DNA from: an uncultured Prevotellaceae bacterium
GTDB taxonomy: Bacteria; Bacteroidota; Bacteroidia; Bacteroidales; Bacteroidaceae
Assembly: GCA_900316645.1 (NCBI GenBank)
Contig: ONDP01000016.1
Span: 1 to 64,000 of the forward strand
Length of the DNA: 64,000 bases
Direction: 5' to 3'
This document shows, in pieces, positions 1 to 64,000 of this stretch; within the stretch, counting starts at the first letter, position 1, and each line of letters opens with the position of its first letter. The notes beneath the pieces are model-generated. The model did no database searches. It worked only from the letters and a program-made list of their open reading frames with translations, and was not told the origin of the DNA. A program made the translations under genes and the position numbers.

Positions 1-1
1 C

Positions 2-295
2 GGACTGGGTACCATGCGCTTCGGACTCCGTGCCAAGTCTGTCGAGAAGTTGGAGGACGTGAAGTCGAGTCTGATTTCCACCCGACGCATCATCTTCACA
101 CCCGATGTGGACTTGAAGGACGAGCTGAAGGCTACTGCCGTCCAGATTACCTGCTTCGACCGCACTGGTAAGGAAGTGAAGCGTGTCACCTCTACTGACG
201 ACGCAGAGGTTGAGGATCCCGAGGGACCATCAACCGAAGGCGGACCAAGTCAGGAAGGCGGTAGCACTGGTGGCGGACCAAGCCAGGAGGGTTGA
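2..295 (+). CDS. HU-like (HU-HIG) DNA-binding protein, 3' part
   Basis: The reading frame is open from the first bases of the window, so the 5' end lies outside it. The visible part ends with a stretch (residues about 17-36 of the ATG at 14) containing STRRIIFTPDVDLKDEL, which resembles the C-terminal half of the HU-HIG type histone-like proteins of Bacteroidetes. After this core comes an acidic and then Gly/Ser/Pro/Glu-rich tail with repeated GGPSQEGG. Proteins of this type are thought to bind DNA; the tail is probably disordered. A smalltalk gene follows after a hairpin, a neighbour pair that is common in this phylum. Family assignment is from recognised sequence, not a search. The internal ATG at 14 is not the likely start. 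Confidence 0.75.
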   Translation, partial: GLGTMRFGLRAKSVEKLEDVKSSLISTRRIIFTPDVDLKDELKATAVQITCFDRTGKEVKRVTSTDDAEVEDPEGPSTEGGPSQEGGSTGGGPSQEG

Positions 296-301
296 CCTAT
301 T

Positions 302-326
302 GGAGAGCACCTTCGGGTGCATCTCC
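302..326 (+). terminator. Hairpin with UUCG loop after the HU-like gene
   Basis: GGAG/CTCC and GCACC/GGTGC arms close a C(UUCG)G tetraloop, with a small internal bulge. It begins 6 bases after the stop and is followed by TTTCCC rather than a clean T tract, so it may be a partial terminator or a stabilising 3' hairpin between the two small genes. Confidence 0.6.
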
Positions 327-358
327 TTTCCCAAAGTAACCATTAAAAATTAATAGTC

Positions 359-472
359 ATGAAGAATTCAAAGTGGAAGATGGTGATTCAGATTCTGATA
401 AGTCTCCTCACCGCACTGGGCACAACGCTAGGTACGACTAGCTGCATGGGACATGGACCTATTTACTTCTAA
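359..472 (+). CDS. Smalltalk protein (very short membrane or secreted peptide)
   Basis: A 37-codon frame from ATG 359 to TAA 472. The peptide starts MKNSKWKMVIQIL, has a hydrophobic stretch (ILISLLTALGTTLGTTS, residues about 12-28) and a Cys at 29 in the context TTSC, then a short tail ending in YF. The pattern MK..W(K/R)..IQI.IS.LTA....LG.TSC is that of the smalltalk family, known as tiny Bacteroidetes proteins often placed beside HU-like DNA-binding genes, as here. Its function is unknown to me. The TSC could be a lipobox-like site, which is inference. Spacing to the HU-like gene is 63 bases with a hairpin between them. Confidence 0.7.
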   Translation: MKNSKWKMVIQILISLLTALGTTLGTTSCMGHGPIYF

Positions 473-789
473 CGAAGAGAAGGGTGTGTCAAAATGAAGT
501 GAACCCCGAAAGTTAGACAAAAAACTTTCGGGGTCGGATTCCTTCACTCTGTCACAAAAATAATCCTTATTTACATATTTTCCTATCACAAAGGATTACT
601 TAATGGTTTCATTTTCAATGTTTTATTTGTTATATGCAAAATTACATAATGCAAATTTACATAATTCCCATAATACTTGCAACTTGCAGAACACAAAAAG
701 ACTATTATTTATGTTTTTTTTATTTAATATTTGGTTATATTCCCATTTTTTCGTACCTTCGCAGGCAGAAACGAAACATATAACGATCA
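473..789. other. Intergenic stretch before purH
   Basis: This 317-base stretch holds a strong inverted repeat (503-534) in its first part and then an A/T-rich region without any convincing gene; short frames here are low-complexity. Near its end the sequence TACCTTCG (754-761) fits the Bacteroidetes -7 element with one change, with TTGG at 731-734 as a possible -33 element, and would drive purH from about 28 bases before its ATG. Confidence 0.6.
503..534. repeat. 12-bp perfect inverted repeat resembling an IS3-family end
   Basis: ACCCCGAAAGTT (503-514) and AACTTTCGGGGT (523-534) form a perfect 12-bp stem with an 8-base loop. The word CCCCGAAAGTT(n)GACA with a GAAGTGAA flank looks like the terminal repeats of IS3/IS150-type elements. 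No transposase is present, so it is either a remnant or a convergent hairpin acting as a terminator for the smalltalk gene. It lacks a clear T tract on the plus strand. Confidence 0.5.
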
Positions 790-1977
790 ATGAAAGAACT
801 AGAATTAAAGTACGGATGTAATCCAAATCAGAAGCCTTCACGCATCTTTATGACGGAGGGCGAGTTACCCATCGAAGTGATTAACGGCCGTCCAGGCTAT
901 ATCAATTTCCTCGATGCCTTCAATGCCTGGCAACTGGTGAAGGAACTGAAAGCGGCTACCGGTCTGCCTGCTGCAGCCTCGTTCAAACACGTGAGTCCTG
1001 CAGGTGCTGCAGTGGGACTGCCACTGACGGATACGCTGAAGCACATCTATTTCGTGGACGACATCGAGGGACTGGACGAGAGCCCCATTGCCTGTGCCTA
1101 TGCCCGTGCCCGTGGTGCCGACCGTATGTCGTCGTATGGTGACTTCGTGGCTCTCTCCGACACTTGCGACGCTACGACAGCCCGCATCCTGAAGCGTGAG
1201 GTGAGCGACGGTGTGATAGCCCCCGACTATACCGACGAGGCTATCGAGATTCTGAAGGATAAGCGTAAGGGTACTTATAATGTGATTAAGATTGACGCTA
1301 ACTACCAGCCTGAGCCATTGGAGCGCAAGCAGGTGTATGGCATCACGTTTGAACAGGGACGCAATGAGATTAAGCTCGACGACCCTGCATTGTTTGAGAA
1401 CATTCCTACCCAGAACAAGACTTTTACAGCAGAGGCTAAGCGCGACCTTATCATCGCACTGATTACACTGAAATATACGCAGTCGAACTCAGTATGCTAC
1501 GTGAAGGACGGACAGGCTATCGGTATCGGTGCCGGACAGCAGAGCCGCATCCACTGCACGCGTCTGGCTGGCAACAAAGCCGACATCTGGTGGCTGCGTC
1601 AGCACCCGAAGGTGATGAATCTGCCTTTCAAGGAGGGTATTCGCCGTGCTGACCGCGACAACACCATCGATGTGTATATCTCGGAAGACGAGCACGACGA
1701 CGTGTTGCGTGACGGTGCCTGGCAGCAGTTCTTCACTGAGCAGCCTGAGGTGCTGACACTGGCTGAGAAGAAAGAGTGGATTGCCAAGAACACGAATGTG
1801 GCGCTGGGGTCAGACGCTTTCTTCCCCTTCGGCGACAATATCGAGCGTGCCCACAAGAGTGGTGTGCAGTTTATTGCGCAGGCAGGAGGCTCAGTGCGTG
1901 ACGACCATGTCATCATGACCTGCGACAAATATGGCATTGCAATGGCATTTACGGGAGTGAGACTGTTTCACCATTAA
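790..1977 (+). CDS. purH: AICAR transformylase (stand-alone PurH transformylase domain)
   Basis: A 395-residue protein that transfers a formyl group from 10-formyl-THF to AICAR, the ninth step of de novo purine synthesis, in the cytoplasm. It matches only the transformylase half of PurH: residues 65-71 read FKHVSPAG with the catalytic Lys66-His67 pair, and the C-terminus ends RLFHH as in bifunctional PurH. The IMP cyclohydrolase domain (about 200 residues) is absent, so length is about 395 rather than about 510. Such stand-alone forms occur in Bacteroidetes and Clostridia; the cyclohydrolase must come from elsewhere. ATG 790 follows the promoter at 754-761 and no better start is seen. Confidence 0.93.
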   Translation: MKELELKYGCNPNQKPSRIFMTEGELPIEVINGRPGYINFLDAFNAWQLVKELKAATGLPAAASFKHVSPAGAAVGLPLTDTLKHIYFVDDIEGLDESPIACAYARARGADRMSSYGDFVALSDTCDATTARILKREVSDGVIAPDYTDEAIEILKDKRKGTYNVIKIDANYQPEPLERKQVYGITFEQGRNEIKLDDPALFENIPTQNKTFTAEAKRDLIIALITLKYTQSNSVCYVKDGQAIGIGAGQQSRIHCTRLAGNKADIWWLRQHPKVMNLPFKEGIRRADRDNTIDVYISEDEHDDVLRDGAWQQFFTEQPEVLTLAEKKEWIAKNTNVALGSDAFFPFGDNIERAHKSGVQFIAQAGGSVRDDHVIMTCDKYGIAMAFTGVRLFHH

Positions 1978-1982
1978 GAAGC

Positions 1983-2027
1983 CTCTCCCCCGACCCCTCT
2001 CCTATAGGCGAGGGGAGGAAGGGGGAA
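1983..2027. repeat. GC-rich intergenic palindrome (class C)
   Basis: CCCCTCTCC (1994-2002), TATA loop and GGCGAGGGG (2007-2015) form the inner stem; outer CCCCC (1987-1991) pairs with GGGGG (2021-2025). It lies directly after purH and may act as its terminator. Similar C-rich/G-rich fold-backs lie at 2119-2146, 54276-54291 and 55793-55930. Confidence 0.65.
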
Positions 2028-2040
2028 GAAATGAGAAATT

Positions 2041-2098
2041 AAGGTAATAGTGAATAGTGAAAAGTGAAAAATTAAGTTCATAGTTCATAGTTCATAAT
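2041..2098. repeat. Heptamer tandem repeats (AGTGAAA and AGTTCAT types)
   Basis: After AAGGTAATAGTGAA come AGTGAAA-type units and then three AGTTCAT units. The AAGGTAATAGTGAA start is the same as that of the element at 34021-34063. Confidence 0.75.
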
Positions 2099-2118
2099 GA
2101 AAAAACTGACCCCTACAT

Positions 2119-2146
2119 CCTCAACGTCCCCCTCGGGGGAATGAGG
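2119..2146. repeat. GC-rich hairpin just before a small gene
   Basis: CCTCA, then CCCCC-TC-GGGGG, then TGAGG form a stem-loop that ends 13 bases before the ATG at 2160. It belongs to the class C palindromes and could affect translation of the small gene. Confidence 0.6.
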
Positions 2147-2159
2147 GGGGTTGCTTAAT

Positions 2160-2354
2160 ATGAGTAAAGAAGACGATTTTCAGTCGATACTGGAGAATGG
2201 GATTTCGTTCGGACGCGGAGGGGGACCCCGGCAGGAGAGTGGCAAGGTGAAAACCAAAGCGAAGAAGAAGAAATACATTACCGGGGCTCACGGGTCCGGC
2301 TCTGCCCGACAGAAAGCCAAATACCGTGAGCAACGGGCTAATAGGCATAAATAA
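2160..2354 (+). CDS. Small basic protein of unknown function
   Basis: A 64-residue protein beginning MSKEDDFQSILENG. The first third is acidic to neutral and the rest is rich in Lys/Arg/Gly/Ser (KVKTKAKKKKY, then GSGSARQKAKYREQRANRHK), which suggests nucleic-acid or ribosome contact, as an inference from composition. I do not recognise the family. ATG 2160 is preferred over the TTG at 2151 because the latter adds only three residues. No clear ribosome-binding site is seen, and a hairpin lies upstream. A strong terminator follows 20 bases after the stop, which supports a real gene. Confidence 0.55.
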   Translation: MSKEDDFQSILENGISFGRGGGPRQESGKVKTKAKKKKYITGAHGSGSARQKAKYREQRANRHK

Positions 2355-2373
2355 CACGAACAAACAAAAAAAA

Positions 2374-2404
2374 CGGAGCGCTGTCACAGCGTTCCGATTT
2401 TTTA
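2374..2404 (+). terminator. Intrinsic terminator, probably two-way
   Basis: CGGAGCGCTG, TCA loop and CAGCGTTCCG make a 10-bp stem with one G-U, followed by ATTTTTTATT. On the other strand the A-rich run before it gives a T tract, so it can also end the exporter operon that finishes at 2439. Confidence 0.85.
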
Positions 2405-2438
2405 TTGATCATTATTCGTCAAGAGAGTGTTTATGTCA

Positions 2439-3770
2439 CTAAAAGCTGAGCTCCTTGCCACGATAGAAATCCAACAGCGTGGTCTGGTAGAGATATTCAT
2501 AACGAGCCTGCACCAAGTCGCTCTCTGACTTGAGATAGCGGTTCTTGGCCTCGTTGAACTCGGTAATGGTGGCCTTGCCATTCTCATACTTCGCCTGAGC
2601 CAGACGGAAAGCCTCCTGAGCCGACTGACGGGCTGCCGTGCTGCTCTCATGTTTTGCCTGGGCTGCCACAGCATTATAGTACACCTGCTGAATCTCCTTG
2701 TAGAGTGTCTTCTTCACATTGTCCAGTTGCAACTGCTGCGTCTCACGGTCGATTTCAGCAGAACGGATGCTGTTGCGAGTGGCGAAACGGTTGAAGATGG
2801 GGATGTTCAGGCTCAGGCCGATATACTGCGAGAAATTATTCTTCAGCTGACTGCCGAAACTCGCTGCAGCCATGCCGCTGGTCTTGTAGTAGTTGGACTG
2901 CAAGCCCCCATTCAGTGTCAGTCGGGGATAGCGTGCCGCCTGTGCCACCTTGATGCTCTTCTCGGAAGCATCCAGACGCAGTTGCTCAGCCCTGACCTCG
3001 GGTTTGAAGACCATCGCCTCGGCAAAGACCACCTCGGGGTTGGGGAGAACCAAGGCACTGAAAGGAGTGGTAGGGCGCACCACCATGAAGCCCTCGGGAG
3101 TGGGCAGTTCCAGCAGCTGCGTCAACGCCAGCAATGCCAGTTGCAGATTATTGTCAGCCTGGGTGGCAGTCAGAATGCTCTGCGCATGAGTTGCTTTCTG
3201 TTGAGCCACCTCTGCCCCACTCGCTTTCCCGTTATGGAAGAACGACTCAAGGCGAACCACCTGCATGGAGTCGATGGACACCTGTCGCCACGCCACATCA
3301 GCCAGTTCCATATCATAGAGAATCTGAACATAGGCCTTTGCCACCTGCATGCGGATGTCGTTCTTCGCTTTCTCCAAGTCTTCGATGGCAGCCTCCAACC
3401 TCAGCTGATTCAGTTTGATATTGTTAGGAATCTCAAAGCCCGTGAAGAGCGGGACCTGAGTGGTCATGCTGAAAGTGGTGCTGCTGGTGTTGCGATTGGT
3501 ATAGGTGTTGTCCATCGTCAAGCCACGTCCGAAAGAGAAAGTCTCGCCCACGTTGGCACCCAAATCGGGCAGACGACGGTTTCGTGCCGTTGAGAGTTGC
3601 AGTTCCTGTTTGCGTCGGGTGTTGTCCTTCTGCTTAACAGTCAGATTATTACACACAGCATAGTCGGTACACTCGCGGAGCGTCCATTCGTGCTGCTGGG
3701 CGTGAAGGTCTGGTGAAACCAGGCATACCAGCGACACCAGACATATGAGGGAAAATAGCCGTCTGTTCAT
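2439..3770 (-). CDS. TolC-family outer-membrane efflux protein
   Basis: A 443-residue protein with a signal peptide (MNRRLFSLICLVSLVCLVSP, cleavage near HAQQ). It has the two repeated halves typical of outer-membrane efflux proteins, each with long Gln/Ala-rich helices (for example EVAQQKATHAQSILTATQAD and ARQSAQEAFRLAQAKYENG). It should trimerise in the outer membrane and take substrate from the periplasmic adaptor encoded just upstream. The stop of the adaptor gene and this ATG share one base (TAATG). It is the last gene of the eight-gene minus-strand operon and ends about 40 bases before a terminator. Substrate is unknown. Confidence 0.9.
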   Translation of the reverse strand: MNRRLFSLICLVSLVCLVSPDLHAQQHEWTLRECTDYAVCNNLTVKQKDNTRRKQELQLSTARNRRLPDLGANVGETFSFGRGLTMDNTYTNRNTSSTTFSMTTQVPLFTGFEIPNNIKLNQLRLEAAIEDLEKAKNDIRMQVAKAYVQILYDMELADVAWRQVSIDSMQVVRLESFFHNGKASGAEVAQQKATHAQSILTATQADNNLQLALLALTQLLELPTPEGFMVVRPTTPFSALVLPNPEVVFAEAMVFKPEVRAEQLRLDASEKSIKVAQAARYPRLTLNGGLQSNYYKTSGMAAASFGSQLKNNFSQYIGLSLNIPIFNRFATRNSIRSAEIDRETQQLQLDNVKKTLYKEIQQVYYNAVAAQAKHESSTAARQSAQEAFRLAQAKYENGKATITEFNEAKNRYLKSESDLVQARYEYLYQTTLLDFYRGKELSF

Positions 3771-4885
3771 TATTCATCCTCCTTTGTTTCAGCTACAATC
3801 TGCGGACCACGCACGCGGTCGTTCTTGGTGAGTCCTTTCTTGATTTCGATATTCACGCCATCGCTCAATCCTGTTACGACGGCACGGCGCTCGTATTCCT
3901 TCTTACTGCCTTTGCCCTTAACGACATAGACAAAGGTGGAGTCGTTAGAGAACTCGACGGCACTCTCGGGAATGGTGAGTGCCTTCTGCACAGAGGAGAG
4001 CACTATCTCGGCATTGGCAGAATAACCTGAACGCAGTTTATCGTTATCGGTCACCTTGACAGCGGCTTTGATTTCAAACTGGTTGGCACCATTGTTCTCG
4101 ACAGCCTTAGGGGAGATATACTCCAGATTGGCATCAAGCTTCAAGTCCTGCAGGGCACCGACCGTGATCTTCATGGGAATGCCATTGTAGAGCTGTCCCA
4201 CCTCCGTCTCGTCGATGTTACCCCGGAAGATAAGATCCTTCATATTTGCCACAGAAGCAATCGTCGTACCGTCGTTGAAGGTATTGCTGTTGATAACGCT
4301 GTTACCCACCTTAACAGGTACGTCGAGAATGATGCCGCTGATGGTGGCACGAATGAGGGTTGACGAAGCACTGGCATTGGATTTCGACACACCGTCGCGC
4401 ACCACCTGCAGATTGTCCTGCGAGGCAGCCAGTTCCTCCTTAGCCTGGTCCATCTTCTGTCGTACCTTGTCGTACTCGTCAGCCGAAACCAACTGCTGAT
4501 CATAGAGACTCTTCTCGCGTTCGTAGTCAACCTGAGCCTGCTTGAGGTTCAGACCAGCCAGTCGCACACGGGCCTCAGCCGAGCTGAGCTGTCCCATGTC
4601 AGGAATCACCTTCACCTTGGCAATCACGTCGCCAGCCTGGACATAGTCGCCCGGTTCCTTATAGAGGTCGGTGATGATGCCGCCAATCTGGGGTTTGACA
4701 TTCACCTCGTTGCGAGGTTCTATCTTACCCGTGATAATGGTGGTCTTTTTAACTTCGTTCATCTCAGGTGTGAACTCATTGTAAACAACCTCCTGGGGTT
4801 GTGATTTCTGCCAAAGGAACATGAACGTTCCAATGAAGATCAGTGCGATAATCGCAGCAATAATCAATTTTCTGTACTTCTTCAT
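3770..4885 (-). CDS. Periplasmic adaptor (MacA-like membrane fusion protein)
   Basis: From ATG 4885 the protein has 371 residues: one N-terminal membrane anchor (KLIIAAIIALIFIGTFMFLW), a biotinyl-lipoyl-like segment (KPQIGGIITDLYKEPGDYVQ), a coiled-coil hairpin rich in Gln/Glu/Ala (about residues 90-160), and a beta-barrel region. It should bridge the two FtsX-type permeases upstream and the TolC protein downstream. A GTG 24 bases upstream gives a longer form, but that segment is made of heptamer repeats, so ATG 4885 is preferred. The repeat array fills the gap to the preceding permease gene. Confidence 0.88.
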   Translation of the reverse strand: MKKYRKLIIAAIIALIFIGTFMFLWQKSQPQEVVYNEFTPEMNEVKKTTIITGKIEPRNEVNVKPQIGGIITDLYKEPGDYVQAGDVIAKVKVIPDMGQLSSAEARVRLAGLNLKQAQVDYEREKSLYDQQLVSADEYDKVRQKMDQAKEELAASQDNLQVVRDGVSKSNASASSTLIRATISGIILDVPVKVGNSVINSNTFNDGTTIASVANMKDLIFRGNIDETEVGQLYNGIPMKITVGALQDLKLDANLEYISPKAVENNGANQFEIKAAVKVTDNDKLRSGYSANAEIVLSSVQKALTIPESAVEFSNDSTFVYVVKGKGSKKEYERRAVVTGLSDGVNIEIKKGLTKNDRVRGPQIVAETKEDE

Positions 4886-4895
4886 ATCTCTTAAT

Positions 4896-4968
4896 TTTTC
4901 ACTTTTCACTCTTCACTTTTCACTCTTCACTTTTCACTCTTCACTTTTCACTCTTCACTCTTCACTTC
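4896..4968. repeat. Class B heptamer array (TTCACTT/TTCACTC)
   Basis: About ten 7-bp units alternate between TTCACTT and TTCACTC on the plus strand. The array fills the whole gap between two genes of one operon, so it is transcribed. Confidence 0.9.
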
Positions 4969-6222
4969 TTATTCGTCTCTCATCGCATCAACGGGTTTGA
5001 TGCTCATAGCACGGGCTGCCGGGGCAAGGCCTGCCAACATACCCATTGCACTCACAACCAATGCAGCCACGAGGGCCGTCCAGAAATTCACCTGGAAATG
5101 GGCAGTCAGGATGCCATCCTCCGTATTGCCAAGTTCCAACATCTGCAATATCATGACGGCAAAAAGAATGCCGCTCATACCAGCCACCAAGGTCAGGACA
5201 ATGCTCTCCGAGATAATCTGTGACAGTATCATACGCGGTGTAGCCCCGATGGCGCGACGGATGCCAATCTCGGTGGTGCGTTCGCGCACAGTGACCATCA
5301 TGATGTTCGACACACCGATAGCACCGGCAAAGAGGGTGCCCAGACCGACAAGCCAAATGAGGAAGTTGACACCCTTAAAGAGATTGTCGAGCATCTGGAA
5401 GAGTACTTCCGTATTAAACACCATCACACCCTGTTCGTCGGTAGGGTCAATGTAATGTGCCCAGGCAATGGTTTCACGGATGCGTGGTATGATGCGACTC
5501 ATCACCACGCCCTCGCGCCCTGTAGCTGCTATCAAGTCGAGCTGATTACCACGATTGTAGGTTTGCTGCACCAAGGTCAGCGGCAACGTGATGCGCTCTT
5601 CGCTGCGCCCATTGAAATTAATGTTCGACGAGCCATAATCGACACCGATGACTTCGTAATAAGTAGAGTCAACGCGGATGCTCTTGCCACAGGGGTCGCC
5701 CCCCTCTTTGAAGAGGTCCTTGTAAATCTTCTTGCCAATCACGCACACCTTACGATGCTCCTGGATATCCACCTGATTGATAAAGCGTCCGTAATACATC
5801 TTGGGAGCAATGACCTCGGCATATTCCGGAGTGACGCCCTGGATATTCGGTGACGTCTTCTGTTCACCATAATAAGCTGTGTTCGTCATACCCCATGGTG
5901 CAAACAAGATGGGAGCCACCTTGTCGAGTTCCGGCACTCGCTGGCGCAAACGCTCCAGGTCCTGATACTCCATCGCCCACCAGCGTCCCTTGCGGAATCC
6001 CTTATAGGGCTTACTGGTCTGTTGCGACCATACCATGACCGTGTTTTGGGCAAAGCCTTCGAAAGTTTTCTCCAGCATTTCCTTCAGTCCCTGACCGCCT
6101 CCTATCAAGGCAATCAGCATAAAGACTCCCCAGAACACTCCGAAGCCCGTGAGGAAGGAGCGCGACTTGTTGCGAGTCAGCGTATCCAGTATTTCTCTGT
6201 AGCTATCTAAATCTATTCTCAT
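4969..6222 (-). CDS. FtsX/MacB-type ABC transporter permease (second)
   Basis: A 417-residue permease with the MacB layout without an ATPase domain: one N-terminal membrane segment (SFLTGFGVFWGVFMLIALIGGG), a large periplasmic domain (about residues 45-280), and three C-terminal segments, the first near FLIWLVGLGTLFAGAIGVSN. The motif TVRERTTEIGIRRAIGATPR is the conserved FtsX-family cytoplasmic loop. It likely pairs with the permease encoded next to it and with the ATPase at 7495-8181 to power export through the adaptor and TolC. ATG 6222 is chosen; a TTG two codons upstream lies in a repeat array. Confidence 0.9.
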   Translation of the reverse strand: MRIDLDSYREILDTLTRNKSRSFLTGFGVFWGVFMLIALIGGGQGLKEMLEKTFEGFAQNTVMVWSQQTSKPYKGFRKGRWWAMEYQDLERLRQRVPELDKVAPILFAPWGMTNTAYYGEQKTSPNIQGVTPEYAEVIAPKMYYGRFINQVDIQEHRKVCVIGKKIYKDLFKEGGDPCGKSIRVDSTYYEVIGVDYGSSNINFNGRSEERITLPLTLVQQTYNRGNQLDLIAATGREGVVMSRIIPRIRETIAWAHYIDPTDEQGVMVFNTEVLFQMLDNLFKGVNFLIWLVGLGTLFAGAIGVSNIMMVTVRERTTEIGIRRAIGATPRMILSQIISESIVLTLVAGMSGILFAVMILQMLELGNTEDGILTAHFQVNFWTALVAALVVSAMGMLAGLAPAARAMSIKPVDAMRDE

Positions 6223-6284
6223 TATCAATTCTCAATTCTCAATTCTCAATTGTCAATTATCAATTGTCAATTATCAATTGTCAA
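6223..6284. repeat. Class A heptamer array (TCAATTG/TCAATTC/TCAATTA)
   Basis: Nine or so 7-bp units fill the entire 62-base gap between the two permease genes. No other signal is seen here. Confidence 0.9.
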
Positions 6285-7538
6285 TTATTCAGCGCGCAGC
6301 GCCTCTATGGGGCGGATTCGTGATGCTTTATAGGCTGGGATCAGTCCGGCTATGGTGCCGGCAATCACCATCACCATCGTTGCCTCGAAACAGACATCGA
6401 GTCCGACGGTGGGGTTGAGGAACATGGTGGCCTTGAAGAGTCCCGTATCTATCGTGTCATGGCCGACGGTGGCATCCATATACTCATTCGCCATCACGCC
6501 AAACACCATGCCGACATAGCCGAAGAATGTAGTAATGATAACACTCTCGACGATGATCAGCCTCAGTATGCCCCATGGCTTTGCACCGATGGCCTTGCGA
6601 ATACCAAACTCATGGGTGCGCTCCTTGACGGTGATGAGCATGATGTTCGAGACACCTACGATACCACTCAGCAAGGTGAACAGACCCACTATCCATAGAG
6701 CAGTACGAATGATGGAAATGCCCTGTTGCATCTGAAGACTCTGCGTATAGCGGTTCCACAGCCAGACAGCACTCTCGTCCTCAGGATGTACCTGATGGTT
6801 GGCATTGATACGACGGCGATAGTCGGACTCGAAGTCTTCGTTCGCCTCCTCCGTTTTCAGTCCATGGAAAGTAAACTCGATATTGCCGGCATCGTCAGTA
6901 TTAGCCCCGAAAATGCCCTTGATGGCGGAATAGGCAGAGAAAGCCTCTGCCTGACCATTCTCGGAATCCTTATAGATGCCAACCACCTGGAACATGAAAT
7001 TATTGACCTTGACATTACGTCCCACCAACGACTTATAGTCTTTGGGCGCCAGTTCTTTTGCCTGGTTACTGCTCAGCACGAGCACCTTGCGCTTCTTCTG
7101 CAGGTCGATATTATTGATGAATCTGCCATAGAGCATATCCATCTTGTCAATCTTGATATGGTTGGGGTAAACACCCAGAATGCTGGTACTGATATACTCT
7201 TGATTGTTGCTGATGGTAACACCGACGCTATAGCGGGCACCCACCTCGTCAACATGGTCCACGAAATCGCTTCCCGTTGCATCAACATCACGCGTCTGCA
7301 GACGGACTGCCCTACCCTCCTGCAAACCGTTGTATGGTTTTGAGGTGCGCCCGCCAAAGACCACCATGGAGTTGGAGAGGAAGCGGTCGCTCTGTTGCAG
7401 ATTGGCATTGATAAGTCCATTGCCTGCCCCCAACAATACAATCAGCATGAAGATGCCCCATGCCACCGCAAAGCCTGTCAGTCCCGTGCGTAACTTATTG
7501 CGCTGCGCCGTCTGCCATATTTCCTTCAATAACTCCAT
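6285..7538 (-). CDS. FtsX/MacB-type ABC transporter permease (first)
   Basis: A 417-residue permease beginning MELLKEIWQTAQRNKLRTG. It has the same plan as the next gene: N-terminal membrane segment (FAVAWGIFMLIVLLGAGNG), periplasmic domain, three C-terminal segments, and the loop TVKERTHEFGIRKAIGAKPW. Two different permeases suggest a heterodimer rather than a MacB homodimer; this is inference. ATG 7538 lies 44 bases inside the end of the ATPase gene, which points to coupled translation. Longer starts would place the N-terminus in the ATPase gene and lack a membrane segment in the expected place. Confidence 0.9.
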   Translation of the reverse strand: MELLKEIWQTAQRNKLRTGLTGFAVAWGIFMLIVLLGAGNGLINANLQQSDRFLSNSMVVFGGRTSKPYNGLQEGRAVRLQTRDVDATGSDFVDHVDEVGARYSVGVTISNNQEYISTSILGVYPNHIKIDKMDMLYGRFINNIDLQKKRKVLVLSSNQAKELAPKDYKSLVGRNVKVNNFMFQVVGIYKDSENGQAEAFSAYSAIKGIFGANTDDAGNIEFTFHGLKTEEANEDFESDYRRRINANHQVHPEDESAVWLWNRYTQSLQMQQGISIIRTALWIVGLFTLLSGIVGVSNIMLITVKERTHEFGIRKAIGAKPWGILRLIIVESVIITTFFGYVGMVFGVMANEYMDATVGHDTIDTGLFKATMFLNPTVGLDVCFEATMVMVIAGTIAGLIPAYKASRIRPIEALRAE

Positions 7539-8181
7539 CTTTGATTCTGATAATACGGTTAGTCTGCGCTCCCACATTGGCATCGTGGGTGACGATAATC
7601 TGGGTAATACCTTCATCGGCATTCAGTTGCTTGAGCAACTGCATCACTTCAACGGAAGTCTTCGAGTCGAGTGCACCAGTCGGTTCATCGGCAAGGATAA
7701 TCTGTGGCTTGGTAATCAGCGCACGGGCAATGGCCACACGCTGGCGCTGTCCACCTGACAGTTCGTTGGGATAATGCTCAGCCCAGTCAAGCAAGCCCAG
7801 GCGCTCCAGGTATTCTAATGCAAGGGTGTGCCGCTTCTTACGCGACACACCTTGATAGAAGAGCGGCAACTCCACATTTTCTACTGCTGTCTTGAATGAA
7901 ATCAGGTTAAACGACTGGAATATGAATCCTATCATCCGGTTACGATACTCAGCCGCTTTCGTTTCAGAGAGGTTCCAGATGGGCACCCCGTTCAGCAGGT
8001 ATTCCCCACTGTCGTAGTTGTCAAGAATACCCAGAATGTTCAATAAGGTACTCTTGCCTGAGCCCGAGGCTCCCATGATGCTGACAAACTCGCCTTTCTT
8101 GATGTCGAGTGTGATGCCTTTCAGAACGTGGAGCGGCTGGGCTCCCTGATAGGTTTTGTTGATGTCTTTTAAGTGTATCAT
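7495..8181 (-). CDS. MacB/LolD-type ABC transporter ATPase
   Basis: A 228-residue ATP-binding subunit with all key motifs: Walker A GASGSGKST (37-45), Q-loop Gln89, signature LSGGQ (141-145), Walker B with ILADEPTGALD (162-172) and the H-loop VTHD near 198. It resembles the MacB/LolD branch that powers FtsX-type permeases, and it sits directly upstream of two such permeases with a 44-base overlap into the first. It follows the GntR gene by 7 bases. It should act on the cytoplasmic face of the inner membrane. Confidence 0.93.
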   Translation of the reverse strand: MIHLKDINKTYQGAQPLHVLKGITLDIKKGEFVSIMGASGSGKSTLLNILGILDNYDSGEYLLNGVPIWNLSETKAAEYRNRMIGFIFQSFNLISFKTAVENVELPLFYQGVSRKKRHTLALEYLERLGLLDWAEHYPNELSGGQRQRVAIARALITKPQIILADEPTGALDSKTSVEVMQLLKQLNADEGITQIIVTHDANVGAQTNRIIRIKDGVIEGNMADGAAQ

Positions 8182-8188
8182 ATATCCC

Positions 8189-8548
8189 TTAGACGTTATA
8201 TTGGTCGAAAAGGTTGCAAACCTCCTCTTTATTTATTCCCAAGAGTTTCATCTGACGGAAGAATTCTGGCAGTTTATTGTCCATGAATTCTTTCTTGCGC
8301 ACCTTCAGAATCTGTTGCTTTGCACCTTTCGTCACGAAGTAGCCCAAGCCACGCTTATTATAGATAATGTTCGCACGAGCCAGTTCGTCGTAAGCCTTGA
8401 CGGCTGTATTCGTATTCACCTCCAACAGCACTGCATACTCGCGGACACTTGGAATGCGGTCGTCGTCCTGGAACTTATCGGCAAGAATCTCGTCGCAGAC
8501 GCGATCGGCCATCTGGAGATAGATTGCTTTATCGTTTGTGAATGTCAT
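8189..8548 (-). CDS. GntR-family regulator, YtrA type
   Basis: A 119-residue DNA-binding protein with an N-terminal winged helix (IYLQMADRVCDEILADKF, then RIPSVREYAVLLEVNTNTA, then RGLGYFVTKGA) and only a short C-terminal tail, the YtrA-type plan without a large ligand domain. Such regulators usually repress their own ABC transporter operon and respond to envelope stress. The ATG at 8548 overlaps the stop of the upstream permease gene as ATGA; an ATG at 8560 would add four residues. The palindrome at 10255-10278 before the operon is the likely operator. Here the regulator is third in the operon rather than first. Confidence 0.9.
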   Translation of the reverse strand: MTFTNDKAIYLQMADRVCDEILADKFQDDDRIPSVREYAVLLEVNTNTAVKAYDELARANIIYNKRGLGYFVTKGAKQQILKVRKKEFMDNKLPEFFRQMKLLGINKEEVCNLFDQYNV

Positions 8549-9408
8549 ACGTTCAACCATTTATTGTTAATGACTTGCATACGGGTAAACAGCTTATAAG
8601 AAGCCCAGTAGTGGAAGATGATGAGGGCGCACAACACGGAGTTGAGGATATAGAACAAAGGATGGAAAACCTTGATATATGTCTGTGTCTTCTCGTCCCA
8701 ATAACCATTTATAAATTCGATATCGACACCACTCCAGTCTATCTGGTTCAAAATAATGATCAGCAGGATGGAGACAGCGACGATGGTGACACTGGTCAAC
8801 AGGAACTGCTGGCGACGGAACAGCGTGCCGCCCAGGATATAGAGCGAGTGGAAGTAGAACACGAAAGATAACACCATCCATAAAAGTCGCCATTCCCCAG
8901 AAGCTGTAAACGCCTCCCCTTGAGGACTAAAGAATTTCGGAATGCCCCAGATAACGATGCGACCCGTCACCCAGTCAACAAAGACGCGCAGGGCATCGGC
9001 AAACATAAAGGCTCCTATCGTTACGACTGCCATCAACACAACAGAGAGCAACAGGCTGATGACATACTTCTCCAAATTGGAAACAGGCCAAAGCAGATAG
9101 GCAGAACGCGTACGCGTATCCTTCATCTGCGAGAACATGCCACCGGCTCCGAAGAGCATTGCGATACAGAAGAAGACAACAGCAAAGACTACACTCTGCG
9201 TCACATGTCGTTCATAGGAATGATAAAGCTCGTCAGCCCCCCATGTCTCCATTATTTTATACGGCGTTCCCTGTATGCGGGTCCAGAAGAGACCAGCCAT
9301 GAACATCACGAGTGTGAAGATGCTGAAAAGACGAATCCACAGCTTGCGTCCCACCATCAACTGGCATTTCAATGCCTGTCCGAATCTATGTAAATCGAAA
9401 TTTTTCAT
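8545..9408 (-). CDS. ABC transporter permease of a YtrBC-like pair
   Basis: A 287-residue integral membrane protein with about six hydrophobic segments (for example LFSIFTLVMFMAGLFW, VVFAVVFFCIAMLFGAGGMF, YVISLLLSVVLMAVVTIGAFMF and LTSVTIVAVSILLIIIL). It has no recognised catalytic motif. It overlaps the upstream ATPase gene by four bases (ATGA) and the downstream GntR gene in the same way, so the three genes form a tight unit. It most likely forms the channel for the ATPase at 9405-10220. Substrate is unknown; export or extraction of a membrane-active compound would fit a YtrA-type regulator. Confidence 0.82.
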   Translation of the reverse strand: MKNFDLHRFGQALKCQLMVGRKLWIRLFSIFTLVMFMAGLFWTRIQGTPYKIMETWGADELYHSYERHVTQSVVFAVVFFCIAMLFGAGGMFSQMKDTRTRSAYLLWPVSNLEKYVISLLLSVVLMAVVTIGAFMFADALRVFVDWVTGRIVIWGIPKFFSPQGEAFTASGEWRLLWMVLSFVFYFHSLYILGGTLFRRQQFLLTSVTIVAVSILLIIILNQIDWSGVDIEFINGYWDEKTQTYIKVFHPLFYILNSVLCALIIFHYWASYKLFTRMQVINNKWLNV

Positions 9409-10220
9409 TTTGCTTGCGTTTGATAGTTAAACAATAGTTCGAGATTAATCTGTGTCTCCGGGTCGCCCTCCTTGCGTGCAGCGATAACGGCATTACCCTG
9501 CAACGTAGGCTCGGCGTAGAGCACTGTATCATCCATCTGCTGAGGAGAGCGATACTCGAAGATGTACTTCTCCTGAATCTCCTGCATCGAGGCATTGAGC
9601 AGGACACTGCGCTGGTCGAGCATCACGATATGGTCGAGCATCTGCTCGACGTCATGCACCTGATGGGTAGAAACGACAACGGTACGATCCTCCGTCATGT
9701 GCCGGGCAATGACCTTACGGAACTGCGACTTCGAAGGGATGTCCAGTCCGTTGGTAGGCTCGTCCATCAACAGATACTTGGTGTTGGTGGCCATGGCAAA
9801 GGCGATATACGCTTTCTTGCGCTGTCCCATCGAGAGCTCGCCCAAGTGTACGTCGGCAGGCAGTTCGAAATCGGCAAGACACCCCTGCAGAATCTCATCA
9901 GAGAAATGGGGATAGAACGGCTTGTAGAGTTTCACATACTCTGACAGGCGGATGGCTGGCAAATCGAACTCCTCGGTGACAAGAAACATATCACGCAGCA
10001 TCTCGGGCTGTCGCTTGCAAGTAGCGATATCATCGCAGCAAACGCTTCCCTTCAAGGGACGCAGCAGTCCTGTGAGCAGATATAGCAGTGTTGACTTGCC
10101 CGTACCATTCTTGCCGAGCAGTCCATAGATACGATTCTCCTCCAGCTGGAGACTGAATCCGTCAAAGACAAGGGCTTTCTGGCCTTTGTACTTGAAACTG
10201 ATGTTTTGTACCTCTATCAT
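9405..10220 (-). CDS. ABC transporter ATPase of a YtrBC-like pair
   Basis: A 271-residue ATP-binding subunit, first gene of the operon. Motifs: Walker A GKNGTGKST (36-44), signature LSMGQ (129-133), Walker B with LMDEPTNGLD (151-160) and switch His in STHQ near 179. A C-terminal extension of about 60 residues (from about 210) is not part of the core fold. This fits ATPases of multidrug or bacitracin-type exporters regulated by GntR/YtrA proteins. The gene starts 34 bases after the operator palindrome. Confidence 0.92.
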   Translation of the reverse strand: MIEVQNISFKYKGQKALVFDGFSLQLEENRIYGLLGKNGTGKSTLLYLLTGLLRPLKGSVCCDDIATCKRQPEMLRDMFLVTEEFDLPAIRLSEYVKLYKPFYPHFSDEILQGCLADFELPADVHLGELSMGQRKKAYIAFAMATNTKYLLMDEPTNGLDIPSKSQFRKVIARHMTEDRTVVVSTHQVHDVEQMLDHIVMLDQRSVLLNASMQEIQEKYIFEYRSPQQMDDTVLYAEPTLQGNAVIAARKEGDPETQINLELLFNYQTQAK

Positions 10221-10254
10221 AACTATTTTAAATTGGTTTACGTTCGTCTGTAAT

Positions 10255-10278
10255 AGTGTACCACTTTAATAGTACACT
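10255..10278. promoter_or_regulatory. Likely GntR/YtrA operator
   Basis: AGTGTAC (10255-10261) and GTACACT (10272-10278) are perfect inverted 7-mers 10 bases apart. On the minus strand the palindrome starts directly after the -7 element, so a bound protein would cover the transcription start. From memory, Bacillus subtilis YtrA binds AGTGTA and TACACT half-sites about 13 bases apart; here the same hexamers are 12 apart. Confidence 0.8.
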
Positions 10279-10279
10279 G

Positions 10280-10311
10280 CAAAAGTAAAACAAAATAATA
10301 AAGCCACCAAA
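10280..10311 (-). promoter_or_regulatory. Promoter of the exporter operon
   Basis: On the minus strand TACTTTTG (10287-10280) fits the -7 element TAnnTTTG and TTTG (10311-10308) fits the -33 element, with 20 bases between them. It faces the gene starting at 10220. Confidence 0.8.
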
Positions 10312-10378
10312 CTTTTTGATGACTTTTTTCAGATAAAATGGAAATTTAACATTTCCACATTATATATAATAGCGCGCG

Positions 10379-11266
10379 TCAACGACGTTGGTCGGCGCCC
10401 CACATCATCTTATCACGCAAGGTGTGGAAATAGCGTTGACCGGCACGCTTGACGACTTTCACCAGATAAGGTGCCTTGCGGAGCGTGAGACGAGTGCCCT
10501 CGCTGCATTTCTCCGAGCGTCCGTCAAGTGCCACAAGGAAGTTGTGCGAGCGGCTCTCTACCGTCAGACATATCTCCGCATTGTCAGGAATCACGATAGG
10601 ACGGATATTCAGGGAGTGAGGAGCGACTGCGGTCATAGAGAACACACAAGTACCAGGAACGATGATGGGACCGCCTACGGAAAGTGAATACGCCGTAGAA
10701 CCAGTTGGCGTGCTAACTACCAATCCGTCAGCCTGATAGGTTGTCAGATAAACACCGTTCACCGTTGCCCGAATCGAAATCATCGAAGCCACGTCGCGTT
10801 TCAGTATAGCCACATCGTTCAAGGCACAGTGATAACCCTGCAACGGTGTGCCATCTGTCTCAACGGCGATAGCAGCACGTGTCTCGATGGAGAAATCGCC
10901 CTCATACAGAGCCTGTATGATGTTCTCTATCTCATTGGCATCAATATCGGCAAGGAAACCCAGGCGCCCCATATTTACACCCAAGATGGGAATCTGCTTG
11001 TCGCCCACCATACTGGCAGCACGAAGGAAAGTGCCGTCGCCACCCATTGAGATAACGAAATCAGCATCGAAATCGGAACCTTCGAACACCTTTGTAGCCG
11101 AAACAGAAATGTGTTGCTGATGCACTAAGAAATCAAAGAAATTGCTTTCCATATAGACTTCAGCTTTGCGCTCAGAGAGACAAGCCAGTATCTTGAGGAT
11201 GGAAACTGACTTCTTCGGCTGGTATGTATTGCCGAAAATAGCAAACCGTAGTTTTCGTGAGGTCAT
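10379..11266 (-). CDS. nadK: NAD kinase
   Basis: A 295-residue cytoplasmic enzyme that phosphorylates NAD to NADP. The GGDGT motif is at residues 75-79 (ISMGGDGTFLRAA), with the second conserved region TPTGSTAYSLSVGGP at 186-200 and the typical LNDVAI stretch near 149. Length is normal for the family. It is transcribed away from pdxJ; a divergent promoter region lies between them. Its 3' end is 68 bases from the -33 element of the exporter promoter, and no clear terminator is seen. Confidence 0.96.
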   Translation of the reverse strand: MTSRKLRFAIFGNTYQPKKSVSILKILACLSERKAEVYMESNFFDFLVHQQHISVSATKVFEGSDFDADFVISMGGDGTFLRAASMVGDKQIPILGVNMGRLGFLADIDANEIENIIQALYEGDFSIETRAAIAVETDGTPLQGYHCALNDVAILKRDVASMISIRATVNGVYLTTYQADGLVVSTPTGSTAYSLSVGGPIIVPGTCVFSMTAVAPHSLNIRPIVIPDNAEICLTVESRSHNFLVALDGRSEKCSEGTRLTLRKAPYLVKVVKRAGQRYFHTLRDKMMWGADQRR

Positions 11267-11292
11267 AAAAAATCTTCTCTTTTTAGCCGTTA

Positions 11293-11340
11293 TTTGACAA
11301 ACATTTTGTATCTTTGCCGTGTATTATGTGCGCAAAGGTA
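11293..11340. promoter_or_regulatory. Divergent promoters for nadK and pdxJ
   Basis: Plus strand: TATCTTTG (11309-11316) as -7 element for pdxJ, with TTTG at 11293-11296 closer than usual. Minus strand: TACCTTTG (11340-11333) as -7 element for nadK. The two start regions are only about 20 bases apart. Confidence 0.7.
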
Positions 11341-11392
11341 CTTATTTTTAGTGAAAAAGCGTATAAATGAACCAACAATTTTTAGTTAGAAC

Positions 11393-12106
11393 ATGACAAA
11401 ACTTAGTGTAAATATCAACAAAGTTGCGACAATTCGCAATGCGAGAGGAGGCAACAATCCCAATGTGCTGAAGGTTGCTCAAGACTGTGAACAGTTTGGT
11501 GCTCAAGGAATTACGGTTCACCCACGCCCTGACGAGCGCCACATCCGCTATCAGGATGTGCGTGACTTACGTCCGCTCATCACCACCGAGTTCAATATCG
11601 AAGGTAATCCTATCGATTCGTTTGTCAAACTGGTACTGGAAGTGATTCCTAAACAGGTGACGCTGGTTCCGGACGGGCACGACCAGATAACGAGTAACCA
11701 CGGATGGGACACCATTGAGAACAAGACGTTCCTGACAGATATCTGCAAGACGTTCAAGGATGCCGGCATTCGCACCAGCATCTTTGTAGATCCCAACCCT
11801 AAGATGGTGGAAGGTGCCAAGGCATGTGGTGCCGATCGTGTAGAGCTGTACACGGAGCCTTATGCCTCCAACTACGCCACTAATCGCGAAGCTGCCATTG
11901 CCCCGTTCATCGCTGCTGCCGAGGAGGCAAGGAAGTTGGGATTGGGCTTGAATGCCGGTCATGACCTCTCGCTTGAGAATCTTCACTACTTCCATGAGAT
12001 GATTCCCTGGACCGACGAAGTCAGCATTGGCCATGCCATCATCTGCGATGCCCTGTATATGGGACTCAAGGAGACCATCAGGCAATACTTACAAGCATTA
12101 AAATAA
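11393..12106 (+). CDS. pdxJ: Pyridoxine 5'-phosphate synthase
   Basis: A 237-residue TIM-barrel enzyme that condenses 3-amino-1-hydroxyacetone 1-phosphate with deoxyxylulose 5-phosphate to make pyridoxine 5'-phosphate. Clear family features are [17 protein letters not shown] at the N-terminus, [13 protein letters not shown] (residues about 39-51), and AGHDLSLEN near 187. Length is normal. It leads a plus-strand run with a DJ-1 protein, ispD and recG; the next gene starts 29 bases after its stop. Both pdxJ and ispD are tied to deoxyxylulose phosphate metabolism, which may explain their closeness. Confidence 0.96.
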
Positions 12107-12135
12107 ATAGTAAACCGAAAATCCTCCAATTGCAA

Positions 12136-12705
12136 ATGAAAAAGGTATATGTGTTCTTAGCAGACGGCTTCGAGGATGTCGAGGCGCTGATTCCCATTGA
12201 CATATGGCGTCGTGGTGGTTTGGATGTGGTTACTGTCAGCACCACTGACTTCCCCTTGGTACAAACAGCCCATGGGGTGAATATTGAAGCCGACATGATG
12301 TTCGAGCAGTGCGATTTCTCTGATGCCGACCTGCTGTTCCTTCCTGGTGGTATGCCTGGTGCCTCTAATCTATATGCCCACAAAGGGGTGTGCAAGGCTA
12401 TTGTTGACCAGTTTGCTGCTGGCAAGAAAGTTGCAGCCATCTGTGCTTCGCCTGCTGTGGTACTGGCACCATTGGGTATTCTCGAAGGTAAGCGCGCTAC
12501 CTGCTATCCAGGTTTTGAGCAGGCCTTGGAGGGTGCCACTTATACTGGAACTCTCATCACCATTGATGGCAATGTCACCACTGGTGAGGGTCCTGCAGCC
12601 GCATTCCCCTTCGCCTACGACCTGTTAGGTCAGCTAACCTCTCCGCAGGAAGCCGACAAGATAGCCGAAGGCATGCGCTTCAAACACCTGATGGCTAAGA
12701 AATAA
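12136..12705 (+). CDS. DJ-1/PfpI family protein
   Basis: A 189-residue member of the DJ-1/ThiJ branch of the class I glutamine amidotransferase-like fold. Cys103 in [14 protein letters not shown] occupies the nucleophile elbow and Glu16 in GFEDVEA matches the conserved acid that tunes it. These proteins have been linked to glyoxalase III, protein or nucleotide deglycation and chaperone roles; which applies here cannot be told from sequence. ATG 12136 is preferred over a TTG two codons upstream. Its TAA shares a base with the ispD ATG, so the genes are coupled. Confidence 0.9.
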
Positions 12706-13394
12706 TGAAAGATTATGTTATTATCGTAGCAGGGGGGAAGGGATTGCGAATGGGAGGGGAGATTCCCAAGCAATTCCTGCCTATAGGCGGACGGCCTATC
12801 TTGATGCGGACACTGGAGCGTTTTCGTGAGTATTCAGCCGACCTGCAGATAATCCTCGTACTGCCAAAAGCCCAACAGGACTATTGGCAAGAACTCTGCA
12901 AGGAGTATCACTTCAAGGTGGAGTATCAGTTGGCGAACGGAGGAGAGACACGCTTCCACTCTGTGCAGAACGGACTAGCACTTGTGCCTGACGATGCACA
13001 GGGGGTGGTTGGTGTGCACGATGGTGTGCGCCCCTTCCCCAGTATCGACGTCATTCGCAACTGCTATGAGACAGCTCGTGAGAAGAAAGCCGTCATCCCT
13101 GTCATCCCCGTTGTGGAAACACTGCGCCACCTCAAACATCAAACTTCAATCACCGTACCCCGTGAAGAGTACCGACTGGTGCAGACACCACAGACCTTCG
13201 ACATCCAACTGCTGAAGGCTGCCAATCGCCAGCCCTACAACGACCATTTCACCGACGACGCCAGCGTGGTAGAAGCCTTCGGTTTCGACATCACCCTCGT
13301 CGAAGGCAATCGCGAGAACATCAAGATAACCACCCCCTACGACATGACTGTTGCCGAGGCGCTCTTGAAAAAGGAGAAACCCACAGTCCTGTAG
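12705..13394 (+). CDS. ispD: 2-C-methyl-D-erythritol 4-phosphate cytidylyltransferase
   Basis: A 229-residue enzyme of the MEP isoprenoid pathway that joins CTP and MEP to give CDP-ME. The CTP-binding loop GGKGLRMG (residues 10-17), Lys22 in IPKQF, the VHDGVRPF stretch near 104 and TDDASVVEA near 182 are all present. Length is normal. It overlaps the DJ-1 gene by one base (TAATG) and is followed after 12 bases by recG. Confidence 0.96.
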
Positions 13395-13406
13395 TCTTTG
13401 CTAACT

Positions 13407-15509
13407 ATGATTGACATACTGCAACAAGACATCCAATATCTGCCTGGGGTCGGCCCCAATCGCAAAAAAATGCTCAGCCAGGAACTGGGCATTGAGACAT
13501 TCGGCGATTTGTTGCAGTATTACCCCTACAAACATGTTGACCGAAGCAGGCTCTACGACATTGGCGAACTGAACGGCGACATGCCCTTCGTACAGGTGAA
13601 GGGTCATATCCTCAGTTTCGAGACCTTCAAGATGAGTGCCCGCAAAGAACGGGTGGTGGCTCATTTCACCGATGGTACAGGGAAGGTGATGGACCTGACA
13701 TGGTTCAATGGTGGGAAATATGCCAAGCAGAGTTATAAAATAGGTACGGAATACGTTATCTTCGGGCGACCTAACGTCTTTAACGGACGCATTAACGTCA
13801 CCCATCCCGATATTGATGCTGCCGACAAACTGGAACTCTCGGCCATGGGTATGCAGCCCTATTATAACACGACGGAGAAGATGAAGAAGAGTGGCCTCAA
13901 CTCACGCGCCATAGAACGACTGACCAAGTCACTCATCGACATTATCAAAGACCCTATTGCCGAAACCATTCCCGACTTCATCACCAGCCGTCTGCATCTG
14001 ATGAGCCGCGACGAAGCCCTGCGCAAGATTCACTATCCCCTGGATGCCAAAGAACTGGAGAAGGCGCGAACCAGACTAAAGTTCGAAGAGCTTTTCTATG
14101 TTCAACTGAACATCCTGCGCTATGCCAGCGACCATCGACGCAAATACCGAGGCTATGTATTCTCGCATGTGGGTGATTATTTCAATACCTTTTTCCACCA
14201 ATACCTGCCCTTCTCGCTGACGGAGGCACAGAAACGCGTCATCCGCGAAATAAGAAAGGACACAGGGTCGGGCAAGCAGATGAACCGTCTGCTGCAAGGT
14301 GACGTAGGGTCCGGCAAAACACTGGTTGCCCTGATGTCGATGCTGATAGCACTCGACAATGGCTATCAGGCCTGCATCATGGCACCTACCGAGATACTGG
14401 CAGAGCAGCACCTGCAAACCATTCAGGGTTTTCTGAACGGTATGAACATCCGTGTGGAATTGCTGACAGGCATCGTCAAGGGCAAGAAACGCCAAGCCGT
14501 GCTGGACGGACTGCTGGATGGCAGTGTGCAGATTCTCGTGGGCACCCATGCCGTCATCGAGGACACCGTCCAGTTTGCCAACCTTGGTATGGTGGTGGTT
14601 GACGAACAGCACCGCTTCGGTGTGGCCCAGCGCGCCAAGCTATGGACCAAGAACACTAATCCGCCTCATGTCCTCGTCATGACGGCTACACCCATTCCCC
14701 GCACCCTTGCCATGACCCTCTATGGCGACTTGGATGTGAGTGTGATAGACGAACTGCCCCCTGGTCGCAAGCCCGTTGTCACCACCCACGTCTTCGACCG
14801 TTCCATGCCCTCGCTCTACGACGGATTGCGCAAGCAGATTCAACAGGGACGACAGGTCTATATCGTGTTTCCCCTCATTGAGGAGAGCGAGAAAATTGAC
14901 CTTAAAAACCTGGAGGATGGATTCGAAGTTCTCAGACAGGTGTTCCCCGAATTCCGTCTCAGTAAGGTGCATGGGAAGATGAAACCCAAGGACAAGGAGG
15001 AGGAGATGCAACGTTTTGTCAAAGGCGAAACCCAGATGCTGGTGGCCACAACGGTGATTGAAGTGGGGGTTAACGTCCCTAATGCCTCGGTGATGGTGAT
15101 TCTCGAAGCTCAGCGTTTCGGACTCAGCCAGTTGCACCAGTTGAGAGGACGCGTAGGTCGGGGTGCCGACCAGAGTTACTGCATCCTGGTCACTAACCAC
15201 CAAATGAGCGAAGACACCCGCAAGCGTATTGACATTATGTGTGAGACCAACGACGGTTTCCGTATTGCCGAAGCCGACCTGAAACTAAGGGGACCTGGCG
15301 ACTTGGAAGGTACCCAGCAAAGTGGTATGGCTTTCGATTTAAAAATTGCCGATATCGCACGCGATGGGCAGCTGGTTCAGCTGGCTCGCGACGAGGCACA
15401 AGCCATCATCGATGAAGACCCGGAATGCCATTCCGACAAGTACAGCATGCTCTGGAACAGACTCCGCCAATTACGAAAGACAAACGTTAATTGGGCTGCA
15501 ATTTCATAG
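13407..15509 (+). CDS. recG: ATP-dependent DNA helicase RecG
   Basis: A 700-residue helicase that remodels stalled forks and branched DNA. It has the N-terminal wedge/OB region (about 1-240), then helicase domains with Walker A GDVGSGKT (from about 298), DEQH box (from 399), TATPIPRTLAM, and the C-terminal QLRGRVGRG motif with the helical hairpin region. The start is set at ATG 13407 (MIDILQQ); a TTG at 13398 would add three residues. No strong terminator follows; a short GTGTTA/TAACAC palindrome is at 15515-15528. Confidence 0.96.
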   Translation: MIDILQQDIQYLPGVGPNRKKMLSQELGIETFGDLLQYYPYKHVDRSRLYDIGELNGDMPFVQVKGHILSFETFKMSARKERVVAHFTDGTGKVMDLTWFNGGKYAKQSYKIGTEYVIFGRPNVFNGRINVTHPDIDAADKLELSAMGMQPYYNTTEKMKKSGLNSRAIERLTKSLIDIIKDPIAETIPDFITSRLHLMSRDEALRKIHYPLDAKELEKARTRLKFEELFYVQLNILRYASDHRRKYRGYVFSHVGDYFNTFFHQYLPFSLTEAQKRVIREIRKDTGSGKQMNRLLQGDVGSGKTLVALMSMLIALDNGYQACIMAPTEILAEQHLQTIQGFLNGMNIRVELLTGIVKGKKRQAVLDGLLDGSVQILVGTHAVIEDTVQFANLGMVVVDEQHRFGVAQRAKLWTKNTNPPHVLVMTATPIPRTLAMTLYGDLDVSVIDELPPGRKPVVTTHVFDRSMPSLYDGLRKQIQQGRQVYIVFPLIEESEKIDLKNLEDGFEVLRQVFPEFRLSKVHGKMKPKDKEEEMQRFVKGETQMLVATTVIEVGVNVPNASVMVILEAQRFGLSQLHQLRGRVGRGADQSYCILVTNHQMSEDTRKRIDIMCETNDGFRIAEADLKLRGPGDLEGTQQSGMAFDLKIADIARDGQLVQLARDEAQAIIDEDPECHSDKYSMLWNRLRQLRKTNVNWAAIS

Positions 15510-15581
15510 CTAAAGTGTTAAATAACACACAATTATTGTTAACGCAAAGCGTATTTTGAGGTTTTCTTGATTTATTTTTAT

Positions 15582-15589
15582 TACCTTTG
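15582..15589 (+). promoter_or_regulatory. Promoter -7 element for the M23 peptidase gene
   Basis: TACCTTTG followed by CAGCGAC, 52 bases before the ATG at 15641. TTTTGA at 15554-15559 may be the -33 element, at slightly long spacing. Confidence 0.65.
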
Positions 15590-15640
15590 CAGCGACAAAA
15601 AATAATCAGAACTATCCTGAAATAGAAAATAAAATAACTT

Positions 15641-16597
15641 ATGCTTACTAAAAGACAATTTAAGAACATTTTAGCAACCCTAGTTACAACCCTAATTACT
15701 ATCCCTGCTATGGGACAGGATTTGTTAGCAAATCAAGCTCCCATCGACCGCAAGATGAAAGCGGTTGACAGCATGGCTCTCCACAGATTAATTCAGGCTG
15801 AGAGCTACGAGTCTCCAGCAGCCGACCTCTATAACGACTGGAACAATCGTTATGCACATAAGGCATCTGTACTCCCCGATACCTTCCGTATCGACTTGAG
15901 AAATTTCTGCATGCCTACCACCAGCCGTGTGCTGACCAGCAACTTCGGTGCCCGTTGGGGACGCCAGCACAAAGGTCTTGACATCAAGGTATATATTGGT
16001 GATACCATTCGTGCCGCCTTCAGCGGTAAGGTACGTATCGTAAGATATGAAGGACGTGGATATGGTAAGTATGTCGTTATCCGCCACCACAATGGTTTGG
16101 AAACTATTTACGGTCACATGTCTAAGCAGTTGGTAACTGAGGACCAGGAGGTTCGCGCCGGTGATCCTATTGGACTGGGCGGTAACACTGGCCGAAGCAC
16201 TGGTTCACACCTGCACTTCGAGACCCGTCTCTGTGGTATCGCGCTGAATCCTGCACTGATGTTCGACTTCAAGAACCAGGATGTTGTCAACGATTATTAT
16301 GTCTTCCGCAAGTCAACCTACAATCGCGAGTCTGCCGAGGCTACCCGTGTACGTGGTGTTGGTGGCGTGGCAGTAAATGGCGACTTGGACATCCCACAGC
16401 AGAGCTATGCTTCTGTACAGCCCGCAAGCAGCAAGAGCGTGAAAGCCCACTCTACCCGTTTCCACAAAGTGGCAAAGGGTGAGACACTTTCTTCTATTGC
16501 CCGCAAGCGTGGTATGACAGTGAGTGCTATCTGCAAGTTAAACCATATCAAGTCAACAACGCGAATCCGTCCAGGACAGATTCTCAGATATAATTAA
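15641..16597 (+). CDS. M23 family peptidase with LysM domain
   Basis: A 318-residue secreted protein with a signal peptide (about 1-25, ending AMG-QD). The M23 (LytM) domain lies at about 95-215 and has the zinc ligands His110 and Asp114 (RQHKGLDIKV) and His192 in SHLHFE, with His190 as the catalytic His, so it looks active. A LysM domain at about 274-317 (FHKVAKGETLSSIARKRG) would bind peptidoglycan. It probably cleaves cell-wall cross-links in the periplasm. A second wall enzyme, an NlpC/P60 protein, follows after a terminator. Confidence 0.93.
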   Translation: MLTKRQFKNILATLVTTLITIPAMGQDLLANQAPIDRKMKAVDSMALHRLIQAESYESPAADLYNDWNNRYAHKASVLPDTFRIDLRNFCMPTTSRVLTSNFGARWGRQHKGLDIKVYIGDTIRAAFSGKVRIVRYEGRGYGKYVVIRHHNGLETIYGHMSKQLVTEDQEVRAGDPIGLGGNTGRSTGSHLHFETRLCGIALNPALMFDFKNQDVVNDYYVFRKSTYNRESAEATRVRGVGGVAVNGDLDIPQQSYASVQPASSKSVKAHSTRFHKVAKGETLSSIARKRGMTVSAICKLNHIKSTTRIRPGQILRYN

Positions 16598-16608
16598 CAA
16601 ACCATAAG

Positions 16609-16637
16609 GGCGGCCCAGAGCCGCCTTCCATTTTTTA
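16609..16637 (+). terminator. Intrinsic terminator after the M23 gene
   Basis: GGCGGC (16609-16614) and GCCGCC (16620-16625) with a 5-base loop, then TTCCATTTTTT. It ends 6 bases before the next ATG, so the next gene may depend on read-through or a promoter inside the previous gene. Confidence 0.85.
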
Positions 16638-16642
16638 TCTAA

Positions 16643-17212
16643 ATGAAACAGAAAATTATGTTTTGCATCTTACTGATGCTTCTTTCCTCTGTGGATGTCG
16701 CATTAGCCAAGGGCAAGAAAAAAAGAGCAAAGAAGATACAGCGTACAGAAACTGTTTACGAAGAAATCGACAATTTCGACTTCCTCTATGCTGATGGCTA
16801 CGACACCAACATCAGTTTCGCTTCTACCGACGATATTCTCAGTCAGGCCACATCATTCATAGGCACCCGCTACCGCTTAGGCAGCAAGGGTCCTTATGCC
16901 TTCGACTGTTCAGGATTCACCAGCTATGTATATGGTCAGAACAACATTGCCATCGGCAATTCGTCGCGCGACCAGTATGCACGCAACATCCCCATTCGTC
17001 GTGACGAGATGCAGCCTGGCGATTTGGTGTTCTTCACCAGCCCACACTCAGGTCGCAGTGTAGGCCACGTAGGCATTGTGATGGACTTCGACCCCATCAC
17101 CGATACCTTTACGTTTATCCATGCCAGCACTAAGGGAGGCGTGAAAATCAGCCACTCGAACGATGGAAACTATAACCGCCGCTATATCGGTGTGCGCCGA
17201 GTAGCTAAATAA
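16643..17212 (+). CDS. NlpC/P60 family peptidoglycan endopeptidase
   Basis: A 189-residue secreted protein with a signal peptide (about 1-22, ending ALA-KG) and a Lys-rich linker. The C-terminal NlpC/P60 domain (about 62-189) shows the catalytic triad: Cys89 in FDCSGF, His142 in GHVGIV and His160 in FIHAS. It likely cuts between D-Glu and diaminopimelate in peptide stems. It starts 6 bases after a strong terminator of the M23 gene. A CapA-like gene follows 10 bases after its stop. Confidence 0.92.
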   Translation: MKQKIMFCILLMLLSSVDVALAKGKKKRAKKIQRTETVYEEIDNFDFLYADGYDTNISFASTDDILSQATSFIGTRYRLGSKGPYAFDCSGFTSYVYGQNNIAIGNSSRDQYARNIPIRRDEMQPGDLVFFTSPHSGRSVGHVGIVMDFDPITDTFTFIHASTKGGVKISHSNDGNYNRRYIGVRRVAK

Positions 17213-17222
17213 AAACATAAAG

Positions 17223-18257
17223 ATGAAAGCAAGAACTTTTATTCTGACCATATTAGCAGGCTATAGCATGGCCTGCTTTTCTCATTCTGCCGACTCCATC
17301 ACCGTTGCTATGACGGGCGACATCATGATGGGCACCACCTATCCTGGCATTTCATTGCCTCCCAAAAATGGCGAAGAGATATTCCGCGACGTCAAGCCCT
17401 TCCTGCAGCAAGCCACCATTACAGTTGGCAATCTGGAGGGCACCCTGCTCGACGGTGGCAAGAGCACCAAGAGCGGAGGTCCTAACAGCTATGCCTTCCG
17501 TACCCCTACCAGCTTTTCGCATCTGCTGAAGGATGCGGGTTACGACTTCCTCAGCATGGCCAACAACCATGCCAACGATTTCGGAGCCGAAGGCATTGCC
17601 TCCACCGAGAAACAGCTGAACCTGCAGGGCATCAAGTATGCCGGCATCAAGGGACACGTAGAGTCTGCCGTTGTCATTCGCAATGGCATCAAGTTCGGAC
17701 TCTGTGCCTTTGGTCATAACCAATACACGTTGAAGCACCGCGACTTACAGACTGTTAAGCGCATCCTCGACGATTTGAAGAAGAAGTCCGACGTCATCAT
17801 CGTCTCCTTCCACGGAGGTGCCGAGGGTCGTTCTAAGAACCACCTGCCACAAGGTGCAGAGAGCTTCCTGGGCGAGGACCGTGGCAGTCTGCGTGAGTTT
17901 GCCCATTTCTGCATTGACAATGGTGCTGACATTGTTTACGGACACGGTCCCCACGTCGTTCGTGCCACCGAAGTCTATAAAGGCCGCTTCATTGCCTACA
18001 GCCTTGGCAATTTCTGCACACCTTACGGCATGAGTCTGGCAGGCATCTCCGCCTATTCGCCAGTAGTTGTCATCAGCATCGACAGACAAGGCCGTTTCCT
18101 CAGTGGTAAGATTCACTCCTTCCTCCAGCAGAAAGGCATCGGTCCACGCAAAGACTCCAAACAAAGCGTAGCCCACGAAATAATGAACCTCACCAAAACC
18201 GACGTACCACATAGCGAAGCCACTATCGACTCCAACGGCAACATCAAACTGAAATAA
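17223..18257 (+). CDS. CapA-like (PGA_cap) metallophosphoesterase-fold protein
   Basis: A 344-residue protein with an N-terminal signal peptide (about 1-22) and a CapA/PgsA-type domain. Metal-site motifs are MTGDIMMG (Asp33), the NLEGTL stretch, ANNHANDFG, VSFHGG and YGHGPHV. CapA proteins take part in poly-gamma-glutamate capsule synthesis in Bacillus, but many homologues outside such operons have unknown roles; no capB or capC gene is seen here. Being after two peptidoglycan enzymes, a role in envelope metabolism is possible. Its end faces the NigD-like gene with a 19-base gap and no terminator. Confidence 0.85.
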   Translation: MKARTFILTILAGYSMACFSHSADSITVAMTGDIMMGTTYPGISLPPKNGEEIFRDVKPFLQQATITVGNLEGTLLDGGKSTKSGGPNSYAFRTPTSFSHLLKDAGYDFLSMANNHANDFGAEGIASTEKQLNLQGIKYAGIKGHVESAVVIRNGIKFGLCAFGHNQYTLKHRDLQTVKRILDDLKKKSDVIIVSFHGGAEGRSKNHLPQGAESFLGEDRGSLREFAHFCIDNGADIVYGHGPHVVRATEVYKGRFIAYSLGNFCTPYGMSLAGISAYSPVVVISIDRQGRFLSGKIHSFLQQKGIGPRKDSKQSVAHEIMNLTKTDVPHSEATIDSNGNIKLK

Positions 18258-18276
18258 GCTATCTATTTTCACTTTC

Positions 18277-18954
18277 TCAAGGCAGGAACACGCGCTCTGT
18301 CTTACCATTATAGGTAGGGATAGTGAGGCGGATAGTATCCAGCACTACGGTATCGGGAAGGAGGATGCTGACGAAGCGGCGATTGGTGTAGTATTCGGGG
18401 ACACCTGCCTGATCGTGGAGGAAACGGAACTTGGCAGTACGGGTACCGTCAGTATTCACGAGGATAGTGTCTTGGGCTAAACCAATGGTGTGAACACCGT
18501 CTTCACCATCCACCTGACCTGTTTTCAGCAAGATACCTAAATTGAGATACTTCCCGTTCTTGCCCAGCCAAGCACTCTCCAAACCGATGGGGTCTTCCTT
18601 GGAATCGTTGATTTTCCAATGTTCTCGGGCTCGTAGCGTCGGAACTGTTCCTACGGAAACAGGCTCGGCAGTATTGCCACTCAGCACATTGAAATACAGC
18701 ATGGCACGATAGGTGGTGTCAGCCGTCTGAATCCACGAAGCGGTGACTACAGGAGTGAGCGAAAAACGTTCATCGGCATCCGTCACGAAGGCGGTGCCCT
18801 GCTTATCGGCATTGATAGTCATATCAACCAGTTCTGCCTGCATCAGCGAATACTTACCCTGGCCCTTGTCATAACTATCGGTAGTGCAACTCGACAAATT
18901 GACAATTGACAATTGACAAATGAGAATGGTGATTACCTTAAGAATCCGTTTCAT
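18277..18954 (-). CDS. NigD-like lipoprotein
   Basis: From ATG 18954 the protein has 225 residues. A lipoprotein signal ends at Cys23 (NLSSC), so it should be anchored in the outer membrane. The remainder matches the NigD-like plan of Bacteroidetes: an N-terminal small barrel (YSLMQAELVDMTINADKQ, residues about 35-52) and a C-terminal beta domain ending in YNGKTERVFLP. Its exact function is unknown. Residues 13-19 (CQLSIVN) of the signal peptide are encoded by three class A heptamer units, so the hydrophobic core partly consists of repeat. The gene overlaps the end of the acyltransferase gene by 17 bases. Confidence 0.8.
   Translation of the reverse strand: MKRILKVITILICQLSIVNLSSCTTDSYDKGQGKYSLMQAELVDMTINADKQGTAFVTDADERFSLTPVVTASWIQTADTTYRAMLYFNVLSGNTAEPVSVGTVPTLRAREHWKINDSKEDPIGLESAWLGKNGKYLNLGILLKTGQVDGEDGVHTIGLAQDTILVNTDGTRTAKFRFLHDQAGVPEYYTNRRFVSILLPDTVVLDTIRLTIPTYNGKTERVFLP
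18897..18917. repeat. Class A heptamers inside a lipoprotein signal peptide
   Basis: Three AATTGAC units (plus strand) lie inside the NigD-like gene. On the coding strand they read as TCAATTG-type and stay open. Confidence 0.9.
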
Positions 18955-20173
18955 GGGCAGCAAGATAATTACGAAGTGGGTTGGCATACATGGTCAGCAT
19001 TCTCTCACGCAGGAAAGCCTCGTCCTTGTTGGGGATGTTGATTTTTGCCAGCTGGCCTGCCAGATATTCCTCGAAGCGCTGAACGTCGGCCTCAGTGTAG
19101 AATTGAGTAATCGACGAAGTCGCTTCGCTAGTCGAAGAATTATGATTACCATGCAAGCCTTTGGGGGAGTCCATTTTTAGCATATCCAAGGCAATATAGT
19201 TGCAGGGATAGAGGCGGTAGTGGCTATGAATTTCCTTGTCCATCCGCTGAGCGACAGCCTTGAAGAACTCGTTCTTCGGCAGGTCCTTCAGTTCGTCAAT
19301 CCATTGATTAATGGGGGTGCCACAATGATAATGCACGCGACCCTTATAACCAAGAATGCCTGTCTTCATATTGTCGAGATCATCTTGTTTGCTCTTCTTG
19401 AAGGCGGGATTGTCACGTTTCTGCTGGAACTCCTGCGCCTTCAGATAGTCACATGGGTCATATTCGTAGCTGATGGTAAGTGGCACGATATTGAGTTCCT
19501 GCAACGAACCGCCCATAGCCAACATTTTCAATACCGACTCCTGGGTACGGTCGTCAGAGTCCTTTGCCCTACCCTCCCGTTGGGCAATCCAGATGTTCTC
19601 CTTCTTCTGTGTGACGGCATAGTGGATGTAACGACTCATCAACTGACTGCTTTTCATCATCTCATGGGCAGTGAGACCACGACGCACCGTAAAGGCTTTG
19701 TTCATGCGCACCAATCGCTTAATCCAGGGATAGATGAGCAGGTTGTCACCAATACCTATCTCCACTGTTGTAGGATAGCCGTTTTTATGGAGCAGTACGT
19801 CGAGGAAGGCAGAGTCGAGCACGATGTCACGATGGTTCGAGACGAAGGTGTATCTGGGTTGAGAGTGGAGCGTTGAGAGTTGAGAGTCGTCAAAAGTGAG
19901 ACCATCGGTATGTTTGCGCACGATGTAGTTGACCACTGGTTTCATAAACCGAATCTGGAAGTCAAGTGGTGTCTTCACTCCTGTAAATGCCAGTCGCAGC
20001 AGTCCGTTGCGCATGGACTTCGGCAACCAGGGCACAAACCCTTTGAGTAGCGTCGAGAACTGCCTATCGTTGATCAGTTCCTCAAACGCCTGTTTCATCT
20101 CCCCCCGCTCATAGGGTCGGATTTCGGAGAAATCCTCCACAGCGGTAGCAAATTTTTCGTCTTCACTCTTCAT
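18938..20173 (-). CDS. PlsC-like glycerolipid acyltransferase
   Basis: A 411-residue membrane-associated acyltransferase-like protein. The catalytic block reads FVSNHRDIVLDSAF (about 111-124), followed by a hydrophobic substrate region, the FTVRR stretch and REGRAKD, the EGxR-type motif. The His-to-Asp spacing is HX5D if the last Asp is used, one more than the usual HX4D; HRD may supply a closer acid. Probable role is acyl transfer to a lysophospholipid or similar acceptor. The N-terminal MKSEDE is encoded by class B repeat, and residues near SQLSTLHSQ are encoded by a class D array, so the start is not certain. It precedes the NigD-like gene and follows ddl. Confidence 0.8.
   Translation of the reverse strand: MKSEDEKFATAVEDFSEIRPYERGEMKQAFEELINDRQFSTLLKGFVPWLPKSMRNGLLRLAFTGVKTPLDFQIRFMKPVVNYIVRKHTDGLTFDDSQLSTLHSQPRYTFVSNHRDIVLDSAFLDVLLHKNGYPTTVEIGIGDNLLIYPWIKRLVRMNKAFTVRRGLTAHEMMKSSQLMSRYIHYAVTQKKENIWIAQREGRAKDSDDRTQESVLKMLAMGGSLQELNIVPLTISYEYDPCDYLKAQEFQQKRDNPAFKKSKQDDLDNMKTGILGYKGRVHYHCGTPINQWIDELKDLPKNEFFKAVAQRMDKEIHSHYRLYPCNYIALDMLKMDSPKGLHGNHNSSTSEATSSITQFYTEADVQRFEEYLAGQLAKINIPNKDEAFLRERMLTMYANPLRNYLAAHETDS
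19858..19885. repeat. Class D heptamers inside the acyltransferase gene
   Basis: Four units (GTTGAGA, GTGGAGC, GTTGAGA, GTTGAGA on the plus strand) encode the segment SQLSTLHSQ just before the catalytic block. Confidence 0.85.
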
Positions 20174-20236
20174 TCTTCACTTTTCTCTTTTCACTTTTCT
20201 CTCTTCACTTCTCAATTCTCCATTCTCAATTCTCAA
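20141..20236. repeat. Conserved flank plus class B and class A heptamer arrays
   Basis: AGCGGTAGCAAATT (20141-20154) lies in the acyltransferase start region; class B units then run through its ATG into the 63-base gap, where they change to class A units up to the ddl stop. The whole gap between ddl and the acyltransferase gene is repeat. Confidence 0.85.
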
Positions 20237-21232
20237 TTAAGAAAACTGGTTTTCTACAATATCCGTCAGGACGTCAGTCATGTTAAGGCCGGCAGCCTTG
20301 ACTTGCTGAGGGATAAAGCTGGTGGGAGTCATACCCGGTGTGGTGTTAACCTCCAGCATGTAAATCTTGCCCTCAGGAGAAATGATGTAGTCAATGCGGA
20401 TGATACCGTTGCAATGCAGAATATCATAGATATGACTGGTTATCTCGCGCACACGACGCGCCAAGTTTTCAGAGATACGGGCTGGTGTAATCTCCTGCAC
20501 CTGTCCATTATACTTGGCATTATAGTCGAAGAACTCGTTCTGGGTTACCACTTCGGTGATGGGGAAAGGCACTGACTTCTCCCTCGTCTTATAGATACCC
20601 ATCGTAATCTCAGTACCCTTCAGGTATTGCTCGACCATCACTTCCGGACTCTCCAGCATAGCCTTACGGATAGCCGGTGCTAACTGATCGACCTCTTTCA
20701 CCTTCGACACTCCGAATGAAGAACCGTCACTAGCCGGTTTCACGAAACAAGGCATACCGATGCGCTGTTCCACCTCGTCGTCGCTCACCACTTCCTCGTA
20801 GCCCTTACGAATCAGCAGCGAATCGGCCACCAGAATACCATAGGCACGCAGATACTGGTTGAGAACGAACTTATCGAAAGTCATAGCCTCAACCAATACA
20901 CCACTGGTGCTGTAAGGCACACCCACCAAGTCGAAATAGCCCTGCATGATACCGTTTTCGCCAGGAGTGCCATGAATGGTGATATAGGCATAGTCGAAGC
21001 GCTTTGCCTTGCCGTTCTCTACAAACGAGAAATCGTTACGATCGATGGGAGTTGTTGTACCGTCATGCAGTTCAACGTTCCATTTCTGTCCTTTGACATC
21101 CACAATATAGACATCATACCTCTCCTTATCGAAGAAGGAATAAAGACCTTGAGCTGAGCGCAATGAGACATCGTGCTCGGAAGAATCGCCACCACAAACG
21201 ATGGCAATGACACGTTTTAAATTATTCATCAT
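20237..21232 (-). CDS. ddl: D-alanine--D-alanine ligase
   Basis: A 331-residue ATP-grasp enzyme that makes the D-Ala-D-Ala dipeptide of peptidoglycan. Typical features are CGGDSSEHDVSLRSAQ (residues about 13-28), the IHGTPGENG loop, FVKPASDGSSFGVSK in the ATP-binding part and LEVNTTPGMTPTSFIPQQ near the C-terminus. Length is normal. Its ATG overlaps the rluD stop (ATGA). PASTA, rluD and ddl form a tight operon that recurs in Bacteroidetes. Confidence 0.96.
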   Translation of the reverse strand: MMNNLKRVIAIVCGGDSSEHDVSLRSAQGLYSFFDKERYDVYIVDVKGQKWNVELHDGTTTPIDRNDFSFVENGKAKRFDYAYITIHGTPGENGIMQGYFDLVGVPYSTSGVLVEAMTFDKFVLNQYLRAYGILVADSLLIRKGYEEVVSDDEVEQRIGMPCFVKPASDGSSFGVSKVKEVDQLAPAIRKAMLESPEVMVEQYLKGTEITMGIYKTREKSVPFPITEVVTQNEFFDYNAKYNGQVQEITPARISENLARRVREITSHIYDILHCNGIIRIDYIISPEGKIYMLEVNTTPGMTPTSFIPQQVKAAGLNMTDVLTDIVENQFS

Positions 21233-22287
21233 GTATTATTACTTTTAAAATATTTTCTCCATTTATCTAACAGTGCCTCCATATCGCTGGCTAAATCGGA
21301 CGTGAAGTCCATCTGCTGACCAGTGACGGGATGAACAAACCCCAGCGTACGGGCATGAAGTGCCTGACGGGGACAGAGTTTAAAACAATTCTGTATATAT
21401 GCCTTGTAGGAAGCTGTACGCTCTCCCCTCAGTATTTCAGTCCCCCCATAACGCTCGTCGCCGAAGAGCGGGTGCCCGATATGTTTCATGTGAGCCCTGA
21501 TCTGATGGGTGCGTCCTGTTTCCAAGCGGCACTCCACCAGTGTTACATACCCGAAGCGCTCCAACACCCGATAGTGTGTCACAGCACTCTTGCCCGTCTC
21601 AGAGCCGGGAGGGAAAACTGCCATACGAAGCCGGTCTTTAGGGTCGCGCCCTATATTGCCTTCAATACGTCCCGTTTCCTCGCTGAAATTACCCCATACC
21701 AGTGCATTATAACTGCGATGCGTATCATGGTTGAAGAACTGTGCACCGAGTTCTGTCTTTGCCTCTGGGGTCTTGGCAATGACCAAGAGACCACTGGTGT
21801 CCTTGTCTATGCGATGAACGAGTCCCACAGAAGGGTCGTTAGGATCGTAGGAAGGCAAATCGCGTAAATGCCACGCGATGGCATTAACCAGTGTACCATG
21901 AAAATTACCACATCCCGGATGCACCACCATACCTGCCGGTTTGTTGATAACCATCAGCTGGTCGTCTTCATAGACAATATCCAAGGGAATATCCTCCGGC
22001 TCTATCGTGGTGTCGTAATGAGGGCGGTCAAGCATCAGGGTGATGACATCGCCTGGGCGTACCTTATAGTTACTCTTGACGGGAGTACCATTGACTTGGA
22101 TGAATCCGGCATCGGCAGCCTTCTGGATACGATTGCGTGAGGAATGCTGCACATGTTCCGACATGTACTTGTCGATACGCACAGGCACCTGTCCACGATC
22201 CACCTCCATCCGAAGGTGCTCGTAGAGTTCACCCTGTTCACCGTCACCGTCTTCCAACAAGACTATATCGTCCAATTCTTCCGTCAT
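21229..22287 (-). CDS. rluD: RluA/RluD-family 23S rRNA pseudouridine synthase
   Basis: A 352-residue RNA-modifying enzyme. An N-terminal S4 domain (about 35-95: VRIDKYMSEH, SRNRIQKAADAGFIQVNG) precedes the catalytic domain with GLVHRIDKDTSGLLVIAKT, which holds the catalytic Asp of the HRLD-type motif (here HRID). The family members modify uridines in helix 69 of 23S rRNA or other sites; the RluD name is a best guess from gene order and length. It overlaps the PASTA gene and ddl by four bases each. Confidence 0.9.
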   Translation of the reverse strand: MTEELDDIVLLEDGDGEQGELYEHLRMEVDRGQVPVRIDKYMSEHVQHSSRNRIQKAADAGFIQVNGTPVKSNYKVRPGDVITLMLDRPHYDTTIEPEDIPLDIVYEDDQLMVINKPAGMVVHPGCGNFHGTLVNAIAWHLRDLPSYDPNDPSVGLVHRIDKDTSGLLVIAKTPEAKTELGAQFFNHDTHRSYNALVWGNFSEETGRIEGNIGRDPKDRLRMAVFPPGSETGKSAVTHYRVLERFGYVTLVECRLETGRTHQIRAHMKHIGHPLFGDERYGGTEILRGERTASYKAYIQNCFKLCPRQALHARTLGFVHPVTGQQMDFTSDLASDMEALLDKWRKYFKSNNT

Positions 22288-22991
22288 GGGGCCTTCACTT
22301 CCACAAATTCATCTACTTCATGAGTTCCTGTTGCAGGATTAGTCGGCTGCTCATGCATGCCCTCAGTTGGGTCTGCTTCATAAGTAGGTTCAACAAACTC
22401 GTCCAGGGCTGCATCTTCCTCATCATAGGTTCCTGTACCAATCATCAGTGTCAGCGGATAGTCAATAGGAACACGATCGCCATTCGACACGCGTCTGCCT
22501 CGACAAATGATACCATACACCCAGTCTTTCTCGCCCACCACCTTTTGCGGTTCTGTCAGTCGGAAGCCCATAGCCATCAGTTTGGCCTCGGCCTCACGGA
22601 AACTGGAATTATCCACAATATCAGGAATGGCGAATGTAGGCGATGAGGGGGAGTTAACGGTCACATAGATAGTATGTCCCGACTTCACCTTGGAACCAAA
22701 ACCGGGTGTCTGGGCTAAGATACAGTCTGCAGGCATCGTCTTGACAAAACCTGAGTCACTGACCACGATATTCAATTGGTTCTCCTCCAACAACAGTCGT
22801 GCCTTATGGTAAGACATACCCTTCAAATCCGGAACGGCTATACCTTCGCCATGATGCGTATAGACAGCCAAACCGAATTTCACTATCAGGCATAGCACCA
22901 CCACAACGAGGGCCATACCCAACAGGTTGAGAATTACGTAAAAGCCGCCAACCTTGCTCATTATCTTGCTCATGAATTCCTTCACGTTCAT
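22284..22991 (-). CDS. PASTA-domain membrane protein
   Basis: A 235-residue protein with a short cytoplasmic N-terminus, one membrane segment (VILNLLGMALVVVVLCLIVKFG, about 19-40) and two to three PASTA repeats (IAVPDLKGMSYHKARLLLEE and FAIPDIVDNSSFREAEAKL are clear). An acidic tail rich in Glu and Pro ends it. PASTA modules bind muropeptides or related wall fragments in other bacteria. There is no kinase or transpeptidase domain. Its place before rluD and ddl suggests a link to wall synthesis, which is inference. Confidence 0.9.
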   Translation of the reverse strand: MNVKEFMSKIMSKVGGFYVILNLLGMALVVVVLCLIVKFGLAVYTHHGEGIAVPDLKGMSYHKARLLLEENQLNIVVSDSGFVKTMPADCILAQTPGFGSKVKSGHTIYVTVNSPSSPTFAIPDIVDNSSFREAEAKLMAMGFRLTEPQKVVGEKDWVYGIICRGRRVSNGDRVPIDYPLTLMIGTGTYDEEDAALDEFVEPTYEADPTEGMHEQPTNPATGTHEVDEFVEVKAP

Positions 22992-23136
22992 TATTTATAT
23001 ATAATACTCCACTATCTAAACGGCAAAAGTACAAAGAATTCTCGATAATGCCAAATTATATACAAAAAAAAAATCGAGAGCTGACATGAAGTCTACTCCC
23101 GACATTTCTTTTCTCTTTCTCTTCGATGGACGGATA

Positions 23137-23292
23137 TTACTTTCCGTGGTTCTCGCTAGATACTGTTAACTTCTTACGTCCCTTAGCACGGCGAGAAGCC
23201 AGTACGCGACGTCCATTCTTTGTTGCCATGCGCTCGCGGAAGCCATGCTTATTCACGCGGCGGCGATTGTGTGGCTGAAATGTTCTTTTCAT
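23137..23292 (-). CDS. rpmH: 50S ribosomal protein L34
   Basis: A 51-codon gene on the minus strand from ATG 23292 to TAA 23137. The peptide starts [18 protein letters not shown] and continues with [20 protein letters not shown], the standard L34 sequence, and ends with a short tail [12 protein letters not shown]. It is transcribed away from efp. It lies 145 bases after the start of the PASTA gene in the reverse sense, so it is transcribed toward that operon. TAATTTTG (23344-23337) fits its -7 element. Confidence 0.97.
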
Positions 23293-23336
23293 TGCTTATT
23301 ATCTTTTTTATTGTTATTATTCCATGAATCGGGGTG

Positions 23337-23426
23337 CAAAATTACACATAAAATTCGAATTATGCAAGTTTCTGAGCAAATTTTTCACTTTTCACTTTTC
23401 ACTTTTCACTTTTTTTCGTACCTTTG
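23337..23426. promoter_or_regulatory. Divergent promoters for rpmH and efp with class B repeat
   Basis: Minus-strand -7 element TAATTTTG (23344-23337) serves rpmH; plus-strand TACCTTTG (23419-23426) serves efp, 43 bases before its ATG. Between them four TTCACTT units (about 23383-23411) occupy the efp upstream region, just before the -7 element. Confidence 0.8.
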
Positions 23427-23468
23427 CACCCGCAAAACGAATTTTATATATCAAAATAGCTATTTTAT

Positions 23469-24035
23469 ATGATTAATTCACAAGACATTAAGAAAGGTAC
23501 CGCTATCCGTATGGATGGTGCCATTTGGGTTTGCATCGATTTCCAGCATCGTAAACCAGGTAAGGGTAACACCATTATGAACATCAAGTTGAAGAACGTT
23601 ACTGACGGACGCGTTTTGGAGCGTCGCTACAACATTGGTGAAAAACTGGAAGATGTTGTTATCGAGCACCGCGACTATCAGTATCTCTATGAGGATCAGG
23701 AAGGCCGCATCTTCATGAACCAGGAGACTTTTGAGCAGATTCCCATTGCCAACGACCTCGTTATCGGTCATGAGTATATGAAGGAAGGCGACGTTGTATC
23801 AGTAGTCAGCGACACAACCGACGGCACCGTTCTCTTCGCTGAGATGCCCGTGAAGACCAATCTTCGCGTTACTCACTCAGAGCCGGGTATCAAGGGTGAC
23901 ACCGCTACCAACGCCACCAAGCCTGCTACACTGGAGACCGGCGTTGAGGTTCGCGTTCCCCTCTTCATCAACGAGGGCGACCTGATTCAGGTTGACACCC
24001 GCGACGGCAGCTACTTGAACCGTGTAAAGGAGTAA
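23469..24035 (+). CDS. efp: Elongation factor P
   Basis: A 188-residue three-domain translation factor that relieves ribosomes stalled at proline runs. The N-terminal KOW-like domain reads GAIWVCIDFQHRKPGKGNT, with the tip PGKG; the residue at the modified-Lys position is Lys in KPGKG. The OB domains end with EVRVPLFINEGDLIQVDTRDGSYL. Length is normal. A glycosyltransferase gene starts 13 bases later from a TTG in a repeat. Confidence 0.96.
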   Translation: MINSQDIKKGTAIRMDGAIWVCIDFQHRKPGKGNTIMNIKLKNVTDGRVLERRYNIGEKLEDVVIEHRDYQYLYEDQEGRIFMNQETFEQIPIANDLVIGHEYMKEGDVVSVVSDTTDGTVLFAEMPVKTNLRVTHSEPGIKGDTATNATKPATLETGVEVRVPLFINEGDLIQVDTRDGSYLNRVKE

Positions 24036-24048
24036 TTCCAATTGACAA

Positions 24049-25095
24049 TTGAAGTATTCGATTATCGTTCCTGTTTTCAATCGCCCTGACGAAGTGGACG
24101 AGTTGCTTGAGAGCCTTTGTTCTCAGACACTTAAAGACTTTGAGGTGGTGATTGTTGAGGACGGTTCACAGAAACCATGCAAGGATGTTTGCGACAAGTA
24201 CGCAGGCATCCTTGATTTGCATTATTACAACAAGGAGAACAGCGGTCCCGGACAGAGCCGCAACTATGGTGTAGAGCGTGCTCAAGGTGAGTACGTCATC
24301 ATCCTCGATTCCGATGTCGTCCTACCCAATGGCTATCTTGCCGCCGTCAATTCTCAATTGTCAATTGTCAATTCTCAATTTTCAATTGCCTTCGGCGGTC
24401 CCGATGCGTCTCATCCGTCGTTCACTCCCGTGCAGAAAGCCATCAGCTACTCGATGACCTCCTTCTTCACCACCGGAGGTATTCGTGGGGGCAAGGCAAA
24501 GCTCGACAAGTTCTACCCCCGCTCGTTCAACATGGGCATCCGCCGCGACGTCTATCAGAAGTTGGGTGGTTTTTCGAAGATGCGCTTCGGCGAGGACATC
24601 GACTTCTCCTATCGCATTGTCGAGGCAGGCTATCAGCCGCGCCTCTTCCCTGATGCATGGGTATGGCATAAACGGCGCACTGACTTCCGCAAGTTCTTCC
24701 GACAGGTTTACAACAGCGGTATTGCCCGTATCAATCTGGAGAAACGCCATCCCGGCACCTTGAAACTCGTTCATCTCCTGCCCACCGTCTTTACCCTCGG
24801 AGTCATCGGTCTTATACTCATCTCAGCTGTTGGGCGCGTCTTGATGCACTATGATGATGTACATCGCTGGTTTTGGCTTTGTGCTGCCCCGTGGCTACCA
24901 ATCTTACTTTACAGTCTGATTATCTGTGTTGATTCATCCATACAGAACAAAAGCATCAAAGTAGGATTCTTAAGTATTCCTGCCGCCTTTGTCCAACTGA
25001 TGGGCTATGGATTCGGATTCATCGAGAGTTGGTGGAAGCGTTGTGTCCTGAAACAAGACGAATTTACCGCTTTCGAGAAAAACTTCTATTCATAA
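24049..25095 (+). CDS. Family 2 glycosyltransferase with C-terminal membrane segments
   Basis: A 348-residue protein beginning (L)KYSIIVPVFNRPDE, so the GT-A fold starts at once. DSD at 87-89 is the metal/nucleotide-sugar site, FGGPDASHPSF follows, and GEDIDFSYR supplies the ED base-type motif. Two to three membrane segments lie after about 255. Acceptor and donor are unknown; a cell-surface polysaccharide or lipid acceptor is likely. The only possible start before the domain is TTG 24049, since an in-frame stop lies two codons upstream; the TTG is part of an AATTGAC-type repeat. Residues 100-114 are encoded by a six-unit heptamer array. Its TAA shares one base with the radC ATG. Confidence 0.88.
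   Translation: MKYSIIVPVFNRPDEVDELLESLCSQTLKDFEVVIVEDGSQKPCKDVCDKYAGILDLHYYNKENSGPGQSRNYGVERAQGEYVIILDSDVVLPNGYLAAVNSQLSIVNSQFSIAFGGPDASHPSFTPVQKAISYSMTSFFTTGGIRGGKAKLDKFYPRSFNMGIRRDVYQKLGGFSKMRFGEDIDFSYRIVEAGYQPRLFPDAWVWHKRRTDFRKFFRQVYNSGIARINLEKRHPGTLKLVHLLPTVFTLGVIGLILISAVGRVLMHYDDVHRWFWLCAAPWLPILLYSLIICVDSSIQNKSIKVGFLSIPAAFVQLMGYGFGFIESWWKRCVLKQDEFTAFEKNFYS
24347..24388. repeat. Six class A heptamers inside the glycosyltransferase gene
   Basis: Units TCAATTC, TCAATTG, TCAATTG, TCAATTC, TCAATTT and TCAATTG give 42 bp, exactly 14 codons, without a stop. The encoded peptide is VNSQLSIVNSQFSIA. Confidence 0.95.
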
Positions 25096-25784
25096 TGTCT
25101 GAAAAACTGACGATAGCCCATTGGGCTGAAGAAGACCAGCCCCGCGAGAAACTGCGTGACAAGGGACCTCAGGCATTGAGTGATGCCGAACTGCTGGCCA
25201 TCCTTGTAGGTTCCGGTTCACCAGGCGAAAGTGCCGTTGAACTGATGAAGCGCATCTTGAATGACTGCAACAACAATCTCAATTCCCTTGGAAAAATGTC
25301 CATTCATCAGTTGTGTGGCTACAAGGGCATCGGTGAAGCAAAAGCCATCACCATCCTAGCTGCCTGTGAACTGGGAAAGCGCCGACAAAGGGAAACTGCT
25401 GAAGAGCGCCCCGACTGCGGTACGGCAACACGCATCTATAACCACATGCATCCCATTATGCAAGACCTGGACGTGGAGGAGTTCTGGGTCCTGCTGATGA
25501 ACCAGAATCACAAACTCATCAAAAAAGTGCGCATATCCCATGGAGGTATCACCGAAGTAGCCGTTGATATCCGTATCATCCTAAGCGAGGCGCTGCTCTC
25601 CAAGGCCACCATCCTTGCCGTCTGCCACAACCACCCTTCTGGCAGTCTGCGCCCCAGCAAGATGGACGACGATTTGACTCACAGTCTGCGAGCAGCATGT
25701 AACACCATGCGCATTTCTTTTCAGGACCACGTCATCGTTACCGACGGAGCCTACTACAGTTATAACGAAGAGGGGCGCATCTAA
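25095..25784 (+). CDS. radC: RadC/JAB1 domain protein
   Basis: A 229-residue protein with an N-terminal helix-hairpin-helix region (LCGYKGIGEAKAITILAACE) and a C-terminal JAB/MPN metalloprotease-like domain. The JAMM motif HNHPSGSLRPSKMDD supplies His178, His180, Ser188 and Asp191, all intact. The name RadC comes from an old link to DNA repair that has not held up; the biochemical role is unclear. ATG 25095 is chosen because it overlaps the preceding stop (TAATG) and fits the family length; a longer frame starts inside the glycosyltransferase gene. Confidence 0.93.
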   Translation: MSEKLTIAHWAEEDQPREKLRDKGPQALSDAELLAILVGSGSPGESAVELMKRILNDCNNNLNSLGKMSIHQLCGYKGIGEAKAITILAACELGKRRQRETAEERPDCGTATRIYNHMHPIMQDLDVEEFWVLLMNQNHKLIKKVRISHGGITEVAVDIRIILSEALLSKATILAVCHNHPSGSLRPSKMDDDLTHSLRAACNTMRISFQDHVIVTDGAYYSYNEEGRI

Positions 25785-25791
25785 GTCTTTC

Positions 25792-25846
25792 TTGCAATCG
25801 GGTTGCAAAAATCGACACTTTTTCTCCATTTGCAACTAAGTTGCAG
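25792..25846. promoter_or_regulatory. Paired TTGCAA-N5-TTGCA operator-like sites
   Basis: Site 1: TTGCAA (25792-25797), five bases, TTGCAA (25803-25808). Site 2: TTGCAA (25830-25835), five bases, TTGCAG (25841-25846), with a perfect TGCAAC-TAA-GTTGCA core. The sites start 38 bp apart and site 2 ends 11 bases before the -7 element of the metal ATPase gene. A metal-responsive regulator such as a Fur/Zur-type protein is a plausible binder, as inference. Confidence 0.7.
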
Positions 25847-25857
25847 AACTCTTTCCA

Positions 25858-25865
25858 TACCTTTG
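25858..25865 (+). promoter_or_regulatory. Promoter -7 element for the P-type ATPase gene
   Basis: TACCTTTG followed by CACTC, 28 bases before ATG 25894. Confidence 0.75.
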
Positions 25866-25893
25866 CACTCAGAAACAAATAAAAAGTAAAGGT

Positions 25894-27891
25894 ATGTCAC
25901 ACGAACATCATCACGACAAATGTTGTGCCAATGAGCACGAGCATCATCACGAACACCATCATGAACACCATCACGATGGATTGATTCACCAGTTATCACT
26001 GATTTTTGCCAGTGCCAGCCTGTTGGTATTAGCTGTCGTCATCGAACACAAATTCCAGTTGCCTACATGGCAATTGCTTCTCGTCTATCTCGTACCCTAC
26101 CTTGTGATAGGTCACGACACGCTGAAAGAAGCAGCTGAGGGAATAGCCCATGGCCATGCCTTCGACGAACATTTCCTGATGTCAGTAGCTACCATTGGAG
26201 CCCTTTGCATCGGTTTTCTCCCGGGTGCCGAAAACCAGTTTCCTGAAGCCGTCTTCGTTATGCTGTTCTTTCAGGTTGGCGAACTCTTTGAGGGCTATGC
26301 CGAAGGAAAAAGCCGCGAAAGTATCTCCCACCTCATGGACATCCGTCCTGACTACGCCAATGTAGCATGTGGGGACGCCCAACTCCAGAAAGTATCTCCT
26401 GACCAAGTTGAAGTCGGCTCTGTCATTGTAGTCCGCCCCGGAGAGAAAGTGCCGCTCGACGGTGTAGTGATTGAGGGGACTTCTTCCCTTAACACTGTTG
26501 CACTCACAGGCGAATCAATGCCCCGCGAGATAACTGTCGATGACGAGGTCATTTCCGGCTGCATCAACCTGTCGGGAGTTATCCGTGTACGCACCACCAA
26601 GAATTTCGGAGAGAGCACCGTTTCCAAGATTATTGAACTGGTTGAGAATGCCAGCGAACACAAGTCGCAGAGCGAGGCCTTCATCACCCGCTTTGCCCGC
26701 ATCTACACCCCCATCGTAGTTTGTGCCGCCATTGCCATCGCCATCCTCCCTCCCCTCTATATAGCGGTAGCAAATTCTTCACTCTTCACTTTTCACTCAT
26801 CATTTCCCACCTGGCTCTACCGTGCCCTGATGTTCCTGGTCGTCTCCTGCCCCTGCGCATTGGTTATCAGTGTACCGCTCACCTTCTTCGGGGGCATAGG
26901 CGGTGCTTCGCGCCATGGCATACTCGTGAAGGGAGCCAACTATATGGATATCCTTGCCAAGATAAAGACCGTCGTCTTCGACAAGACAGGAACGCTCACC
27001 CATGGACAATTTGCCGTCGAGGCAGTTCATCCCGACACTTGTTCAGAACACCAATTGCTCCATCTGGCAGCCCATGTCGAGCATTTCTCCACCCACCCCA
27101 TTGGGGCTGCCCTGCGCGATGCCTTCCCCGACGAAGCCACCGACGGCTGTCGCATATCCGACATAGAAGAAATAGCTGGACATGGCATCGTGGCCAGTGT
27201 TGAAGAACATCGGGTGGCTGTAGGTAACACGAAACTGATGGACAGCATTGGCGCCAAATGGCACGACTGCCATCATGTGGGCACCATCATCCACGTAGCC
27301 ATCGACGGCGTCTATGCAGGACATATCGTCATCAACGATAAAATCAAAGACGACAGTGCCGAAGCCATTACTCAACTCAAGGCACTGGGCGTCGGGAAGA
27401 CCGTCATGCTGACGGGCGACCGCAAGGAAGTGGCAGACCATGTGGCCAAGCAACTCCACATCGACGAATACCATGCTGAACTCCTCCCTGCCGACAAGGT
27501 GACATTCATGGACGAAATCGTCACTAGCCAACAGTCAACAGCTAATAGCCAGACACTCTTCGTTGGCGACGGCATCAACGACGCCCCTGTACTAGCCCGT
27601 GCGGATATAGGAATTGCCATGGGAGGACTGGGCAGCGACGCAGCTATCGAAGCAGCAGATGTTGTCATCATGGACGACCAGCCCTCTAAGATTGCCCTCG
27701 CTATCCGCATCGCTCGTCGTACGCTGAGTATAGCCCACCAGAACGTGTACTTTGCCATCGGCGTGAAGGTGGCCGTTCTGTTGCTTGCCACCTTCGGTCT
27801 CGCTACCATGTGGCTTGCAGTCTTTGCCGATGTCGGTGTCACCGTTCTTGCAGTACTCAACGCCATGAGAGCTTTGAGAATTGACAATTGA
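25894..27891 (+). CDS. Metal-transporting P1B-type ATPase (Zn/Cd/Pb type)
   Basis: A 665-residue heavy-metal pump of the inner membrane. The N-terminus is a His/Cys-rich tail (MSHEHHHDKCCANEHEHHHE and more) instead of a ferredoxin-like HMA domain. Motifs: TGES (from 205), CPCAL in the membrane site (from 319), DKTGTLT with phosphorylated Asp363, the HP locus STHPIG, and GDGINDAP (from 558). CPC with His-rich tail and no HMA fits export of Zn2+, Cd2+ or Co2+ rather than proof of one metal. Three class B heptamers encode FTFHSS-type residues near the start of a membrane segment, and the last residues IDN plus the stop come from a class A array. Confidence 0.92.
   Translation: MSHEHHHDKCCANEHEHHHEHHHEHHHDGLIHQLSLIFASASLLVLAVVIEHKFQLPTWQLLLVYLVPYLVIGHDTLKEAAEGIAHGHAFDEHFLMSVATIGALCIGFLPGAENQFPEAVFVMLFFQVGELFEGYAEGKSRESISHLMDIRPDYANVACGDAQLQKVSPDQVEVGSVIVVRPGEKVPLDGVVIEGTSSLNTVALTGESMPREITVDDEVISGCINLSGVIRVRTTKNFGESTVSKIIELVENASEHKSQSEAFITRFARIYTPIVVCAAIAIAILPPLYIAVANSSLFTFHSSFPTWLYRALMFLVVSCPCALVISVPLTFFGGIGGASRHGILVKGANYMDILAKIKTVVFDKTGTLTHGQFAVEAVHPDTCSEHQLLHLAAHVEHFSTHPIGAALRDAFPDEATDGCRISDIEEIAGHGIVASVEEHRVAVGNTKLMDSIGAKWHDCHHVGTIIHVAIDGVYAGHIVINDKIKDDSAEAITQLKALGVGKTVMLTGDRKEVADHVAKQLHIDEYHAELLPADKVTFMDEIVTSQQSTANSQTLFVGDGINDAPVLARADIGIAMGGLGSDAAIEAADVVIMDDQPSKIALAIRIARRTLSIAHQNVYFAIGVKVAVLLLATFGLATMWLAVFADVGVTVLAVLNAMRALRIDN
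26763..26798. repeat. Conserved flank and class B heptamers inside the P-type ATPase gene
   Basis: AGCGGTAGCAAATT (26763-26776) is followed by TTCACTC, TTCACTT and TTCACTC (26778-26798). The frame stays open and encodes VANSSLFTFHS just before a membrane segment. Confidence 0.9.
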
Positions 27892-27982
27892 TAATTGACA
27901 ATTGATAATTGATAATTGACAATTGATAATTGATAATTGACAATTGGCTATTGAAAATTGCGAATTAATGATTGAAAATTGA
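27878..27982. repeat. Long class A heptamer array
   Basis: About ten clear AATTGAC/AATTGAT units and several worn ones (ATTGAAA) extend from the last codons of the ATPase gene to 27982. The ATPase stop TGA (27889-27891) lies within a unit. The array ends 11 bases before the next -7 element. Confidence 0.95.
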
Positions 27983-27992
27983 GTTTTTTTTG

Positions 27993-28000
27993 TATCTTTG
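27993..28000 (+). promoter_or_regulatory. Promoter -7 element for the DUF59 gene
   Basis: TATCTTTG after a T run, 20 bases before ATG 28021. The region where a -33 element should lie consists of worn heptamers. Confidence 0.75.
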
Positions 28001-28020
28001 CACAAAAATAGTGCAAAGAA

Positions 28021-28341
28021 ATGACACAAGAAGAAAAAACTAAGTTGGAAGAAAGGATAGTCGATGTACTGAAAACGGTCTATGATCCTGAGATTCCCGT
28101 TAACATCTATGACCTGGGCATGATCTATAAGATTGATGTCCAGGAGGATGCTTCGGTTGACTTGGATATGACCTTCACAGCCCCCAATTGTCCCGCTGCC
28201 GACTTTATATTAGAAGATGTACGCACGAAGGTAGAGAGCGTCGAAGGCATCGAGGGTGCCAATGTCAATCTCGTCTTCGAGCCTGCTTGGGATCAGAGTA
28301 TGATGAGCGAAGAAGCTCGTGTCGAGTTAGGACTTGATTAA
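28021..28341 (+). CDS. DUF59/MIP18 family metal-sulfur cluster assembly factor
   Basis: A 106-residue protein of the SufT/PaaD/MIP18 family. It has the family core VYDPEIPVNIYDLGMIYKI (residues about 20-38), the TAPNCPAADFI stretch with its conserved Cys, and VFEPAWDQSMMSEEAR near the end. Homologues help mature iron-sulfur proteins in the cytoplasm, usually alongside Suf proteins, but no suf genes are visible here. lpxH follows 16 bases after its stop and likely shares the transcript. Confidence 0.92.
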   Translation: MTQEEKTKLEERIVDVLKTVYDPEIPVNIYDLGMIYKIDVQEDASVDLDMTFTAPNCPAADFILEDVRTKVESVEGIEGANVNLVFEPAWDQSMMSEEARVELGLD

Positions 28342-28357
28342 TTCTCAATTGTCAATG

Positions 28358-29122
28358 ATGAAGAACGTCTATTTCCTTTCAGATGCCCATCTCGGATCGC
28401 TGGCTGTCCCACATCAACGGATGCAGGAACGTAGATTGGTGCGTTTCCTTGACAGCATTAAGGAGAAGGCTGCAGCCATCTACCTGCTGGGCGATATGTT
28501 CGACTTCTGGTATGAATACCGATATGTAGTGCCCAAGGGATTCACCCGTTTCTTAGGCAAGCTCTCCGAACTGACTGACATGGGTGTCGAGGTGCACTAT
28601 TTCACAGGCAACCACGACATATGGGCCTACGAATACCTGGAAAAGGAATGCGGTGTCATCCTGCACAAAAAGCCCGAAACCACCGAGATTTACGGCAAGG
28701 AGTTCTTCCTGGCTCATGGTGACGGCATGGGCGACCCCAACAAGTCGTTCAAAGTCATTCGTGCCATATTCCACAACAAAGTGTGCCAGTGGCTCTTCTC
28801 GGCGCTCCATCCGCGATGGGGTGTCAGTTTCGGACTCACCTGGGCAAAGCACAGCTACATCAAGCATAAAGAGACCGACGAACCCACCTATATGGGAGAA
28901 GAACGGGAACATCTTGTGCTCTTTGCCAAAGACTATATAGAAGAGCATCCCAATATCGACTACTTTATCTTCGGTCATCGGCACATCGAGTTGGACATCA
29001 AACTCGAACGCCACACCCGACTGATGATTCTCGGCGACTGGATTTCCCAGTTCACCTACGCCGTCTTTGACGGAGAACACATGTTCCTCGAGGAATACAT
29101 CGAGGGCGAAAGCCAGCCATAA
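28358..29122 (+). CDS. lpxH: UDP-2,3-diacylglucosamine diphosphatase
   Basis: A 254-residue calcineurin-like phosphoesterase that hydrolyses UDP-2,3-diacylglucosamine to lipid X in lipid A synthesis, at the inner membrane. Metal-site motifs are present: SDAHLGS, GDMFDFW, GNHDIW, AHGDGMG and FGHRHIE. The start is set at the second of two adjacent ATG codons (28355 and 28358). The bases before it (TTCTCAATTGTCAATG) are class A repeat, so the start codon emerges directly from a repeat. Confidence 0.93.
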   Translation: MKNVYFLSDAHLGSLAVPHQRMQERRLVRFLDSIKEKAAAIYLLGDMFDFWYEYRYVVPKGFTRFLGKLSELTDMGVEVHYFTGNHDIWAYEYLEKECGVILHKKPETTEIYGKEFFLAHGDGMGDPNKSFKVIRAIFHNKVCQWLFSALHPRWGVSFGLTWAKHSYIKHKETDEPTYMGEEREHLVLFAKDYIEEHPNIDYFIFGHRHIELDIKLERHTRLMILGDWISQFTYAVFDGEHMFLEEYIEGESQP

Positions 29123-29165
29123 GACACGAACCAACTAACCAATTTAACCAACAATACAAATTACT

Positions 29166-30767
29166 ATGCGGTATTACCTAAAAACTACTATTGTTGTATC
29201 ACTGCTCCTGATCATCACCAGTTGCAGTAGACAAGAGCCAGAATTTGTGATTGGCGTTTCCCAATGCTCGCAGGACATTTGGCGCGAGAAGCAAAATGCC
29301 GAGCTGCGTATGGGAGCCTATATCAATGGCAACGTGGAACTGCGCTTTACGTCAGCTAATGATAACGACGAGCGTCAAGTGCAGCAAATCGACAGTCTGC
29401 TCGGAACAGGCATCGACTTACTGATTGTTGCCCCCAACCAAGTAAAAACTATCTCACCGGCCATTGACCGCGCTTTTGAAAGAGGAGTCCCTGTCATTGT
29501 GTTCGAACGAAAAACCGACACAAAGAAATACACCGCCTTCATCAGTGCAGACAATCATGAAATGGGGCATACCCTGGGAGAGTTTATTGCCCAACAGTTG
29601 AAAGGGCATGGACGCGTGATAGAAATCATGGGACTGAAAGGATCGTCACCGGCCATTGACCGCCACAAGGGCTTTGCCGAAGCCATGTCTCAATATCCCG
29701 ATATAGAGGTTGTGGCCACGCTACAGGGCGACTGGACGGAGCAAAGTGCCGTCAATGCCGTGAAAGAGTGGATGAACACTGCCGAAGGGCAAAAACAGGC
29801 AGCACAAGGCATCGACTATGTCTTCGGACAGAACGACCGCATGGCGATGGGCGCTCGTAAAGCCCTCGCCAGCTCTAGGCGCTCCACATTCAGCACTACG
29901 CGTTACAGCGGTATCGACGGACTGCCTGGTAAGGATGGAGGTATTCAACTGGTGCGCGACTCCCTGTTAGAAGCCAGTTACATCTACCCCACCCATGGCG
30001 ACAAGCTCATCCAACTTGCACTCGAAATTCTTGAAAAGAAACCATACAAGAAAGAGTATTTGCTGAAGTCAGCCCTCGTCACACGCGACAATGCATACGT
30101 TCTACATATGGAGAGTGAGGAAATAATGCGCCAGTCTGCCTACCTCGATCAACTGCACGAGAAGGCAGACAACTATATGATGGAACTCGACACCCAACGA
30201 GCCATCACTATCCTTATGGAAGTCATCATCTTCATCATTACCATCAGTGCGATTATCATCATCACCAATATGCGCCGTCGCCATCGTTTGGAACGCCAGG
30301 CTTTCTCCATGGTGGTCAACTCTCCGCTCACTCCTCAACCCTCAGACATCAGCCCTCAGACTTCAGACACCACCCCCCAAGCCTCCGAGCCCAGACCGCA
30401 AATCACCGAGGTAACACCCGAGGAGATAGAGCAGATAGAAGGTGATGCCGATGCCCGTTTCCTGGAATTATTACGTCAGCATGTACAGGAACAGATAGGT
30501 AACAGTGATTTCGGTGTAGAGGAACTGGCTGCCCAGATGGGAGTCAGTCGCGTACAACTCTATCGAAAGGTGAAGCAGCAGACAGGTCGAACCCCAGTCG
30601 ATATCATCCGTCTGAGTCGCCTCAACCGTAGCAAGATACTTCTTCAGACCACCGACCTCTCCGTTAGTGAAATAGCCTATCAAGTGGGATTCACAGCCCC
30701 CAGCTATTTCACCAAATGCTTCAAAGACGAATTCGGGATATTACCTGGTGATATCAAGAAGAATTAA
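29166..30767 (+). CDS. Membrane-tethered sugar-sensing AraC-type regulator (unit 1)
   Basis: A 533-residue protein that joins three parts: a signal sequence with a lipobox-like TSC (Cys20), a periplasmic type 1 sugar-binding domain (about 26-320; VIGVSQCSQDIWREKQNAE, then SGIDGLPGK), one membrane segment (ITILMEVIIFIITISAIIIIT, about 345-367), a Ser/Pro-rich linker, and a C-terminal AraC DNA-binding domain (about 425-533) with two helix-turn-helix units. There is no histidine kinase or receiver domain, unlike hybrid two-component systems. It probably senses fructose or a fructan fragment and acts on the susC1 promoter region from the membrane. It lies 43 bases after lpxH without a clear promoter. 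Confidence 0.88.
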   Translation: MRYYLKTTIVVSLLLIITSCSRQEPEFVIGVSQCSQDIWREKQNAELRMGAYINGNVELRFTSANDNDERQVQQIDSLLGTGIDLLIVAPNQVKTISPAIDRAFERGVPVIVFERKTDTKKYTAFISADNHEMGHTLGEFIAQQLKGHGRVIEIMGLKGSSPAIDRHKGFAEAMSQYPDIEVVATLQGDWTEQSAVNAVKEWMNTAEGQKQAAQGIDYVFGQNDRMAMGARKALASSRRSTFSTTRYSGIDGLPGKDGGIQLVRDSLLEASYIYPTHGDKLIQLALEILEKKPYKKEYLLKSALVTRDNAYVLHMESEEIMRQSAYLDQLHEKADNYMMELDTQRAITILMEVIIFIITISAIIIITNMRRRHRLERQAFSMVVNSPLTPQPSDISPQTSDTTPQASEPRPQITEVTPEEIEQIEGDADARFLELLRQHVQEQIGNSDFGVEELAAQMGVSRVQLYRKVKQQTGRTPVDIIRLSRLNRSKILLQTTDLSVSEIAYQVGFTAPSYFTKCFKDEFGILPGDIKKN

Positions 30768-30770
30768 TAA

Positions 30771-30817
30771 AAATCGTTCAATGTTTAACAAATATGTTAC
30801 ATTGAACGATTTTTTTA
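30771..30817 (+). terminator. Intrinsic terminator after regulator 1
   Basis: AAATCGTTCAATGT (30771-30784) pairs perfectly with 30799-30812, and the loop itself holds a TAACA/TGTTA stem. A T run ends at 30816. Confidence 0.9.
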
Positions 30818-30818
30818 G

Positions 30819-30891
30819 TTCTATGAAACATCTGTTTTATCCACCTGCTATTATTAGTAGTACTTTTGCGTCACAAATTAACAAGAGTACT
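30819..30891 (+). promoter_or_regulatory. Promoter and leader of susC1
   Basis: TTCTATGAAACAT (30819-30831) is shared with the susC2 promoter. The -7 element is TACTTTTG (30861-30868). AGTACT occurs at 30859-30864 and again at 30886-30891, 27 bp apart, as in susC2. The leader is about 40 bases. Confidence 0.8.
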
Positions 30892-30911
30892 AACCAATTT
30901 TTAACAAGCAA

Positions 30912-33900
30912 ATGAAACAAGCGAAAAGAATCACTTTGAGTTTCCTCTCCCTGCTTCTATGTACTATAATGTACGCGCAACAGGAGATTACAGGAACTGT
31001 GAATGACGCTACGGGCCCCGTCATCGGTGCCACCGTCATGGAGAAAGGTACTACTAACGGTACCGTTACCGATTTCGATGGTAACTTTAAGTTGAAGGTT
31101 GAAGCAGGCAAGACCCTTGTCTTCTCCTACATCGGTTACCAGACTGTTGAGATGCCAGCCCAGAACGGGATGACAGTAACAATGAAAGATGATGCCCAAC
31201 TACTGAACGAGGTTGTCATCACTGGTTATCAGGTTCAACGCAAGGCCGATTTGACCGGATCAGTAGGTGTTGTTGAAACAAAGGACTTCAAGGCCAGCAC
31301 CACCGACCCCATGGCTTCTCTGCAGGGTAAGGTACCTGGCATGACCATCACCACTAATGGCTCTCCCTCTGGCGAAGCCAACGTACAAATCCGTGGTATC
31401 GGTTCTATGGGTGGATCAAGTACTGCTCCTCTCTTCATTGTTGACGGTGTGCCATACAGTGGTTCGCTCAACAGTTTGAACACCAACGACATTGAGACGA
31501 TGCAAGTATTGAAAGATGCTGCTTCGGCTTCTATCTATGGTAGCCGCGCTGCCAATGGTGTGATTATTATCACAACCAAGAAAGGTAAGAAGAGCGACAA
31601 GATCAATATTGACTTCAACGCTTCCATCTCTGTAGCGTGGATGACACAAAAGATGAAGTTGCTCAACAGTCAGCAGTATGCTACTGCTCTTGTACAGGCT
31701 GCTCTCAACGACGGCAAGAATCCTGAGGACTATGCCGCAAACTATGGTCTTGGACTTAATGTTGAGGGTGGTAAGCCTATCACTGTCTATAACCCCAATA
31801 CCGGTATGATGGATACATATCATATCGGTGGTTTCTACAATGGTTATATGAATGCCAAGCAGACCATGCCGTTCAGCGATACCGATTGGGTTGACCAGAT
31901 TGGACGCACTGGTGTCACTCAGAACTACGACGTTTCATTGTCAAAGGCCTCTGAAAAAACCACCATGCTTTTCTCAGCCGGATATAAGAAGGCCACCGGT
32001 GTCTTGAAGCATACTGATTTCGAGAACTTCTCAGCTCGTTTCAACAGCAGTTACAAAATCAACAAGATTGTGACGATTGGTGAGAATGCTGCCTTCTCTT
32101 ATTCTAATAATGTAGATTGTGCACCTCTGGAGAACGCCCTGAAAATGGCGCCCACGCTGCCCGTTTACGAGATTGACGGCGAGACATTCTCCGGTCCTGT
32201 AGGTGGTATGTCGGACCGCCAGAACCCAATGCGCGAGCTCTATCATAACAAGGACAACCGTTTGAAGAAATGGCGCATCTTTGCCAACGCCTATGCCGAC
32301 ATCACCCCCATCGAAGGACTGCTGATCCGTTCTAACTTCGGTATCGACTATACCAATAGTTACATCCGCGCACTGACTCACACCTGGCACTCTGACGTTG
32401 TCAACAATGACACCAATGCCAGTGAACTGGCTCAGACCCACAGCACAAAGTGGACATGGTCGAACACTGCTCAGTATAATTTTGATATCGCCGAGAACCA
32501 CAACCTCAATATCCTGCTCGGACTGGAGGCTCATCAGGACAATGGCATCGACTTTGCCGGACGTCGTGTGAACTATCCCCTGGAAACAATCGACTATATG
32601 TGGCCCAGTGCCGGTACTGGCATCCAGACCGTTCGCGGTGCTGGTGACGGTTACAAGCTGATGTCTTACTTCGGCAAGATCGACTATAACTGGAACGACC
32701 AACTGCTGGCTTCATTTACATTACGTCACGACGGTTCCAGCCGTTTCGGTAAGAATCACCAGTATGGTACTTTCCCCTCTGTATCTCTCGGTTATCGTCT
32801 CTCAAAGCATATCAAGGCCGATTGGCTCCGCGACTGGAAAATCCGCGCCAGCTATGGTGTTACCGGTAACCAGGGCATGAATTCTAATATCGCTCACTAC
32901 GGACTCTATGTAGCCGACTACGGTTCAAGCCGCGAGAACTCTACCGCATACGATGTCAATCTACAGGGCTCAGGCACACTGCCTTCAGGTTACTATAAGT
33001 CACAGTCTGCCAACGAAGACCTGAAGTGGGAGTCTTCTTCTCAGTGGAACTTCGGTACCGACTTCTCACTCTTCGGAGGTGACCTTTATGGTTCTTACGA
33101 CCTTTTCTTCAAGGAAACCAAGGATATGCTCGTTCAACCCGCCTTCCTCGGTGCCATCGGTTTCGGTGGTCAGACATGGATCAACGGTCCTACACTGAAG
33201 AACTGGGGTATGGAACTCAACCTGGGCTATCGTCATAAGACCTCCTACGGACTCTCTTACGACATCACCGGTAACTTCGACTTCTTCCGCTCTAAGGTGA
33301 CCTATCTGCCTGAGAAGTCTAAGAACTCTTACGAGCACAATGACTTCCACAACTTGGCTCAGGACGGAAAAGCCTATGGTTCTCTCATCGGTTATGTGGC
33401 TGAAGGACTCTATCAGTCGCGCGAGGAAGTGCTGGCTTCCGGACAGGCCGGTGCCCGCGTGGGTGGTCTGAAATATGCCGACCTCAATGGTGACGGCAAG
33501 ATTAACGAGGCCGACCGCACATGGGTATTCAATCCAGTGCCCAACTTCTCATACGGTTTCAATGTCAACCTTGGTTACAAGGACTTTGACTTCACCATGT
33601 TCTGGCAGGGAGTATCTGGTGTTGACGTTATCAACACCCAGAAATACCAGACTGACTTCTGGAGCATCACCGATGCCGGTTCTAATAAGGGTGAACGCGT
33701 TATCAACGCATGGACACCAGCCAACCCAGGCTCTACCATTCCTGCTTTGACCACATCTAACGGTGCCGACGAGGGTCGTATGTCATCCTACTTTGTCGAG
33801 AATGGCTCCTACATCAAATTACGTACCCTGCAATTGGGCTACCGCATACCCGATTCTCTGGTCAAGAAATTGCTGCTTTCCAGTGCCCGCATTTATCTCT

Positions 33901-34019
33901 CTGGCGACAACCTGCTGACCATCAAGTCAAGCTCACTGACATGCTCTGATCCTGAGAACACAGCATGGAACTATCCTCATACAGCTTCATTCACATTCGG
34001 AATACAGCTAGGATTTTAA
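30912..34019 (+). CDS. SusC-family TonB-dependent transporter (fructan unit 1)
   Basis: A 1035-residue outer-membrane transporter that imports oligosaccharides with TonB energy. Signal peptide about 1-22 (ending MYA-QQ), a carboxypeptidase-regulatory-like domain (EITGTVNDATGPVIGATV), a TonB box region with LNEVVITGYQ, a plug with ADLTGSVGVV and the SusC stretch KDAASASIYGSRAANG, then a 22-strand barrel ending FTFGIQLGF. It pairs with the SusD lipoprotein encoded 59 bases downstream. The 54 residues from QQEITG to SYIGY differ at one position from those of the second SusC, while the barrels differ widely. Confidence 0.95.
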   Translation: MKQAKRITLSFLSLLLCTIMYAQQEITGTVNDATGPVIGATVMEKGTTNGTVTDFDGNFKLKVEAGKTLVFSYIGYQTVEMPAQNGMTVTMKDDAQLLNEVVITGYQVQRKADLTGSVGVVETKDFKASTTDPMASLQGKVPGMTITTNGSPSGEANVQIRGIGSMGGSSTAPLFIVDGVPYSGSLNSLNTNDIETMQVLKDAASASIYGSRAANGVIIITTKKGKKSDKINIDFNASISVAWMTQKMKLLNSQQYATALVQAALNDGKNPEDYAANYGLGLNVEGGKPITVYNPNTGMMDTYHIGGFYNGYMNAKQTMPFSDTDWVDQIGRTGVTQNYDVSLSKASEKTTMLFSAGYKKATGVLKHTDFENFSARFNSSYKINKIVTIGENAAFSYSNNVDCAPLENALKMAPTLPVYEIDGETFSGPVGGMSDRQNPMRELYHNKDNRLKKWRIFANAYADITPIEGLLIRSNFGIDYTNSYIRALTHTWHSDVVNNDTNASELAQTHSTKWTWSNTAQYNFDIAENHNLNILLGLEAHQDNGIDFAGRRVNYPLETIDYMWPSAGTGIQTVRGAGDGYKLMSYFGKIDYNWNDQLLASFTLRHDGSSRFGKNHQYGTFPSVSLGYRLSKHIKADWLRDWKIRASYGVTGNQGMNSNIAHYGLYVADYGSSRENSTAYDVNLQGSGTLPSGYYKSQSANEDLKWESSSQWNFGTDFSLFGGDLYGSYDLFFKETKDMLVQPAFLGAIGFGGQTWINGPTLKNWGMELNLGYRHKTSYGLSYDITGNFDFFRSKVTYLPEKSKNSYEHNDFHNLAQDGKAYGSLIGYVAEGLYQSREEVLASGQAGARVGGLKYADLNGDGKINEADRTWVFNPVPNFSYGFNVNLGYKDFDFTMFWQGVSGVDVINTQKYQTDFWSITDAGSNKGERVINAWTPANPGSTIPALTTSNGADEGRMSSYFVENGSYIKLRTLQLGYRIPDSLVKKLLLSSARIYLSGDNLLTIKSSSLTCSDPENTAWNYPHTASFTFGIQLGF

Positions 34020-34020
34020 G

Positions 34021-34063
34021 AAGGTAATAGTGAAAAGAGAAAAGTGAATAATTTGCTACCGCT
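34021..34063. repeat. Composite repeat with class B heptamers
   Basis: Starts AAGGTAATAGTGAA, continues with AGTGAAA-like units and ends AATTTGCTACCGCT, the reverse complement of the flank at 20141 and 26763. It fills most of the susC1-susD1 gap and may be a complete copy of the element. Confidence 0.85.
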
Positions 34064-34078
34064 AAAAAAACAAGAATT

Positions 34079-35794
34079 ATGAAAAAGATTAATATATATA
34101 TCGCGTCCTTGCTGCTTTCTGCCCTTGCAGTATCATGTAGCGTTGATGATTTGAAGCCTCAGGGTACGCTCGATGAAGGAACAGCGTTCTCAAGCCCTGA
34201 GAAACTTGTCACCGCAGCATACGCCAAACTGGGCGATGACTGGTATTCCTATCCCTTCAACCTGTGGCCATATGGCGACATGAGTGCCGACGACTGTCTC
34301 AAAGGTGGCTCCGGCGAGAACGACACCGGCTATCACCCCATGGAGATTTTCTCTACCTTACAGCCCGACCGTGGTGAATTCGACGAACTGTGGTATCAAC
34401 TATACAGTGCTATCTCTCGTTGCAACCGTGCTTTGGAAGCCATGCAGAATGTGGAGGAGACTGCTAATATCAAGCAACTGAAGGCTGAGACTCGTTTCCT
34501 GCGTGCCCATTTCTATTACAAATTGCAGCAGATGTGGTATGAAGTGCCTTTCATCACTGAAGGTATGGACAATGCCGCTATCGAGGCTACTCCACAGAGC
34601 TCGCACGACGACCTCATGCAGTTGATTATCGACGACTTCCAATATGCTTACGAGAATCTGGCAGAGGCCGATCCTGGCAAGACTGGACGTGCCCACAAGG
34701 TGGCTGCCGCTGCCTATCTTGCCAAGGTTTATCTGAACTGGGCATACGGTGACGGCTACGAGGCTACCACGGGCTACGCTCATGTTGACCAGGCAAAAAT
34801 CAAGAAGGTGATTGAATATACCGAAGTGGTCAAGAATTCAAAATACGACTATCTCGACACCTACGGTCATATCTTCCTACAGGACTATGCCAATTCTTGC
34901 GAGAGTATCTTTGCCGTACAGCACTCTAACAAAGCCGACGACGGTACGCTCTACGGACGTGCCAACTGGTCGAACATGCTGAATGGTGTATGGCTCATGT
35001 GGTCGTGCGGTTGGGACTTCCACAAGCCTTCACAGAACCTGGTCAACGCCTTCAAGACCAAGAACGGTCTGCCTATGGATAATTTCGACGAGGATCATAA
35101 TGCCATCCTCACTTTGGGTGCCGATTTAAAGTACAAGTACGACCCACGTCTGTTCCACACCGTCGGTATGCCTACCTATCCTTACAAATACGAGGCTGAT
35201 TTCACCCTGGAGAAGAAGAACAGCCGTACTCCTAACACCTACGGTTACTACTGCTCTATGAAGGAGATTCCTCAACGTTCTAAGGGTGAGACCTACGACA
35301 ACCCCTGGCAGGCATTTGCCCAGAACGACTACGTGCTGCGCTATACAGATGTGATGCTGATGCGTGCCGAGGCCCTCATCGAGAGCGGTGACTTTAACGG
35401 CGAGGCTTTGGAAATCATCAACACCATCCGCGACCGTGCAGCAAAAGACATCAATGCGAAGTCACTTATCGGCTATGCTAAGGATCAGTGCGAAATCAGT
35501 AAGTACGGTAACTTCGCCTCTAAGGACGATGCTCGCAAGGCTCTGCGCTGGGAACGCCGTGTAGAACTGGCTATGGAAGGACACCGCTTCTTCGACCTGC
35601 GTCGTTGGGGTATGCTCTCTGAAACGCTCAATGCTTACTTCGCTTCTGAAAAGACCGACGAATACGATGGTCAGACCTATGCCCTCTACTATAAGGATGC
35701 CTTCTTCACCAAGGGTAAGAACGAGTATTTCCCCATCGCATCTAACCAGATGAACTATGTTCAGGGACTCTACCATCAGAACAAAGGCTATTAA
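34079..35794 (+). CDS. SusD-family glycan-binding lipoprotein (unit 1)
   Basis: A 571-residue outer-membrane lipoprotein with a lipobox at Cys20 (LAVSC). It has the SusD/RagB plan: N-terminal helical TPR-like part (ISRCNRALEAMQNVEET; ETRFLRAHFYYKLQQMW), and a C-terminal part with LRWERRVELAMEGHRFFDLRRWG, the conserved SusD signature. It should form the lid on SusC1 and bind fructan fragments on the cell surface. It lies 59 bases after susC1, behind a composite repeat, and 38 bases before the DUF4960 gene. Confidence 0.94.
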   Translation: MKKINIYIASLLLSALAVSCSVDDLKPQGTLDEGTAFSSPEKLVTAAYAKLGDDWYSYPFNLWPYGDMSADDCLKGGSGENDTGYHPMEIFSTLQPDRGEFDELWYQLYSAISRCNRALEAMQNVEETANIKQLKAETRFLRAHFYYKLQQMWYEVPFITEGMDNAAIEATPQSSHDDLMQLIIDDFQYAYENLAEADPGKTGRAHKVAAAAYLAKVYLNWAYGDGYEATTGYAHVDQAKIKKVIEYTEVVKNSKYDYLDTYGHIFLQDYANSCESIFAVQHSNKADDGTLYGRANWSNMLNGVWLMWSCGWDFHKPSQNLVNAFKTKNGLPMDNFDEDHNAILTLGADLKYKYDPRLFHTVGMPTYPYKYEADFTLEKKNSRTPNTYGYYCSMKEIPQRSKGETYDNPWQAFAQNDYVLRYTDVMLMRAEALIESGDFNGEALEIINTIRDRAAKDINAKSLIGYAKDQCEISKYGNFASKDDARKALRWERRVELAMEGHRFFDLRRWGMLSETLNAYFASEKTDEYDGQTYALYYKDAFFTKGKNEYFPIASNQMNYVQGLYHQNKGY

Positions 35795-35832
35795 GAATTA
35801 AAAAATTGAAGAACTGAAAAATTAAAGTAATT

Positions 35833-37377
35833 ATGAAGACTATATATAATAAAATAGGTGCAGCACTGATGGGCGTCCTGCTGTTGGCTTCCTGTCAGGA
35901 CAGAGACCTCCCAGGTTCTGCTGCCATGCAATTGCCAGCTCCCGATGTCACCACCATCTCTGGTGCAGCCAGCGGTGCTAACGATTACGACTACACGCTC
36001 ACTTGGTCGCAGGTGCCAACAGGTGCTCAGATGCAGGTGGCTGTCTTCAAGAATGGTTCACAGACTCAGGGTCTGACTACTATTGAGGGTAATTCCTTCA
36101 CACTCAAGAACCTGGAGACCAACCAGCTCTACGAGTTCCTCTTCAAATATACCAATGGCGATGCTACCTCTAAGGGTGTGATGACCAGCTACACACGTGG
36201 TGGTGCTACAGCCCCAGAGAACCTGAAGATGACTCAGGTAGATATCTCTGACGATGAGCACAATCTGGAAGTCACTTGGAATGCAGCAGAGGATGCTACT
36301 TCCTATATTCTCACATTGGTCAACGGCGATGGTTCTAAGAAGATTACTGAAACCGTTACCGGCACTTCCTACACCATCAAGGGTGTTGAGATGAAGGAAC
36401 GTTGGGAAGCAACCCTCATTGCTCAGAATGCCGAGGGTAAGGCGCTGCCTATCTCTGCTTCTACCAAGATTGGTGGTAAGATTCCAGCCTTCCTGTCTGA
36501 ATATGCTACTCCCGAGGAACTGCTGGAGAAAGGCGATGATGACGAAGCCTCAGCATGGCTCTGGTTCAAGGAAACTTATCCAAAGGGGGAATATGTTTAC
36601 TTTGGCAATATCAGCACCGTTGAGAATATCGAAGACTACCGCATGCTCTTCTGGTTGCGCGACTTTGACGAGGGAAGTGCTGACGATGTTTGGAATTTCT
36701 CTGACGTAGCTAAGAATGCAGCTCCTGTTATCGAGCAATATGTCAAGAATGGTGGCAACCTGCTGCTGTGGTCGTATGCCGTGCCATACATCGGAACCAT
36801 CAACCGTGTTAAAACATCTCTCCTTCGCACAGCACCTGGCATCGACACAGGTCGTGGCTTCATCAACAATGATGTTTGGAAGATGGCAGTTTGCGTCAAT
36901 ACAGGCAAGTTCACCATGGACTACAGCAAACATGCTATCTACAATGGCATGACTGTTGAGAAACTGAACAACGAATGCTTTGCTGCTATCGCTATGAAGG
37001 GTGCAGGATGGACAGAGAACCACAACATGGTGTTCTACGACATTCCAAATATTCTGACCGAATTGAATAACGATACGGAAGAGTGCTACAAATCGATTAC
37101 TGAGGAATATGGTATCTATCCTCTCGCCACATGGGACGGTCAGGCGAAGTGGGTCAGCCAGTTGAACGTCTGGGAGGCCAAGGGTGCCGAGAAGGCTCCT
37201 GATGGATTCCAGAAGGGTTGCGGCACCGTGCTCTGCATTGGTAATGGCGGTTGCGAGTTCTCTATGAAGAACGAGGATGGCACTAACGATATCAGCGCCC
37301 ACCCCAAGAACAACGCCTATCAGGACAACATCCTGAAGTTGGCTAAGAACAGCATCGAATACCTAATGTCTATCTAA
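35833..37377 (+). CDS. DUF4960 surface lipoprotein (unit 1), probable fructan-binding protein
   Basis: A 514-residue lipoprotein with a lipobox at Cys21 (LLLASC). Two fibronectin type III-like segments lie at about 35-120 and 130-215 (for example YDYTLTWSQVPTGAQMQVAV and LEVTWNAAEDATSYILTL), followed by a C-terminal domain of about 290 residues that I recognise as DUF4960. In fructan loci of Bacteroides a protein of this kind occupies the SusE/F position and binds levan on the surface, as recalled from that system. A related but much diverged protein is in unit 2. The gene ends before a repeated 3' segment and a strong terminator. Confidence 0.82.
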   Translation: MKTIYNKIGAALMGVLLLASCQDRDLPGSAAMQLPAPDVTTISGAASGANDYDYTLTWSQVPTGAQMQVAVFKNGSQTQGLTTIEGNSFTLKNLETNQLYEFLFKYTNGDATSKGVMTSYTRGGATAPENLKMTQVDISDDEHNLEVTWNAAEDATSYILTLVNGDGSKKITETVTGTSYTIKGVEMKERWEATLIAQNAEGKALPISASTKIGGKIPAFLSEYATPEELLEKGDDDEASAWLWFKETYPKGEYVYFGNISTVENIEDYRMLFWLRDFDEGSADDVWNFSDVAKNAAPVIEQYVKNGGNLLLWSYAVPYIGTINRVKTSLLRTAPGIDTGRGFINNDVWKMAVCVNTGKFTMDYSKHAIYNGMTVEKLNNECFAAIAMKGAGWTENHNMVFYDIPNILTELNNDTEECYKSITEEYGIYPLATWDGQAKWVSQLNVWEAKGAEKAPDGFQKGCGTVLCIGNGGCEFSMKNEDGTNDISAHPKNNAYQDNILKLAKNSIEYLMSI

Positions 37378-37385
37378 GACATCTA

Positions 37386-37450
37386 GTTAGTAAAATTGGT
37401 TAATAGTAGTTTTTAGTTTAGTAAAAGGAAAGATTGTATTTCAGGATTAC
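37386..37450. repeat. 3' segment shared by the two fructan units (copy 1)
   Basis: From GTTAGTAAAATTGGTTAATA to the CAGGATTAC end, this matches 47265-47325 almost base for base apart from a few indels. It follows the last gene of unit 1. Confidence 0.85.
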
Positions 37451-37460
37451 TAACCAATCC

Positions 37461-37496
37461 GCCCAGGCACTGTCGATAGTGTCTGGGCTTTTTTTT
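37461..37496 (+). terminator. Intrinsic terminator after fructan unit 1
   Basis: GCCCAGGCAC (37461-37470) pairs with GTGTCTGGGC (37479-37488) with one G-U, followed by eight T. Confidence 0.95.
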
Positions 37497-37529
37497 CGAC
37501 AATAGTATGGAAGGTAATAGTTTTTTTTG

Positions 37530-37537
37530 TATCTTTG
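37530..37537 (+). promoter_or_regulatory. Promoter -7 element for regulator 2
   Basis: TATCTTTG after a T run, 25 bases before ATG 37563. It overlaps a TTG that would otherwise look like an upstream start. Confidence 0.75.
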
Positions 37538-37562
37538 CACACAGAAAACTAAATTGACAATG

Positions 37563-39152
37563 ATGAAGAAGACTATTTGGATATTTCTTCCAGCACTATT
37601 TCTGCTGTTGACTGCCTGCTCCGACAACGAGAGGGTATATAAAATAGGTGTGGCTCAATGTTCTAAGGGTCCCTGGCGCGAGAAGGTGAATCAGGAGATG
37701 ATGGCTGCCCAACACCTCTATGAGCACGATGTCAAGGTGGACATCGTTAATTCGTATGACGAACCTGAAGTTCAAGCTCGTCAGATTGACAGCTTAGCAC
37801 AGACAGATATCGATCTTATGGTAGTTGCCCCCTATGAGGACACGAAAGTCATCAACGATGCCATTGCCCGAGTTCTCAAAGCCGGCATCCCCGTCGTCAG
37901 TTTCGACCGTAAGACCAGTGCAGACTATACGGCTTTTATTGGTGGCAACAACTTTGAAGCTGGTTACATTGTAGGTCAGTATATTGCCTCCCTTGTCAGA
38001 GATAAAGGGCGAGAAACAAGAAATAAGAAACCTGTGGTGATGGAGATTACAGGACTGTTAAGTAGCACACCGGCACTGGAACGCCATCTTGGTTTTGAAA
38101 AGTCAATGGAGGAATTGCCAGAGGTCGAGTACATCTGTAGGAAGAGTGATTGGGCAAGCGACACTTCCTGCCGTCTTGCCACTGAACTGATTGACTCGCT
38201 CCGCAAAACAGACAGTTCACAGTTAGACCACACTTTCATCTTTTGCCACAACGATGGTATGGCGACAGGCGTTTACAAGGCTGTCGTGGAACAGGATGTA
38301 GAAGGACGCGTTAAGATTCTTGGTATTGATGGCATGCCTCACGAAGGCTTAGAATATGTAACATTAGGCCATCAGATAGGAACCTATTACTACCCTACCC
38401 ATGGCGAGAAGATTATCCGTTTGGCTCTTGACATCCTCACTGGTAAACCTTTTGAACGTGAGAATCCCATGTTAGGCTTTGTCGTCACTCCCGACAACGT
38501 TGATCTCGTTACAAGGGAATCCATGGAGCTGATGAGTCAGAACGACCACATGATAACCATCCACGACAAGTTGGAAACTGCTTTTGGACTATACAACACC
38601 CAGCACAAAGTGTTGATTGGCAGTTTCATTGCCATTATCGTGCTGATAATAGCCATCATCATGATATGGCGAGCTTATCTTCAGACGCGCAAAGCCATCC
38701 GTCAGCAACAGACGCTGAACGAGGAAGAGACCCTGCTCTACACCCATGCCGCCCCACAACCCATGCGTCCATTCTTGGAAACGGAAAAGGAGCAGTTGCC
38801 CACCCCGCGTTCACAGGACGAGATCTTTGCCGAGCAATTAAACGAAGCCATCCGAGCCCAGATGTCAAACCCCGAATTGAAAATCGAGGACTTAGGCGAG
38901 GCAATGGGTCTGAGCCGTGTCCAGTTATATCGTCGCGTGAAAGTCATTACCGGGCTCACCCCCGTTGAATTGCTCCGTAAGATCCGCCTGCAACAGGGTT
39001 ACGTATTACTTTGTACTACAACGAAAACCGTTCAAGAGATTGCCTACGAGGTAGGATTCGGTACACCGGGTTATTTCTCTAAATGTTTCAAGCAACAATA
39101 CGGCAAATACCCCATGGACCTGCGTCAAAACGGACAGACTGAACAGATTTGA
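37563..39152 (+). CDS. Membrane-tethered sugar-sensing AraC-type regulator (unit 2)
   Basis: A 529-residue protein built like regulator 1: signal sequence with lipobox-like TAC (LLLTACS), periplasmic sugar-binding domain (about 22-310; YKIGVAQCSKGPWREKVNQE, KILGIDGMPHEG), one membrane segment (VLIGSFIAIIVLIIAIIMIW, about 338-357), a linker, and an AraC domain (about 420-529: LGEAMGLSRVQLYRRVK and EIAYEVGFGTPGYFSKCFK). No kinase or receiver is present. It sits directly before susC2 and is the natural activator of unit 2. ATG 37563 is chosen (ATGATG repeat at 37560-37565); the longer frame begins inside the promoter. It and regulator 1 are clear paralogues. Confidence 0.88.
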   Translation: MKKTIWIFLPALFLLLTACSDNERVYKIGVAQCSKGPWREKVNQEMMAAQHLYEHDVKVDIVNSYDEPEVQARQIDSLAQTDIDLMVVAPYEDTKVINDAIARVLKAGIPVVSFDRKTSADYTAFIGGNNFEAGYIVGQYIASLVRDKGRETRNKKPVVMEITGLLSSTPALERHLGFEKSMEELPEVEYICRKSDWASDTSCRLATELIDSLRKTDSSQLDHTFIFCHNDGMATGVYKAVVEQDVEGRVKILGIDGMPHEGLEYVTLGHQIGTYYYPTHGEKIIRLALDILTGKPFERENPMLGFVVTPDNVDLVTRESMELMSQNDHMITIHDKLETAFGLYNTQHKVLIGSFIAIIVLIIAIIMIWRAYLQTRKAIRQQQTLNEEETLLYTHAAPQPMRPFLETEKEQLPTPRSQDEIFAEQLNEAIRAQMSNPELKIEDLGEAMGLSRVQLYRRVKVITGLTPVELLRKIRLQQGYVLLCTTTKTVQEIAYEVGFGTPGYFSKCFKQQYGKYPMDLRQNGQTEQI

Positions 39153-39170
39153 CATAATAGTCAACATTTG

Positions 39171-39264
39171 TTCCATGAAACATTTTTTTTAGTATGCGAA
39201 CGATAATTTCTAATCGCTCGCATATTTTTATAGTACTTTTGCGTCAGTTATTAACAAGAGTACT
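39171..39264 (+). promoter_or_regulatory. Promoter and operator-like region of susC2
   Basis: TTCCATGAAACAT (39171-39183) matches the susC1 element in 12 of 13 bases. ATGCGAACGAT (39194-39204) and ATCGCTCGCAT (39213-39223) form an inverted repeat with 10 of 11 pairs, ending 10 bases before the -7 element TACTTTTG (39234-39241). AGTACT at 39232 and 39259 repeats the susC1 spacing of 27 bp. The inverted repeat could also act as a terminator for regulator 2. Confidence 0.75.
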
Positions 39265-39282
39265 AACCAAAATAACAAGCAA

Positions 39283-42200
39283 ATGAAACAAACAAGAAGA
39301 CTGATTCTGAGTTTCCTCTCCCTGCTTACATGTACTATAATGTACGCACAACAGGAGATTACGGGAACTGTGAATGACGCAATGGGCCCCGTCATCGGTG
39401 CCACCGTCATGGAGAAGGGTACCACCAATGGTACCGTAACCGATTTCGACGGTAACTTCAAGCTGAAGGTCGAAGCTGGAAAAACCCTCGTGTTCAGCTA
39501 CATCGGTTATCTGACACAAGAATTGCCTGCTGCCAACGGCATGACTGTCACGATGCAGGAGGACGCTCTGACACTGAACGAAGTGGTGGTAACAGGTTAT
39601 ACCACTCAGCGCAAGGCCGACCTGACAGGTGCTGTTTCGGTAGTCAGTGTCAACGAGATTGCCAAGCAGAACGAAAACAACCCGATGAAAGCACTGCAAG
39701 GTCGTGTACCAGGAATGAATATCAGTGCTACTGGTGATCCTTCGGGAGCTGCTACCGTCCGTATCCGTGGTGTCGGAACGTTGAACAACAACGACCCTCT
39801 CTACATCATTGATGGTGTGCCCACCCAGAGCGGTATGCATGAGTTGAATGGTAATGACATTGAGTCTATCCAGGTGTTAAAGGATGCTGCCTCGGCCTCT
39901 ATCTATGGTAGCCGTGCTGCCAACGGTGTGATCATCATCACCACCAAGAAAGGTAAGGAGGGTAAAATCAAGGTGAACTTCGATGCTAGTATTGCAGCCT
40001 CTTTCTACAAGAATAAAATTGAGACAATGAATGCCAGTCAGTGGGGACGTGCTTTCTGGCAGGCCAATATCAATGACGGTATTGATCCTAATAAAAACAG
40101 TCTCGGTTACAACTTCGATTGGGGTTATGACCAAAACGGATACCCCAAGCTCAATGGTATGACGATGAATATGTTCATAGACGACAAGGCTACCGTTCGT
40201 GCAGGTGACACAGACTGGTTTGACCAGGTGACACGTACAGGTGTCGTACAGCAGTACAACCTCTCGGTCAGCAATGGCTCTGAACGAGGAAATGCATTCT
40301 TCTCAATTGGTTATTACGATAATAAAGGTACCATTAAAGATACGAAATTCAGTCGCTTGTCAGCTCGTGCCAATGCCGACTATAAGTTGTTTGATGGTTT
40401 GGTAACCATTGGTGAGAACTTCACTGTCAACCGTACGAAGGGTATTGATGCTCCTGGTGGTATTCTGAGCAATGCTCTGGAGTTCAACCCCAATTTCCCC
40501 ATTTATGCTGAGAATGGCGAATATGCCCAAGCACTCGGTGCTTACTCAGAGCGTGAGAATCCCCTGAGTATGCTTTACAACACGAAGGACAACGAGTACA
40601 CACAGTGGCGCATGTTCGGTGATGTTCATCTGAGTATCAATCCTTTCAAGAACTTCACCGTTCGTACGACCCTCGGTATGGACTATACCCAGAAGGAACA
40701 GCGTTTCTTCACCTATCCTATTGCCAATGGCAAGATGGTACGTACCGACAATGCCGTTGAAGATAAGCAGGAGCACACCATGCGTTGGATGTGGAACGCC
40801 ATTGCCACCTACAATCTGGAGATTGGCAAGCATCGTGGTGACGCCATGATCGGTATGGAGGTCAATCGCGAGAATTATAAGTTCAGCAGTGCTAAGCGTT
40901 ATGAGTATGCCGTACTCAATCCCGACTATATGTGGCCATCTGCCGGTTCTGGCAAACAGTTTGCCGAAGGTAACGGCAACGGATTCTCTCTGGTATCTTT
41001 CTTCGGTAAGGTGAACTACACCTACGACGACAAATATATGGCTAGCCTGACTATCCGTCGTGACGGTTCAAGCCGTTTTGGTAAGAACAACCAATATGGT
41101 ACATTCCCTTCTATCTCTGTCGGTTGGCGCTTGACGCAGGAGAAGTTCATGAAGAAAACCAGCAGTTGGCTCGACGACTTGAAGTTGCGCTACTCTTGGG
41201 GACAAACCGGTAACTCTGAAATTGACAACAACGCACGCTATACCCTTTATAAGGCCGTCGTTTCAACAGGACTGTGGGGAAGTGGTGCTGCCGGTACCAC
41301 TTACGACATCACTGGTAGCAATGGTGGTTACACACTTCCCAACGGATATGTTCGTGGCCAGCGCGGTAACGAAGATATCAAGTGGGAAACCACAACCCAG
41401 CATAACATCGGTCTTGACTTTGCTCTGTTGCGCAACGAGGTGTATGGTAGCTTTGATTGGTTCTACAAGAAGACCACAGACATTCTGCTGCCTATGGACG
41501 GAATCGCCGCTATGGGTGAAGGTGCCGGACAATGGATCAATGCAGGTGAAATGAAGAACGTAGGTTGGGAATTCTCGCTGGGTTATCGTCACAAACTGGC
41601 TAATGGCTTCTCATGGGACATCAACGGTAATATCAGCCGTTATACCAATGAGATTACCAAACTGCCTGAGACGGTTATTGCCAATGGTAAATTCGGTGGC
41701 GGTGGTATGTTCAGCGTTATCGGACACGCAAGAGATTCACAGGTAGGTTACATTGCCGATGGACTTTTCCAGAATCAGGAAGAGATTGACAACCATGCCA
41801 CCCAGGAAGGTGCTGGTATCGGTCGTATCCGTTGGAAGGATCTGAACAACGACGGTGTCATCAACGAGGCCGACCGTACATGGATTTATGATCCGACACC
41901 CGACTTCGCATGGGGTCTGAACATCTATCTGCAGTACAAGAACTTTGACTTCACCATGTTCTGGCAGGGTGTACAGGGAAGAGATATTGACACTCGCGAT
42001 TATAAGTCAAAGACCGATTTCTGGGCAAACTCTAATGTGAATGTGCCTTACCTGAACAAGGGTGTGCGCACACTTGATGCATGGACTCCTGCTAACAGCA
42101 GCAGTACAATCCCTGCACTTACTACCTCTGACACCAACAACGAAGGACGTGTTTCTACATATTATATAGAAAACGGATCGTATGCTAAGCTGCGCACCAT

Positions 42201-42390
42201 CCAGTTGGGTTATAACCTTCCTAAGAGCTTTACTGACAAACTGCGTATGGAACGTATGCGACTCTACATTTCTGCTCAGAACCTACTGACCATCAAGAGC
42301 AGTAAGTTTACAGGTGTAGATCCTGAGAACCCTGCTTTCGATTATCCTATTCCTCTCAACATGACATTCGGAGTTAATGTGTCGTTTTAA
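39283..42390 (+). CDS. SusC-family TonB-dependent transporter (fructan unit 2)
   Basis: A 1035-residue outer-membrane transporter, the same length as SusC1. Signal peptide about 1-22, carboxypeptidase-regulatory-like domain (EITGTVNDAMGPVIGATV), TonB box region with LNEVVVTGYT, plug with KDAASASIYGSRAANG, then the barrel ending MTFGVNVSF. Leader and N-terminal domain are nearly the same as in unit 1; the barrel and extracellular loops are diverged, so the two may prefer different fructan sizes or linkages, which is inference. SusD2 starts 16 bases downstream. Confidence 0.95.
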   Translation: MKQTRRLILSFLSLLTCTIMYAQQEITGTVNDAMGPVIGATVMEKGTTNGTVTDFDGNFKLKVEAGKTLVFSYIGYLTQELPAANGMTVTMQEDALTLNEVVVTGYTTQRKADLTGAVSVVSVNEIAKQNENNPMKALQGRVPGMNISATGDPSGAATVRIRGVGTLNNNDPLYIIDGVPTQSGMHELNGNDIESIQVLKDAASASIYGSRAANGVIIITTKKGKEGKIKVNFDASIAASFYKNKIETMNASQWGRAFWQANINDGIDPNKNSLGYNFDWGYDQNGYPKLNGMTMNMFIDDKATVRAGDTDWFDQVTRTGVVQQYNLSVSNGSERGNAFFSIGYYDNKGTIKDTKFSRLSARANADYKLFDGLVTIGENFTVNRTKGIDAPGGILSNALEFNPNFPIYAENGEYAQALGAYSERENPLSMLYNTKDNEYTQWRMFGDVHLSINPFKNFTVRTTLGMDYTQKEQRFFTYPIANGKMVRTDNAVEDKQEHTMRWMWNAIATYNLEIGKHRGDAMIGMEVNRENYKFSSAKRYEYAVLNPDYMWPSAGSGKQFAEGNGNGFSLVSFFGKVNYTYDDKYMASLTIRRDGSSRFGKNNQYGTFPSISVGWRLTQEKFMKKTSSWLDDLKLRYSWGQTGNSEIDNNARYTLYKAVVSTGLWGSGAAGTTYDITGSNGGYTLPNGYVRGQRGNEDIKWETTTQHNIGLDFALLRNEVYGSFDWFYKKTTDILLPMDGIAAMGEGAGQWINAGEMKNVGWEFSLGYRHKLANGFSWDINGNISRYTNEITKLPETVIANGKFGGGGMFSVIGHARDSQVGYIADGLFQNQEEIDNHATQEGAGIGRIRWKDLNNDGVINEADRTWIYDPTPDFAWGLNIYLQYKNFDFTMFWQGVQGRDIDTRDYKSKTDFWANSNVNVPYLNKGVRTLDAWTPANSSSTIPALTTSDTNNEGRVSTYYIENGSYAKLRTIQLGYNLPKSFTDKLRMERMRLYISAQNLLTIKSSKFTGVDPENPAFDYPIPLNMTFGVNVSF

Positions 42391-42406
42391 ATAGCATTTA
42401 GAAATT

Positions 42407-44164
42407 ATGAATACCAAGATAAATAAATTATTCTACGTGGGTCTGATGTGCTGTACCGCAGCCTTTACCTCTTGTTCAAGCTTCTTGGAAGACCAAGTTC
42501 CTCAGGGAACACTGATTCAGGATGAAGTGAAAGACCCCAAATACATTGATAATGTGCTCATCTCTGCCTATGCAGGTTTGGTCACCATTGAAGACATGAA
42601 CGCCTCGTTCTCTCTATGGAACTACGATACACGCTCCGACGATGCTTACGTTGGTGGGTCAGCATTCTCTGATGGTGAACCCTTCCACCGTCTGGAACTT
42701 GAAATGGGTGTACTCTCGTCTGACTGGCCTTTCAGTTCTATCTGGTCAAAGATGTACAACTACCTGTCACGTGTTTCTCTTTCACTTGACATACTGAATG
42801 AGGCTGACCAAGAGAATGCTACCATCCAACAGCGTACTGCAGAGATGAAGTTCCTCCGTGCATACGGTCACTTCCAACTGAAACGCCTGTTCAAGAAGAT
42901 TCCTTTCGTCAACAAGTATAATATGACAGAGGACGACTACAACAACCTCTCCAATACAGAATATACCAACGACGAGGGTTGGCAGCAGATCATCAACGAC
43001 CTGGAAGAGGCTTACGCCTATCTGCCTGTTACCCAGCAGGACAAAGGCCGTCCTACCAAGGCTGCCGCTGCTGCTTTCCTGGCTAAGGTATATCTCTATA
43101 AGGCTTACCATCAGGACAATGAAAACAGCAATCAGGTAACTTCTATCAACGAAGCTGACTTGCAGAAGGTAGTTGACTATACCAACCTCTCCATATATTC
43201 CGCAGCAGGATATGGATTAGAAGCCGATTTGCACAACAACTTCCGTCCTGAGGAAGAATATGAGAATGGCAAGGAGAGTATTTGGGCCATCCAGTATTCC
43301 AAGAACGATGGTACCGAGTATGGCAACCTGAACTTCGCTAATCGTCTGATTGTGCCTTGTATTCCTAAAGTTCACGACTCTGGTAACGACTTCTACAAGC
43401 CTTCTCAGAGCTTGGTCAATGCCTACCGTACCAGCACCGACGGCCTTCCTCTGGCTGACAACACAACAGCGGCCGACTATGCTGTCGGTTCCACACAGAC
43501 TGTCGACCCACGTCTCTTTGTCACGGCAGGTATTCCTGGTACTCCCTATATGTTCAATGCTAGCTACATGATTGAAAAGAGCAACACATGGAGCCGTGCC
43601 GGTGAAGGTACCTATGGCTACAATGTTTCACTGAAACAGAATGTAGATCCCGCTTTAACCAATATTTACCTCTACAACTGCGACAACCAATGGGCATCCT
43701 CTATGAACCGCATCGTGTTCCGTTATGCCGATGTACTGCTGATGCGCGCCGAAGCATTAGCTCAGTTGAACAAGACTGCTGAGGCCATCTCACTGGTCAA
43801 CCAAGTGCGCGAACGTGCAAGCAAAATGGCAACAAGCAGTATTGTAGCCAACTATACCAGCAAGTATGGCGTACACTATTTCGTCAAGACCTATAATGGT
43901 TCATACAGCAAGGATGAGGCAATCAAGATTGTCAAGACTGAACGTCGTCTGGAACTGGCAATGGAGTCAGAGCGTTTCTTCGACCTCGTTCGCTGGGGCG
44001 ATGCCGCTACCGTCCTCAACAAATACTATGCAGAGGAAGGTAAGAAGATGCTCTTCTTGGCCGAAGGTCATTTCACTTCCGACAAGAACGAGTACTTACC
44101 TATTCCTTACGAGCAGATGTCTGCCTCTAATGGACATTATACGCAGAACTGCGGTAACTGGTAA
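42407..44164 (+). CDS. SusD-family glycan-binding lipoprotein (unit 2)
   Basis: A 585-residue outer-membrane lipoprotein with lipobox at Cys23 (AFTSC). SusD/RagB features: RTAEMKFLRAYGHFQLKRLF in the helical part, KAAAAAFLAKVYLYKAYH, and the C-terminal signature TERRLELAMESERFFDLVRWG. It should cap SusC2 on the cell surface. It is diverged from SusD1, sharing the family plan but few long identical stretches. The next gene starts 39 bases later. Confidence 0.94.
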   Translation: MNTKINKLFYVGLMCCTAAFTSCSSFLEDQVPQGTLIQDEVKDPKYIDNVLISAYAGLVTIEDMNASFSLWNYDTRSDDAYVGGSAFSDGEPFHRLELEMGVLSSDWPFSSIWSKMYNYLSRVSLSLDILNEADQENATIQQRTAEMKFLRAYGHFQLKRLFKKIPFVNKYNMTEDDYNNLSNTEYTNDEGWQQIINDLEEAYAYLPVTQQDKGRPTKAAAAAFLAKVYLYKAYHQDNENSNQVTSINEADLQKVVDYTNLSIYSAAGYGLEADLHNNFRPEEEYENGKESIWAIQYSKNDGTEYGNLNFANRLIVPCIPKVHDSGNDFYKPSQSLVNAYRTSTDGLPLADNTTAADYAVGSTQTVDPRLFVTAGIPGTPYMFNASYMIEKSNTWSRAGEGTYGYNVSLKQNVDPALTNIYLYNCDNQWASSMNRIVFRYADVLLMRAEALAQLNKTAEAISLVNQVRERASKMATSSIVANYTSKYGVHYFVKTYNGSYSKDEAIKIVKTERRLELAMESERFFDLVRWGDAATVLNKYYAEEGKKMLFLAEGHFTSDKNEYLPIPYEQMSASNGHYTQNCGNW

Positions 44165-44203
44165 TTGAAAGTTTAGAGTTTATAGTTAAAAGTTTATAGA
44201 CAT

Positions 44204-45604
44204 ATGAAAACAAAGATATTGAATATAATAGGTGCCCTTCTCATTGCATGCGGCTTTGCTTCCTGCAATAGCGAAAATACGGGCAGCGTGGATGTCAGCG
44301 GTTCATGTCTGGTGGAGGAGTTTGTGCTCAACGGACAGTATGAGGGCACCATCAACATCGAGAAGCGACTCATCAAAATTAAGGTACCTGCTGACTTCAA
44401 TCAGAAGTCTGACATGCAGATTACAAGTCTGGTAGTTCCTGCAGGAGCCAAGACGAACCTCAAGGCCGGTGACCGCATCAATCTGGAGTCTGACAAGAAC
44501 CTACAGGTTAACAACGGTAGTCTGGTTATGAACTACCAGATCGCACTGCGCAACGACGAGGCCAAGATGTCACTCTTCCTTCTAGGGGGCGTAAAGGGTA
44601 TCATCAACGAAGATGATAAGACCATCACTGTTTCCATTACCGGTAATAGCGGTATCGATCTGAGCAATGCCACATTCGAATATGTATGCAGCGAAGATGC
44701 TACCGGTAGTGCTGCCAGCGGTACGAAGGCTGATTTCACAGCACCTTTCCAGATTACTCTGACCGACAACACGGCAACAACTACCTATACCGTCTATGTG
44801 ACAGTCATTGAAAATCCAAAAGCTCTCTTCGTGAGCACGGCTGAGAGTGTCGAGAAACTGAATATCGAGGAACAGGCTGCCGCTAAGTGGCTCACGGGTA
44901 ATATCGAAGGCGCCACCTACGTTTCATGGCAGGACATCACCGATGGTAATATTTCACTCGATGAAGTGAAGTTCGTTTTCATCCACAGCAATGCCGCAAC
45001 CTCTGGCAGCTACAACGACTTTAAGAACAAATCACCAGAAGCAATGCTGGCACAGCCCAAGATGAAAGAACTCTGGCAACGTGGTGTAGGATTCGTACTG
45101 GGCCGTTCTGCTGTCAACTACGCCGATGCACTGGGTGCTATGCCTGAGGATGTTGCTCCAGACAATGCATGGGGTGGTGGCGGTGACGAAGGTCACGATG
45201 TCATGGGCGATGATCCTTGGCACTTCTTCACATTCGACGTGAACCACTCACTGTGGAAGGGTCTGAAGACCTATCCAGGAGCCCCTGCTGATGCTGTCTA
45301 TACACTCGACCCTGGTTACACTATCTGTAACACTACCCTGCAATTTGGCGACTGGGACGCACGCTATAATAGCAAAGAGGCCTGGGATGCTACTACTAAT
45401 GGTAACGCTATTGGTAGGGGAGGCGATGGTAAGATTAGTGTTTGGGAGTTAAGAGGCCACAGCGGAGAATACGGTAAGGGCGGTGTCATCTGCTTTGGAA
45501 CCGGTCTCTTCGACTGGAACTCACCATCAGAGTACACTTCCAACTACCACGACAATTTAGGAACCATCATGATGAATGCTTACCATTACCTCACCGGTGA
45601 GTAA
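44204..45604 (+). CDS. DUF4960 surface lipoprotein (unit 2)
   Basis: A 466-residue lipoprotein with lipobox at Cys21 (GFASC). The N-terminal half has two beta-sandwich-like segments (for example MNYQIALRNDEAKMSLFLLGG and TTTYTVYVTVIENPK); the C-terminal part from about 205 (ALFVSTAESVEKLNIEEQAA) resembles the DUF4960 domain of unit 1 in position and in the ending with DNLGTIMMNAYHYL versus DNILKLAKNSIEYL. It is probably a surface fructan-binding protein in the SusE/F position. It precedes the surface GH32 gene by 46 bases. Confidence 0.78.
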   Translation: MKTKILNIIGALLIACGFASCNSENTGSVDVSGSCLVEEFVLNGQYEGTINIEKRLIKIKVPADFNQKSDMQITSLVVPAGAKTNLKAGDRINLESDKNLQVNNGSLVMNYQIALRNDEAKMSLFLLGGVKGIINEDDKTITVSITGNSGIDLSNATFEYVCSEDATGSAASGTKADFTAPFQITLTDNTATTTYTVYVTVIENPKALFVSTAESVEKLNIEEQAAAKWLTGNIEGATYVSWQDITDGNISLDEVKFVFIHSNAATSGSYNDFKNKSPEAMLAQPKMKELWQRGVGFVLGRSAVNYADALGAMPEDVAPDNAWGGGGDEGHDVMGDDPWHFFTFDVNHSLWKGLKTYPGAPADAVYTLDPGYTICNTTLQFGDWDARYNSKEAWDATTNGNAIGRGGDGKISVWELRGHSGEYGKGGVICFGTGLFDWNSPSEYTSNYHDNLGTIMMNAYHYLTGE

Positions 45605-45650
45605 GGCATACTGAATAGTAAATTGATTAAAGTTTAAAGATAAGAAGATT

Positions 45651-47261
45651 ATGAAACATAATATATTCATTCTGTCAGCACTTTGCACCATGACGCTGTT
45701 CAGCTGCTCCAAAAACGACAGCGTACAGGGAGACCCACAAAAAGACTGGTCTAAAAGTACAGAGCGCTACATTTCTGAAGCTACTCTTGACGAACAAGGC
45801 TTCAAGACTTTCTATACCCCTGTTATGGGACGTGTTGGTGACCCCATGCCTTTCTACGACCAGAAAAACGGCAACTTCAAGGTGCTTTACCTACAGGAGT
45901 ATAAGGACAATATGGCTTATCGCTATCACCCCATTTGGACGGTGCAGACGACAGATGGCGCAAGCTACGAGGGACTGGGTGAATGGCTGTCAGTAGGCGC
46001 CAACGACTATCAGCAGGATGCAGCACTTGGTACTGGTTGCTGCTACTATAACGAGAAGGACGGTTTGTATTACATCTACTATACCGGTCACAATCCTCAA
46101 GCCACCTTCACAGAGGCTGTCATGCGTGCCACCTCATCAGACCTGCAGACATGGACACGCGATGATGCATGGCAACTGAACGGTGCCGATTTCGGGTACT
46201 CCAGCGAGGATTTCCGTGACCCACAGATTTTCGTAGCCGACGACGGACTCTACCGCATGATTATCTCTACACGTCCCAGCTATGGTGGCGATCCCAAGTT
46301 TGCTGAGTTTAAGTCTAGCGACATGAAAAACTGGGAACATGTTGGTATGTTCAACATGGTGTGGAACCGTATGTGTGAGTGTCCAGATGTCTTCAAGATG
46401 GGCGACTGGTGGTATCTGATCTACAGCGATGCCGACAAACAGAACTGGAGCCGTAAGGTAAAGTATATGAAAGCACACACATGGGATGACTTGAAGGCCT
46501 GCTTCAACGACCCAGGTGCCAACTGGCCCGACTGGAAGGAAGGTGTGCTTGATAGCCGTGGTTTCTATGCAGGCAAGACTGCCTCTAACGGAACTGACCG
46601 ACTCATCTGGGGATGGTGTCCTTTCCGCGAGGGCAACACAATCGACGAGATGAATGTCAATGTTGGCGGAGGTGGTGGCAACGAGCCTAAATGGTCTGGT
46701 GCATTGGTGTGCCACAAAATTGTACAGCATGAAAACGGTGTACTGACACTGACAGCTGTTCCAGGTATAGCTTCGAAATTCAGCAAAGAGGTAACACTCA
46801 ATGTGATGAAGGCTGAGGGTTATAATAATGGAACACTGTCTGGTGACAATGCCTACGTTATGTATAATCGACTGGGGAATGCCAACCACATCTCTATGAC
46901 GGTAAAGACAGCTGGTAATTTAGACCGCTTCGGCATCTCACTGGTACGTAGCACTGACGATGTACCATATTACACCATGATGATACAGCCCGAAAACGAC
47001 AACTGGCGTAAACTCAACTTCGAACAGGAAGGCGTTGATGGTAAGGGCTTCATCGAAGGTATCGATGGCTATGGTTTTGACCGTCCTGCAGACAATACCT
47101 ATAAGATTGACATCTATACTGATCACAACGTAATGGTGATGTATGTCAACGACAACATTTGCTATACAAACCGTATCTACGGCATTCAGAACAACTGCTG
47201 GAGCATCAACAACTACGGCGGTTCCATCACCATCAGCGACGTAAAAGTTACGCAATATTGA
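45651..47261 (+). CDS. GH32 lipoprotein, probable surface endo-fructanase
   Basis: A 536-residue glycoside hydrolase family 32 protein with lipobox at Cys19 (LFSC), so it should be lipid-anchored and likely surface exposed. The five-bladed propeller carries the nucleophile Asp64 (RVGDPMPFYD in place of the common WMNDPNG), the transition-state stabiliser Asp190 in FRDP, and the acid/base Glu243 in ECPDVF. A beta-sandwich follows from about 365. The replaced WMNDPNG motif and lipid anchor recall the endo-levanase of Bacteroides fructan loci, so internal cuts in levan are a good guess; inulin is not excluded. It is the last gene of unit 2. Confidence 0.9.
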   Translation: MKHNIFILSALCTMTLFSCSKNDSVQGDPQKDWSKSTERYISEATLDEQGFKTFYTPVMGRVGDPMPFYDQKNGNFKVLYLQEYKDNMAYRYHPIWTVQTTDGASYEGLGEWLSVGANDYQQDAALGTGCCYYNEKDGLYYIYYTGHNPQATFTEAVMRATSSDLQTWTRDDAWQLNGADFGYSSEDFRDPQIFVADDGLYRMIISTRPSYGGDPKFAEFKSSDMKNWEHVGMFNMVWNRMCECPDVFKMGDWWYLIYSDADKQNWSRKVKYMKAHTWDDLKACFNDPGANWPDWKEGVLDSRGFYAGKTASNGTDRLIWGWCPFREGNTIDEMNVNVGGGGGNEPKWSGALVCHKIVQHENGVLTLTAVPGIASKFSKEVTLNVMKAEGYNNGTLSGDNAYVMYNRLGNANHISMTVKTAGNLDRFGISLVRSTDDVPYYTMMIQPENDNWRKLNFEQEGVDGKGFIEGIDGYGFDRPADNTYKIDIYTDHNVMVMYVNDNICYTNRIYGIQNNCWSINNYGGSITISDVKVTQY

Positions 47262-47264
47262 TTG

Positions 47265-47325
47265 GTTAGTAAAAATTGGTTAATAGTAGTTTTTAGTTAG
47301 AGAAAAGATTGTTTTTCAGGATAAC
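47265..47325. repeat. 3' segment shared by the two fructan units (copy 2)
   Basis: Runs from GTTAGTAAAAATTGGTTAAT to CAGGATAAC and matches 37386-37450 with small indels. It follows the GH32 gene rather than the DUF4960 gene. Confidence 0.85.
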
Positions 47326-47352
47326 ATTTTTAATAAAACGAACAACATAAAA

Positions 47353-47390
47353 GGATGCTCCCATCGATTGACAGGAGCATCCCTTTTCTT
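47353..47390 (+). terminator. Intrinsic terminator after fructan unit 2
   Basis: GGATGCTCC (47353-47361) pairs with GGAGCATCC (47374-47382), followed by CTTTTCTTT. Confidence 0.88.
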
Positions 47391-47441
47391 TGCCTGCAAT
47401 GGGTGCTCTTACCTATGATAAAACTGAAAATACAGCAGTCG

Positions 47442-47449
47442 TATCTTTG
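47442..47449 (+). promoter_or_regulatory. Promoter -7 element for the antitoxin-like gene
   Basis: TATCTTTG followed by CTTCCG, 29 bases before ATG 47479. Confidence 0.7.
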
Positions 47450-47478
47450 CTTCCGTTATTGATATTAACGATAAGATT

Positions 47479-47748
47479 ATGGCAACAATAAGTTTGAATA
47501 CTACATTGTACAATCAGGCTAAGGATTATGCTAAGGCAGACGGCATGAGCGTGGAAGAGTGGGTGGCTATGCTTATCACACGCTTTACTCCTGCAAAGAA
47601 AAAGAAGTTCAAGATGAAGAAGATAGAAGAACTGTCGCCAGAGCTTCAAGCTTTGATTGGCTTTGCAAAGCCTAATGTGCCAAACGATGATGACATTAAT
47701 GGCGACATGGCTAGGACAGAATATCTGACTGCTAAATATTCATTGTAA
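47479..47748 (+). CDS. Antitoxin-like protein paired with a PIN protein
   Basis: An 89-residue protein. The start MATISLNTTLYNQAKDYAKA, followed by DGMSVEEWVAMLITRF, looks like a ribbon-helix-helix fold of the kind seen in antitoxins (short beta strand then two helices). The C-terminal half is charged and would wrap the partner protein. Its stop shares one base with the ATG of the PIN gene, a typical antitoxin-toxin order and coupling. It has its own promoter. I do not recognise an exact family. Confidence 0.7.
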   Translation: MATISLNTTLYNQAKDYAKADGMSVEEWVAMLITRFTPAKKKKFKMKKIEELSPELQALIGFAKPNVPNDDDINGDMARTEYLTAKYSL

Positions 47749-48167
47749 TGAGAGTTTTTCTTGATACAAACATCCTGTTAGACATCATAGAAAGCAGGCA
47801 GAAATTCTTGTTGGCTTCATCGAATGTCTTTGACTTAGGCATCAGAGGGCAGATACAGATATTCGCTACCCCACTGACTTTTGCCAATTGTGTATACACA
47901 GCACGTAAGAATGTAGGATACGAACAGGCTGTAAAAGGGCTGAAGATTCTTAAAAGCTACGTCCAAACAGCCCCAATGGATGACGTTCAGGTGACGGATG
48001 CACTCAATTCTGACATGCCTGACTTTGAAGACATGCTTCAATACGAAGCCGCTCTTGCTGCCAAGTGCGATGTCATTGTTACAAGGGATAAGAAACGCCA
48101 TTTCCCCATCGGAGGATTACCCGTATTATCCCCAGAGGTTTTCCTCAACACTTATTTTGGAAGCTAA
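47748..48167 (+). CDS. PIN-domain protein (VapC-like toxin)
   Basis: A 139-residue PIN-domain protein, probably an RNase toxin. Acidic residues expected at the active site are visible: Asp6 in FLDTNILLD, Asp in PDFEDMLQYEAA and Asp in VTRDKKRHFP, with the C-terminal LSPEVFL that ends many PIN proteins. VapC-type toxins cut tRNA or rRNA when the antitoxin is lost. The pair sits between the end of the fructan unit and the converging GH2 gene; the GH2 stop is only 9 bases away. Confidence 0.85.
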   Translation: MRVFLDTNILLDIIESRQKFLLASSNVFDLGIRGQIQIFATPLTFANCVYTARKNVGYEQAVKGLKILKSYVQTAPMDDVQVTDALNSDMPDFEDMLQYEAALAAKCDVIVTRDKKRHFPIGGLPVLSPEVFLNTYFGS

Positions 48168-48176
48168 CTAAGGAAG

Positions 48177-50372
48177 TCATTCACTCTTCACCTTCAGCCG
48201 AGTGCCATTCACCGTGACCACAACAGTGCCCCGCTTACCATTGCTGCGGACAACAGCCAGTGCCCTGCCATTCCACGTGCTGTGCTTGGCGTCGTAGTAA
48301 GGATCGTTATCGCGCGGATTGGCATTACCTACCGCCAACAGCGTACCGCTGCCATTCACCTTCACATCTAATGGCAGTTGTGATTCAGGCACCACACGAC
48401 CTTCTTTATCCACCACCTCGATGGTGACGAAGAGCAGCGACTGCCCGTCGGCCTTCATCTGCTGGCGGTCGGCAGTCAGACGAATACGTGATGGTGCGCC
48501 AGCCGTCTGTAATTCACAACGGTCACTGCCCGCCTCAGCACGCAACGTACCTGGCTGATAGTTAACCGTAAATACCGCCTTCATCTCCTTCGTGGACTGC
48601 TCCCCTATCAGCTGGTCGTTCAGATAGAGCTTCACCTGAGGCTCGCGGCTATACACCACCACCTCTATCGGTTTGCCTTCCCATCCCTGCCATGTCCAGC
48701 TGTCGGTGGTAGGCCAAGTGCTCCACATCGATGTCTTTACCTTGCCGTGATAGCCGTCAGGCTCACGCACAGCCATATACGTACTGCCGCCGTTCCACAG
48801 CAGCGAGCGGTAGTAGCTCACCGGTTTACGCTTTCCCGTCAGGTCAACGTCACCGCAATAGGCAGCATGCCAGGGATAGAGCGGACGCTCCCAACCCTCA
48901 CCGGGCACATCACCCTCGTAGTAGTAGCGGCCGATACCCGACTCACCGCCCAAGATGTAGGAGTGCGCCATGGTGCGTTCGTAATTCTGCCAAGCATCAC
49001 GCGGGAAACTCTCCGTCTGCATCATCACACGGCCGGGCACACGCTCATGGTCGCTTTCTGCCTTGAACATCATATAGTTATAGCCCACGATGTCGTGCTC
49101 GGCAGCCAGTGGGTCATAAATGTCCCAGTCCTGATCCCATGCTGCCAATGCCGACGTGACAGGCCTGCGCTCAGGATCCTGCTGGCGGATGCGCTCAGCC
49201 AACTGGTGAGCCGTCTTCACCACCTCAATCTTTTTACGTTCTATCACCTCGTTACCGATGCTCCAGCAGAAAATGCTGGGATGCGTCCTGTCGCGCAGCA
49301 CCATCGCATCGATGTCACGCTGCCACCACTGGTCTATCAGCAGGTGGTAGTCGTAGTCGTTCTTCTTCTCGCGCCATCCGTCGAAAGCCTCGTCAATCAC
49401 CAGCATGCCCAATTCGTCGCAGGCCCTTAGAAACGCCTCCGACGGTGGGTTATGTGAAGTGCGCAGTGCATTGAATCCTGCTTCCTTCATCAGTCTTACC
49501 TTCCGGTATTCAGCATCGTCGTAGGCAGCAGCCCCAATGATACCATTGTCGTGGTGGACGCAGGCACCGTTCAGTTTCAGCGGTTTACCATTCAGCACCA
49601 GTCCACCCTTCGCGTCGTAGCTGATGGTACGGATGCCGTAAGTCACCGTCACACGGTCCTTGCCTTCCACTTCCAGTTCTGTCTGGTAGAGATACGGATC
49701 GTCGGGCGACCAAAGACGTGGATTCTCCACCATTATCTTACGAGCAATGGGGTATGTCGTACCGTCTTCACGGATGACTGTTGCCGACACCTCTACATGG
49801 TTGACGTCTGGCGTCTTCACCAGAATGCTCCAGTCGTCAATATAAGTTTTCTCCGTTGTCACCAGCCACACATTACGGTAGATACCCGAGCCCGAATACC
49901 AGCGGCTGTTTTTCTGCTTCGAGTTATCCACGCTCACCACTATCTCATTCTGTCCTGTTTTTATATAAGGTGTAGCATCCACCCAGAACGATGAGTAGCC
50001 ATAGGGCCATCCACCTGCCTCCTGTCCATTCACATACACCTTGGAATTCATGTACACCCCCTCGAAGTAGAGTCGCACCTTCTTGCCCTCGTACCCCTTG
50101 TCGAGCGTCAGCACACGTCGGTACCATCCCTTGCCCGTAGGCAGGTAGCCACCGTCGTTGCCCGATGGCGTCTTTTCGTCAAAGCGGTGCAGGATGCTCC
50201 AGTCGTGAGGCAGCGTCACCGGTTGCGCCTTCGCAAAGTTACTGTCGTTTTCCACAAACATCCACCCTGTATTGAGCAGTTGTTTCCTTTGAATAGCTGA
50301 TGCAGTCTGAACTGCCGTGAAGCTCATTAGCAGCACTGCTACTGTCAGAGCCCTTCTGAATAAACTCTTCAT
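48177..50372 (-). CDS. GH2 family glycoside hydrolase, probably with internal deletions
   Basis: From ATG 50372 it has 731 residues. Signal peptide (about 1-26), sugar-binding sandwich (about 35-170), a short Ig-like domain (about 175-250), TIM barrel (about 258-545) and C-terminal domains. Acid/base Glu375 is in SIGNEVIE and Glu454 in QTESFPRD fits the nucleophile. Related enzymes usually continue with a segment like FVWTxxDYLGESGIG; here SYILG joins directly to GESGIG at about 475, so about ten residues near the active site seem missing. The Ig-like domain also looks short. Likely a beta-galactosidase-type enzyme; activity is uncertain. The last residues KVKSE come from repeat-like sequence. 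Confidence 0.85.
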   Translation of the reverse strand: MKSLFRRALTVAVLLMSFTAVQTASAIQRKQLLNTGWMFVENDSNFAKAQPVTLPHDWSILHRFDEKTPSGNDGGYLPTGKGWYRRVLTLDKGYEGKKVRLYFEGVYMNSKVYVNGQEAGGWPYGYSSFWVDATPYIKTGQNEIVVSVDNSKQKNSRWYSGSGIYRNVWLVTTEKTYIDDWSILVKTPDVNHVEVSATVIREDGTTYPIARKIMVENPRLWSPDDPYLYQTELEVEGKDRVTVTYGIRTISYDAKGGLVLNGKPLKLNGACVHHDNGIIGAAAYDDAEYRKVRLMKEAGFNALRTSHNPPSEAFLRACDELGMLVIDEAFDGWREKKNDYDYHLLIDQWWQRDIDAMVLRDRTHPSIFCWSIGNEVIERKKIEVVKTAHQLAERIRQQDPERRPVTSALAAWDQDWDIYDPLAAEHDIVGYNYMMFKAESDHERVPGRVMMQTESFPRDAWQNYERTMAHSYILGGESGIGRYYYEGDVPGEGWERPLYPWHAAYCGDVDLTGKRKPVSYYRSLLWNGGSTYMAVREPDGYHGKVKTSMWSTWPTTDSWTWQGWEGKPIEVVVYSREPQVKLYLNDQLIGEQSTKEMKAVFTVNYQPGTLRAEAGSDRCELQTAGAPSRIRLTADRQQMKADGQSLLFVTIEVVDKEGRVVPESQLPLDVKVNGSGTLLAVGNANPRDNDPYYDAKHSTWNGRALAVVRSNGKRGTVVVTVNGTRLKVKSE

Positions 50373-50399
50373 GAATTTCGTAATTATTCGTTGACGATG

Positions 50400-50501
50400 C
50401 AAAAGTACGAATAAATATTAGCATTTTTGTTTCATTGTACGTTTTTTTTTATTATTTGTATCAAAAGTTACAGACATTAAGAGGTGTTTATTGTATCTTT
50501 G
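50400..50501. promoter_or_regulatory. Divergent promoter region for GH2 and secreted GH32
   Basis: Minus-strand -7 element TACTTTTG (50407-50400) for GH2 and plus-strand TATCTTTG (50494-50501) for GH32. Between them TGTTTCAT (50429-50436) is the reverse of ATGAAACA found before both susC genes. Confidence 0.7.
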
Positions 50502-50535
50502 CAGCAAAATTATATAACTAAAAACAATAACGCAA

Positions 50536-52215
50536 ATGAAAAAATTACTTTTTTCTCTGATGACAATGCTGCTCTGCGCTACTTATGCTAACGCTCAGCA
50601 GAAACCACTCATACTGGGTAAGAGTCATGCCCTGCAACGTGTGGAAGTAAAGAACCGCTATCTGCTGCTGCCTGTCCAGGAACGGGAAGACAATGCCACC
50701 ATCAAGGTGTTGGCCAACAACCAACAGGTGCAGAAGCTGAACATCCGCCTTGCTGTTGACCATGTGGACTACTACGTGCCACTGGACATCAAGCGCTTCG
50801 GTGGCGAGGTGGCTTTAGACATCTGGTTCCACGGCGACCGTCGCTTCACCGGTGCTATGAAGGACTTCCTCTGCTGGAAAGAGATGAAGCAGAGCGACTC
50901 GTTCGACACCAAGAACCGCGAACACTTCCGCCCGATGTATCACCACACTCCTGCCTACGGATGGATGAACGACCCCAACGGTATGTTCTACAAGGACGGT
51001 GTCTATCACCTCTACTACCAGTGGAACCCCTACGGATCGATGTGGGAGAACATGACATGGGGCCACTCTACTTCGCGCGACCTTATTCATTGGGAGGCTC
51101 AGCCCACCGCTATCGAGCCGGATGCGCTGGGCGACATCTTCAGCGGATCGTGTGTGGTTGACAAGAAGAACAATCAAGTGGTGGCTTTCTATACATCGGC
51201 AGGCGAACGCAGTCAGATGCAGTCTATGGCCATCTCGAAAGATAACGGCAAGACCTTTGAGAAATATAAGGGCAACCCCGTACTGGTCAGCAACGAGGAG
51301 GACTTCCGCGACCCCAAGTGCTTCTGGAACCCTGACATCAACAAGTGGAACCTCATTCTGGCTGTAGGTCAGGAGATGCGCATCTATACCTCTGAGAACC
51401 TGAAAGACTGGAACTACGAGAGCTCGTTTGGCAAGGACCTGGGTTGTCACGATGGCGTCTGGGAGTGTCCCGACCTGATTAAGCTGCCTGTACGCGGCAC
51501 CAACAAGCATAAGTGGATGCTGATTTGCAACATCAACCCCGGTGGTCCCTTCGGTGGCAGCGCTACCCAATACTTTGTAGGCGACTTCGACGGTAAAAAG
51601 TTCAGCTGCGAGCACAAGGACACACGTTGGATGGACTATGGCAAGGACCACTATGCCACTGTCACCTTCGACAATGCGCCCGAAGGACGTAAGATTGCAT
51701 TGGCATGGATGTCCAACTGGCAGTATGCTAACCAGGTGCCCACCAAGCAGTTCCGCTCGGCTAACTCCATTCCCCGCGACCTCGATTTGTTTGAGTATAA
51801 CGGACAGACCTACTGCGGCGTGACCCCATCGAAAGAAATGCTGGCCCTGCGCGGTAAGACTGGAAAAGAGCTGCCCAAGACCGGTGAACTGTTGATTGAT
51901 CTCAAGGGCTCAACAGAGATTATCTTCTCTAACTCTGTAGGCGAGCAGGTCGTGATGGAATATGACGCCGTCAAGAACACATTCTCCATGGACCGTTCAC
52001 GCACCTATGCCAGCTTCAGCGAGGCATTCCCCTGCAAGACAGTGGCTCCCACCTACGGTGCTGTAAAGCAGTTGCGCATCTTCATCGACAACTGTTCGAT
52101 TGAGGCTTTCGATGCTGAGGGACGTATGGCAATGACCAACCTGGTATTCCCCACCGAGCCTTACACACAGATCAAGGTGACCAACAATGCGAAAGTAACA
52201 ATTTATCCTTTCTAA
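50536..52215 (+). CDS. Secreted GH32 exo-fructosidase (inulinase/levanase/invertase type)
   Basis: A 559-residue GH32 enzyme with a cleavable signal peptide (about 1-20, ending ANA-QQ) and no lipobox, so it is probably periplasmic. An N-terminal beta region (about 25-115) precedes the propeller. Catalytic residues: Asp146 in GWMNDPNG, Asp259 in FRDP and Glu310 in WECPD, all intact. The C-terminal sandwich includes IFIDNCSIEAF. It should release fructose from imported fructo-oligosaccharides. It heads an operon with a permease gene 4 bases later and a fructokinase, which supports fructose as the product. Confidence 0.94.
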   Translation: MKKLLFSLMTMLLCATYANAQQKPLILGKSHALQRVEVKNRYLLLPVQEREDNATIKVLANNQQVQKLNIRLAVDHVDYYVPLDIKRFGGEVALDIWFHGDRRFTGAMKDFLCWKEMKQSDSFDTKNREHFRPMYHHTPAYGWMNDPNGMFYKDGVYHLYYQWNPYGSMWENMTWGHSTSRDLIHWEAQPTAIEPDALGDIFSGSCVVDKKNNQVVAFYTSAGERSQMQSMAISKDNGKTFEKYKGNPVLVSNEEDFRDPKCFWNPDINKWNLILAVGQEMRIYTSENLKDWNYESSFGKDLGCHDGVWECPDLIKLPVRGTNKHKWMLICNINPGGPFGGSATQYFVGDFDGKKFSCEHKDTRWMDYGKDHYATVTFDNAPEGRKIALAWMSNWQYANQVPTKQFRSANSIPRDLDLFEYNGQTYCGVTPSKEMLALRGKTGKELPKTGELLIDLKGSTEIIFSNSVGEQVVMEYDAVKNTFSMDRSRTYASFSEAFPCKTVAPTYGAVKQLRIFIDNCSIEAFDAEGRMAMTNLVFPTEPYTQIKVTNNAKVTIYPF

Positions 52216-52219
52216 TAAT

Positions 52220-53374
52220 ATGCAAAAGACAAGTAAGTTTGCATTACTCTCTGTAATGCTCTGTTTCTTCGCCATGGGATTCGTCGATCTCGTGGGTATC
52301 GCCTCCAACTACGTGAAGGAGGACTTGGGACTGAACGACAAGACGGCCAATATCTTCCCGTCGCTGGTATTCTTCTGGTTCCTCATTTTCTCAGTGCCTA
52401 CAGGTATGCTGATGAACAAGATCGGACGCAAGAAGACGGTGTTGCTGTCACTCATTGTCACCGTCGTGTCGCTGTTCATCCCCCTGTTGGGTGAAAGCTT
52501 CGGCTTGATGCTTGTAGCTTTCTCACTGCTCGGCATTGGCAATGCGCTGATGCAGACCTCTCTCAATCCATTGGTATCTACCGTGTTAAAGGGCGGCAAT
52601 CTGGCCTCTACCCTCACCTTCGGTCAGTTCATCAAGGCCATCGCCTCGTTCCTGGCTCCTTATCTGGCCATGTGGGGTGCCACACAGGTCATCCCCTCTA
52701 TGGGCTACGATTGGAAAGTGCTCTTCGTCATCTATTTCATCGTGGGCATCCTTGCCACACTGATGCTGGGCATCACCCATATCGAGGAAGAGCCCATTGC
52801 CGGTAAGCCTTCCACCTTCATGGAGTGCATCAAACTGCTTGGCACACCTATCGTACTGCTGTCGTTCCTCGGCATCATGTGCCACGTGGGTATCGATGTC
52901 GGCACCAACACCACAGCCCCCAAGATTCTGATGGAGAAGCTGGGCATGACACTCAACGAAGCTGCCTTCGCCACCTCTTTATATTTCATCTTCCGTACCA
53001 TCGGTTGTCTGACAGGCTCGTTCTTCCTGCGCATCATGAACAACCGCCTGTTCTTCATCATCAGCGTATGTATGATGGCGCTTTCCATGCTGCTGCTCTT
53101 CGTCGGTGTCGAAAAGTGGGAACTCTATGCAGCCATCGCCCTTGTTGGTTACGGCAACTCTAACGTATTCAGCATCTGCTTTGCCAAGGCGCTCACTTCC
53201 ATGCCTGAGAAGCAGAACGAGGTCAGCGGACTGATGATTATGGGTCTGTTCGGCGGTACTATCTTCCCCCTGTTGATGGGATTCATGAGCGATGCCTTCG
53301 GACAGGCAGGTGCCGTCCTCGTTATGGCTGTAGGCGTGATTTATCTGTTTACTTATATCAAACAACTAAAATAA
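52220..53374 (+). CDS. MFS sugar permease, probable fructose:H+ symporter
   Basis: A 384-residue inner-membrane protein with about 12 hydrophobic segments. The N-terminal AMGFVDLVGIASNYVKEDLG, the loop NKIGRKKTVLL after the second segment and LNPLVSTV resemble the FHS/FucP-type sugar symporters. Its position between a secreted GH32 and a fructokinase indicates uptake of fructose, as inference. The gene starts 4 bases after the GH32 stop. Confidence 0.88.
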   Translation: MQKTSKFALLSVMLCFFAMGFVDLVGIASNYVKEDLGLNDKTANIFPSLVFFWFLIFSVPTGMLMNKIGRKKTVLLSLIVTVVSLFIPLLGESFGLMLVAFSLLGIGNALMQTSLNPLVSTVLKGGNLASTLTFGQFIKAIASFLAPYLAMWGATQVIPSMGYDWKVLFVIYFIVGILATLMLGITHIEEEPIAGKPSTFMECIKLLGTPIVLLSFLGIMCHVGIDVGTNTTAPKILMEKLGMTLNEAAFATSLYFIFRTIGCLTGSFFLRIMNNRLFFIISVCMMALSMLLLFVGVEKWELYAAIALVGYGNSNVFSICFAKALTSMPEKQNEVSGLMIMGLFGGTIFPLLMGFMSDAFGQAGAVLVMAVGVIYLFTYIKQLK

Positions 53375-53378
53375 AACT

Positions 53379-54266
53379 ATGGAACAAAAGAATATTATAG
53401 GACTGGGCGAGGCATTATGGGATATGCTGCCCGAAGGAAAGAAACTGGGTGGTGCACCTGCTAACTTTGCCTATCATGCAGGACAATTCGGACTCAACAC
53501 TCTGGCTATCAGCGCACTGGGTGAAGACAAACTGGCTGACGAGACCATCGAGGCCCTGGAGAAAAACGGACTCCACTACATCATGCCTCGCGTACCCTAC
53601 GCAACAGGTACGGTGCAGGTGACACTCACCGGTGACGGTATTCCCACCTACGAGATCAAGGAAAACGTGGCTTGGGACAACATTCCTTTCAACGACGAGA
53701 TAAAGGCAGCTGCCCAGAACTGCCGTGCCGTATGTTTCGGTTCACTGGCTCAGCGCAATGTTGTCAGTCGTGAGACCATCCAGAAGTTCCTGGATGCCAC
53801 TCCCAAGGACTGCATCAAAATCTGTGATATCAACCTGCGTCAGCAGTTCTTCTCAAAGGAGATTCTGGAAGAGTCGTTCAAGCGTTGCGACATCCTTAAG
53901 ATCAACGACGAGGAATTGGTAGTCGTCACCCGTATGTTCGGTTACCAGGAACTGGACGATGCCAAGATTTGCGAGAAGATGGTGAAGGAATACAACCTGC
54001 AGATGCTGGTACTCACCTGCGGCACCAATGGCAGTCATGTGTTTACTGCTGATGGCAAGCACTCCTTCCAGCCCACCCCGAAGGTTGTTGTTGCCGACAC
54101 CGTAGGTGCTGGCGATTCATTCACCGGTTCGTTCTGTGCAGCCATTCTGAACGGCAAACCCGTAGAGGAAGCCCATCGCATTGCCGTAGAGGTCAGTGCC
54201 TATGTATGTACTCAAAACGGTGCCATGCCCAAATATCCCGCCGAGCTGGTTGCTAAAGTAAAATAA
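53379..54266 (+). CDS. PfkB-family fructokinase
   Basis: A 295-residue ribokinase-like sugar kinase. Signatures: GGAPANFAYHAGQFGLN (about 25-41) and the C-terminal DTVGAGDSFTGSF with catalytic Asp246. In this context it phosphorylates fructose, giving fructose 6-phosphate as the likely product. It starts 4 bases after the permease stop and is followed by a strong terminator, so it ends the operon. Confidence 0.92.
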   Translation: MEQKNIIGLGEALWDMLPEGKKLGGAPANFAYHAGQFGLNTLAISALGEDKLADETIEALEKNGLHYIMPRVPYATGTVQVTLTGDGIPTYEIKENVAWDNIPFNDEIKAAAQNCRAVCFGSLAQRNVVSRETIQKFLDATPKDCIKICDINLRQQFFSKEILEESFKRCDILKINDEELVVVTRMFGYQELDDAKICEKMVKEYNLQMLVLTCGTNGSHVFTADGKHSFQPTPKVVVADTVGAGDSFTGSFCAAILNGKPVEEAHRIAVEVSAYVCTQNGAMPKYPAELVAKVK

Positions 54267-54293
54267 CCTCATTCTCCCCCAAGTTAGGGGGCA

Positions 54294-54331
54294 GGGGGTC
54301 TGAACAAGCACTTGTCAGACTCCCTTTTTTT
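54294..54331 (+). terminator. Intrinsic terminator after the fructokinase gene
   Basis: GGGGGTCTGA (54294-54303) pairs with TCAGACTCCC (54315-54324); the ACAAG/CTTGT inner stem makes it longer. Seven T follow. A class C CCCCC/GGGGG hairpin (54276-54291) lies just before it. Confidence 0.92.
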
Positions 54332-54341
54332 ATTATTTTGA

Positions 54342-54360
54342 ATTACACAAAATGTGTAAT
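54342..54360. repeat. 19-bp palindrome
   Basis: ATTACAC (54342-54348), five bases, GTGTAAT (54354-54360). It lies in the 332-base stretch between the converging fructokinase and ackA genes. Confidence 0.75.
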
Positions 54361-54419
54361 CATTCATTTGTTTTTAATCTGTAAAGAAATCTCTGGCTAT
54401 AATATGATACTTATTCATT

Positions 54420-54490
54420 AACTCAAATAATGAGTTGAGTTAACTCGATTTGTCGTTTGAGTTAACTCATTTCATCAATCGAGTTAACTC
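54420..54490. repeat. Three GAGTTAACTC palindromes at exact 22-bp spacing
   Basis: Perfect 10-bp palindromes start at 54437, 54459 and 54481. An AACTCA/TGAGTT inverted repeat (54420-54436) comes directly before them. No gene or promoter element is visible in this part; the stretch 54267-54598 holds only the palindromes and two terminators facing each other. Confidence 0.9.
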
Positions 54491-54537
54491 ACGGTTTTTG
54501 GGGGGCAGAAATGACGAGATGGATTTGTCAAAAAAAA

Positions 54538-54566
54538 AGAGCCGAAGGCGATTTGCCCACGGCTCT
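54538..54566 (-). terminator. Intrinsic terminator after ackA
   Basis: AGAGCCG (54538-54544) pairs with CGGCTCT (54560-54566); on the minus strand it is followed by a run of T (54538-54529). Between it and ackA lie a few AACTTTT-type heptamers. Confidence 0.88.
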
Positions 54567-54598
54567 CTCTTAACCTTTAACTTTTAACTTTTCACTTC

Positions 54599-55789
54599 TT
54601 AAAGGAGGTTCATCGTGTCTGTGGCGATCATCAGTTCCTCGTCGGTAGGAATGACAACAACCTTCACCTTTGAATCATCAGCAGAGATGATGGCTTCCTC
54701 ACCACGTACCTTGTTCTTCTCTTCGTCGAACTTGATGCCGAGGAACTCCAAACCCTTGCACACCTCAGAACGCATGCTGACCTGATTCTCACCAACACCG
54801 GCAGTGAATACGACGACATCGAGACCACCCATAGCAGCAGCGTAGGCTCCGATATACTTCTTAATACGATAGAAATACATGTCCTGAGCCAGTTTAGCAC
54901 GCTCGTCACCATTCTTGGCAGCATTCTCTACGTCGCGCATATCGCTGGAACCACCAGTGATACCAGCCACACCACTCTTCTTATTGAGCAGGTTGGACAT
55001 GCCGTCAGCGTCGAGACCGAGTTTCTTCTCGATAAAGGTGACAGCACCGCCGTCGATATCACCGGCACGGGTACCCATGACAAGACCTTCCAATGGGGTG
55101 AGACCCATAGAAGTGTCGATGCACTTGCCATCAACAACGGCAGCAATAGAACCACCATTACCCACGTGACAGGTTACCATCTTGGTGCCTTCAGCAGGAA
55201 TACCAAGGAACTCGCAGGCACGGGCTGACACATAACGGTGAGAGGTGCCGTGGAAACCATAGCGGCGGATGCCATACTTCTCATAGAGCTCGAAAGGAAT
55301 GGCATACATATAAGCCTTGGGAGGCATGGTCTGATGGAAGGCAGTATCGAACACACCTACCTGTGGCAGACCGGGCATCAGCTCCTTCACGGCATTCACG
55401 CCCTTCAAGTTGGCTGGGTTGTGAAGCGGAGCCAGATCGGAACACTTCTCAAACTCCTTCAGCACCTCGTCGGTGAGAATGACAGACTTGTTGAACTTCT
55501 CGCCTCCGTGCACCATACGGTGACCTACAGCATCGATTTCGCTCAACGACTTGATGACGCCAATCTCGGGGTCGGTCAGCAGTGAGAAGATGAACTTCAC
55601 GCCCTCGGTATGCTCGGGAATGTCGTGCATAATCTGCTTCTTCTCGCCATTAGCCAGTTTAACTTTCACAAAGGCACCGTCTAAGCCTACGCGCTCAGCG
55701 CCACCCGATGTCATCACACTCTTGTCGTCCATATTGTACAGTGCGTACTTGATAGAGGACGAACCACAATTTAATACTAATATCTTCAT
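54599..55789 (-). CDS. ackA: Acetate kinase
   Basis: A 396-residue cytoplasmic kinase that makes ATP and acetate from acetyl phosphate and ADP. Family features: LNCGSSSIKYAL at the N-terminus, GHRMVHGGEKF, VFDTAFHQTMP, RRYGFHGTSHRYVS and GGSIAAVVDGKCIDTSMG. Length is normal. It lies 141 bases after pta on the same strand with GC-rich palindromes between them, and ends before a terminator. Confidence 0.97.
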   Translation of the reverse strand: MKILVLNCGSSSIKYALYNMDDKSVMTSGGAERVGLDGAFVKVKLANGEKKQIMHDIPEHTEGVKFIFSLLTDPEIGVIKSLSEIDAVGHRMVHGGEKFNKSVILTDEVLKEFEKCSDLAPLHNPANLKGVNAVKELMPGLPQVGVFDTAFHQTMPPKAYMYAIPFELYEKYGIRRYGFHGTSHRYVSARACEFLGIPAEGTKMVTCHVGNGGSIAAVVDGKCIDTSMGLTPLEGLVMGTRAGDIDGGAVTFIEKKLGLDADGMSNLLNKKSGVAGITGGSSDMRDVENAAKNGDERAKLAQDMYFYRIKKYIGAYAAAMGGLDVVVFTAGVGENQVSMRSEVCKGLEFLGIKFDEEKNKVRGEEAIISADDSKVKVVVIPTDEELMIATDTMNLL

Positions 55790-55792
55790 AAA

Positions 55793-55930
55793 CCTCCCCC
55801 AACCCCTCCCAAGGAGGGGAGTGCCTGGCGGATTTCAGGGGGATGCCCAGGCTTTCTATTGGGTTATTACTTTTTCAAATATGTGTCTTGCTCAGATTCT
55901 CCTCCCCTTGGGGGAGGCAGGGAGGGGTTC
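55793..55930. repeat. Facing GC-rich palindromes between pta and ackA
   Basis: CCCCTCC-CAA-GGAGGGG (55803-55819) on the left and CCTCCCC-TTG-GGGGAGG (55901-55917) on the right, with AACCCCTCCC present in both in opposite orientation. A GCCTGG/CCAGGC pair lies inside. The layout looks like a small non-coding inverted-repeat element. Confidence 0.7.
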
Positions 55931-56941
55931 CTATTTCTTTGCATCCATAGCCTGGCAGGCGGTGATGGCTACCATGTAATAGATGTCGTCGACGGAACAG
56001 CCGCGAGAGAGGTCGTTGACCGGACGGGCAATACCCTGGAGGATAGGACCAATGGCTATGGCATCGCCAAGACGCTGAACGAGTTTGTAACCGATGTTAC
56101 CAACCTCGAGGTTGGGGAATACCAATACGTTGGCCTTGCCTGCAATATCTGAACCGGGAGCCTTCTTGGAACCTACACTGGGAACGAGGGCTGCATCAGC
56201 CTGCAACTCACCGTCAATCTTCAGACTGGGATCGAGTTCCTTAGCCAGACGAGTGGCCTCAACCACCTTATCGACAACCTCATGCTTGGCAGAACCCTTG
56301 GTGGAGAAGCTCAGCATAGCCACACGAGGATCAGCAAAGCCAGCTACCGACTTAGCGGTCTGAGCGGTGCACACAGCAATCTGAGAGAGCTGGGCAGCAT
56401 CAGGCATCGGGGTAACGGCAACGTCGCCAACAACGAGGACGCCGTCCTCACCATACTGCTTCTGCTTAGAGATAAGAAGCATACCGCCACTGACACAGGT
56501 GATGCCAGGAGCACACTTGATAATCTGGAGAGCAGGACGCAGGGTGTCGCCAGTGGTAGAGAGGGCACCGGAAATCTGTCCGTCAGCACCTTCGGTCTTG
56601 ATAATCATACAACCCAGATAGAGCGGGTTCTTCACCAGTTTGCGAGCTTCCTCAATGGTCATCCCCTTTGACTTACGGAGCTCAGCCAGTTTCTCGGCAT
56701 ACTCCTCACTGCGGTCACAGTTCTCGGGGTCAATCAAGGTGGCCTTGTCGATATGCGTCAGCCCCTTTTCCTTGGCAAGGGCATGCACCTTCTCAGGGTT
56801 ACCAATCAGAATAATGTTTGCAATGTCGTCAGCCAACACACGGTCGGCTGCACACAGGGTGCGCTCCTCTTCTGCTTCAGGGAGCACGATGCGCTGCTTA
56901 TTAGCCTTTGCACGCGCAACGATTTGACTCAATAAATCCAT
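55931..56941 (-). CDS. pta: Phosphate acetyltransferase
   Basis: A 336-residue enzyme that turns acetyl-CoA and phosphate into acetyl phosphate, the substrate of ackA. It is the short Pta form without an N-terminal DRTGG/ATPase region. Conserved stretches are RIVLPEAEEERTLCAAD, GCMIIKTEGADGQISGAL, VADVAVTP-like VVGDVAVTPMPDAAQLS, GELQADAALVPSVG and PNLEVGNIGYKLVQRLG. It has its own promoter (56984-56991). Together with ackA it forms the acetate branch, in line with sugar fermentation. Confidence 0.96.
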   Translation of the reverse strand: MDLLSQIVARAKANKQRIVLPEAEEERTLCAADRVLADDIANIILIGNPEKVHALAKEKGLTHIDKATLIDPENCDRSEEYAEKLAELRKSKGMTIEEARKLVKNPLYLGCMIIKTEGADGQISGALSTTGDTLRPALQIIKCAPGITCVSGGMLLISKQKQYGEDGVLVVGDVAVTPMPDAAQLSQIAVCTAQTAKSVAGFADPRVAMLSFSTKGSAKHEVVDKVVEATRLAKELDPSLKIDGELQADAALVPSVGSKKAPGSDIAGKANVLVFPNLEVGNIGYKLVQRLGDAIAIGPILQGIARPVNDLSRGCSVDDIYYMVAITACQAMDAKK

Positions 56942-56983
56942 AGTTTGTTTTTATAATTTGTTTTAATAATGTTTACTGAATTG

Positions 56984-56991
56984 CAAAGATA
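56984..56991 (-). promoter_or_regulatory. Promoter -7 element for pta
   Basis: TATCTTTG on the minus strand (56991-56984), 42 bases before the ATG at 56941. Confidence 0.75.
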
Positions 56992-57001
56992 GCTATTTTA
57001 G

Positions 57002-57072
57002 TGAAGAATGAAGAGTGAAGAGTGAAGAATTTGCTTCCGCCTTGGTATTTTTTAACTTTTCACTTTTCACTT
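57002..57072. repeat. Class B heptamers with conserved flank
   Basis: AGTGAAG/AATGAAG units (57002-57026) precede GAATTTGCTTCCGCC (57027-57041), a variant of the flank seen at 34050, 20141 and 26763. TTCACTT units follow up to the cdaA stop. Confidence 0.85.
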
Positions 57073-57846
57073 TTACATCATTTCCTGCGTCAAGATGCTT
57101 TCCAACTTTTCGCCAGAGAGGCGAATCTTCAGTTCGCCCTTCATGGCAATGGTAATACCACCCGTTTCCTCGCTGACGACAATAGCTATGCAGTCGGACT
57201 CCTGGGAGATGCCGAGGGCAGCGCGGTGGCGCAGTCCTAATTCCTTGGGAATGTCGAGGTTATGACTCACTGGCAAGATGCAACCGGCAGCCTTGATGTG
57301 GCTGTGGCTGATAATCATAGCACCATCGTGGAGGGGGGAGTTCTTGAAGAAGATGTTTTCGATGAGCTGCTGACTGATACGGGCATCGATGCGCTCACCC
57401 GTGTTGACCACATCGTCCAAAGGCATATCGCGCTCGATGACAATGAGAGCTCCCACCTTGCGTTTACTCATATTCAGACAAGACATGACGATAGGCATGA
57501 TGATTTTCTTAAGACTCTCGCTGTCCTGTTGCTTGTCCCTGCCTAAGAATCTGGTAATAGACTTAATTCGCCGGTGGGCACCCAAATTGAAGAGGAACTT
57601 ACGGATGTCCTCCTGGAACAGAACGATAAGGGCTATCACACCCACGGAGACCAACTTATCCATGATGGAGCCCAGCAGTCGCATTTCCAACACTTGGGAG
57701 ACTAAAAGCCACAACACCACGAAGACCATGATACCTATGAATATATTCATGGAGCGTGATGCCTTCATCAGTCGGTAGATGTAATACAACATCAAGGCGA
57801 CGAGGACAATATCTATAATATCTTTAATGCCAAATTCGAATAACAT
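57073..57846 (-). CDS. cdaA: Diadenylate cyclase CdaA
   Basis: A 257-residue membrane enzyme that makes cyclic di-AMP from two ATP. Three N-terminal membrane segments (about 8-80: DIVLVALMLYYIYRLM, IFIGIMVFVVLWLLVSQVL, LVSVGVIALIVLF) precede the DAC domain, with the active-site motifs DGA (LHDGAMIIS) and RHR (GLRHRAALGIS) intact. The gene follows folP in the same operon with a 48-base gap of heptamer repeats. Confidence 0.95.
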   Translation of the reverse strand: MLFEFGIKDIIDIVLVALMLYYIYRLMKASRSMNIFIGIMVFVVLWLLVSQVLEMRLLGSIMDKLVSVGVIALIVLFQEDIRKFLFNLGAHRRIKSITRFLGRDKQQDSESLKKIIMPIVMSCLNMSKRKVGALIVIERDMPLDDVVNTGERIDARISQQLIENIFFKNSPLHDGAMIISHSHIKAAGCILPVSHNLDIPKELGLRHRAALGISQESDCIAIVVSEETGGITIAMKGELKIRLSGEKLESILTQEMM

Positions 57847-57920
57847 ATCTCTCTCAACTCTAAACCCTCAACTCTCAACTCTAAACTCTAAACTCTAAAC
57901 TCTCAACTCTAAACTCTCAA
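57847..57920. repeat. Class D heptamer array (AACTCTA/AACTCTC)
   Basis: About nine 7-bp units fill the folP-cdaA gap and continue into the last codons of folP, where they encode ESLELRV and the stop. Confidence 0.9.
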
Positions 57921-58710
57921 CTATCCTAACGCATTCCACGGCTTCACGAACATCGTGGACACGAAGGATGGAAGCACCTTTCGTCAGCGAAACGGTATTC
58001 AGTACCGAAGTACCATTCAGTGCCTGCTCGGGCTGTGTGTCCAACAGGCGATATATCATCGACTTACGTGAGAAGCCTACCAGTATGGGCAGCTGTAGTA
58101 TTTGCAACTGTTCCAGTTGACTGGCAACGGCATAGTTTTGCTCCAACGTCTTGCCAAAACCGAAGCCCGGATCAAGAATGATGTCCTTCTGACCATAGGA
58201 ACGCAACTCGTCAACATCGCGGGCAAAACGGAGCAACATGTCACGCATCGTCGCTTCTTGAGACATTAATATATAAGGAACGTGCAGGCGGGATACCATG
58301 CGGAACATTGTGGATTGAGAATTGACAATTGACAATTGACAATTACCTACGTCATTAATGATATCGGCACCATATTCCTCGACAACCATTCGCGCCACGT
58401 CAGGACGGAAGGTATCGACACTGACAACGGCATCGGGAGCCTCCTTGCGAATCAGGCCAAGGGCAAAGCGCAGGCGCTCCATCTCCTCCTCTTGGGAAAC
58501 GGGCTCAGAACCAGGGCGCGTAGAGCAGGCTCCTACGTCAATGATGCTTCCACCTTCCTGCAGTATCTGGCGGGTGCGCTCAATAATCTGCTGCTCCGAC
58601 ATGGTGCGGCTCCCGGCATAGAACGAGTCGGGCGTCACATTAAGGATTCCCATCACCAAAGGAGTGTGGAGATCCAGCAAATGTCCGTTGCAATTAAGCG
58701 TATATTCCAT
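57895..58710 (-). CDS. folP: Dihydropteroate synthase
   Basis: From ATG 58710 it has 271 residues. The enzyme joins para-aminobenzoate and dihydropterin pyrophosphate in folate synthesis. Signatures: LVMGILNVTPDSFYAGSR near the N-terminus, IIDVGACSTRPGSEPVSQ, ILDPGFGFGKTLEQNY and GFSRKSMIYRLL. Between ADIINDVG and TMFRMV the loop is GNCQLSIVNSQS, encoded by a class A heptamer array; the C-terminal ESLELRV is encoded by a class D array. The -7 element (58727-58720) leaves room for only a few leader bases. A TTG four codons upstream overlaps that element and is not used. Confidence 0.94.
   Translation of the reverse strand: MEYTLNCNGHLLDLHTPLVMGILNVTPDSFYAGSRTMSEQQIIERTRQILQEGGSIIDVGACSTRPGSEPVSQEEEMERLRFALGLIRKEAPDAVVSVDTFRPDVARMVVEEYGADIINDVGNCQLSIVNSQSTMFRMVSRLHVPYILMSQEATMRDMLLRFARDVDELRSYGQKDIILDPGFGFGKTLEQNYAVASQLEQLQILQLPILVGFSRKSMIYRLLDTQPEQALNGTSVLNTVSLTKGASILRVHDVREAVECVRIVESLELRV
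58314..58344. repeat. Class A heptamers inside folP
   Basis: ATTGAGA, ATTGACA, ATTGACA, ATTGACA and a partial unit on the plus strand. On the coding strand the frame stays open. Confidence 0.93.
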
Positions 58711-58719
58711 ATTTTTTGG

Positions 58720-58778
58720 CAAAGATACAAAAAAGTTTAGAGTTTAGAGTTAAGAGTTTAGAGTTTTTTGTAATTTTG
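58720..58778. promoter_or_regulatory. Divergent promoters of folP and murF with class D heptamers
   Basis: Minus-strand TATCTTTG (58727-58720) for folP and plus-strand TAATTTTG (58771-58778) for murF. The space between them (58734-58765) is filled by GAGTTTA/GAGTTAA units, so the expected -33 regions of both promoters are repeat. Confidence 0.78.
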
Positions 58779-58801
58779 CAGCAAAGTTATATTATACAGA
58801 T

Positions 58802-60148
58802 ATGGATATCAAGGAACTCTATAAACTTTATCAGCAGCATCCGTGTATTACGACAGACTCGAGAAACTGTCCTGAGGGAAGCATCTTCCTGGCACTGAAG
58901 GGTGCGTCGTTTAATGGCAACGACTATGCGCTTGCAGCCTTGGAGAAAGGTTGTAGCTATGCGATAGTCAGTGAAGAGTTAAAAGTTAAAAGTGAAAAGT
59001 TAATACCCGTCAGAGATACGCTGCAGACCTATAAGGACCTGGCACGCGAGCACCGTCGGCAGTTTAGTATTCCCGTCATCGGCATTACTGGTACCAATGG
59101 TAAGACAACCACCAAGGAACTGATACGTGCCGTATTGGCAGAGTGCTATAACGTGATGGCGACGGAGGGCAACTTCAATAACGACGTGGGGGTGCCTAAG
59201 ACGCTGTTCCGACTCAATGACGAACACGACATTGCCGTGGTGGAGATGGGTGCCTCGCATCCTGGCGATATCAAGACACTGGTAGAGACGGCAGAACCTA
59301 ACTGCGGACTGATTACCAACGTGGGACGTGCCCACTTGCAAGGTTTCGGTTCGTTTGAAGGTGTCTGCAAGACCAAAGGCGAACTCTACGATTTCCTGTT
59401 TGCACACGACTGCCCCATCTTCGTCAACCGTGACAACGAACACCTGATGAAGATGGTTCACGATTCATGGTTAAAGGTTCATGGTGAGTTGCCCGATATC
59501 TACTATTACGGTCAGAGTGACAACCCCGATATCCTGATTCGAGGCGAGGTGATAAGCTGTGCCCCCTTCCTGAAGTTCCGCTGGCGCGAGCAAGACCATG
59601 AGACTGGATATGAGAGTGAATGGCAGACCGTGCAGACGCATCTGATAGGAGCCTACAATCTCGACAATATGTTGGCAGCCATTACCATCGGCTATGTCAA
59701 CAACATTCCGTTCGAGCAGATAAACCATGCCTTGGCTAACTATGTGCCTTCGAACAACCGTTCGCAGATGACGGTGACGGAACATAACCACCTGGTGGTG
59801 GATGCCTATAATGCCAATCCCACGAGTATGAAGGCTGCCATCGACAATTTCTGTCTGATGGAGGTATCGCCCAAGATGGTTATCCTCGGTAAGATGGGTG
59901 AGTTGGGCGATGTTACGGAAGAGGAACACCAGAAGGTAGTTGATATGCTGGCCGCTGCCCATTTCGACAAGGTGTGGCTGGTAGGTGAAGAGTACAACAA
60001 TTGTCAATTGTCAACTCTCAACTGTCAATTATTCCATGACGTGGAAGAGGTAAAGGCTGCCATTGCCCATGAACAACCTCAGGGTTACTATATTCTCATC
60101 AAGGGAAGCAACAGTAACAAGCTGTTTGAACTACCGGAAAGGCTTTAG
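58802..60148 (+). CDS. murF: UDP-MurNAc-tripeptide--D-alanyl-D-alanine ligase
   Basis: A 448-residue Mur ligase that adds D-Ala-D-Ala to the UDP-MurNAc tripeptide; it uses the product of ddl, encoded elsewhere in this window. The N-terminal part (ITTDSRNCPEGSIFLALKG) is followed by the ATP loop GITGTNGKTTTKELI (about 94-108), VEMGASHPGDI, NVGRAHLQGFGS and DAYNANPTSMKAAI. Residues about 57-68 (SEELKVKSEKLI) and 400-411 (NCQLSTLNCQLF) are encoded by heptamer arrays at 58970-59004 and 59998-60032. Both keep the frame open. Confidence 0.94.
   Translation: MDIKELYKLYQQHPCITTDSRNCPEGSIFLALKGASFNGNDYALAALEKGCSYAIVSEELKVKSEKLIPVRDTLQTYKDLAREHRRQFSIPVIGITGTNGKTTTKELIRAVLAECYNVMATEGNFNNDVGVPKTLFRLNDEHDIAVVEMGASHPGDIKTLVETAEPNCGLITNVGRAHLQGFGSFEGVCKTKGELYDFLFAHDCPIFVNRDNEHLMKMVHDSWLKVHGELPDIYYYGQSDNPDILIRGEVISCAPFLKFRWREQDHETGYESEWQTVQTHLIGAYNLDNMLAAITIGYVNNIPFEQINHALANYVPSNNRSQMTVTEHNHLVVDAYNANPTSMKAAIDNFCLMEVSPKMVILGKMGELGDVTEEEHQKVVDMLAAAHFDKVWLVGEEYNNCQLSTLNCQLFHDVEEVKAAIAHEQPQGYYILIKGSNSNKLFELPERL
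58970..59004. repeat. Heptamers inside murF (first array)
   Basis: AGTGAAG, AGTTAAA, AGTTAAA, AGTGAAA and AGTTAAT, 35 bp. The in-phase positions carry AGTGAA rather than AGTTAA, so no stop arises. Confidence 0.9.
59998..60032. repeat. Heptamers inside murF (second array)
   Basis: CAATTGT, CAATTGT, CAACTCT, CAACTGT and CAATTAT, 35 bp, a mix of class A and class D units. The frame stays open. Confidence 0.9.
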
Positions 60149-60269
60149 AAGTTAAAAGTTAAAAGTGAAAAGTGAAAAGTGAAAGCTGCGATTAAGCGAG
60201 AGCAGAGCGATGCTTGCATCAGCTATGCCAAGCGTGAGCAGGTTCGATGTGAAACATCAAAAGTGAAAA
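60146..60269. repeat. Heptamers and a GC-richer repeat-like block between murF and a lipoprotein gene
   Basis: AGTTAAA and AGTGAAA units (60148-60184) overlap the murF stop. A block at 60185-60242 with GATGC-TT-GCATC in its middle and GCGAGAGCAGAGCG / AAGCGTGAGC at its sides differs in base composition from its surroundings. A GATGT-GAA-ACATC hairpin follows (60246-60258). No promoter is clear. Confidence 0.7.
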
Positions 60270-61157
60270 TTGAAACTTGAAACTTACATATTGGGAATTT
60301 GCCTGTTGATGGGGTTGCTGACGACGGGATGCAGCCAACAACGGCGGGAGGTGTTGCCAGAAGGTAATGCCGTCTATTACTGGCGCACGGACTGGCGGTT
60401 GGACTCTACGGAAAGGGCGTTTCTGAAACAGCACCATATTAATAAGGTGTATTGCCGGTATTTCGACGTAGTGATGAACGACTCCCTGGGACCGATGCCT
60501 AATGCCACCATCAGGTTTAGCGAAAACCTGCCGGAAGGTATTGAACTGATTCCCACCGTGTTTATCACCGAGGACTGTATGCACCAGAAACCCGACGGAC
60601 TGGCTGAGAAGATAGTCAAGCGCATCATTCAGATGAACGAGACGAACGACATCATGGGTGTCAAGGAGATTCAGATAGATTGCGACTTCACTGCCAAGAG
60701 TCGCAGGTACTACTACGACTTTTTATCGGAGTTAGCCAACTCTTCACTTTTCACTTCTCACTTCTCTCTCCTCTCCACCACCATCCGCCTGCACCAGCTG
60801 TCGATGAAGGTGCCCCCTGTGGATTATGGTGTGCTGATGCTCTATAATACGGGCCATCCCATGAAATTTATGGAGCGCAACCCCATCCTCGACATCCGCG
60901 ATGTAGCTCCCTATCTGCGCTACCTGGAGGACTACGAACTGCCGATGGCAGCAGCCTACCCCATCTTCCTCTGGCACCGCATCATACAGGGGGTTGACAT
61001 TGAGCATGTGGCTACTGCCGAGGAAATTATGAGGGTAAAGACTGCCGTAGAGAAGGAGCGGCCCGAGCTCAAACGCCTTATCCTGACTTATGATTTAGCA
61101 AAAGATAATATTAACAGATATAAACCAAAAACCTATGAAGAAATTTATTCTCATTAG
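60270..61157 (+). CDS. Lipoprotein of unknown function, possibly TIM-barrel-like
   Basis: A 295-residue protein with a lipoprotein signal (ILGICLLMGLLTTGCS, Cys21). The stretches VYYWRTDWRLD, KVYCRYFDV, EIQIDCDFT with YYYDFLSEL, STTIRLHQL and VDYGVLMLYNTG look like strands and active-site edges of a glycosidase-like TIM barrel, but I cannot name a family with confidence. The only start before the signal is TTG 60270, since an in-frame stop lies two codons upstream; the TTG is in a repeat (GAAAATTGAAAC). Class B heptamers at 60743-60770 encode SSLFTSHFSLLS inside the fold. It overlaps the next gene by 23 bases. Confidence 0.7.
   Translation: MKLETYILGICLLMGLLTTGCSQQRREVLPEGNAVYYWRTDWRLDSTERAFLKQHHINKVYCRYFDVVMNDSLGPMPNATIRFSENLPEGIELIPTVFITEDCMHQKPDGLAEKIVKRIIQMNETNDIMGVKEIQIDCDFTAKSRRYYYDFLSELANSSLFTSHFSLLSTTIRLHQLSMKVPPVDYGVLMLYNTGHPMKFMERNPILDIRDVAPYLRYLEDYELPMAAAYPIFLWHRIIQGVDIEHVATAEEIMRVKTAVEKERPELKRLILTYDLAKDNINRYKPKTYEEIYSH
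60743..60770. repeat. Class B heptamers inside the lipoprotein gene
   Basis: TTCACTT, TTCACTT, CTCACTT and CTCTCTC, 28 bp, in the open orientation. Confidence 0.88.
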
Positions 61158-63150
61158 CCTAATGGCTGTGATGGCCCTGCCCATGATGGCATGTGGCTGG
61201 TACGGGACTGACAACATCTACCTCTATCGTGTGTACGATAGCAAGGAGTTCAGTGAGCGTGTAGATGAGATCACTCGCAACAACTGGAAAGCCTATCTGG
61301 GCATCAACCCTGAGTATTTTTACTTTGATGCCAACCAGATTATTGAGGCTGCCAAGAAAAAGAACGATGCCTTGATGGTGAGCTACGTTCAGCATCTGCA
61401 GCAGTATCTGTCGATATGCAGCGATGTACGCGACGACCGATGGGAGTACCCTACTAAAGAGAAACTGGCCCAGCGCAACCAGGCTCTGCGAGCCATTCAG
61501 GCCTATGCCTTTAGTAAGATTAAAACGAAGCTGCGCTCTCAGCACGCGCTGCTCTACATGCGCTGCAACATGGTGCTGGGTCTGAACCGCGACAACATCA
61601 CGTTCTGGGAGCAGACTGCCAGCCAGTTTATCGAGACGGTCTATAAGGACATGATGAAGAACATCTATGCCGGTGCGCTCTATAAGATGGGGCGCGATGC
61701 CGAGGCAGGTGAGCTCTTCGCAGAGATGGGCGACTACAACAGTCTGATGACGCAGTTCTACAAGCGTCGTTCGTTTGAGGCTATCGCAGCAGAATACGGT
61801 CGTAACCCCAATGCCGGTGTGCTACCCTTCCTATTGCAGGACTTCGTGAACAATGCACAGGAGGCTGTGGATAGCGACTTAGGCGGTAAACTCTTCATCC
61901 GCGACATCAAGAAAGACGAGGCTTTGCGTATGGCTGAGTTTGCCGGCAAGGTGGTCAAAGAAGGCAAAACCAACAACCCTGCCATGTGGAAGGCTGCCCA
62001 AGGCTGGCTGGAATATATGTTCGGCAAGAAGCAGCAGGGCTATCAGGATATTCAGGCTGCTACCCACATGGCAGGCACTGAGCATGCACAACTGACGGCA
62101 CGTATCATCAACTTCTATATCAAGTCAGACCTTGCCCCACTGAACAATGACTATGATGTCTGGCTGACCTCTGAGCTGAAGTGGTTCAGGGAAGGAAACG
62201 AGCACGAATGGTTTAAGGAAGCAGCCTTGACGCGTACCATCAATCAGGTGCTATACGACAAATACATGAAAGCCGGCAGGATAAATACCATGCTGGGAAT
62301 CTATAACATCACCGGTCATGGCGGTTTCTATAGTGAGACGCATACCATGAAGGTGGAGGACCTGATTAAATTCCTCGACTATAGCAAAGGAACGTCCAGT
62401 AACCCGTTGGACGAATACCTGATTTCCAATATCCATTACGACGTGACGGATATGGACGATTTGGTGGGTACCAAGTATATGCAAGTGTGCGAATGGGAGA
62501 AGGCACTCCCCTGGCTCGAGAGAGTACCTGTTTCCGTTCTCCGCGACCGTTCGTCGGTAGTCTATGCCGTTAACCGCAAATGGACTATTGAGCCTTGGAT
62601 TACACGTCAGTGGATTAGCGACAGACTGGATTCCGATACTGAGAAGATGAAACTGAAGTCGAACTACAAAATCGACTTTGCACGTGAGATGCTGAAACTG
62701 GAGAAGGAAGCAGCCATCGCGAAGGGGGACGATCAGTGCCAACGCTACTACGACCTTGCCGTGCGCTATGCTCAAGCCGGATACACAGGCGACTGCTGGT
62801 ATCTCACCCAGTATAGCAAGAGTTGTGTCGACACTGTGGGTAAGAACGAGAAGGACCTGGCTGCCATTGCCTTCGAACTGCTTGGAAAGGCGAGTCAGGC
62901 GAAAGACAAGAGGTTGAAGGAGAAAGCCCTCTTCGGACGTTGCTACTACTACCTCAACACAAGTCCGTGGCTCACCATTGAATGGAATATGGACACCTCG
63001 CGCTACGATTTCATCTTGCATCCTGAGTCATCACAGTACCAGGCACTCCAGGCCCTTGAGAATTTCGAGCGTAACAGCGGGCAGCCTATTGCCAAATTCA
63101 TCAGTAACTGTGATGTCTATAACACGTTCCTGTATCGCTCGAAGCAGTAA
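61135..63150 (+). CDS. Large lipoprotein of unknown function, helical repeats
   Basis: A 671-residue protein with a lipoprotein-type signal (MKKFILISLMAVMALPMMAC, Cys20) and a mostly helical body rich in Tyr, Trp, Glu and Lys. Segments such as ALRMAEFAGKVVKEGKTNNP, KAAQGWLEYMFGKKQQGYQD, ERYYDLAVRYAQAG-like CQRYYDLAVRYAQAGYTGDC and KEKALFGRCYYYLN suggest TPR/Sel1-like repeats. No catalytic motif is seen. The 23-base overlap with the preceding lipoprotein gene suggests that the two work together. I do not recognise the family. Confidence 0.75.
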   Translation: MKKFILISLMAVMALPMMACGWYGTDNIYLYRVYDSKEFSERVDEITRNNWKAYLGINPEYFYFDANQIIEAAKKKNDALMVSYVQHLQQYLSICSDVRDDRWEYPTKEKLAQRNQALRAIQAYAFSKIKTKLRSQHALLYMRCNMVLGLNRDNITFWEQTASQFIETVYKDMMKNIYAGALYKMGRDAEAGELFAEMGDYNSLMTQFYKRRSFEAIAAEYGRNPNAGVLPFLLQDFVNNAQEAVDSDLGGKLFIRDIKKDEALRMAEFAGKVVKEGKTNNPAMWKAAQGWLEYMFGKKQQGYQDIQAATHMAGTEHAQLTARIINFYIKSDLAPLNNDYDVWLTSELKWFREGNEHEWFKEAALTRTINQVLYDKYMKAGRINTMLGIYNITGHGGFYSETHTMKVEDLIKFLDYSKGTSSNPLDEYLISNIHYDVTDMDDLVGTKYMQVCEWEKALPWLERVPVSVLRDRSSVVYAVNRKWTIEPWITRQWISDRLDSDTEKMKLKSNYKIDFAREMLKLEKEAAIAKGDDQCQRYYDLAVRYAQAGYTGDCWYLTQYSKSCVDTVGKNEKDLAAIAFELLGKASQAKDKRLKEKALFGRCYYYLNTSPWLTIEWNMDTSRYDFILHPESSQYQALQALENFERNSGQPIAKFISNCDVYNTFLYRSKQ

Positions 63151-63171
63151 TGAAATGTTAAAAACAAAAAA

Positions 63172-63217
63172 TAAACAATTGTCAATTATAAATTGTCAAT
63201 TAATTATGCTACCTTTG
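63172..63217 (+). promoter_or_regulatory. tRNA promoter behind class A heptamers
   Basis: CAATTGT/CAATTAT-type units (about 63177-63204) come first, then the -7 element TACCTTTG (63210-63217), 35 bases before the tRNA. Confidence 0.75.
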
Positions 63218-63251
63218 CACTCGATTTGAAAAAATCGGGTGCAACAGGCAT

Positions 63252-63327
63252 CGGGATGTAGCGCAGTTGGTAGCGCACTACGTTCGGGACGTAGGGGTCG
63301 GGCGTTCGAGTCGCCTCATCCCGACCA
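63252..63327 (+). tRNA. tRNA-Pro, anticodon CGG
   Basis: A 76-base cloverleaf. Acceptor CGGGATG (63252-63258) pairs with CATCCCG (63317-63323); discriminator A and an encoded CCA end it. The anticodon stem CTACG/CGTAG holds the loop TTCGGGA, so the anticodon is CGG, which reads CCG. The T loop TTCGAGT is normal. It has its own promoter and terminator. Confidence 0.96.
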
Positions 63328-63329
63328 GG

Positions 63330-63362
63330 AAAGCAGAATTCTCCACGGAATTCTGCTTTTAA
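63330..63362 (+). terminator. Terminator after tRNA-Pro
   Basis: AAAGCAGAATTC (63330-63341) pairs with GAATTCTGCTTT (63348-63359), then TT. It also overlaps the 3' end of the facing helix-hairpin-helix gene. Confidence 0.88.
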
Positions 63363-64000
63363 TATGTTACATAGGGTGATAAGCGCTGGATATCAGACGG
63401 GGTGAAGTCGGGAGAGAGTCGCAGTTCCTGCAGGCTTTTGATGGAGCCATGCAGCCGGCGATAGTCGGTAATGGCTTTGGCCTGATAATAGTTGATGTAG
63501 GGATGGCGCCGCAACTGTTCAAGACTGAGCTGATTGATATTCAATTTCTGAGGGGCTGCCTGTTCAATCACGAAATACTGCTTAGCACTCTGAGGAAACT
63601 GGTCGATCTCGTCGAGTTGATCGACACTCACATAACCGCCCAACCGTTTGCCATAACGGGCTATCTCTTTGGCAAAATAGGCACCGATGCCCGGTACGCG
63701 TCGCAACTGGGCAGTATCAGCCAGATTCAGTGCCACATGTTCACCGGCTTTGATTTTAACAGGATAGTTCCTCGGCGATAAGGTAGCCTTATTGTTCGAT
63801 AAGGTGCCCTTATTGCCCGATAAGGTATCCTTATTTGATGATAAGGTGCCCTTATTGTGTGATAAGGTGTTCTTGGTCGGGGTGGGGTCAAACAATGACG
63901 CTGCGGGTTGATAATCTGCTGAAATGCGGATATAGGGTTCAAGTCTGCGGTAGTCCTTGACGGTGAGTCCGTAGAGGCGGGCAAAATCCTCCTTGCGGCG
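63359..64000 (-). CDS. Helix-hairpin-helix protein (ComEA-like), 3' part
   Basis: The frame is open to the edge of the window, so the 5' end is missing; the visible 213 residues come from at least three HhH-like units. The first visible unit contains ARLYGLTVKDYRRLEPYIRIS. After it come five copies of a seven-residue repeat of the type NKGTLSx, encoded by 21-bp DNA repeats. The next units contain LADTAQLRRVPGIGAYFAKEI and LEQLRRHPYINYYQAKAITDY, both with the HhH spacing. Such proteins may bind DNA or act in DNA uptake, but the exact role is unknown. A TTG at 63895 is only an internal codon. Confidence 0.82.
   Translation of the reverse strand, partial: RRKEDFARLYGLTVKDYRRLEPYIRISADYQPAASLFDPTPTKNTLSHNKGTLSSNKDTLSGNKGTLSNNKATLSPRNYPVKIKAGEHVALNLADTAQLRRVPGIGAYFAKEIARYGKRLGGYVSVDQLDEIDQFPQSAKQYFVIEQAAPQKLNINQLSLEQLRRHPYINYYQAKAITDYRRLHGSIKSLQELRLSPDFTPSDIQRLSPYVTY
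63777..63881. repeat. Five 21-bp tandem repeats with inner palindromes
   Basis: Units start at 63777, 63798, 63819, 63840 and 63861, each with GATAAGGT and four with CCTTATT, so that ATAAGG-nnn-CCTTAT palindromes recur. The last unit is worn. They encode heptapeptides in the linker of the helix-hairpin-helix protein. Confidence 0.92.

Follow-up and report, generated by a model that had tools for sequence, protein, structure and literature searches.

The glycosyltransferase gene of this locus raised the question of how tandem repeats of a 7-nt unit, which fill gaps between genes, came to lie inside conserved genes while the reading frames stayed intact. The window is the whole 64,000-nt stretch that was analysed (positions 1 to 64,000 of contig ONDP01000016.1). 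The sequence-only reading of it had described eight in-gene arrays and proposed repeated insertion into genes followed by selection for open frames. In the following, an array is open when it is read in the stop-free orientation and closed when it is read in the reverse one.

All eight intervals contained the heptamers reported for them. In the GT2 glycosyltransferase (ORF 24049-25095), a TCAATTC/G array at 24347-24388 on the plus strand encodes NSQLSIVNSQFSI. The array in folP (ORF 57895-58722) consists of TCAATTG units at 58314-58344 on the minus strand and encodes CQLSIVNSQ. Two arrays lie on the plus strand in murF (ORF 58802-60148). Residues 57-68 are encoded by an AGTGAAA/AGTTAAA array of the closed family, from which in-phase stops are absent (58970-59004), and residues 399-411 of the C-terminal domain by a TCAATTG/TCAACTC array (59998-60032) that reads NCQLSTLNCQL. 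The P-type ATPase (ORF 25894-27891) carries GCGGTAGCAAA, TTC and then a TTCACTC/T array at 26764-26798 on the plus strand, which encodes AVANSSLFTFHS. On the minus strand, a CTCAACT-type array at 19858-19885 in the acyltransferase (ORF 18938-20173) encodes DSQLSTLHSQ. A TCAATTG array at 18897-18917, also on the minus strand, forms the N-terminus of a NigD-like lipoprotein (ORF 18277-18987) directly before the cysteine of CTTDS, and by eye this region looks like a signal peptide. The last array (TTCACTT, 60743-60770, plus strand) lies in a lipoprotein-like ORF at 60270-61157 and encodes NSSLFTSHFSLLS.

The seven array-bearing proteins were translated without an internal stop. Pfam agreed with the names given to five of them (Mur ligase domains for MurF, GT2, Pterin_bind for FolP, E1-E2 ATPase and Acyltransferase). 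The 18.9-kb lipoprotein proved NigD-like (PF17415), and the protein at 60.7 kb was without a Pfam match. The named copies had the stop-free orientation as described, with the first murF array as the sole exception. The escape of this array had been ascribed to a changed TAA site. AGT-GAA does replace an in-phase TAA, and the half that had been missed was GAG-TTA replacing an in-phase TGA. In a predicted MurF model (mean pLDDT 84.9), the first array would correspond to a coil (57-66) after strand 53-56 and to the start of strand 67-69, and the second to the end of helix 396-400, coil 401-407 and strand 408-411. The first array was aligned with the solved E. coli MurF structure 1gg4 with a one-residue gap. 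The glycosyltransferase model was poor in the loop (pLDDT under 50 at 109-117). Arrays also reach the start codon at 24039-24052 and 60270-60285, and the TTG starts called for the glycosyltransferase and the 60.3-kb ORF lie within heptamers. The glycosyltransferase start is ATG in most relatives among the matches listed.

The heptamer pattern is real and strong. In 1.22 Mb of the window's own genome, 160 period-7 arrays were found at a score of at least 12, with 0-14 arrays at any one of the other periods between 4 and 15. A slightly looser cut-off was used for the remaining counts and gave 177 arrays in the same 1.22 Mb. The relatives were the best 80 relatives by glycosyltransferase. They were mostly rumen Prevotella, chiefly MAGs with few isolates, so the window genome was taken to be probably a rumen Prevotella as well. 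Their 80 loci (1.44 Mb) held 183 period-7 arrays against 0-37 per other period. The 20-base pattern TCAATTSTCAATTSTCAATT had 51 overlapping matches in the 2.88-Mb draft genome and 0 when reversed. In a genus-wide search with the 20-base pattern, matches were present in 23 of 60 genomes, the own genome included, and four others had 17-30. The reversed control was not always zero, with matches in 9 of the 60 genus genomes (11 in G039, 15 in G038) and, in one of two unit-count searches, in 5 of 37; the reversed control patterns are heptamer arrays themselves. The second unit-count pattern reads the same when reversed, which makes its control uninformative.

One unit class was the top unit of 29 of the 177 arrays and six more classes topped 8 to 19 each, the commonest being AAAAGTG, AATTCTC, AATTGAC and AACTATG. 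Closed-orientation units mostly contained TGA (AGTGAAA, AATTGAC/G/T, AGTTCAT on the other strand, and others). Within some arrays, the transitions from unit to unit were in phase. The top unit had a stop on exactly one strand in 135 of 177 arrays of the own genome and in 124 of 198 arrays of the relatives; the baseline was 0.425 for intergenic heptamers and 0.617 for letter-shuffled units. An Rfam search of the window gave a single feature, a tRNA.

Genes were called with a simple caller of our own (952 genes, 91% coding). Of the 177 arrays, 43 were well inside genes although 91% of the sample was coding. A further 90 lay in co-directional spacers, 17 in divergent and 13 in convergent ones, 9 at gene edges, and 5, at stretch ends, were unplaced (three in the relatives). 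Among co-directional spacers of 8-300 bp, 71 of 412 carried an array and 341 did not. In the 71, arrays covered a median of 72% of the distance from stop to start. They were flush at both ends in 33 of 71, which is partly a matter of definition because the new stop codon of an invaded gene comes from the array itself. The array end was located -5 to +10 nt from the start codon in 44 of the 71, after non-ATG called starts had been shifted to the next in-frame ATG.

Several spacer arrays of the window illustrate this placement. On the minus strand, a closed array at 6221-6286 runs from a gene's stop codon to the next gene's called start, and a closed AGTGAAG/A array at 4896-4966 starts 2 nt past the stop codon of ORF 4969-6228. 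A TTGATAA/TTGACAA array at 27874-27982 on the plus strand contains the ATPase stop codon (27889-27891), and an AGTTTAG/AGTTGAG array at 57851-57922 on the minus strand contains the last codons and the stop of folP. At the 5' end of the acyltransferase (20142-20238, minus strand), a spacer array at 20160-20238 is followed by 7 nt and by a fixed tail, TTTGCTACCGC, at 20142-20152; the called acyltransferase start (20173) falls within this array. After murF (60145-60260, plus strand), an AGTTAAA/AGTGAAA array at 60145-60184 is followed by a 76-nt dispersed element at 60185-60260.

The orientation of arrays was compared between genes and spacers. Since an intact ORF cannot contain in-frame stops, the openness of an in-gene array is by itself weak evidence. 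In the own genome, the 43 in-gene arrays were 34 open, 5 closed and 4 neutral, and the co-directional spacer arrays were 51 closed, 16 open and 23 neutral. This flip gave a Fisher probability of 2e-10 with the neutral arrays excluded. The same reversal was observed in the relatives, where counting coding and non-coding copies had been suggested as a check: 43 open, 8 closed and 13 neutral in genes, and 58 closed, 8 open and 17 neutral in co-directional spacers (Fisher, 1.5e-15), although their loci are orthologous regions and thus not fully independent replicates. The claim that in-gene copies were always open was not borne out, since 5 of 43 in the 1.22 Mb and 8 of 64 in the relatives were closed, and 4 and 13 were neutral.

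The closed bias of spacer arrays differed with their position relative to the upstream stop codon. Where an array abutted the upstream stop, closed and open arrays numbered 37:6 in the own genome and 45:3 in the relatives (82:9 pooled). Away from the stop, the counts were 14:10 and 13:5 (27:15 pooled), which was not significant. The pooled difference between the two settings was significant (p = 6e-4). Read most simply, this means that arrays may spread into the end of a gene as long as they soon stop the frame.

Stop sites inside the arrays were then considered base by base. Nine in-gene arrays of the own genome were closed or neutral. In these, the in-phase stops expected from the consensus were changed in 12 of 12 cases and the out-of-phase ones in 3 of 26. 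In closed spacer arrays, 33 of 306 expected stops were changed. The in-phase changes are required by the ORF, so the 12 of 12 alone is no test; the informative point is that the out-of-phase sites stayed at the spacer rate. In contig C38 at 19027, GTTAG was found in every third unit and GTGAA in the units between. The comparison showed the reading frame to be a filter: arrays are open in genes, closed where they abut a 3' end, and devoid of in-phase stops. Frame constraint was visible at the in-phase stop sites, and the reversal in spacers was informative as well, but openness within genes is itself largely forced by intact ORFs.

Orthologues were compared at each in-gene site. Before counting, duplicates and matches that failed to cover the site were removed (murF 1, glycosyltransferase 21, folP 2, 60.7-kb lipoprotein 1, others 0). 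A further 7 acyltransferase matches (L203, L206, L208, L178, L163, L173 and L209), in which the joined alignment contained a stop, were removed as well; these may be disrupted genes or may result from the joining. In the glycosyltransferase, the loop between GYLxAV and FGGPD carried arrays in 22 of 90 distinct orthologues, the window included, with 16 unit classes, and the gene outside the loop carried 0 arrays in the same 90. On a tree built without the loop segment, presence and absence required at least 18 changes. Arrays occurred, again with the window included, in 6 of 41 orthologues at each of murF sites 1 and 2, in 6 of 52 for the acyltransferase, in 8 of 42 at the NigD-like N-terminus and in 5 of 14 for the 60.7-kb lipoprotein. 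For the ATPase, the strict cut-off gave 4 of 12 and a score of 9 gave 6 of 12. At the folP site, the array was present in 1 of 33 orthologues, that of the window only. The same alignments contained further arrays beyond these sites (murF 6, folP 2, ATPase 3, acyltransferase 6), several of which share a position. A second ATPase segment (gene nt about 1503-1573) held arrays of two unit types in 3 of 12 orthologues (L151, L153, L203).

The comparison showed recurrent, lineage-specific occupation of one loop with different units. Loop peptides such as NSQLSIV and NSSLFTLHSSL were similar across species. It had been asked whether homologues without the DNA repeat carry the same peptide. They did not, which favours occupation by the repeat. 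These alignments supported the view that the arrays are lineage-specific occupations of variable segments. The loops also held other material. G/C-rich inserts were found in the tolerant loops of one murF (PPKGGK...GGEGGG, L045) and one glycosyltransferase (PLPHREGQGGG, L179), and a similar G/C-rich repeat was found next to arrays. The loop of four glycosyltransferases (L195, L201, L211, L223) had a longer insert, in which a core of ~25-60 nt lies between a heptamer array and a second, inverted one.

The lengths of the occupied segments were measured in residues as medians with and without an array. They were 27 and 23 for murF site 1, 22 and 18 for murF site 2, 23.5 and 20 for the glycosyltransferase, 19 and 13 for folP, 14.5 and 8 for the ATPase, 25.5 and 17.5 for the acyltransferase, 16 and 16 for the 60.7-kb lipoprotein, and 16 and 15.5 for the NigD-like protein. 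The expectation of a clean insertion did not hold. The median gain was 0 for the 60.7-kb lipoprotein and 0.5 residue for the NigD-like protein, and at the other six sites it was 3.5 to 8 residues, mostly less than the 7 to 14 codons of the window arrays. These lengths meant that variable sequence was replaced and somewhat lengthened, so the comparison showed replacement with modest lengthening. In the ATPase, four orthologues (the window, L158, L151 and L156) had different units in segments that agreed in length and register, the L158 and L156 segments scoring below the array cut-off. From the aligned sequences, this looks like a concerted change of units. Such a change at constant length would be odd for slippage and counts against a satellite and slippage reading. 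The ATPase segment was shorter and array-free in 5 of 12 orthologues.

The source of the units was examined next. The top unit of an in-gene array matched own-genome arrays outside gene interiors in 35 of 43 cases, against 25 of 64 for the relatives' in-gene arrays compared with the same set (p = 2e-5). Genomes with a TTCACTC glycosyltransferase loop contained 24, 51 and 3 TTCACTC arrays after the loop matches were removed, against a median of 1. Those with a TCAACTC loop contained 38, 13 and 2 TCAACTC arrays, likewise with loop matches removed, against a median of 2. The enrichment of both units in the six unit-carrying genomes had a permutation p of 0.003 among 37 genomes, which were picked partly for loop arrays. 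When the pool was first tested inside loci of 20 kb, the signal was weak, with own matches for 6 of 18 arrays where 2.5 would be expected. The AATTGGC (L220) and CAGCCAT (L198) loop units had no second exact three-copy array in their genomes, which favours purely local growth. Overall, the comparison showed that the units inside genes mirror those in the spacers of the same genome.

Copying of whole arrays was considered as a general route and rejected. Shared non-periodic 24-mers involved 9 of 177 arrays, and the mean after 50 shuffles was 9.6. Since unit order was not shared, copying beyond a few units was not seen, and the suggestion that one element was copied from place to place was contradicted. 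Our conclusion is that each genome takes its units from a set of its own and that long arrays are not duplicated in their entirety.

There were signs that some heptamers travel with larger pieces. The 11-mer TTTGCTACCGC adjoins arrays of at least 4 different units, 3' of the closed strand. Of 81 TTTGCT[AG]C[CT]G sites in 2.66 Mb, 33 were preceded within 50 bp by a period-7 signal, which random positions showed in 1% of cases, although some of these sites are orthologous places in related species; the own-genome sample alone gave 13 of 36. The ATPase copy of the window carries the tail at 26764-26774, where it reads as GCGGTAGCAAA, the complement of TTTGCTACCGC, and L158 also has it. GARTTTGCTACCGCC was found in 3 of 246 other genomes of the order, in a search that covered order genomes outside the genus plus the own genome. 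With its last C, it matches just 2 own-genome copies, so this number undercounts the tail in the order. The 76-nt element, whose window copy is that after murF, was found at five places in the 1.22 Mb with 89-100% identity and with AGTGAAA units at its borders. Facing inverted array pairs were present at some loci, for example in C34 near 50500 and in L152. That arrays are the edges of longer repeats was rejected as a general rule. Repeats were counted at 42 of 354 array flanks against 13-43 in ten controls, and the flanks were thus not clearly repeat-enriched. As a check for a telomerase-like source, an RVT_1 profile search of the own genome (87% complete) gave one match below the cut-off, and the matching 448-aa ORF is L231:796-2142 (G000 contig C37).

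The arrays were widely distributed in the sample, in which each species was represented by one genome. At least one array was present in 62 of the 80 relatives' loci, with MAGs from several projects. Eight loci with isolate-like titles held 4 arrays and the other 72 held 202, so the load was far lower in the isolates sampled. An isolate, Prevotella sp. tf2-5 (L037, identity inferred), had an array with score 19 in the same murF loop, and its genome (G203) had further arrays, with 5 and 7 matches in two pattern searches.

We favour, with somewhat better than even confidence, the explanation that genome-specific heptamer satellites occupy DNA that tolerates change, with the reading frame as a filter, and that they do so by seeding and slippage. 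The arrays would occupy DNA that is free to change, namely spacers, often from the upstream stop to the downstream start, and within genes the segments with little constraint on their sequence. Short template switching or ectopic gene conversion may bring in one or two units from the pool as a seed. The seed would then be extended and homogenised by replication slippage in 7-nt steps. One subfamily has the fixed end TTTGCTACCGC and may travel with it. The restriction of the folP array to this species (1 of 33) and the far lower load in the sampled isolates speak against this explanation. A mobile heptamer-bearing element that inserts in genes, with just the in-frame stop-free copies surviving, would explain why one fixed tail stands beside arrays of several units, why the ATPase copy and L158 carry this tail where 5 of 12 orthologues have a shorter array-free segment, and why the 76-nt element occurs at five places with AGTGAAA borders. 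However, in the own sample 13 tail sites adjoin arrays against 177 arrays, so most arrays are without a tail. The absence of any length gain at one of the eight sites and a gain of half a residue at another, the unshared unit order, and flanks that are not clearly repeat-enriched also make such an element unlikely. Purely local 7-nt slippage at tolerant sites, in which unit preference comes from mutation or polymerase bias and nothing is moved, is doubtful to a similar degree. It would agree with the unshared unit order and with the two loop units that are unique in their genomes, and in most genomes the commonest class among long simple repeats is that of heptanucleotides (Mrazek 2007, as cited in the accessible part of PMC4679880). 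It is at odds with the concentration of 29 of 177 arrays in one unit class and of 8 to 19 in each of six others, with in-gene units that track the genome's own set, and with one tail that adjoins different units.

The remaining explanations concern function, protein sequence and templated synthesis. If the arrays were functional spacer elements, supplying stops in all frames and a leader for the next start, the in-gene copies would be by-products. Arrays in 71 of 412 co-directional spacers, 33 of the 71 being flush at both ends, would fit this, as would the excess of one-strand-stop top units (135/177 and 124/198) over the intergenic and shuffled baselines, and a translational role has been suggested for TAACTGA repeats upstream of starts (PMC4679880, in part). 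Yet flushness partly follows from how gene ends are defined, arrays away from the stop show no significant closed bias (14:10 and 13:5), and 341 of 412 spacers are array-free; we regard this explanation as quite improbable. Convergent selection on proteins for Ser/Asn/Gln/Leu-rich loops, which would have made look-alike DNA, could draw on similar peptides across species (NSQLSIV, NSSLFTLHSSL). It is rejected as next to impossible, because selection on amino acids cannot produce a period of 7 nt, which is not a multiple of 3; one heptamer is read in all three frames, and the same units fill spacers. Telomerase-like synthesis, templated in 7-nt steps onto the primer-like end GCGGTAGCAAA at unconstrained sites, with species-specific templates and continually rewritten loops, would be a long shot.

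The system amounts to a natural experiment with replicates: in conserved enzymes, non-coding satellite DNA is turned into protein sequence, and the frame filter is visible base by base. The arrays reveal protein segments that are free for overwriting, and the reason for the 7-nt preference of bacterial repeats becomes testable in culturable relatives. Caution is needed with array-bearing loops and N-termini, which are poor material for phylogeny and annotation.

The arrays were finally compared with known systems. With bacterial heptanucleotide tandem repeats they share the 7-nt period and the dispersed, mainly intergenic loci. Short tandemly repeated repetitive (STRR) heptanucleotides were reportedly described in cyanobacteria by Mazel in 1990. 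Rickettsia palindromic elements have a palindromic unit of about 100-150 bp that is inserted in frame. The Prevotella arrays are not of this palindromic type; they are direct repeats, with facing inverted arrays at some loci. Like the STRR and the 7-nt long simple repeats of Mrazek 2007 (as cited in PMC4679880), they have a 7-nt period, genome-wide dispersal and unit families, but they occur in other taxa and consist of other units; the accessible part of that source holds no coding-frame comparison of this kind. Heptamers of Xanthomonas and Nostoc are the subject of PMC4692102, as far as its available part indicates. Enterobacterial RU elements inside genes measure 103, 127 and 168 bp (Delihas 2007, PMC2759123, in part). 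Rickettsia palindromic and RU elements are likewise small dispersed repeats between and inside genes that are read through in frame, but their units are MITE-like or palindromic, whereas the Prevotella arrays are built of a 7-nt unit.

Borg tandem repeats have independent origins, evolve fast and occupy spacers and ORFs, with strong selection in ORFs (Schoelmerich 2023, PMC9879509, in the part available). The heptamer arrays similarly arise independently, evolve fast and occupy both, and those in ORFs are likewise under strong selection. They are not Borg-type amino-acid repeats, which are perfect in ORFs; the heptamer is read in all frames, and its imperfect peptide repeats recur every 21 nt. 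A tree-of-life survey reports high repeat density in Bacteroidota, in coding sequence too (Genome Biol 2025, PMC12699852, in the part available). Units of three are enriched in coding sequence there, unlike the heptamers here, and Prevotella has 0 occurrences in that part of its text. Among the literature matches listed, with most subscription journals outside the literature covered, no paper on heptamer arrays in Prevotella genes was found.

The closest system is that of the TAACTGA heptamer direct repeats in marine Beggiatoaceae, Cyanobacteria and some Bacteroidetes (MacGregor 2015, PMC4679880, in its accessible part). These have stops in all frames of one strand, and 24 sets lie within or overlap ORFs, mostly at protein ends. 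The orientation logic is therefore not new, since the stops and the in-ORF sets were already described there. In both systems the repeats are direct, tandem and 7 nt long, and most lie between genes and close to start codons, the last being found here for 44 of 71. The unit itself was absent: TAACTGA (canonical AACTGAT) was not among the 41 array-topping unit classes in the 1.22 Mb. In contrast to the TAACTGA system as described in that part of the source, with one dominant unit and in-ORF copies mainly at the protein periphery, the Prevotella arrays form a unit cloud that differs by genome, lie inside conserved enzymes, occupy one loop recurrently and are without in-phase stops.
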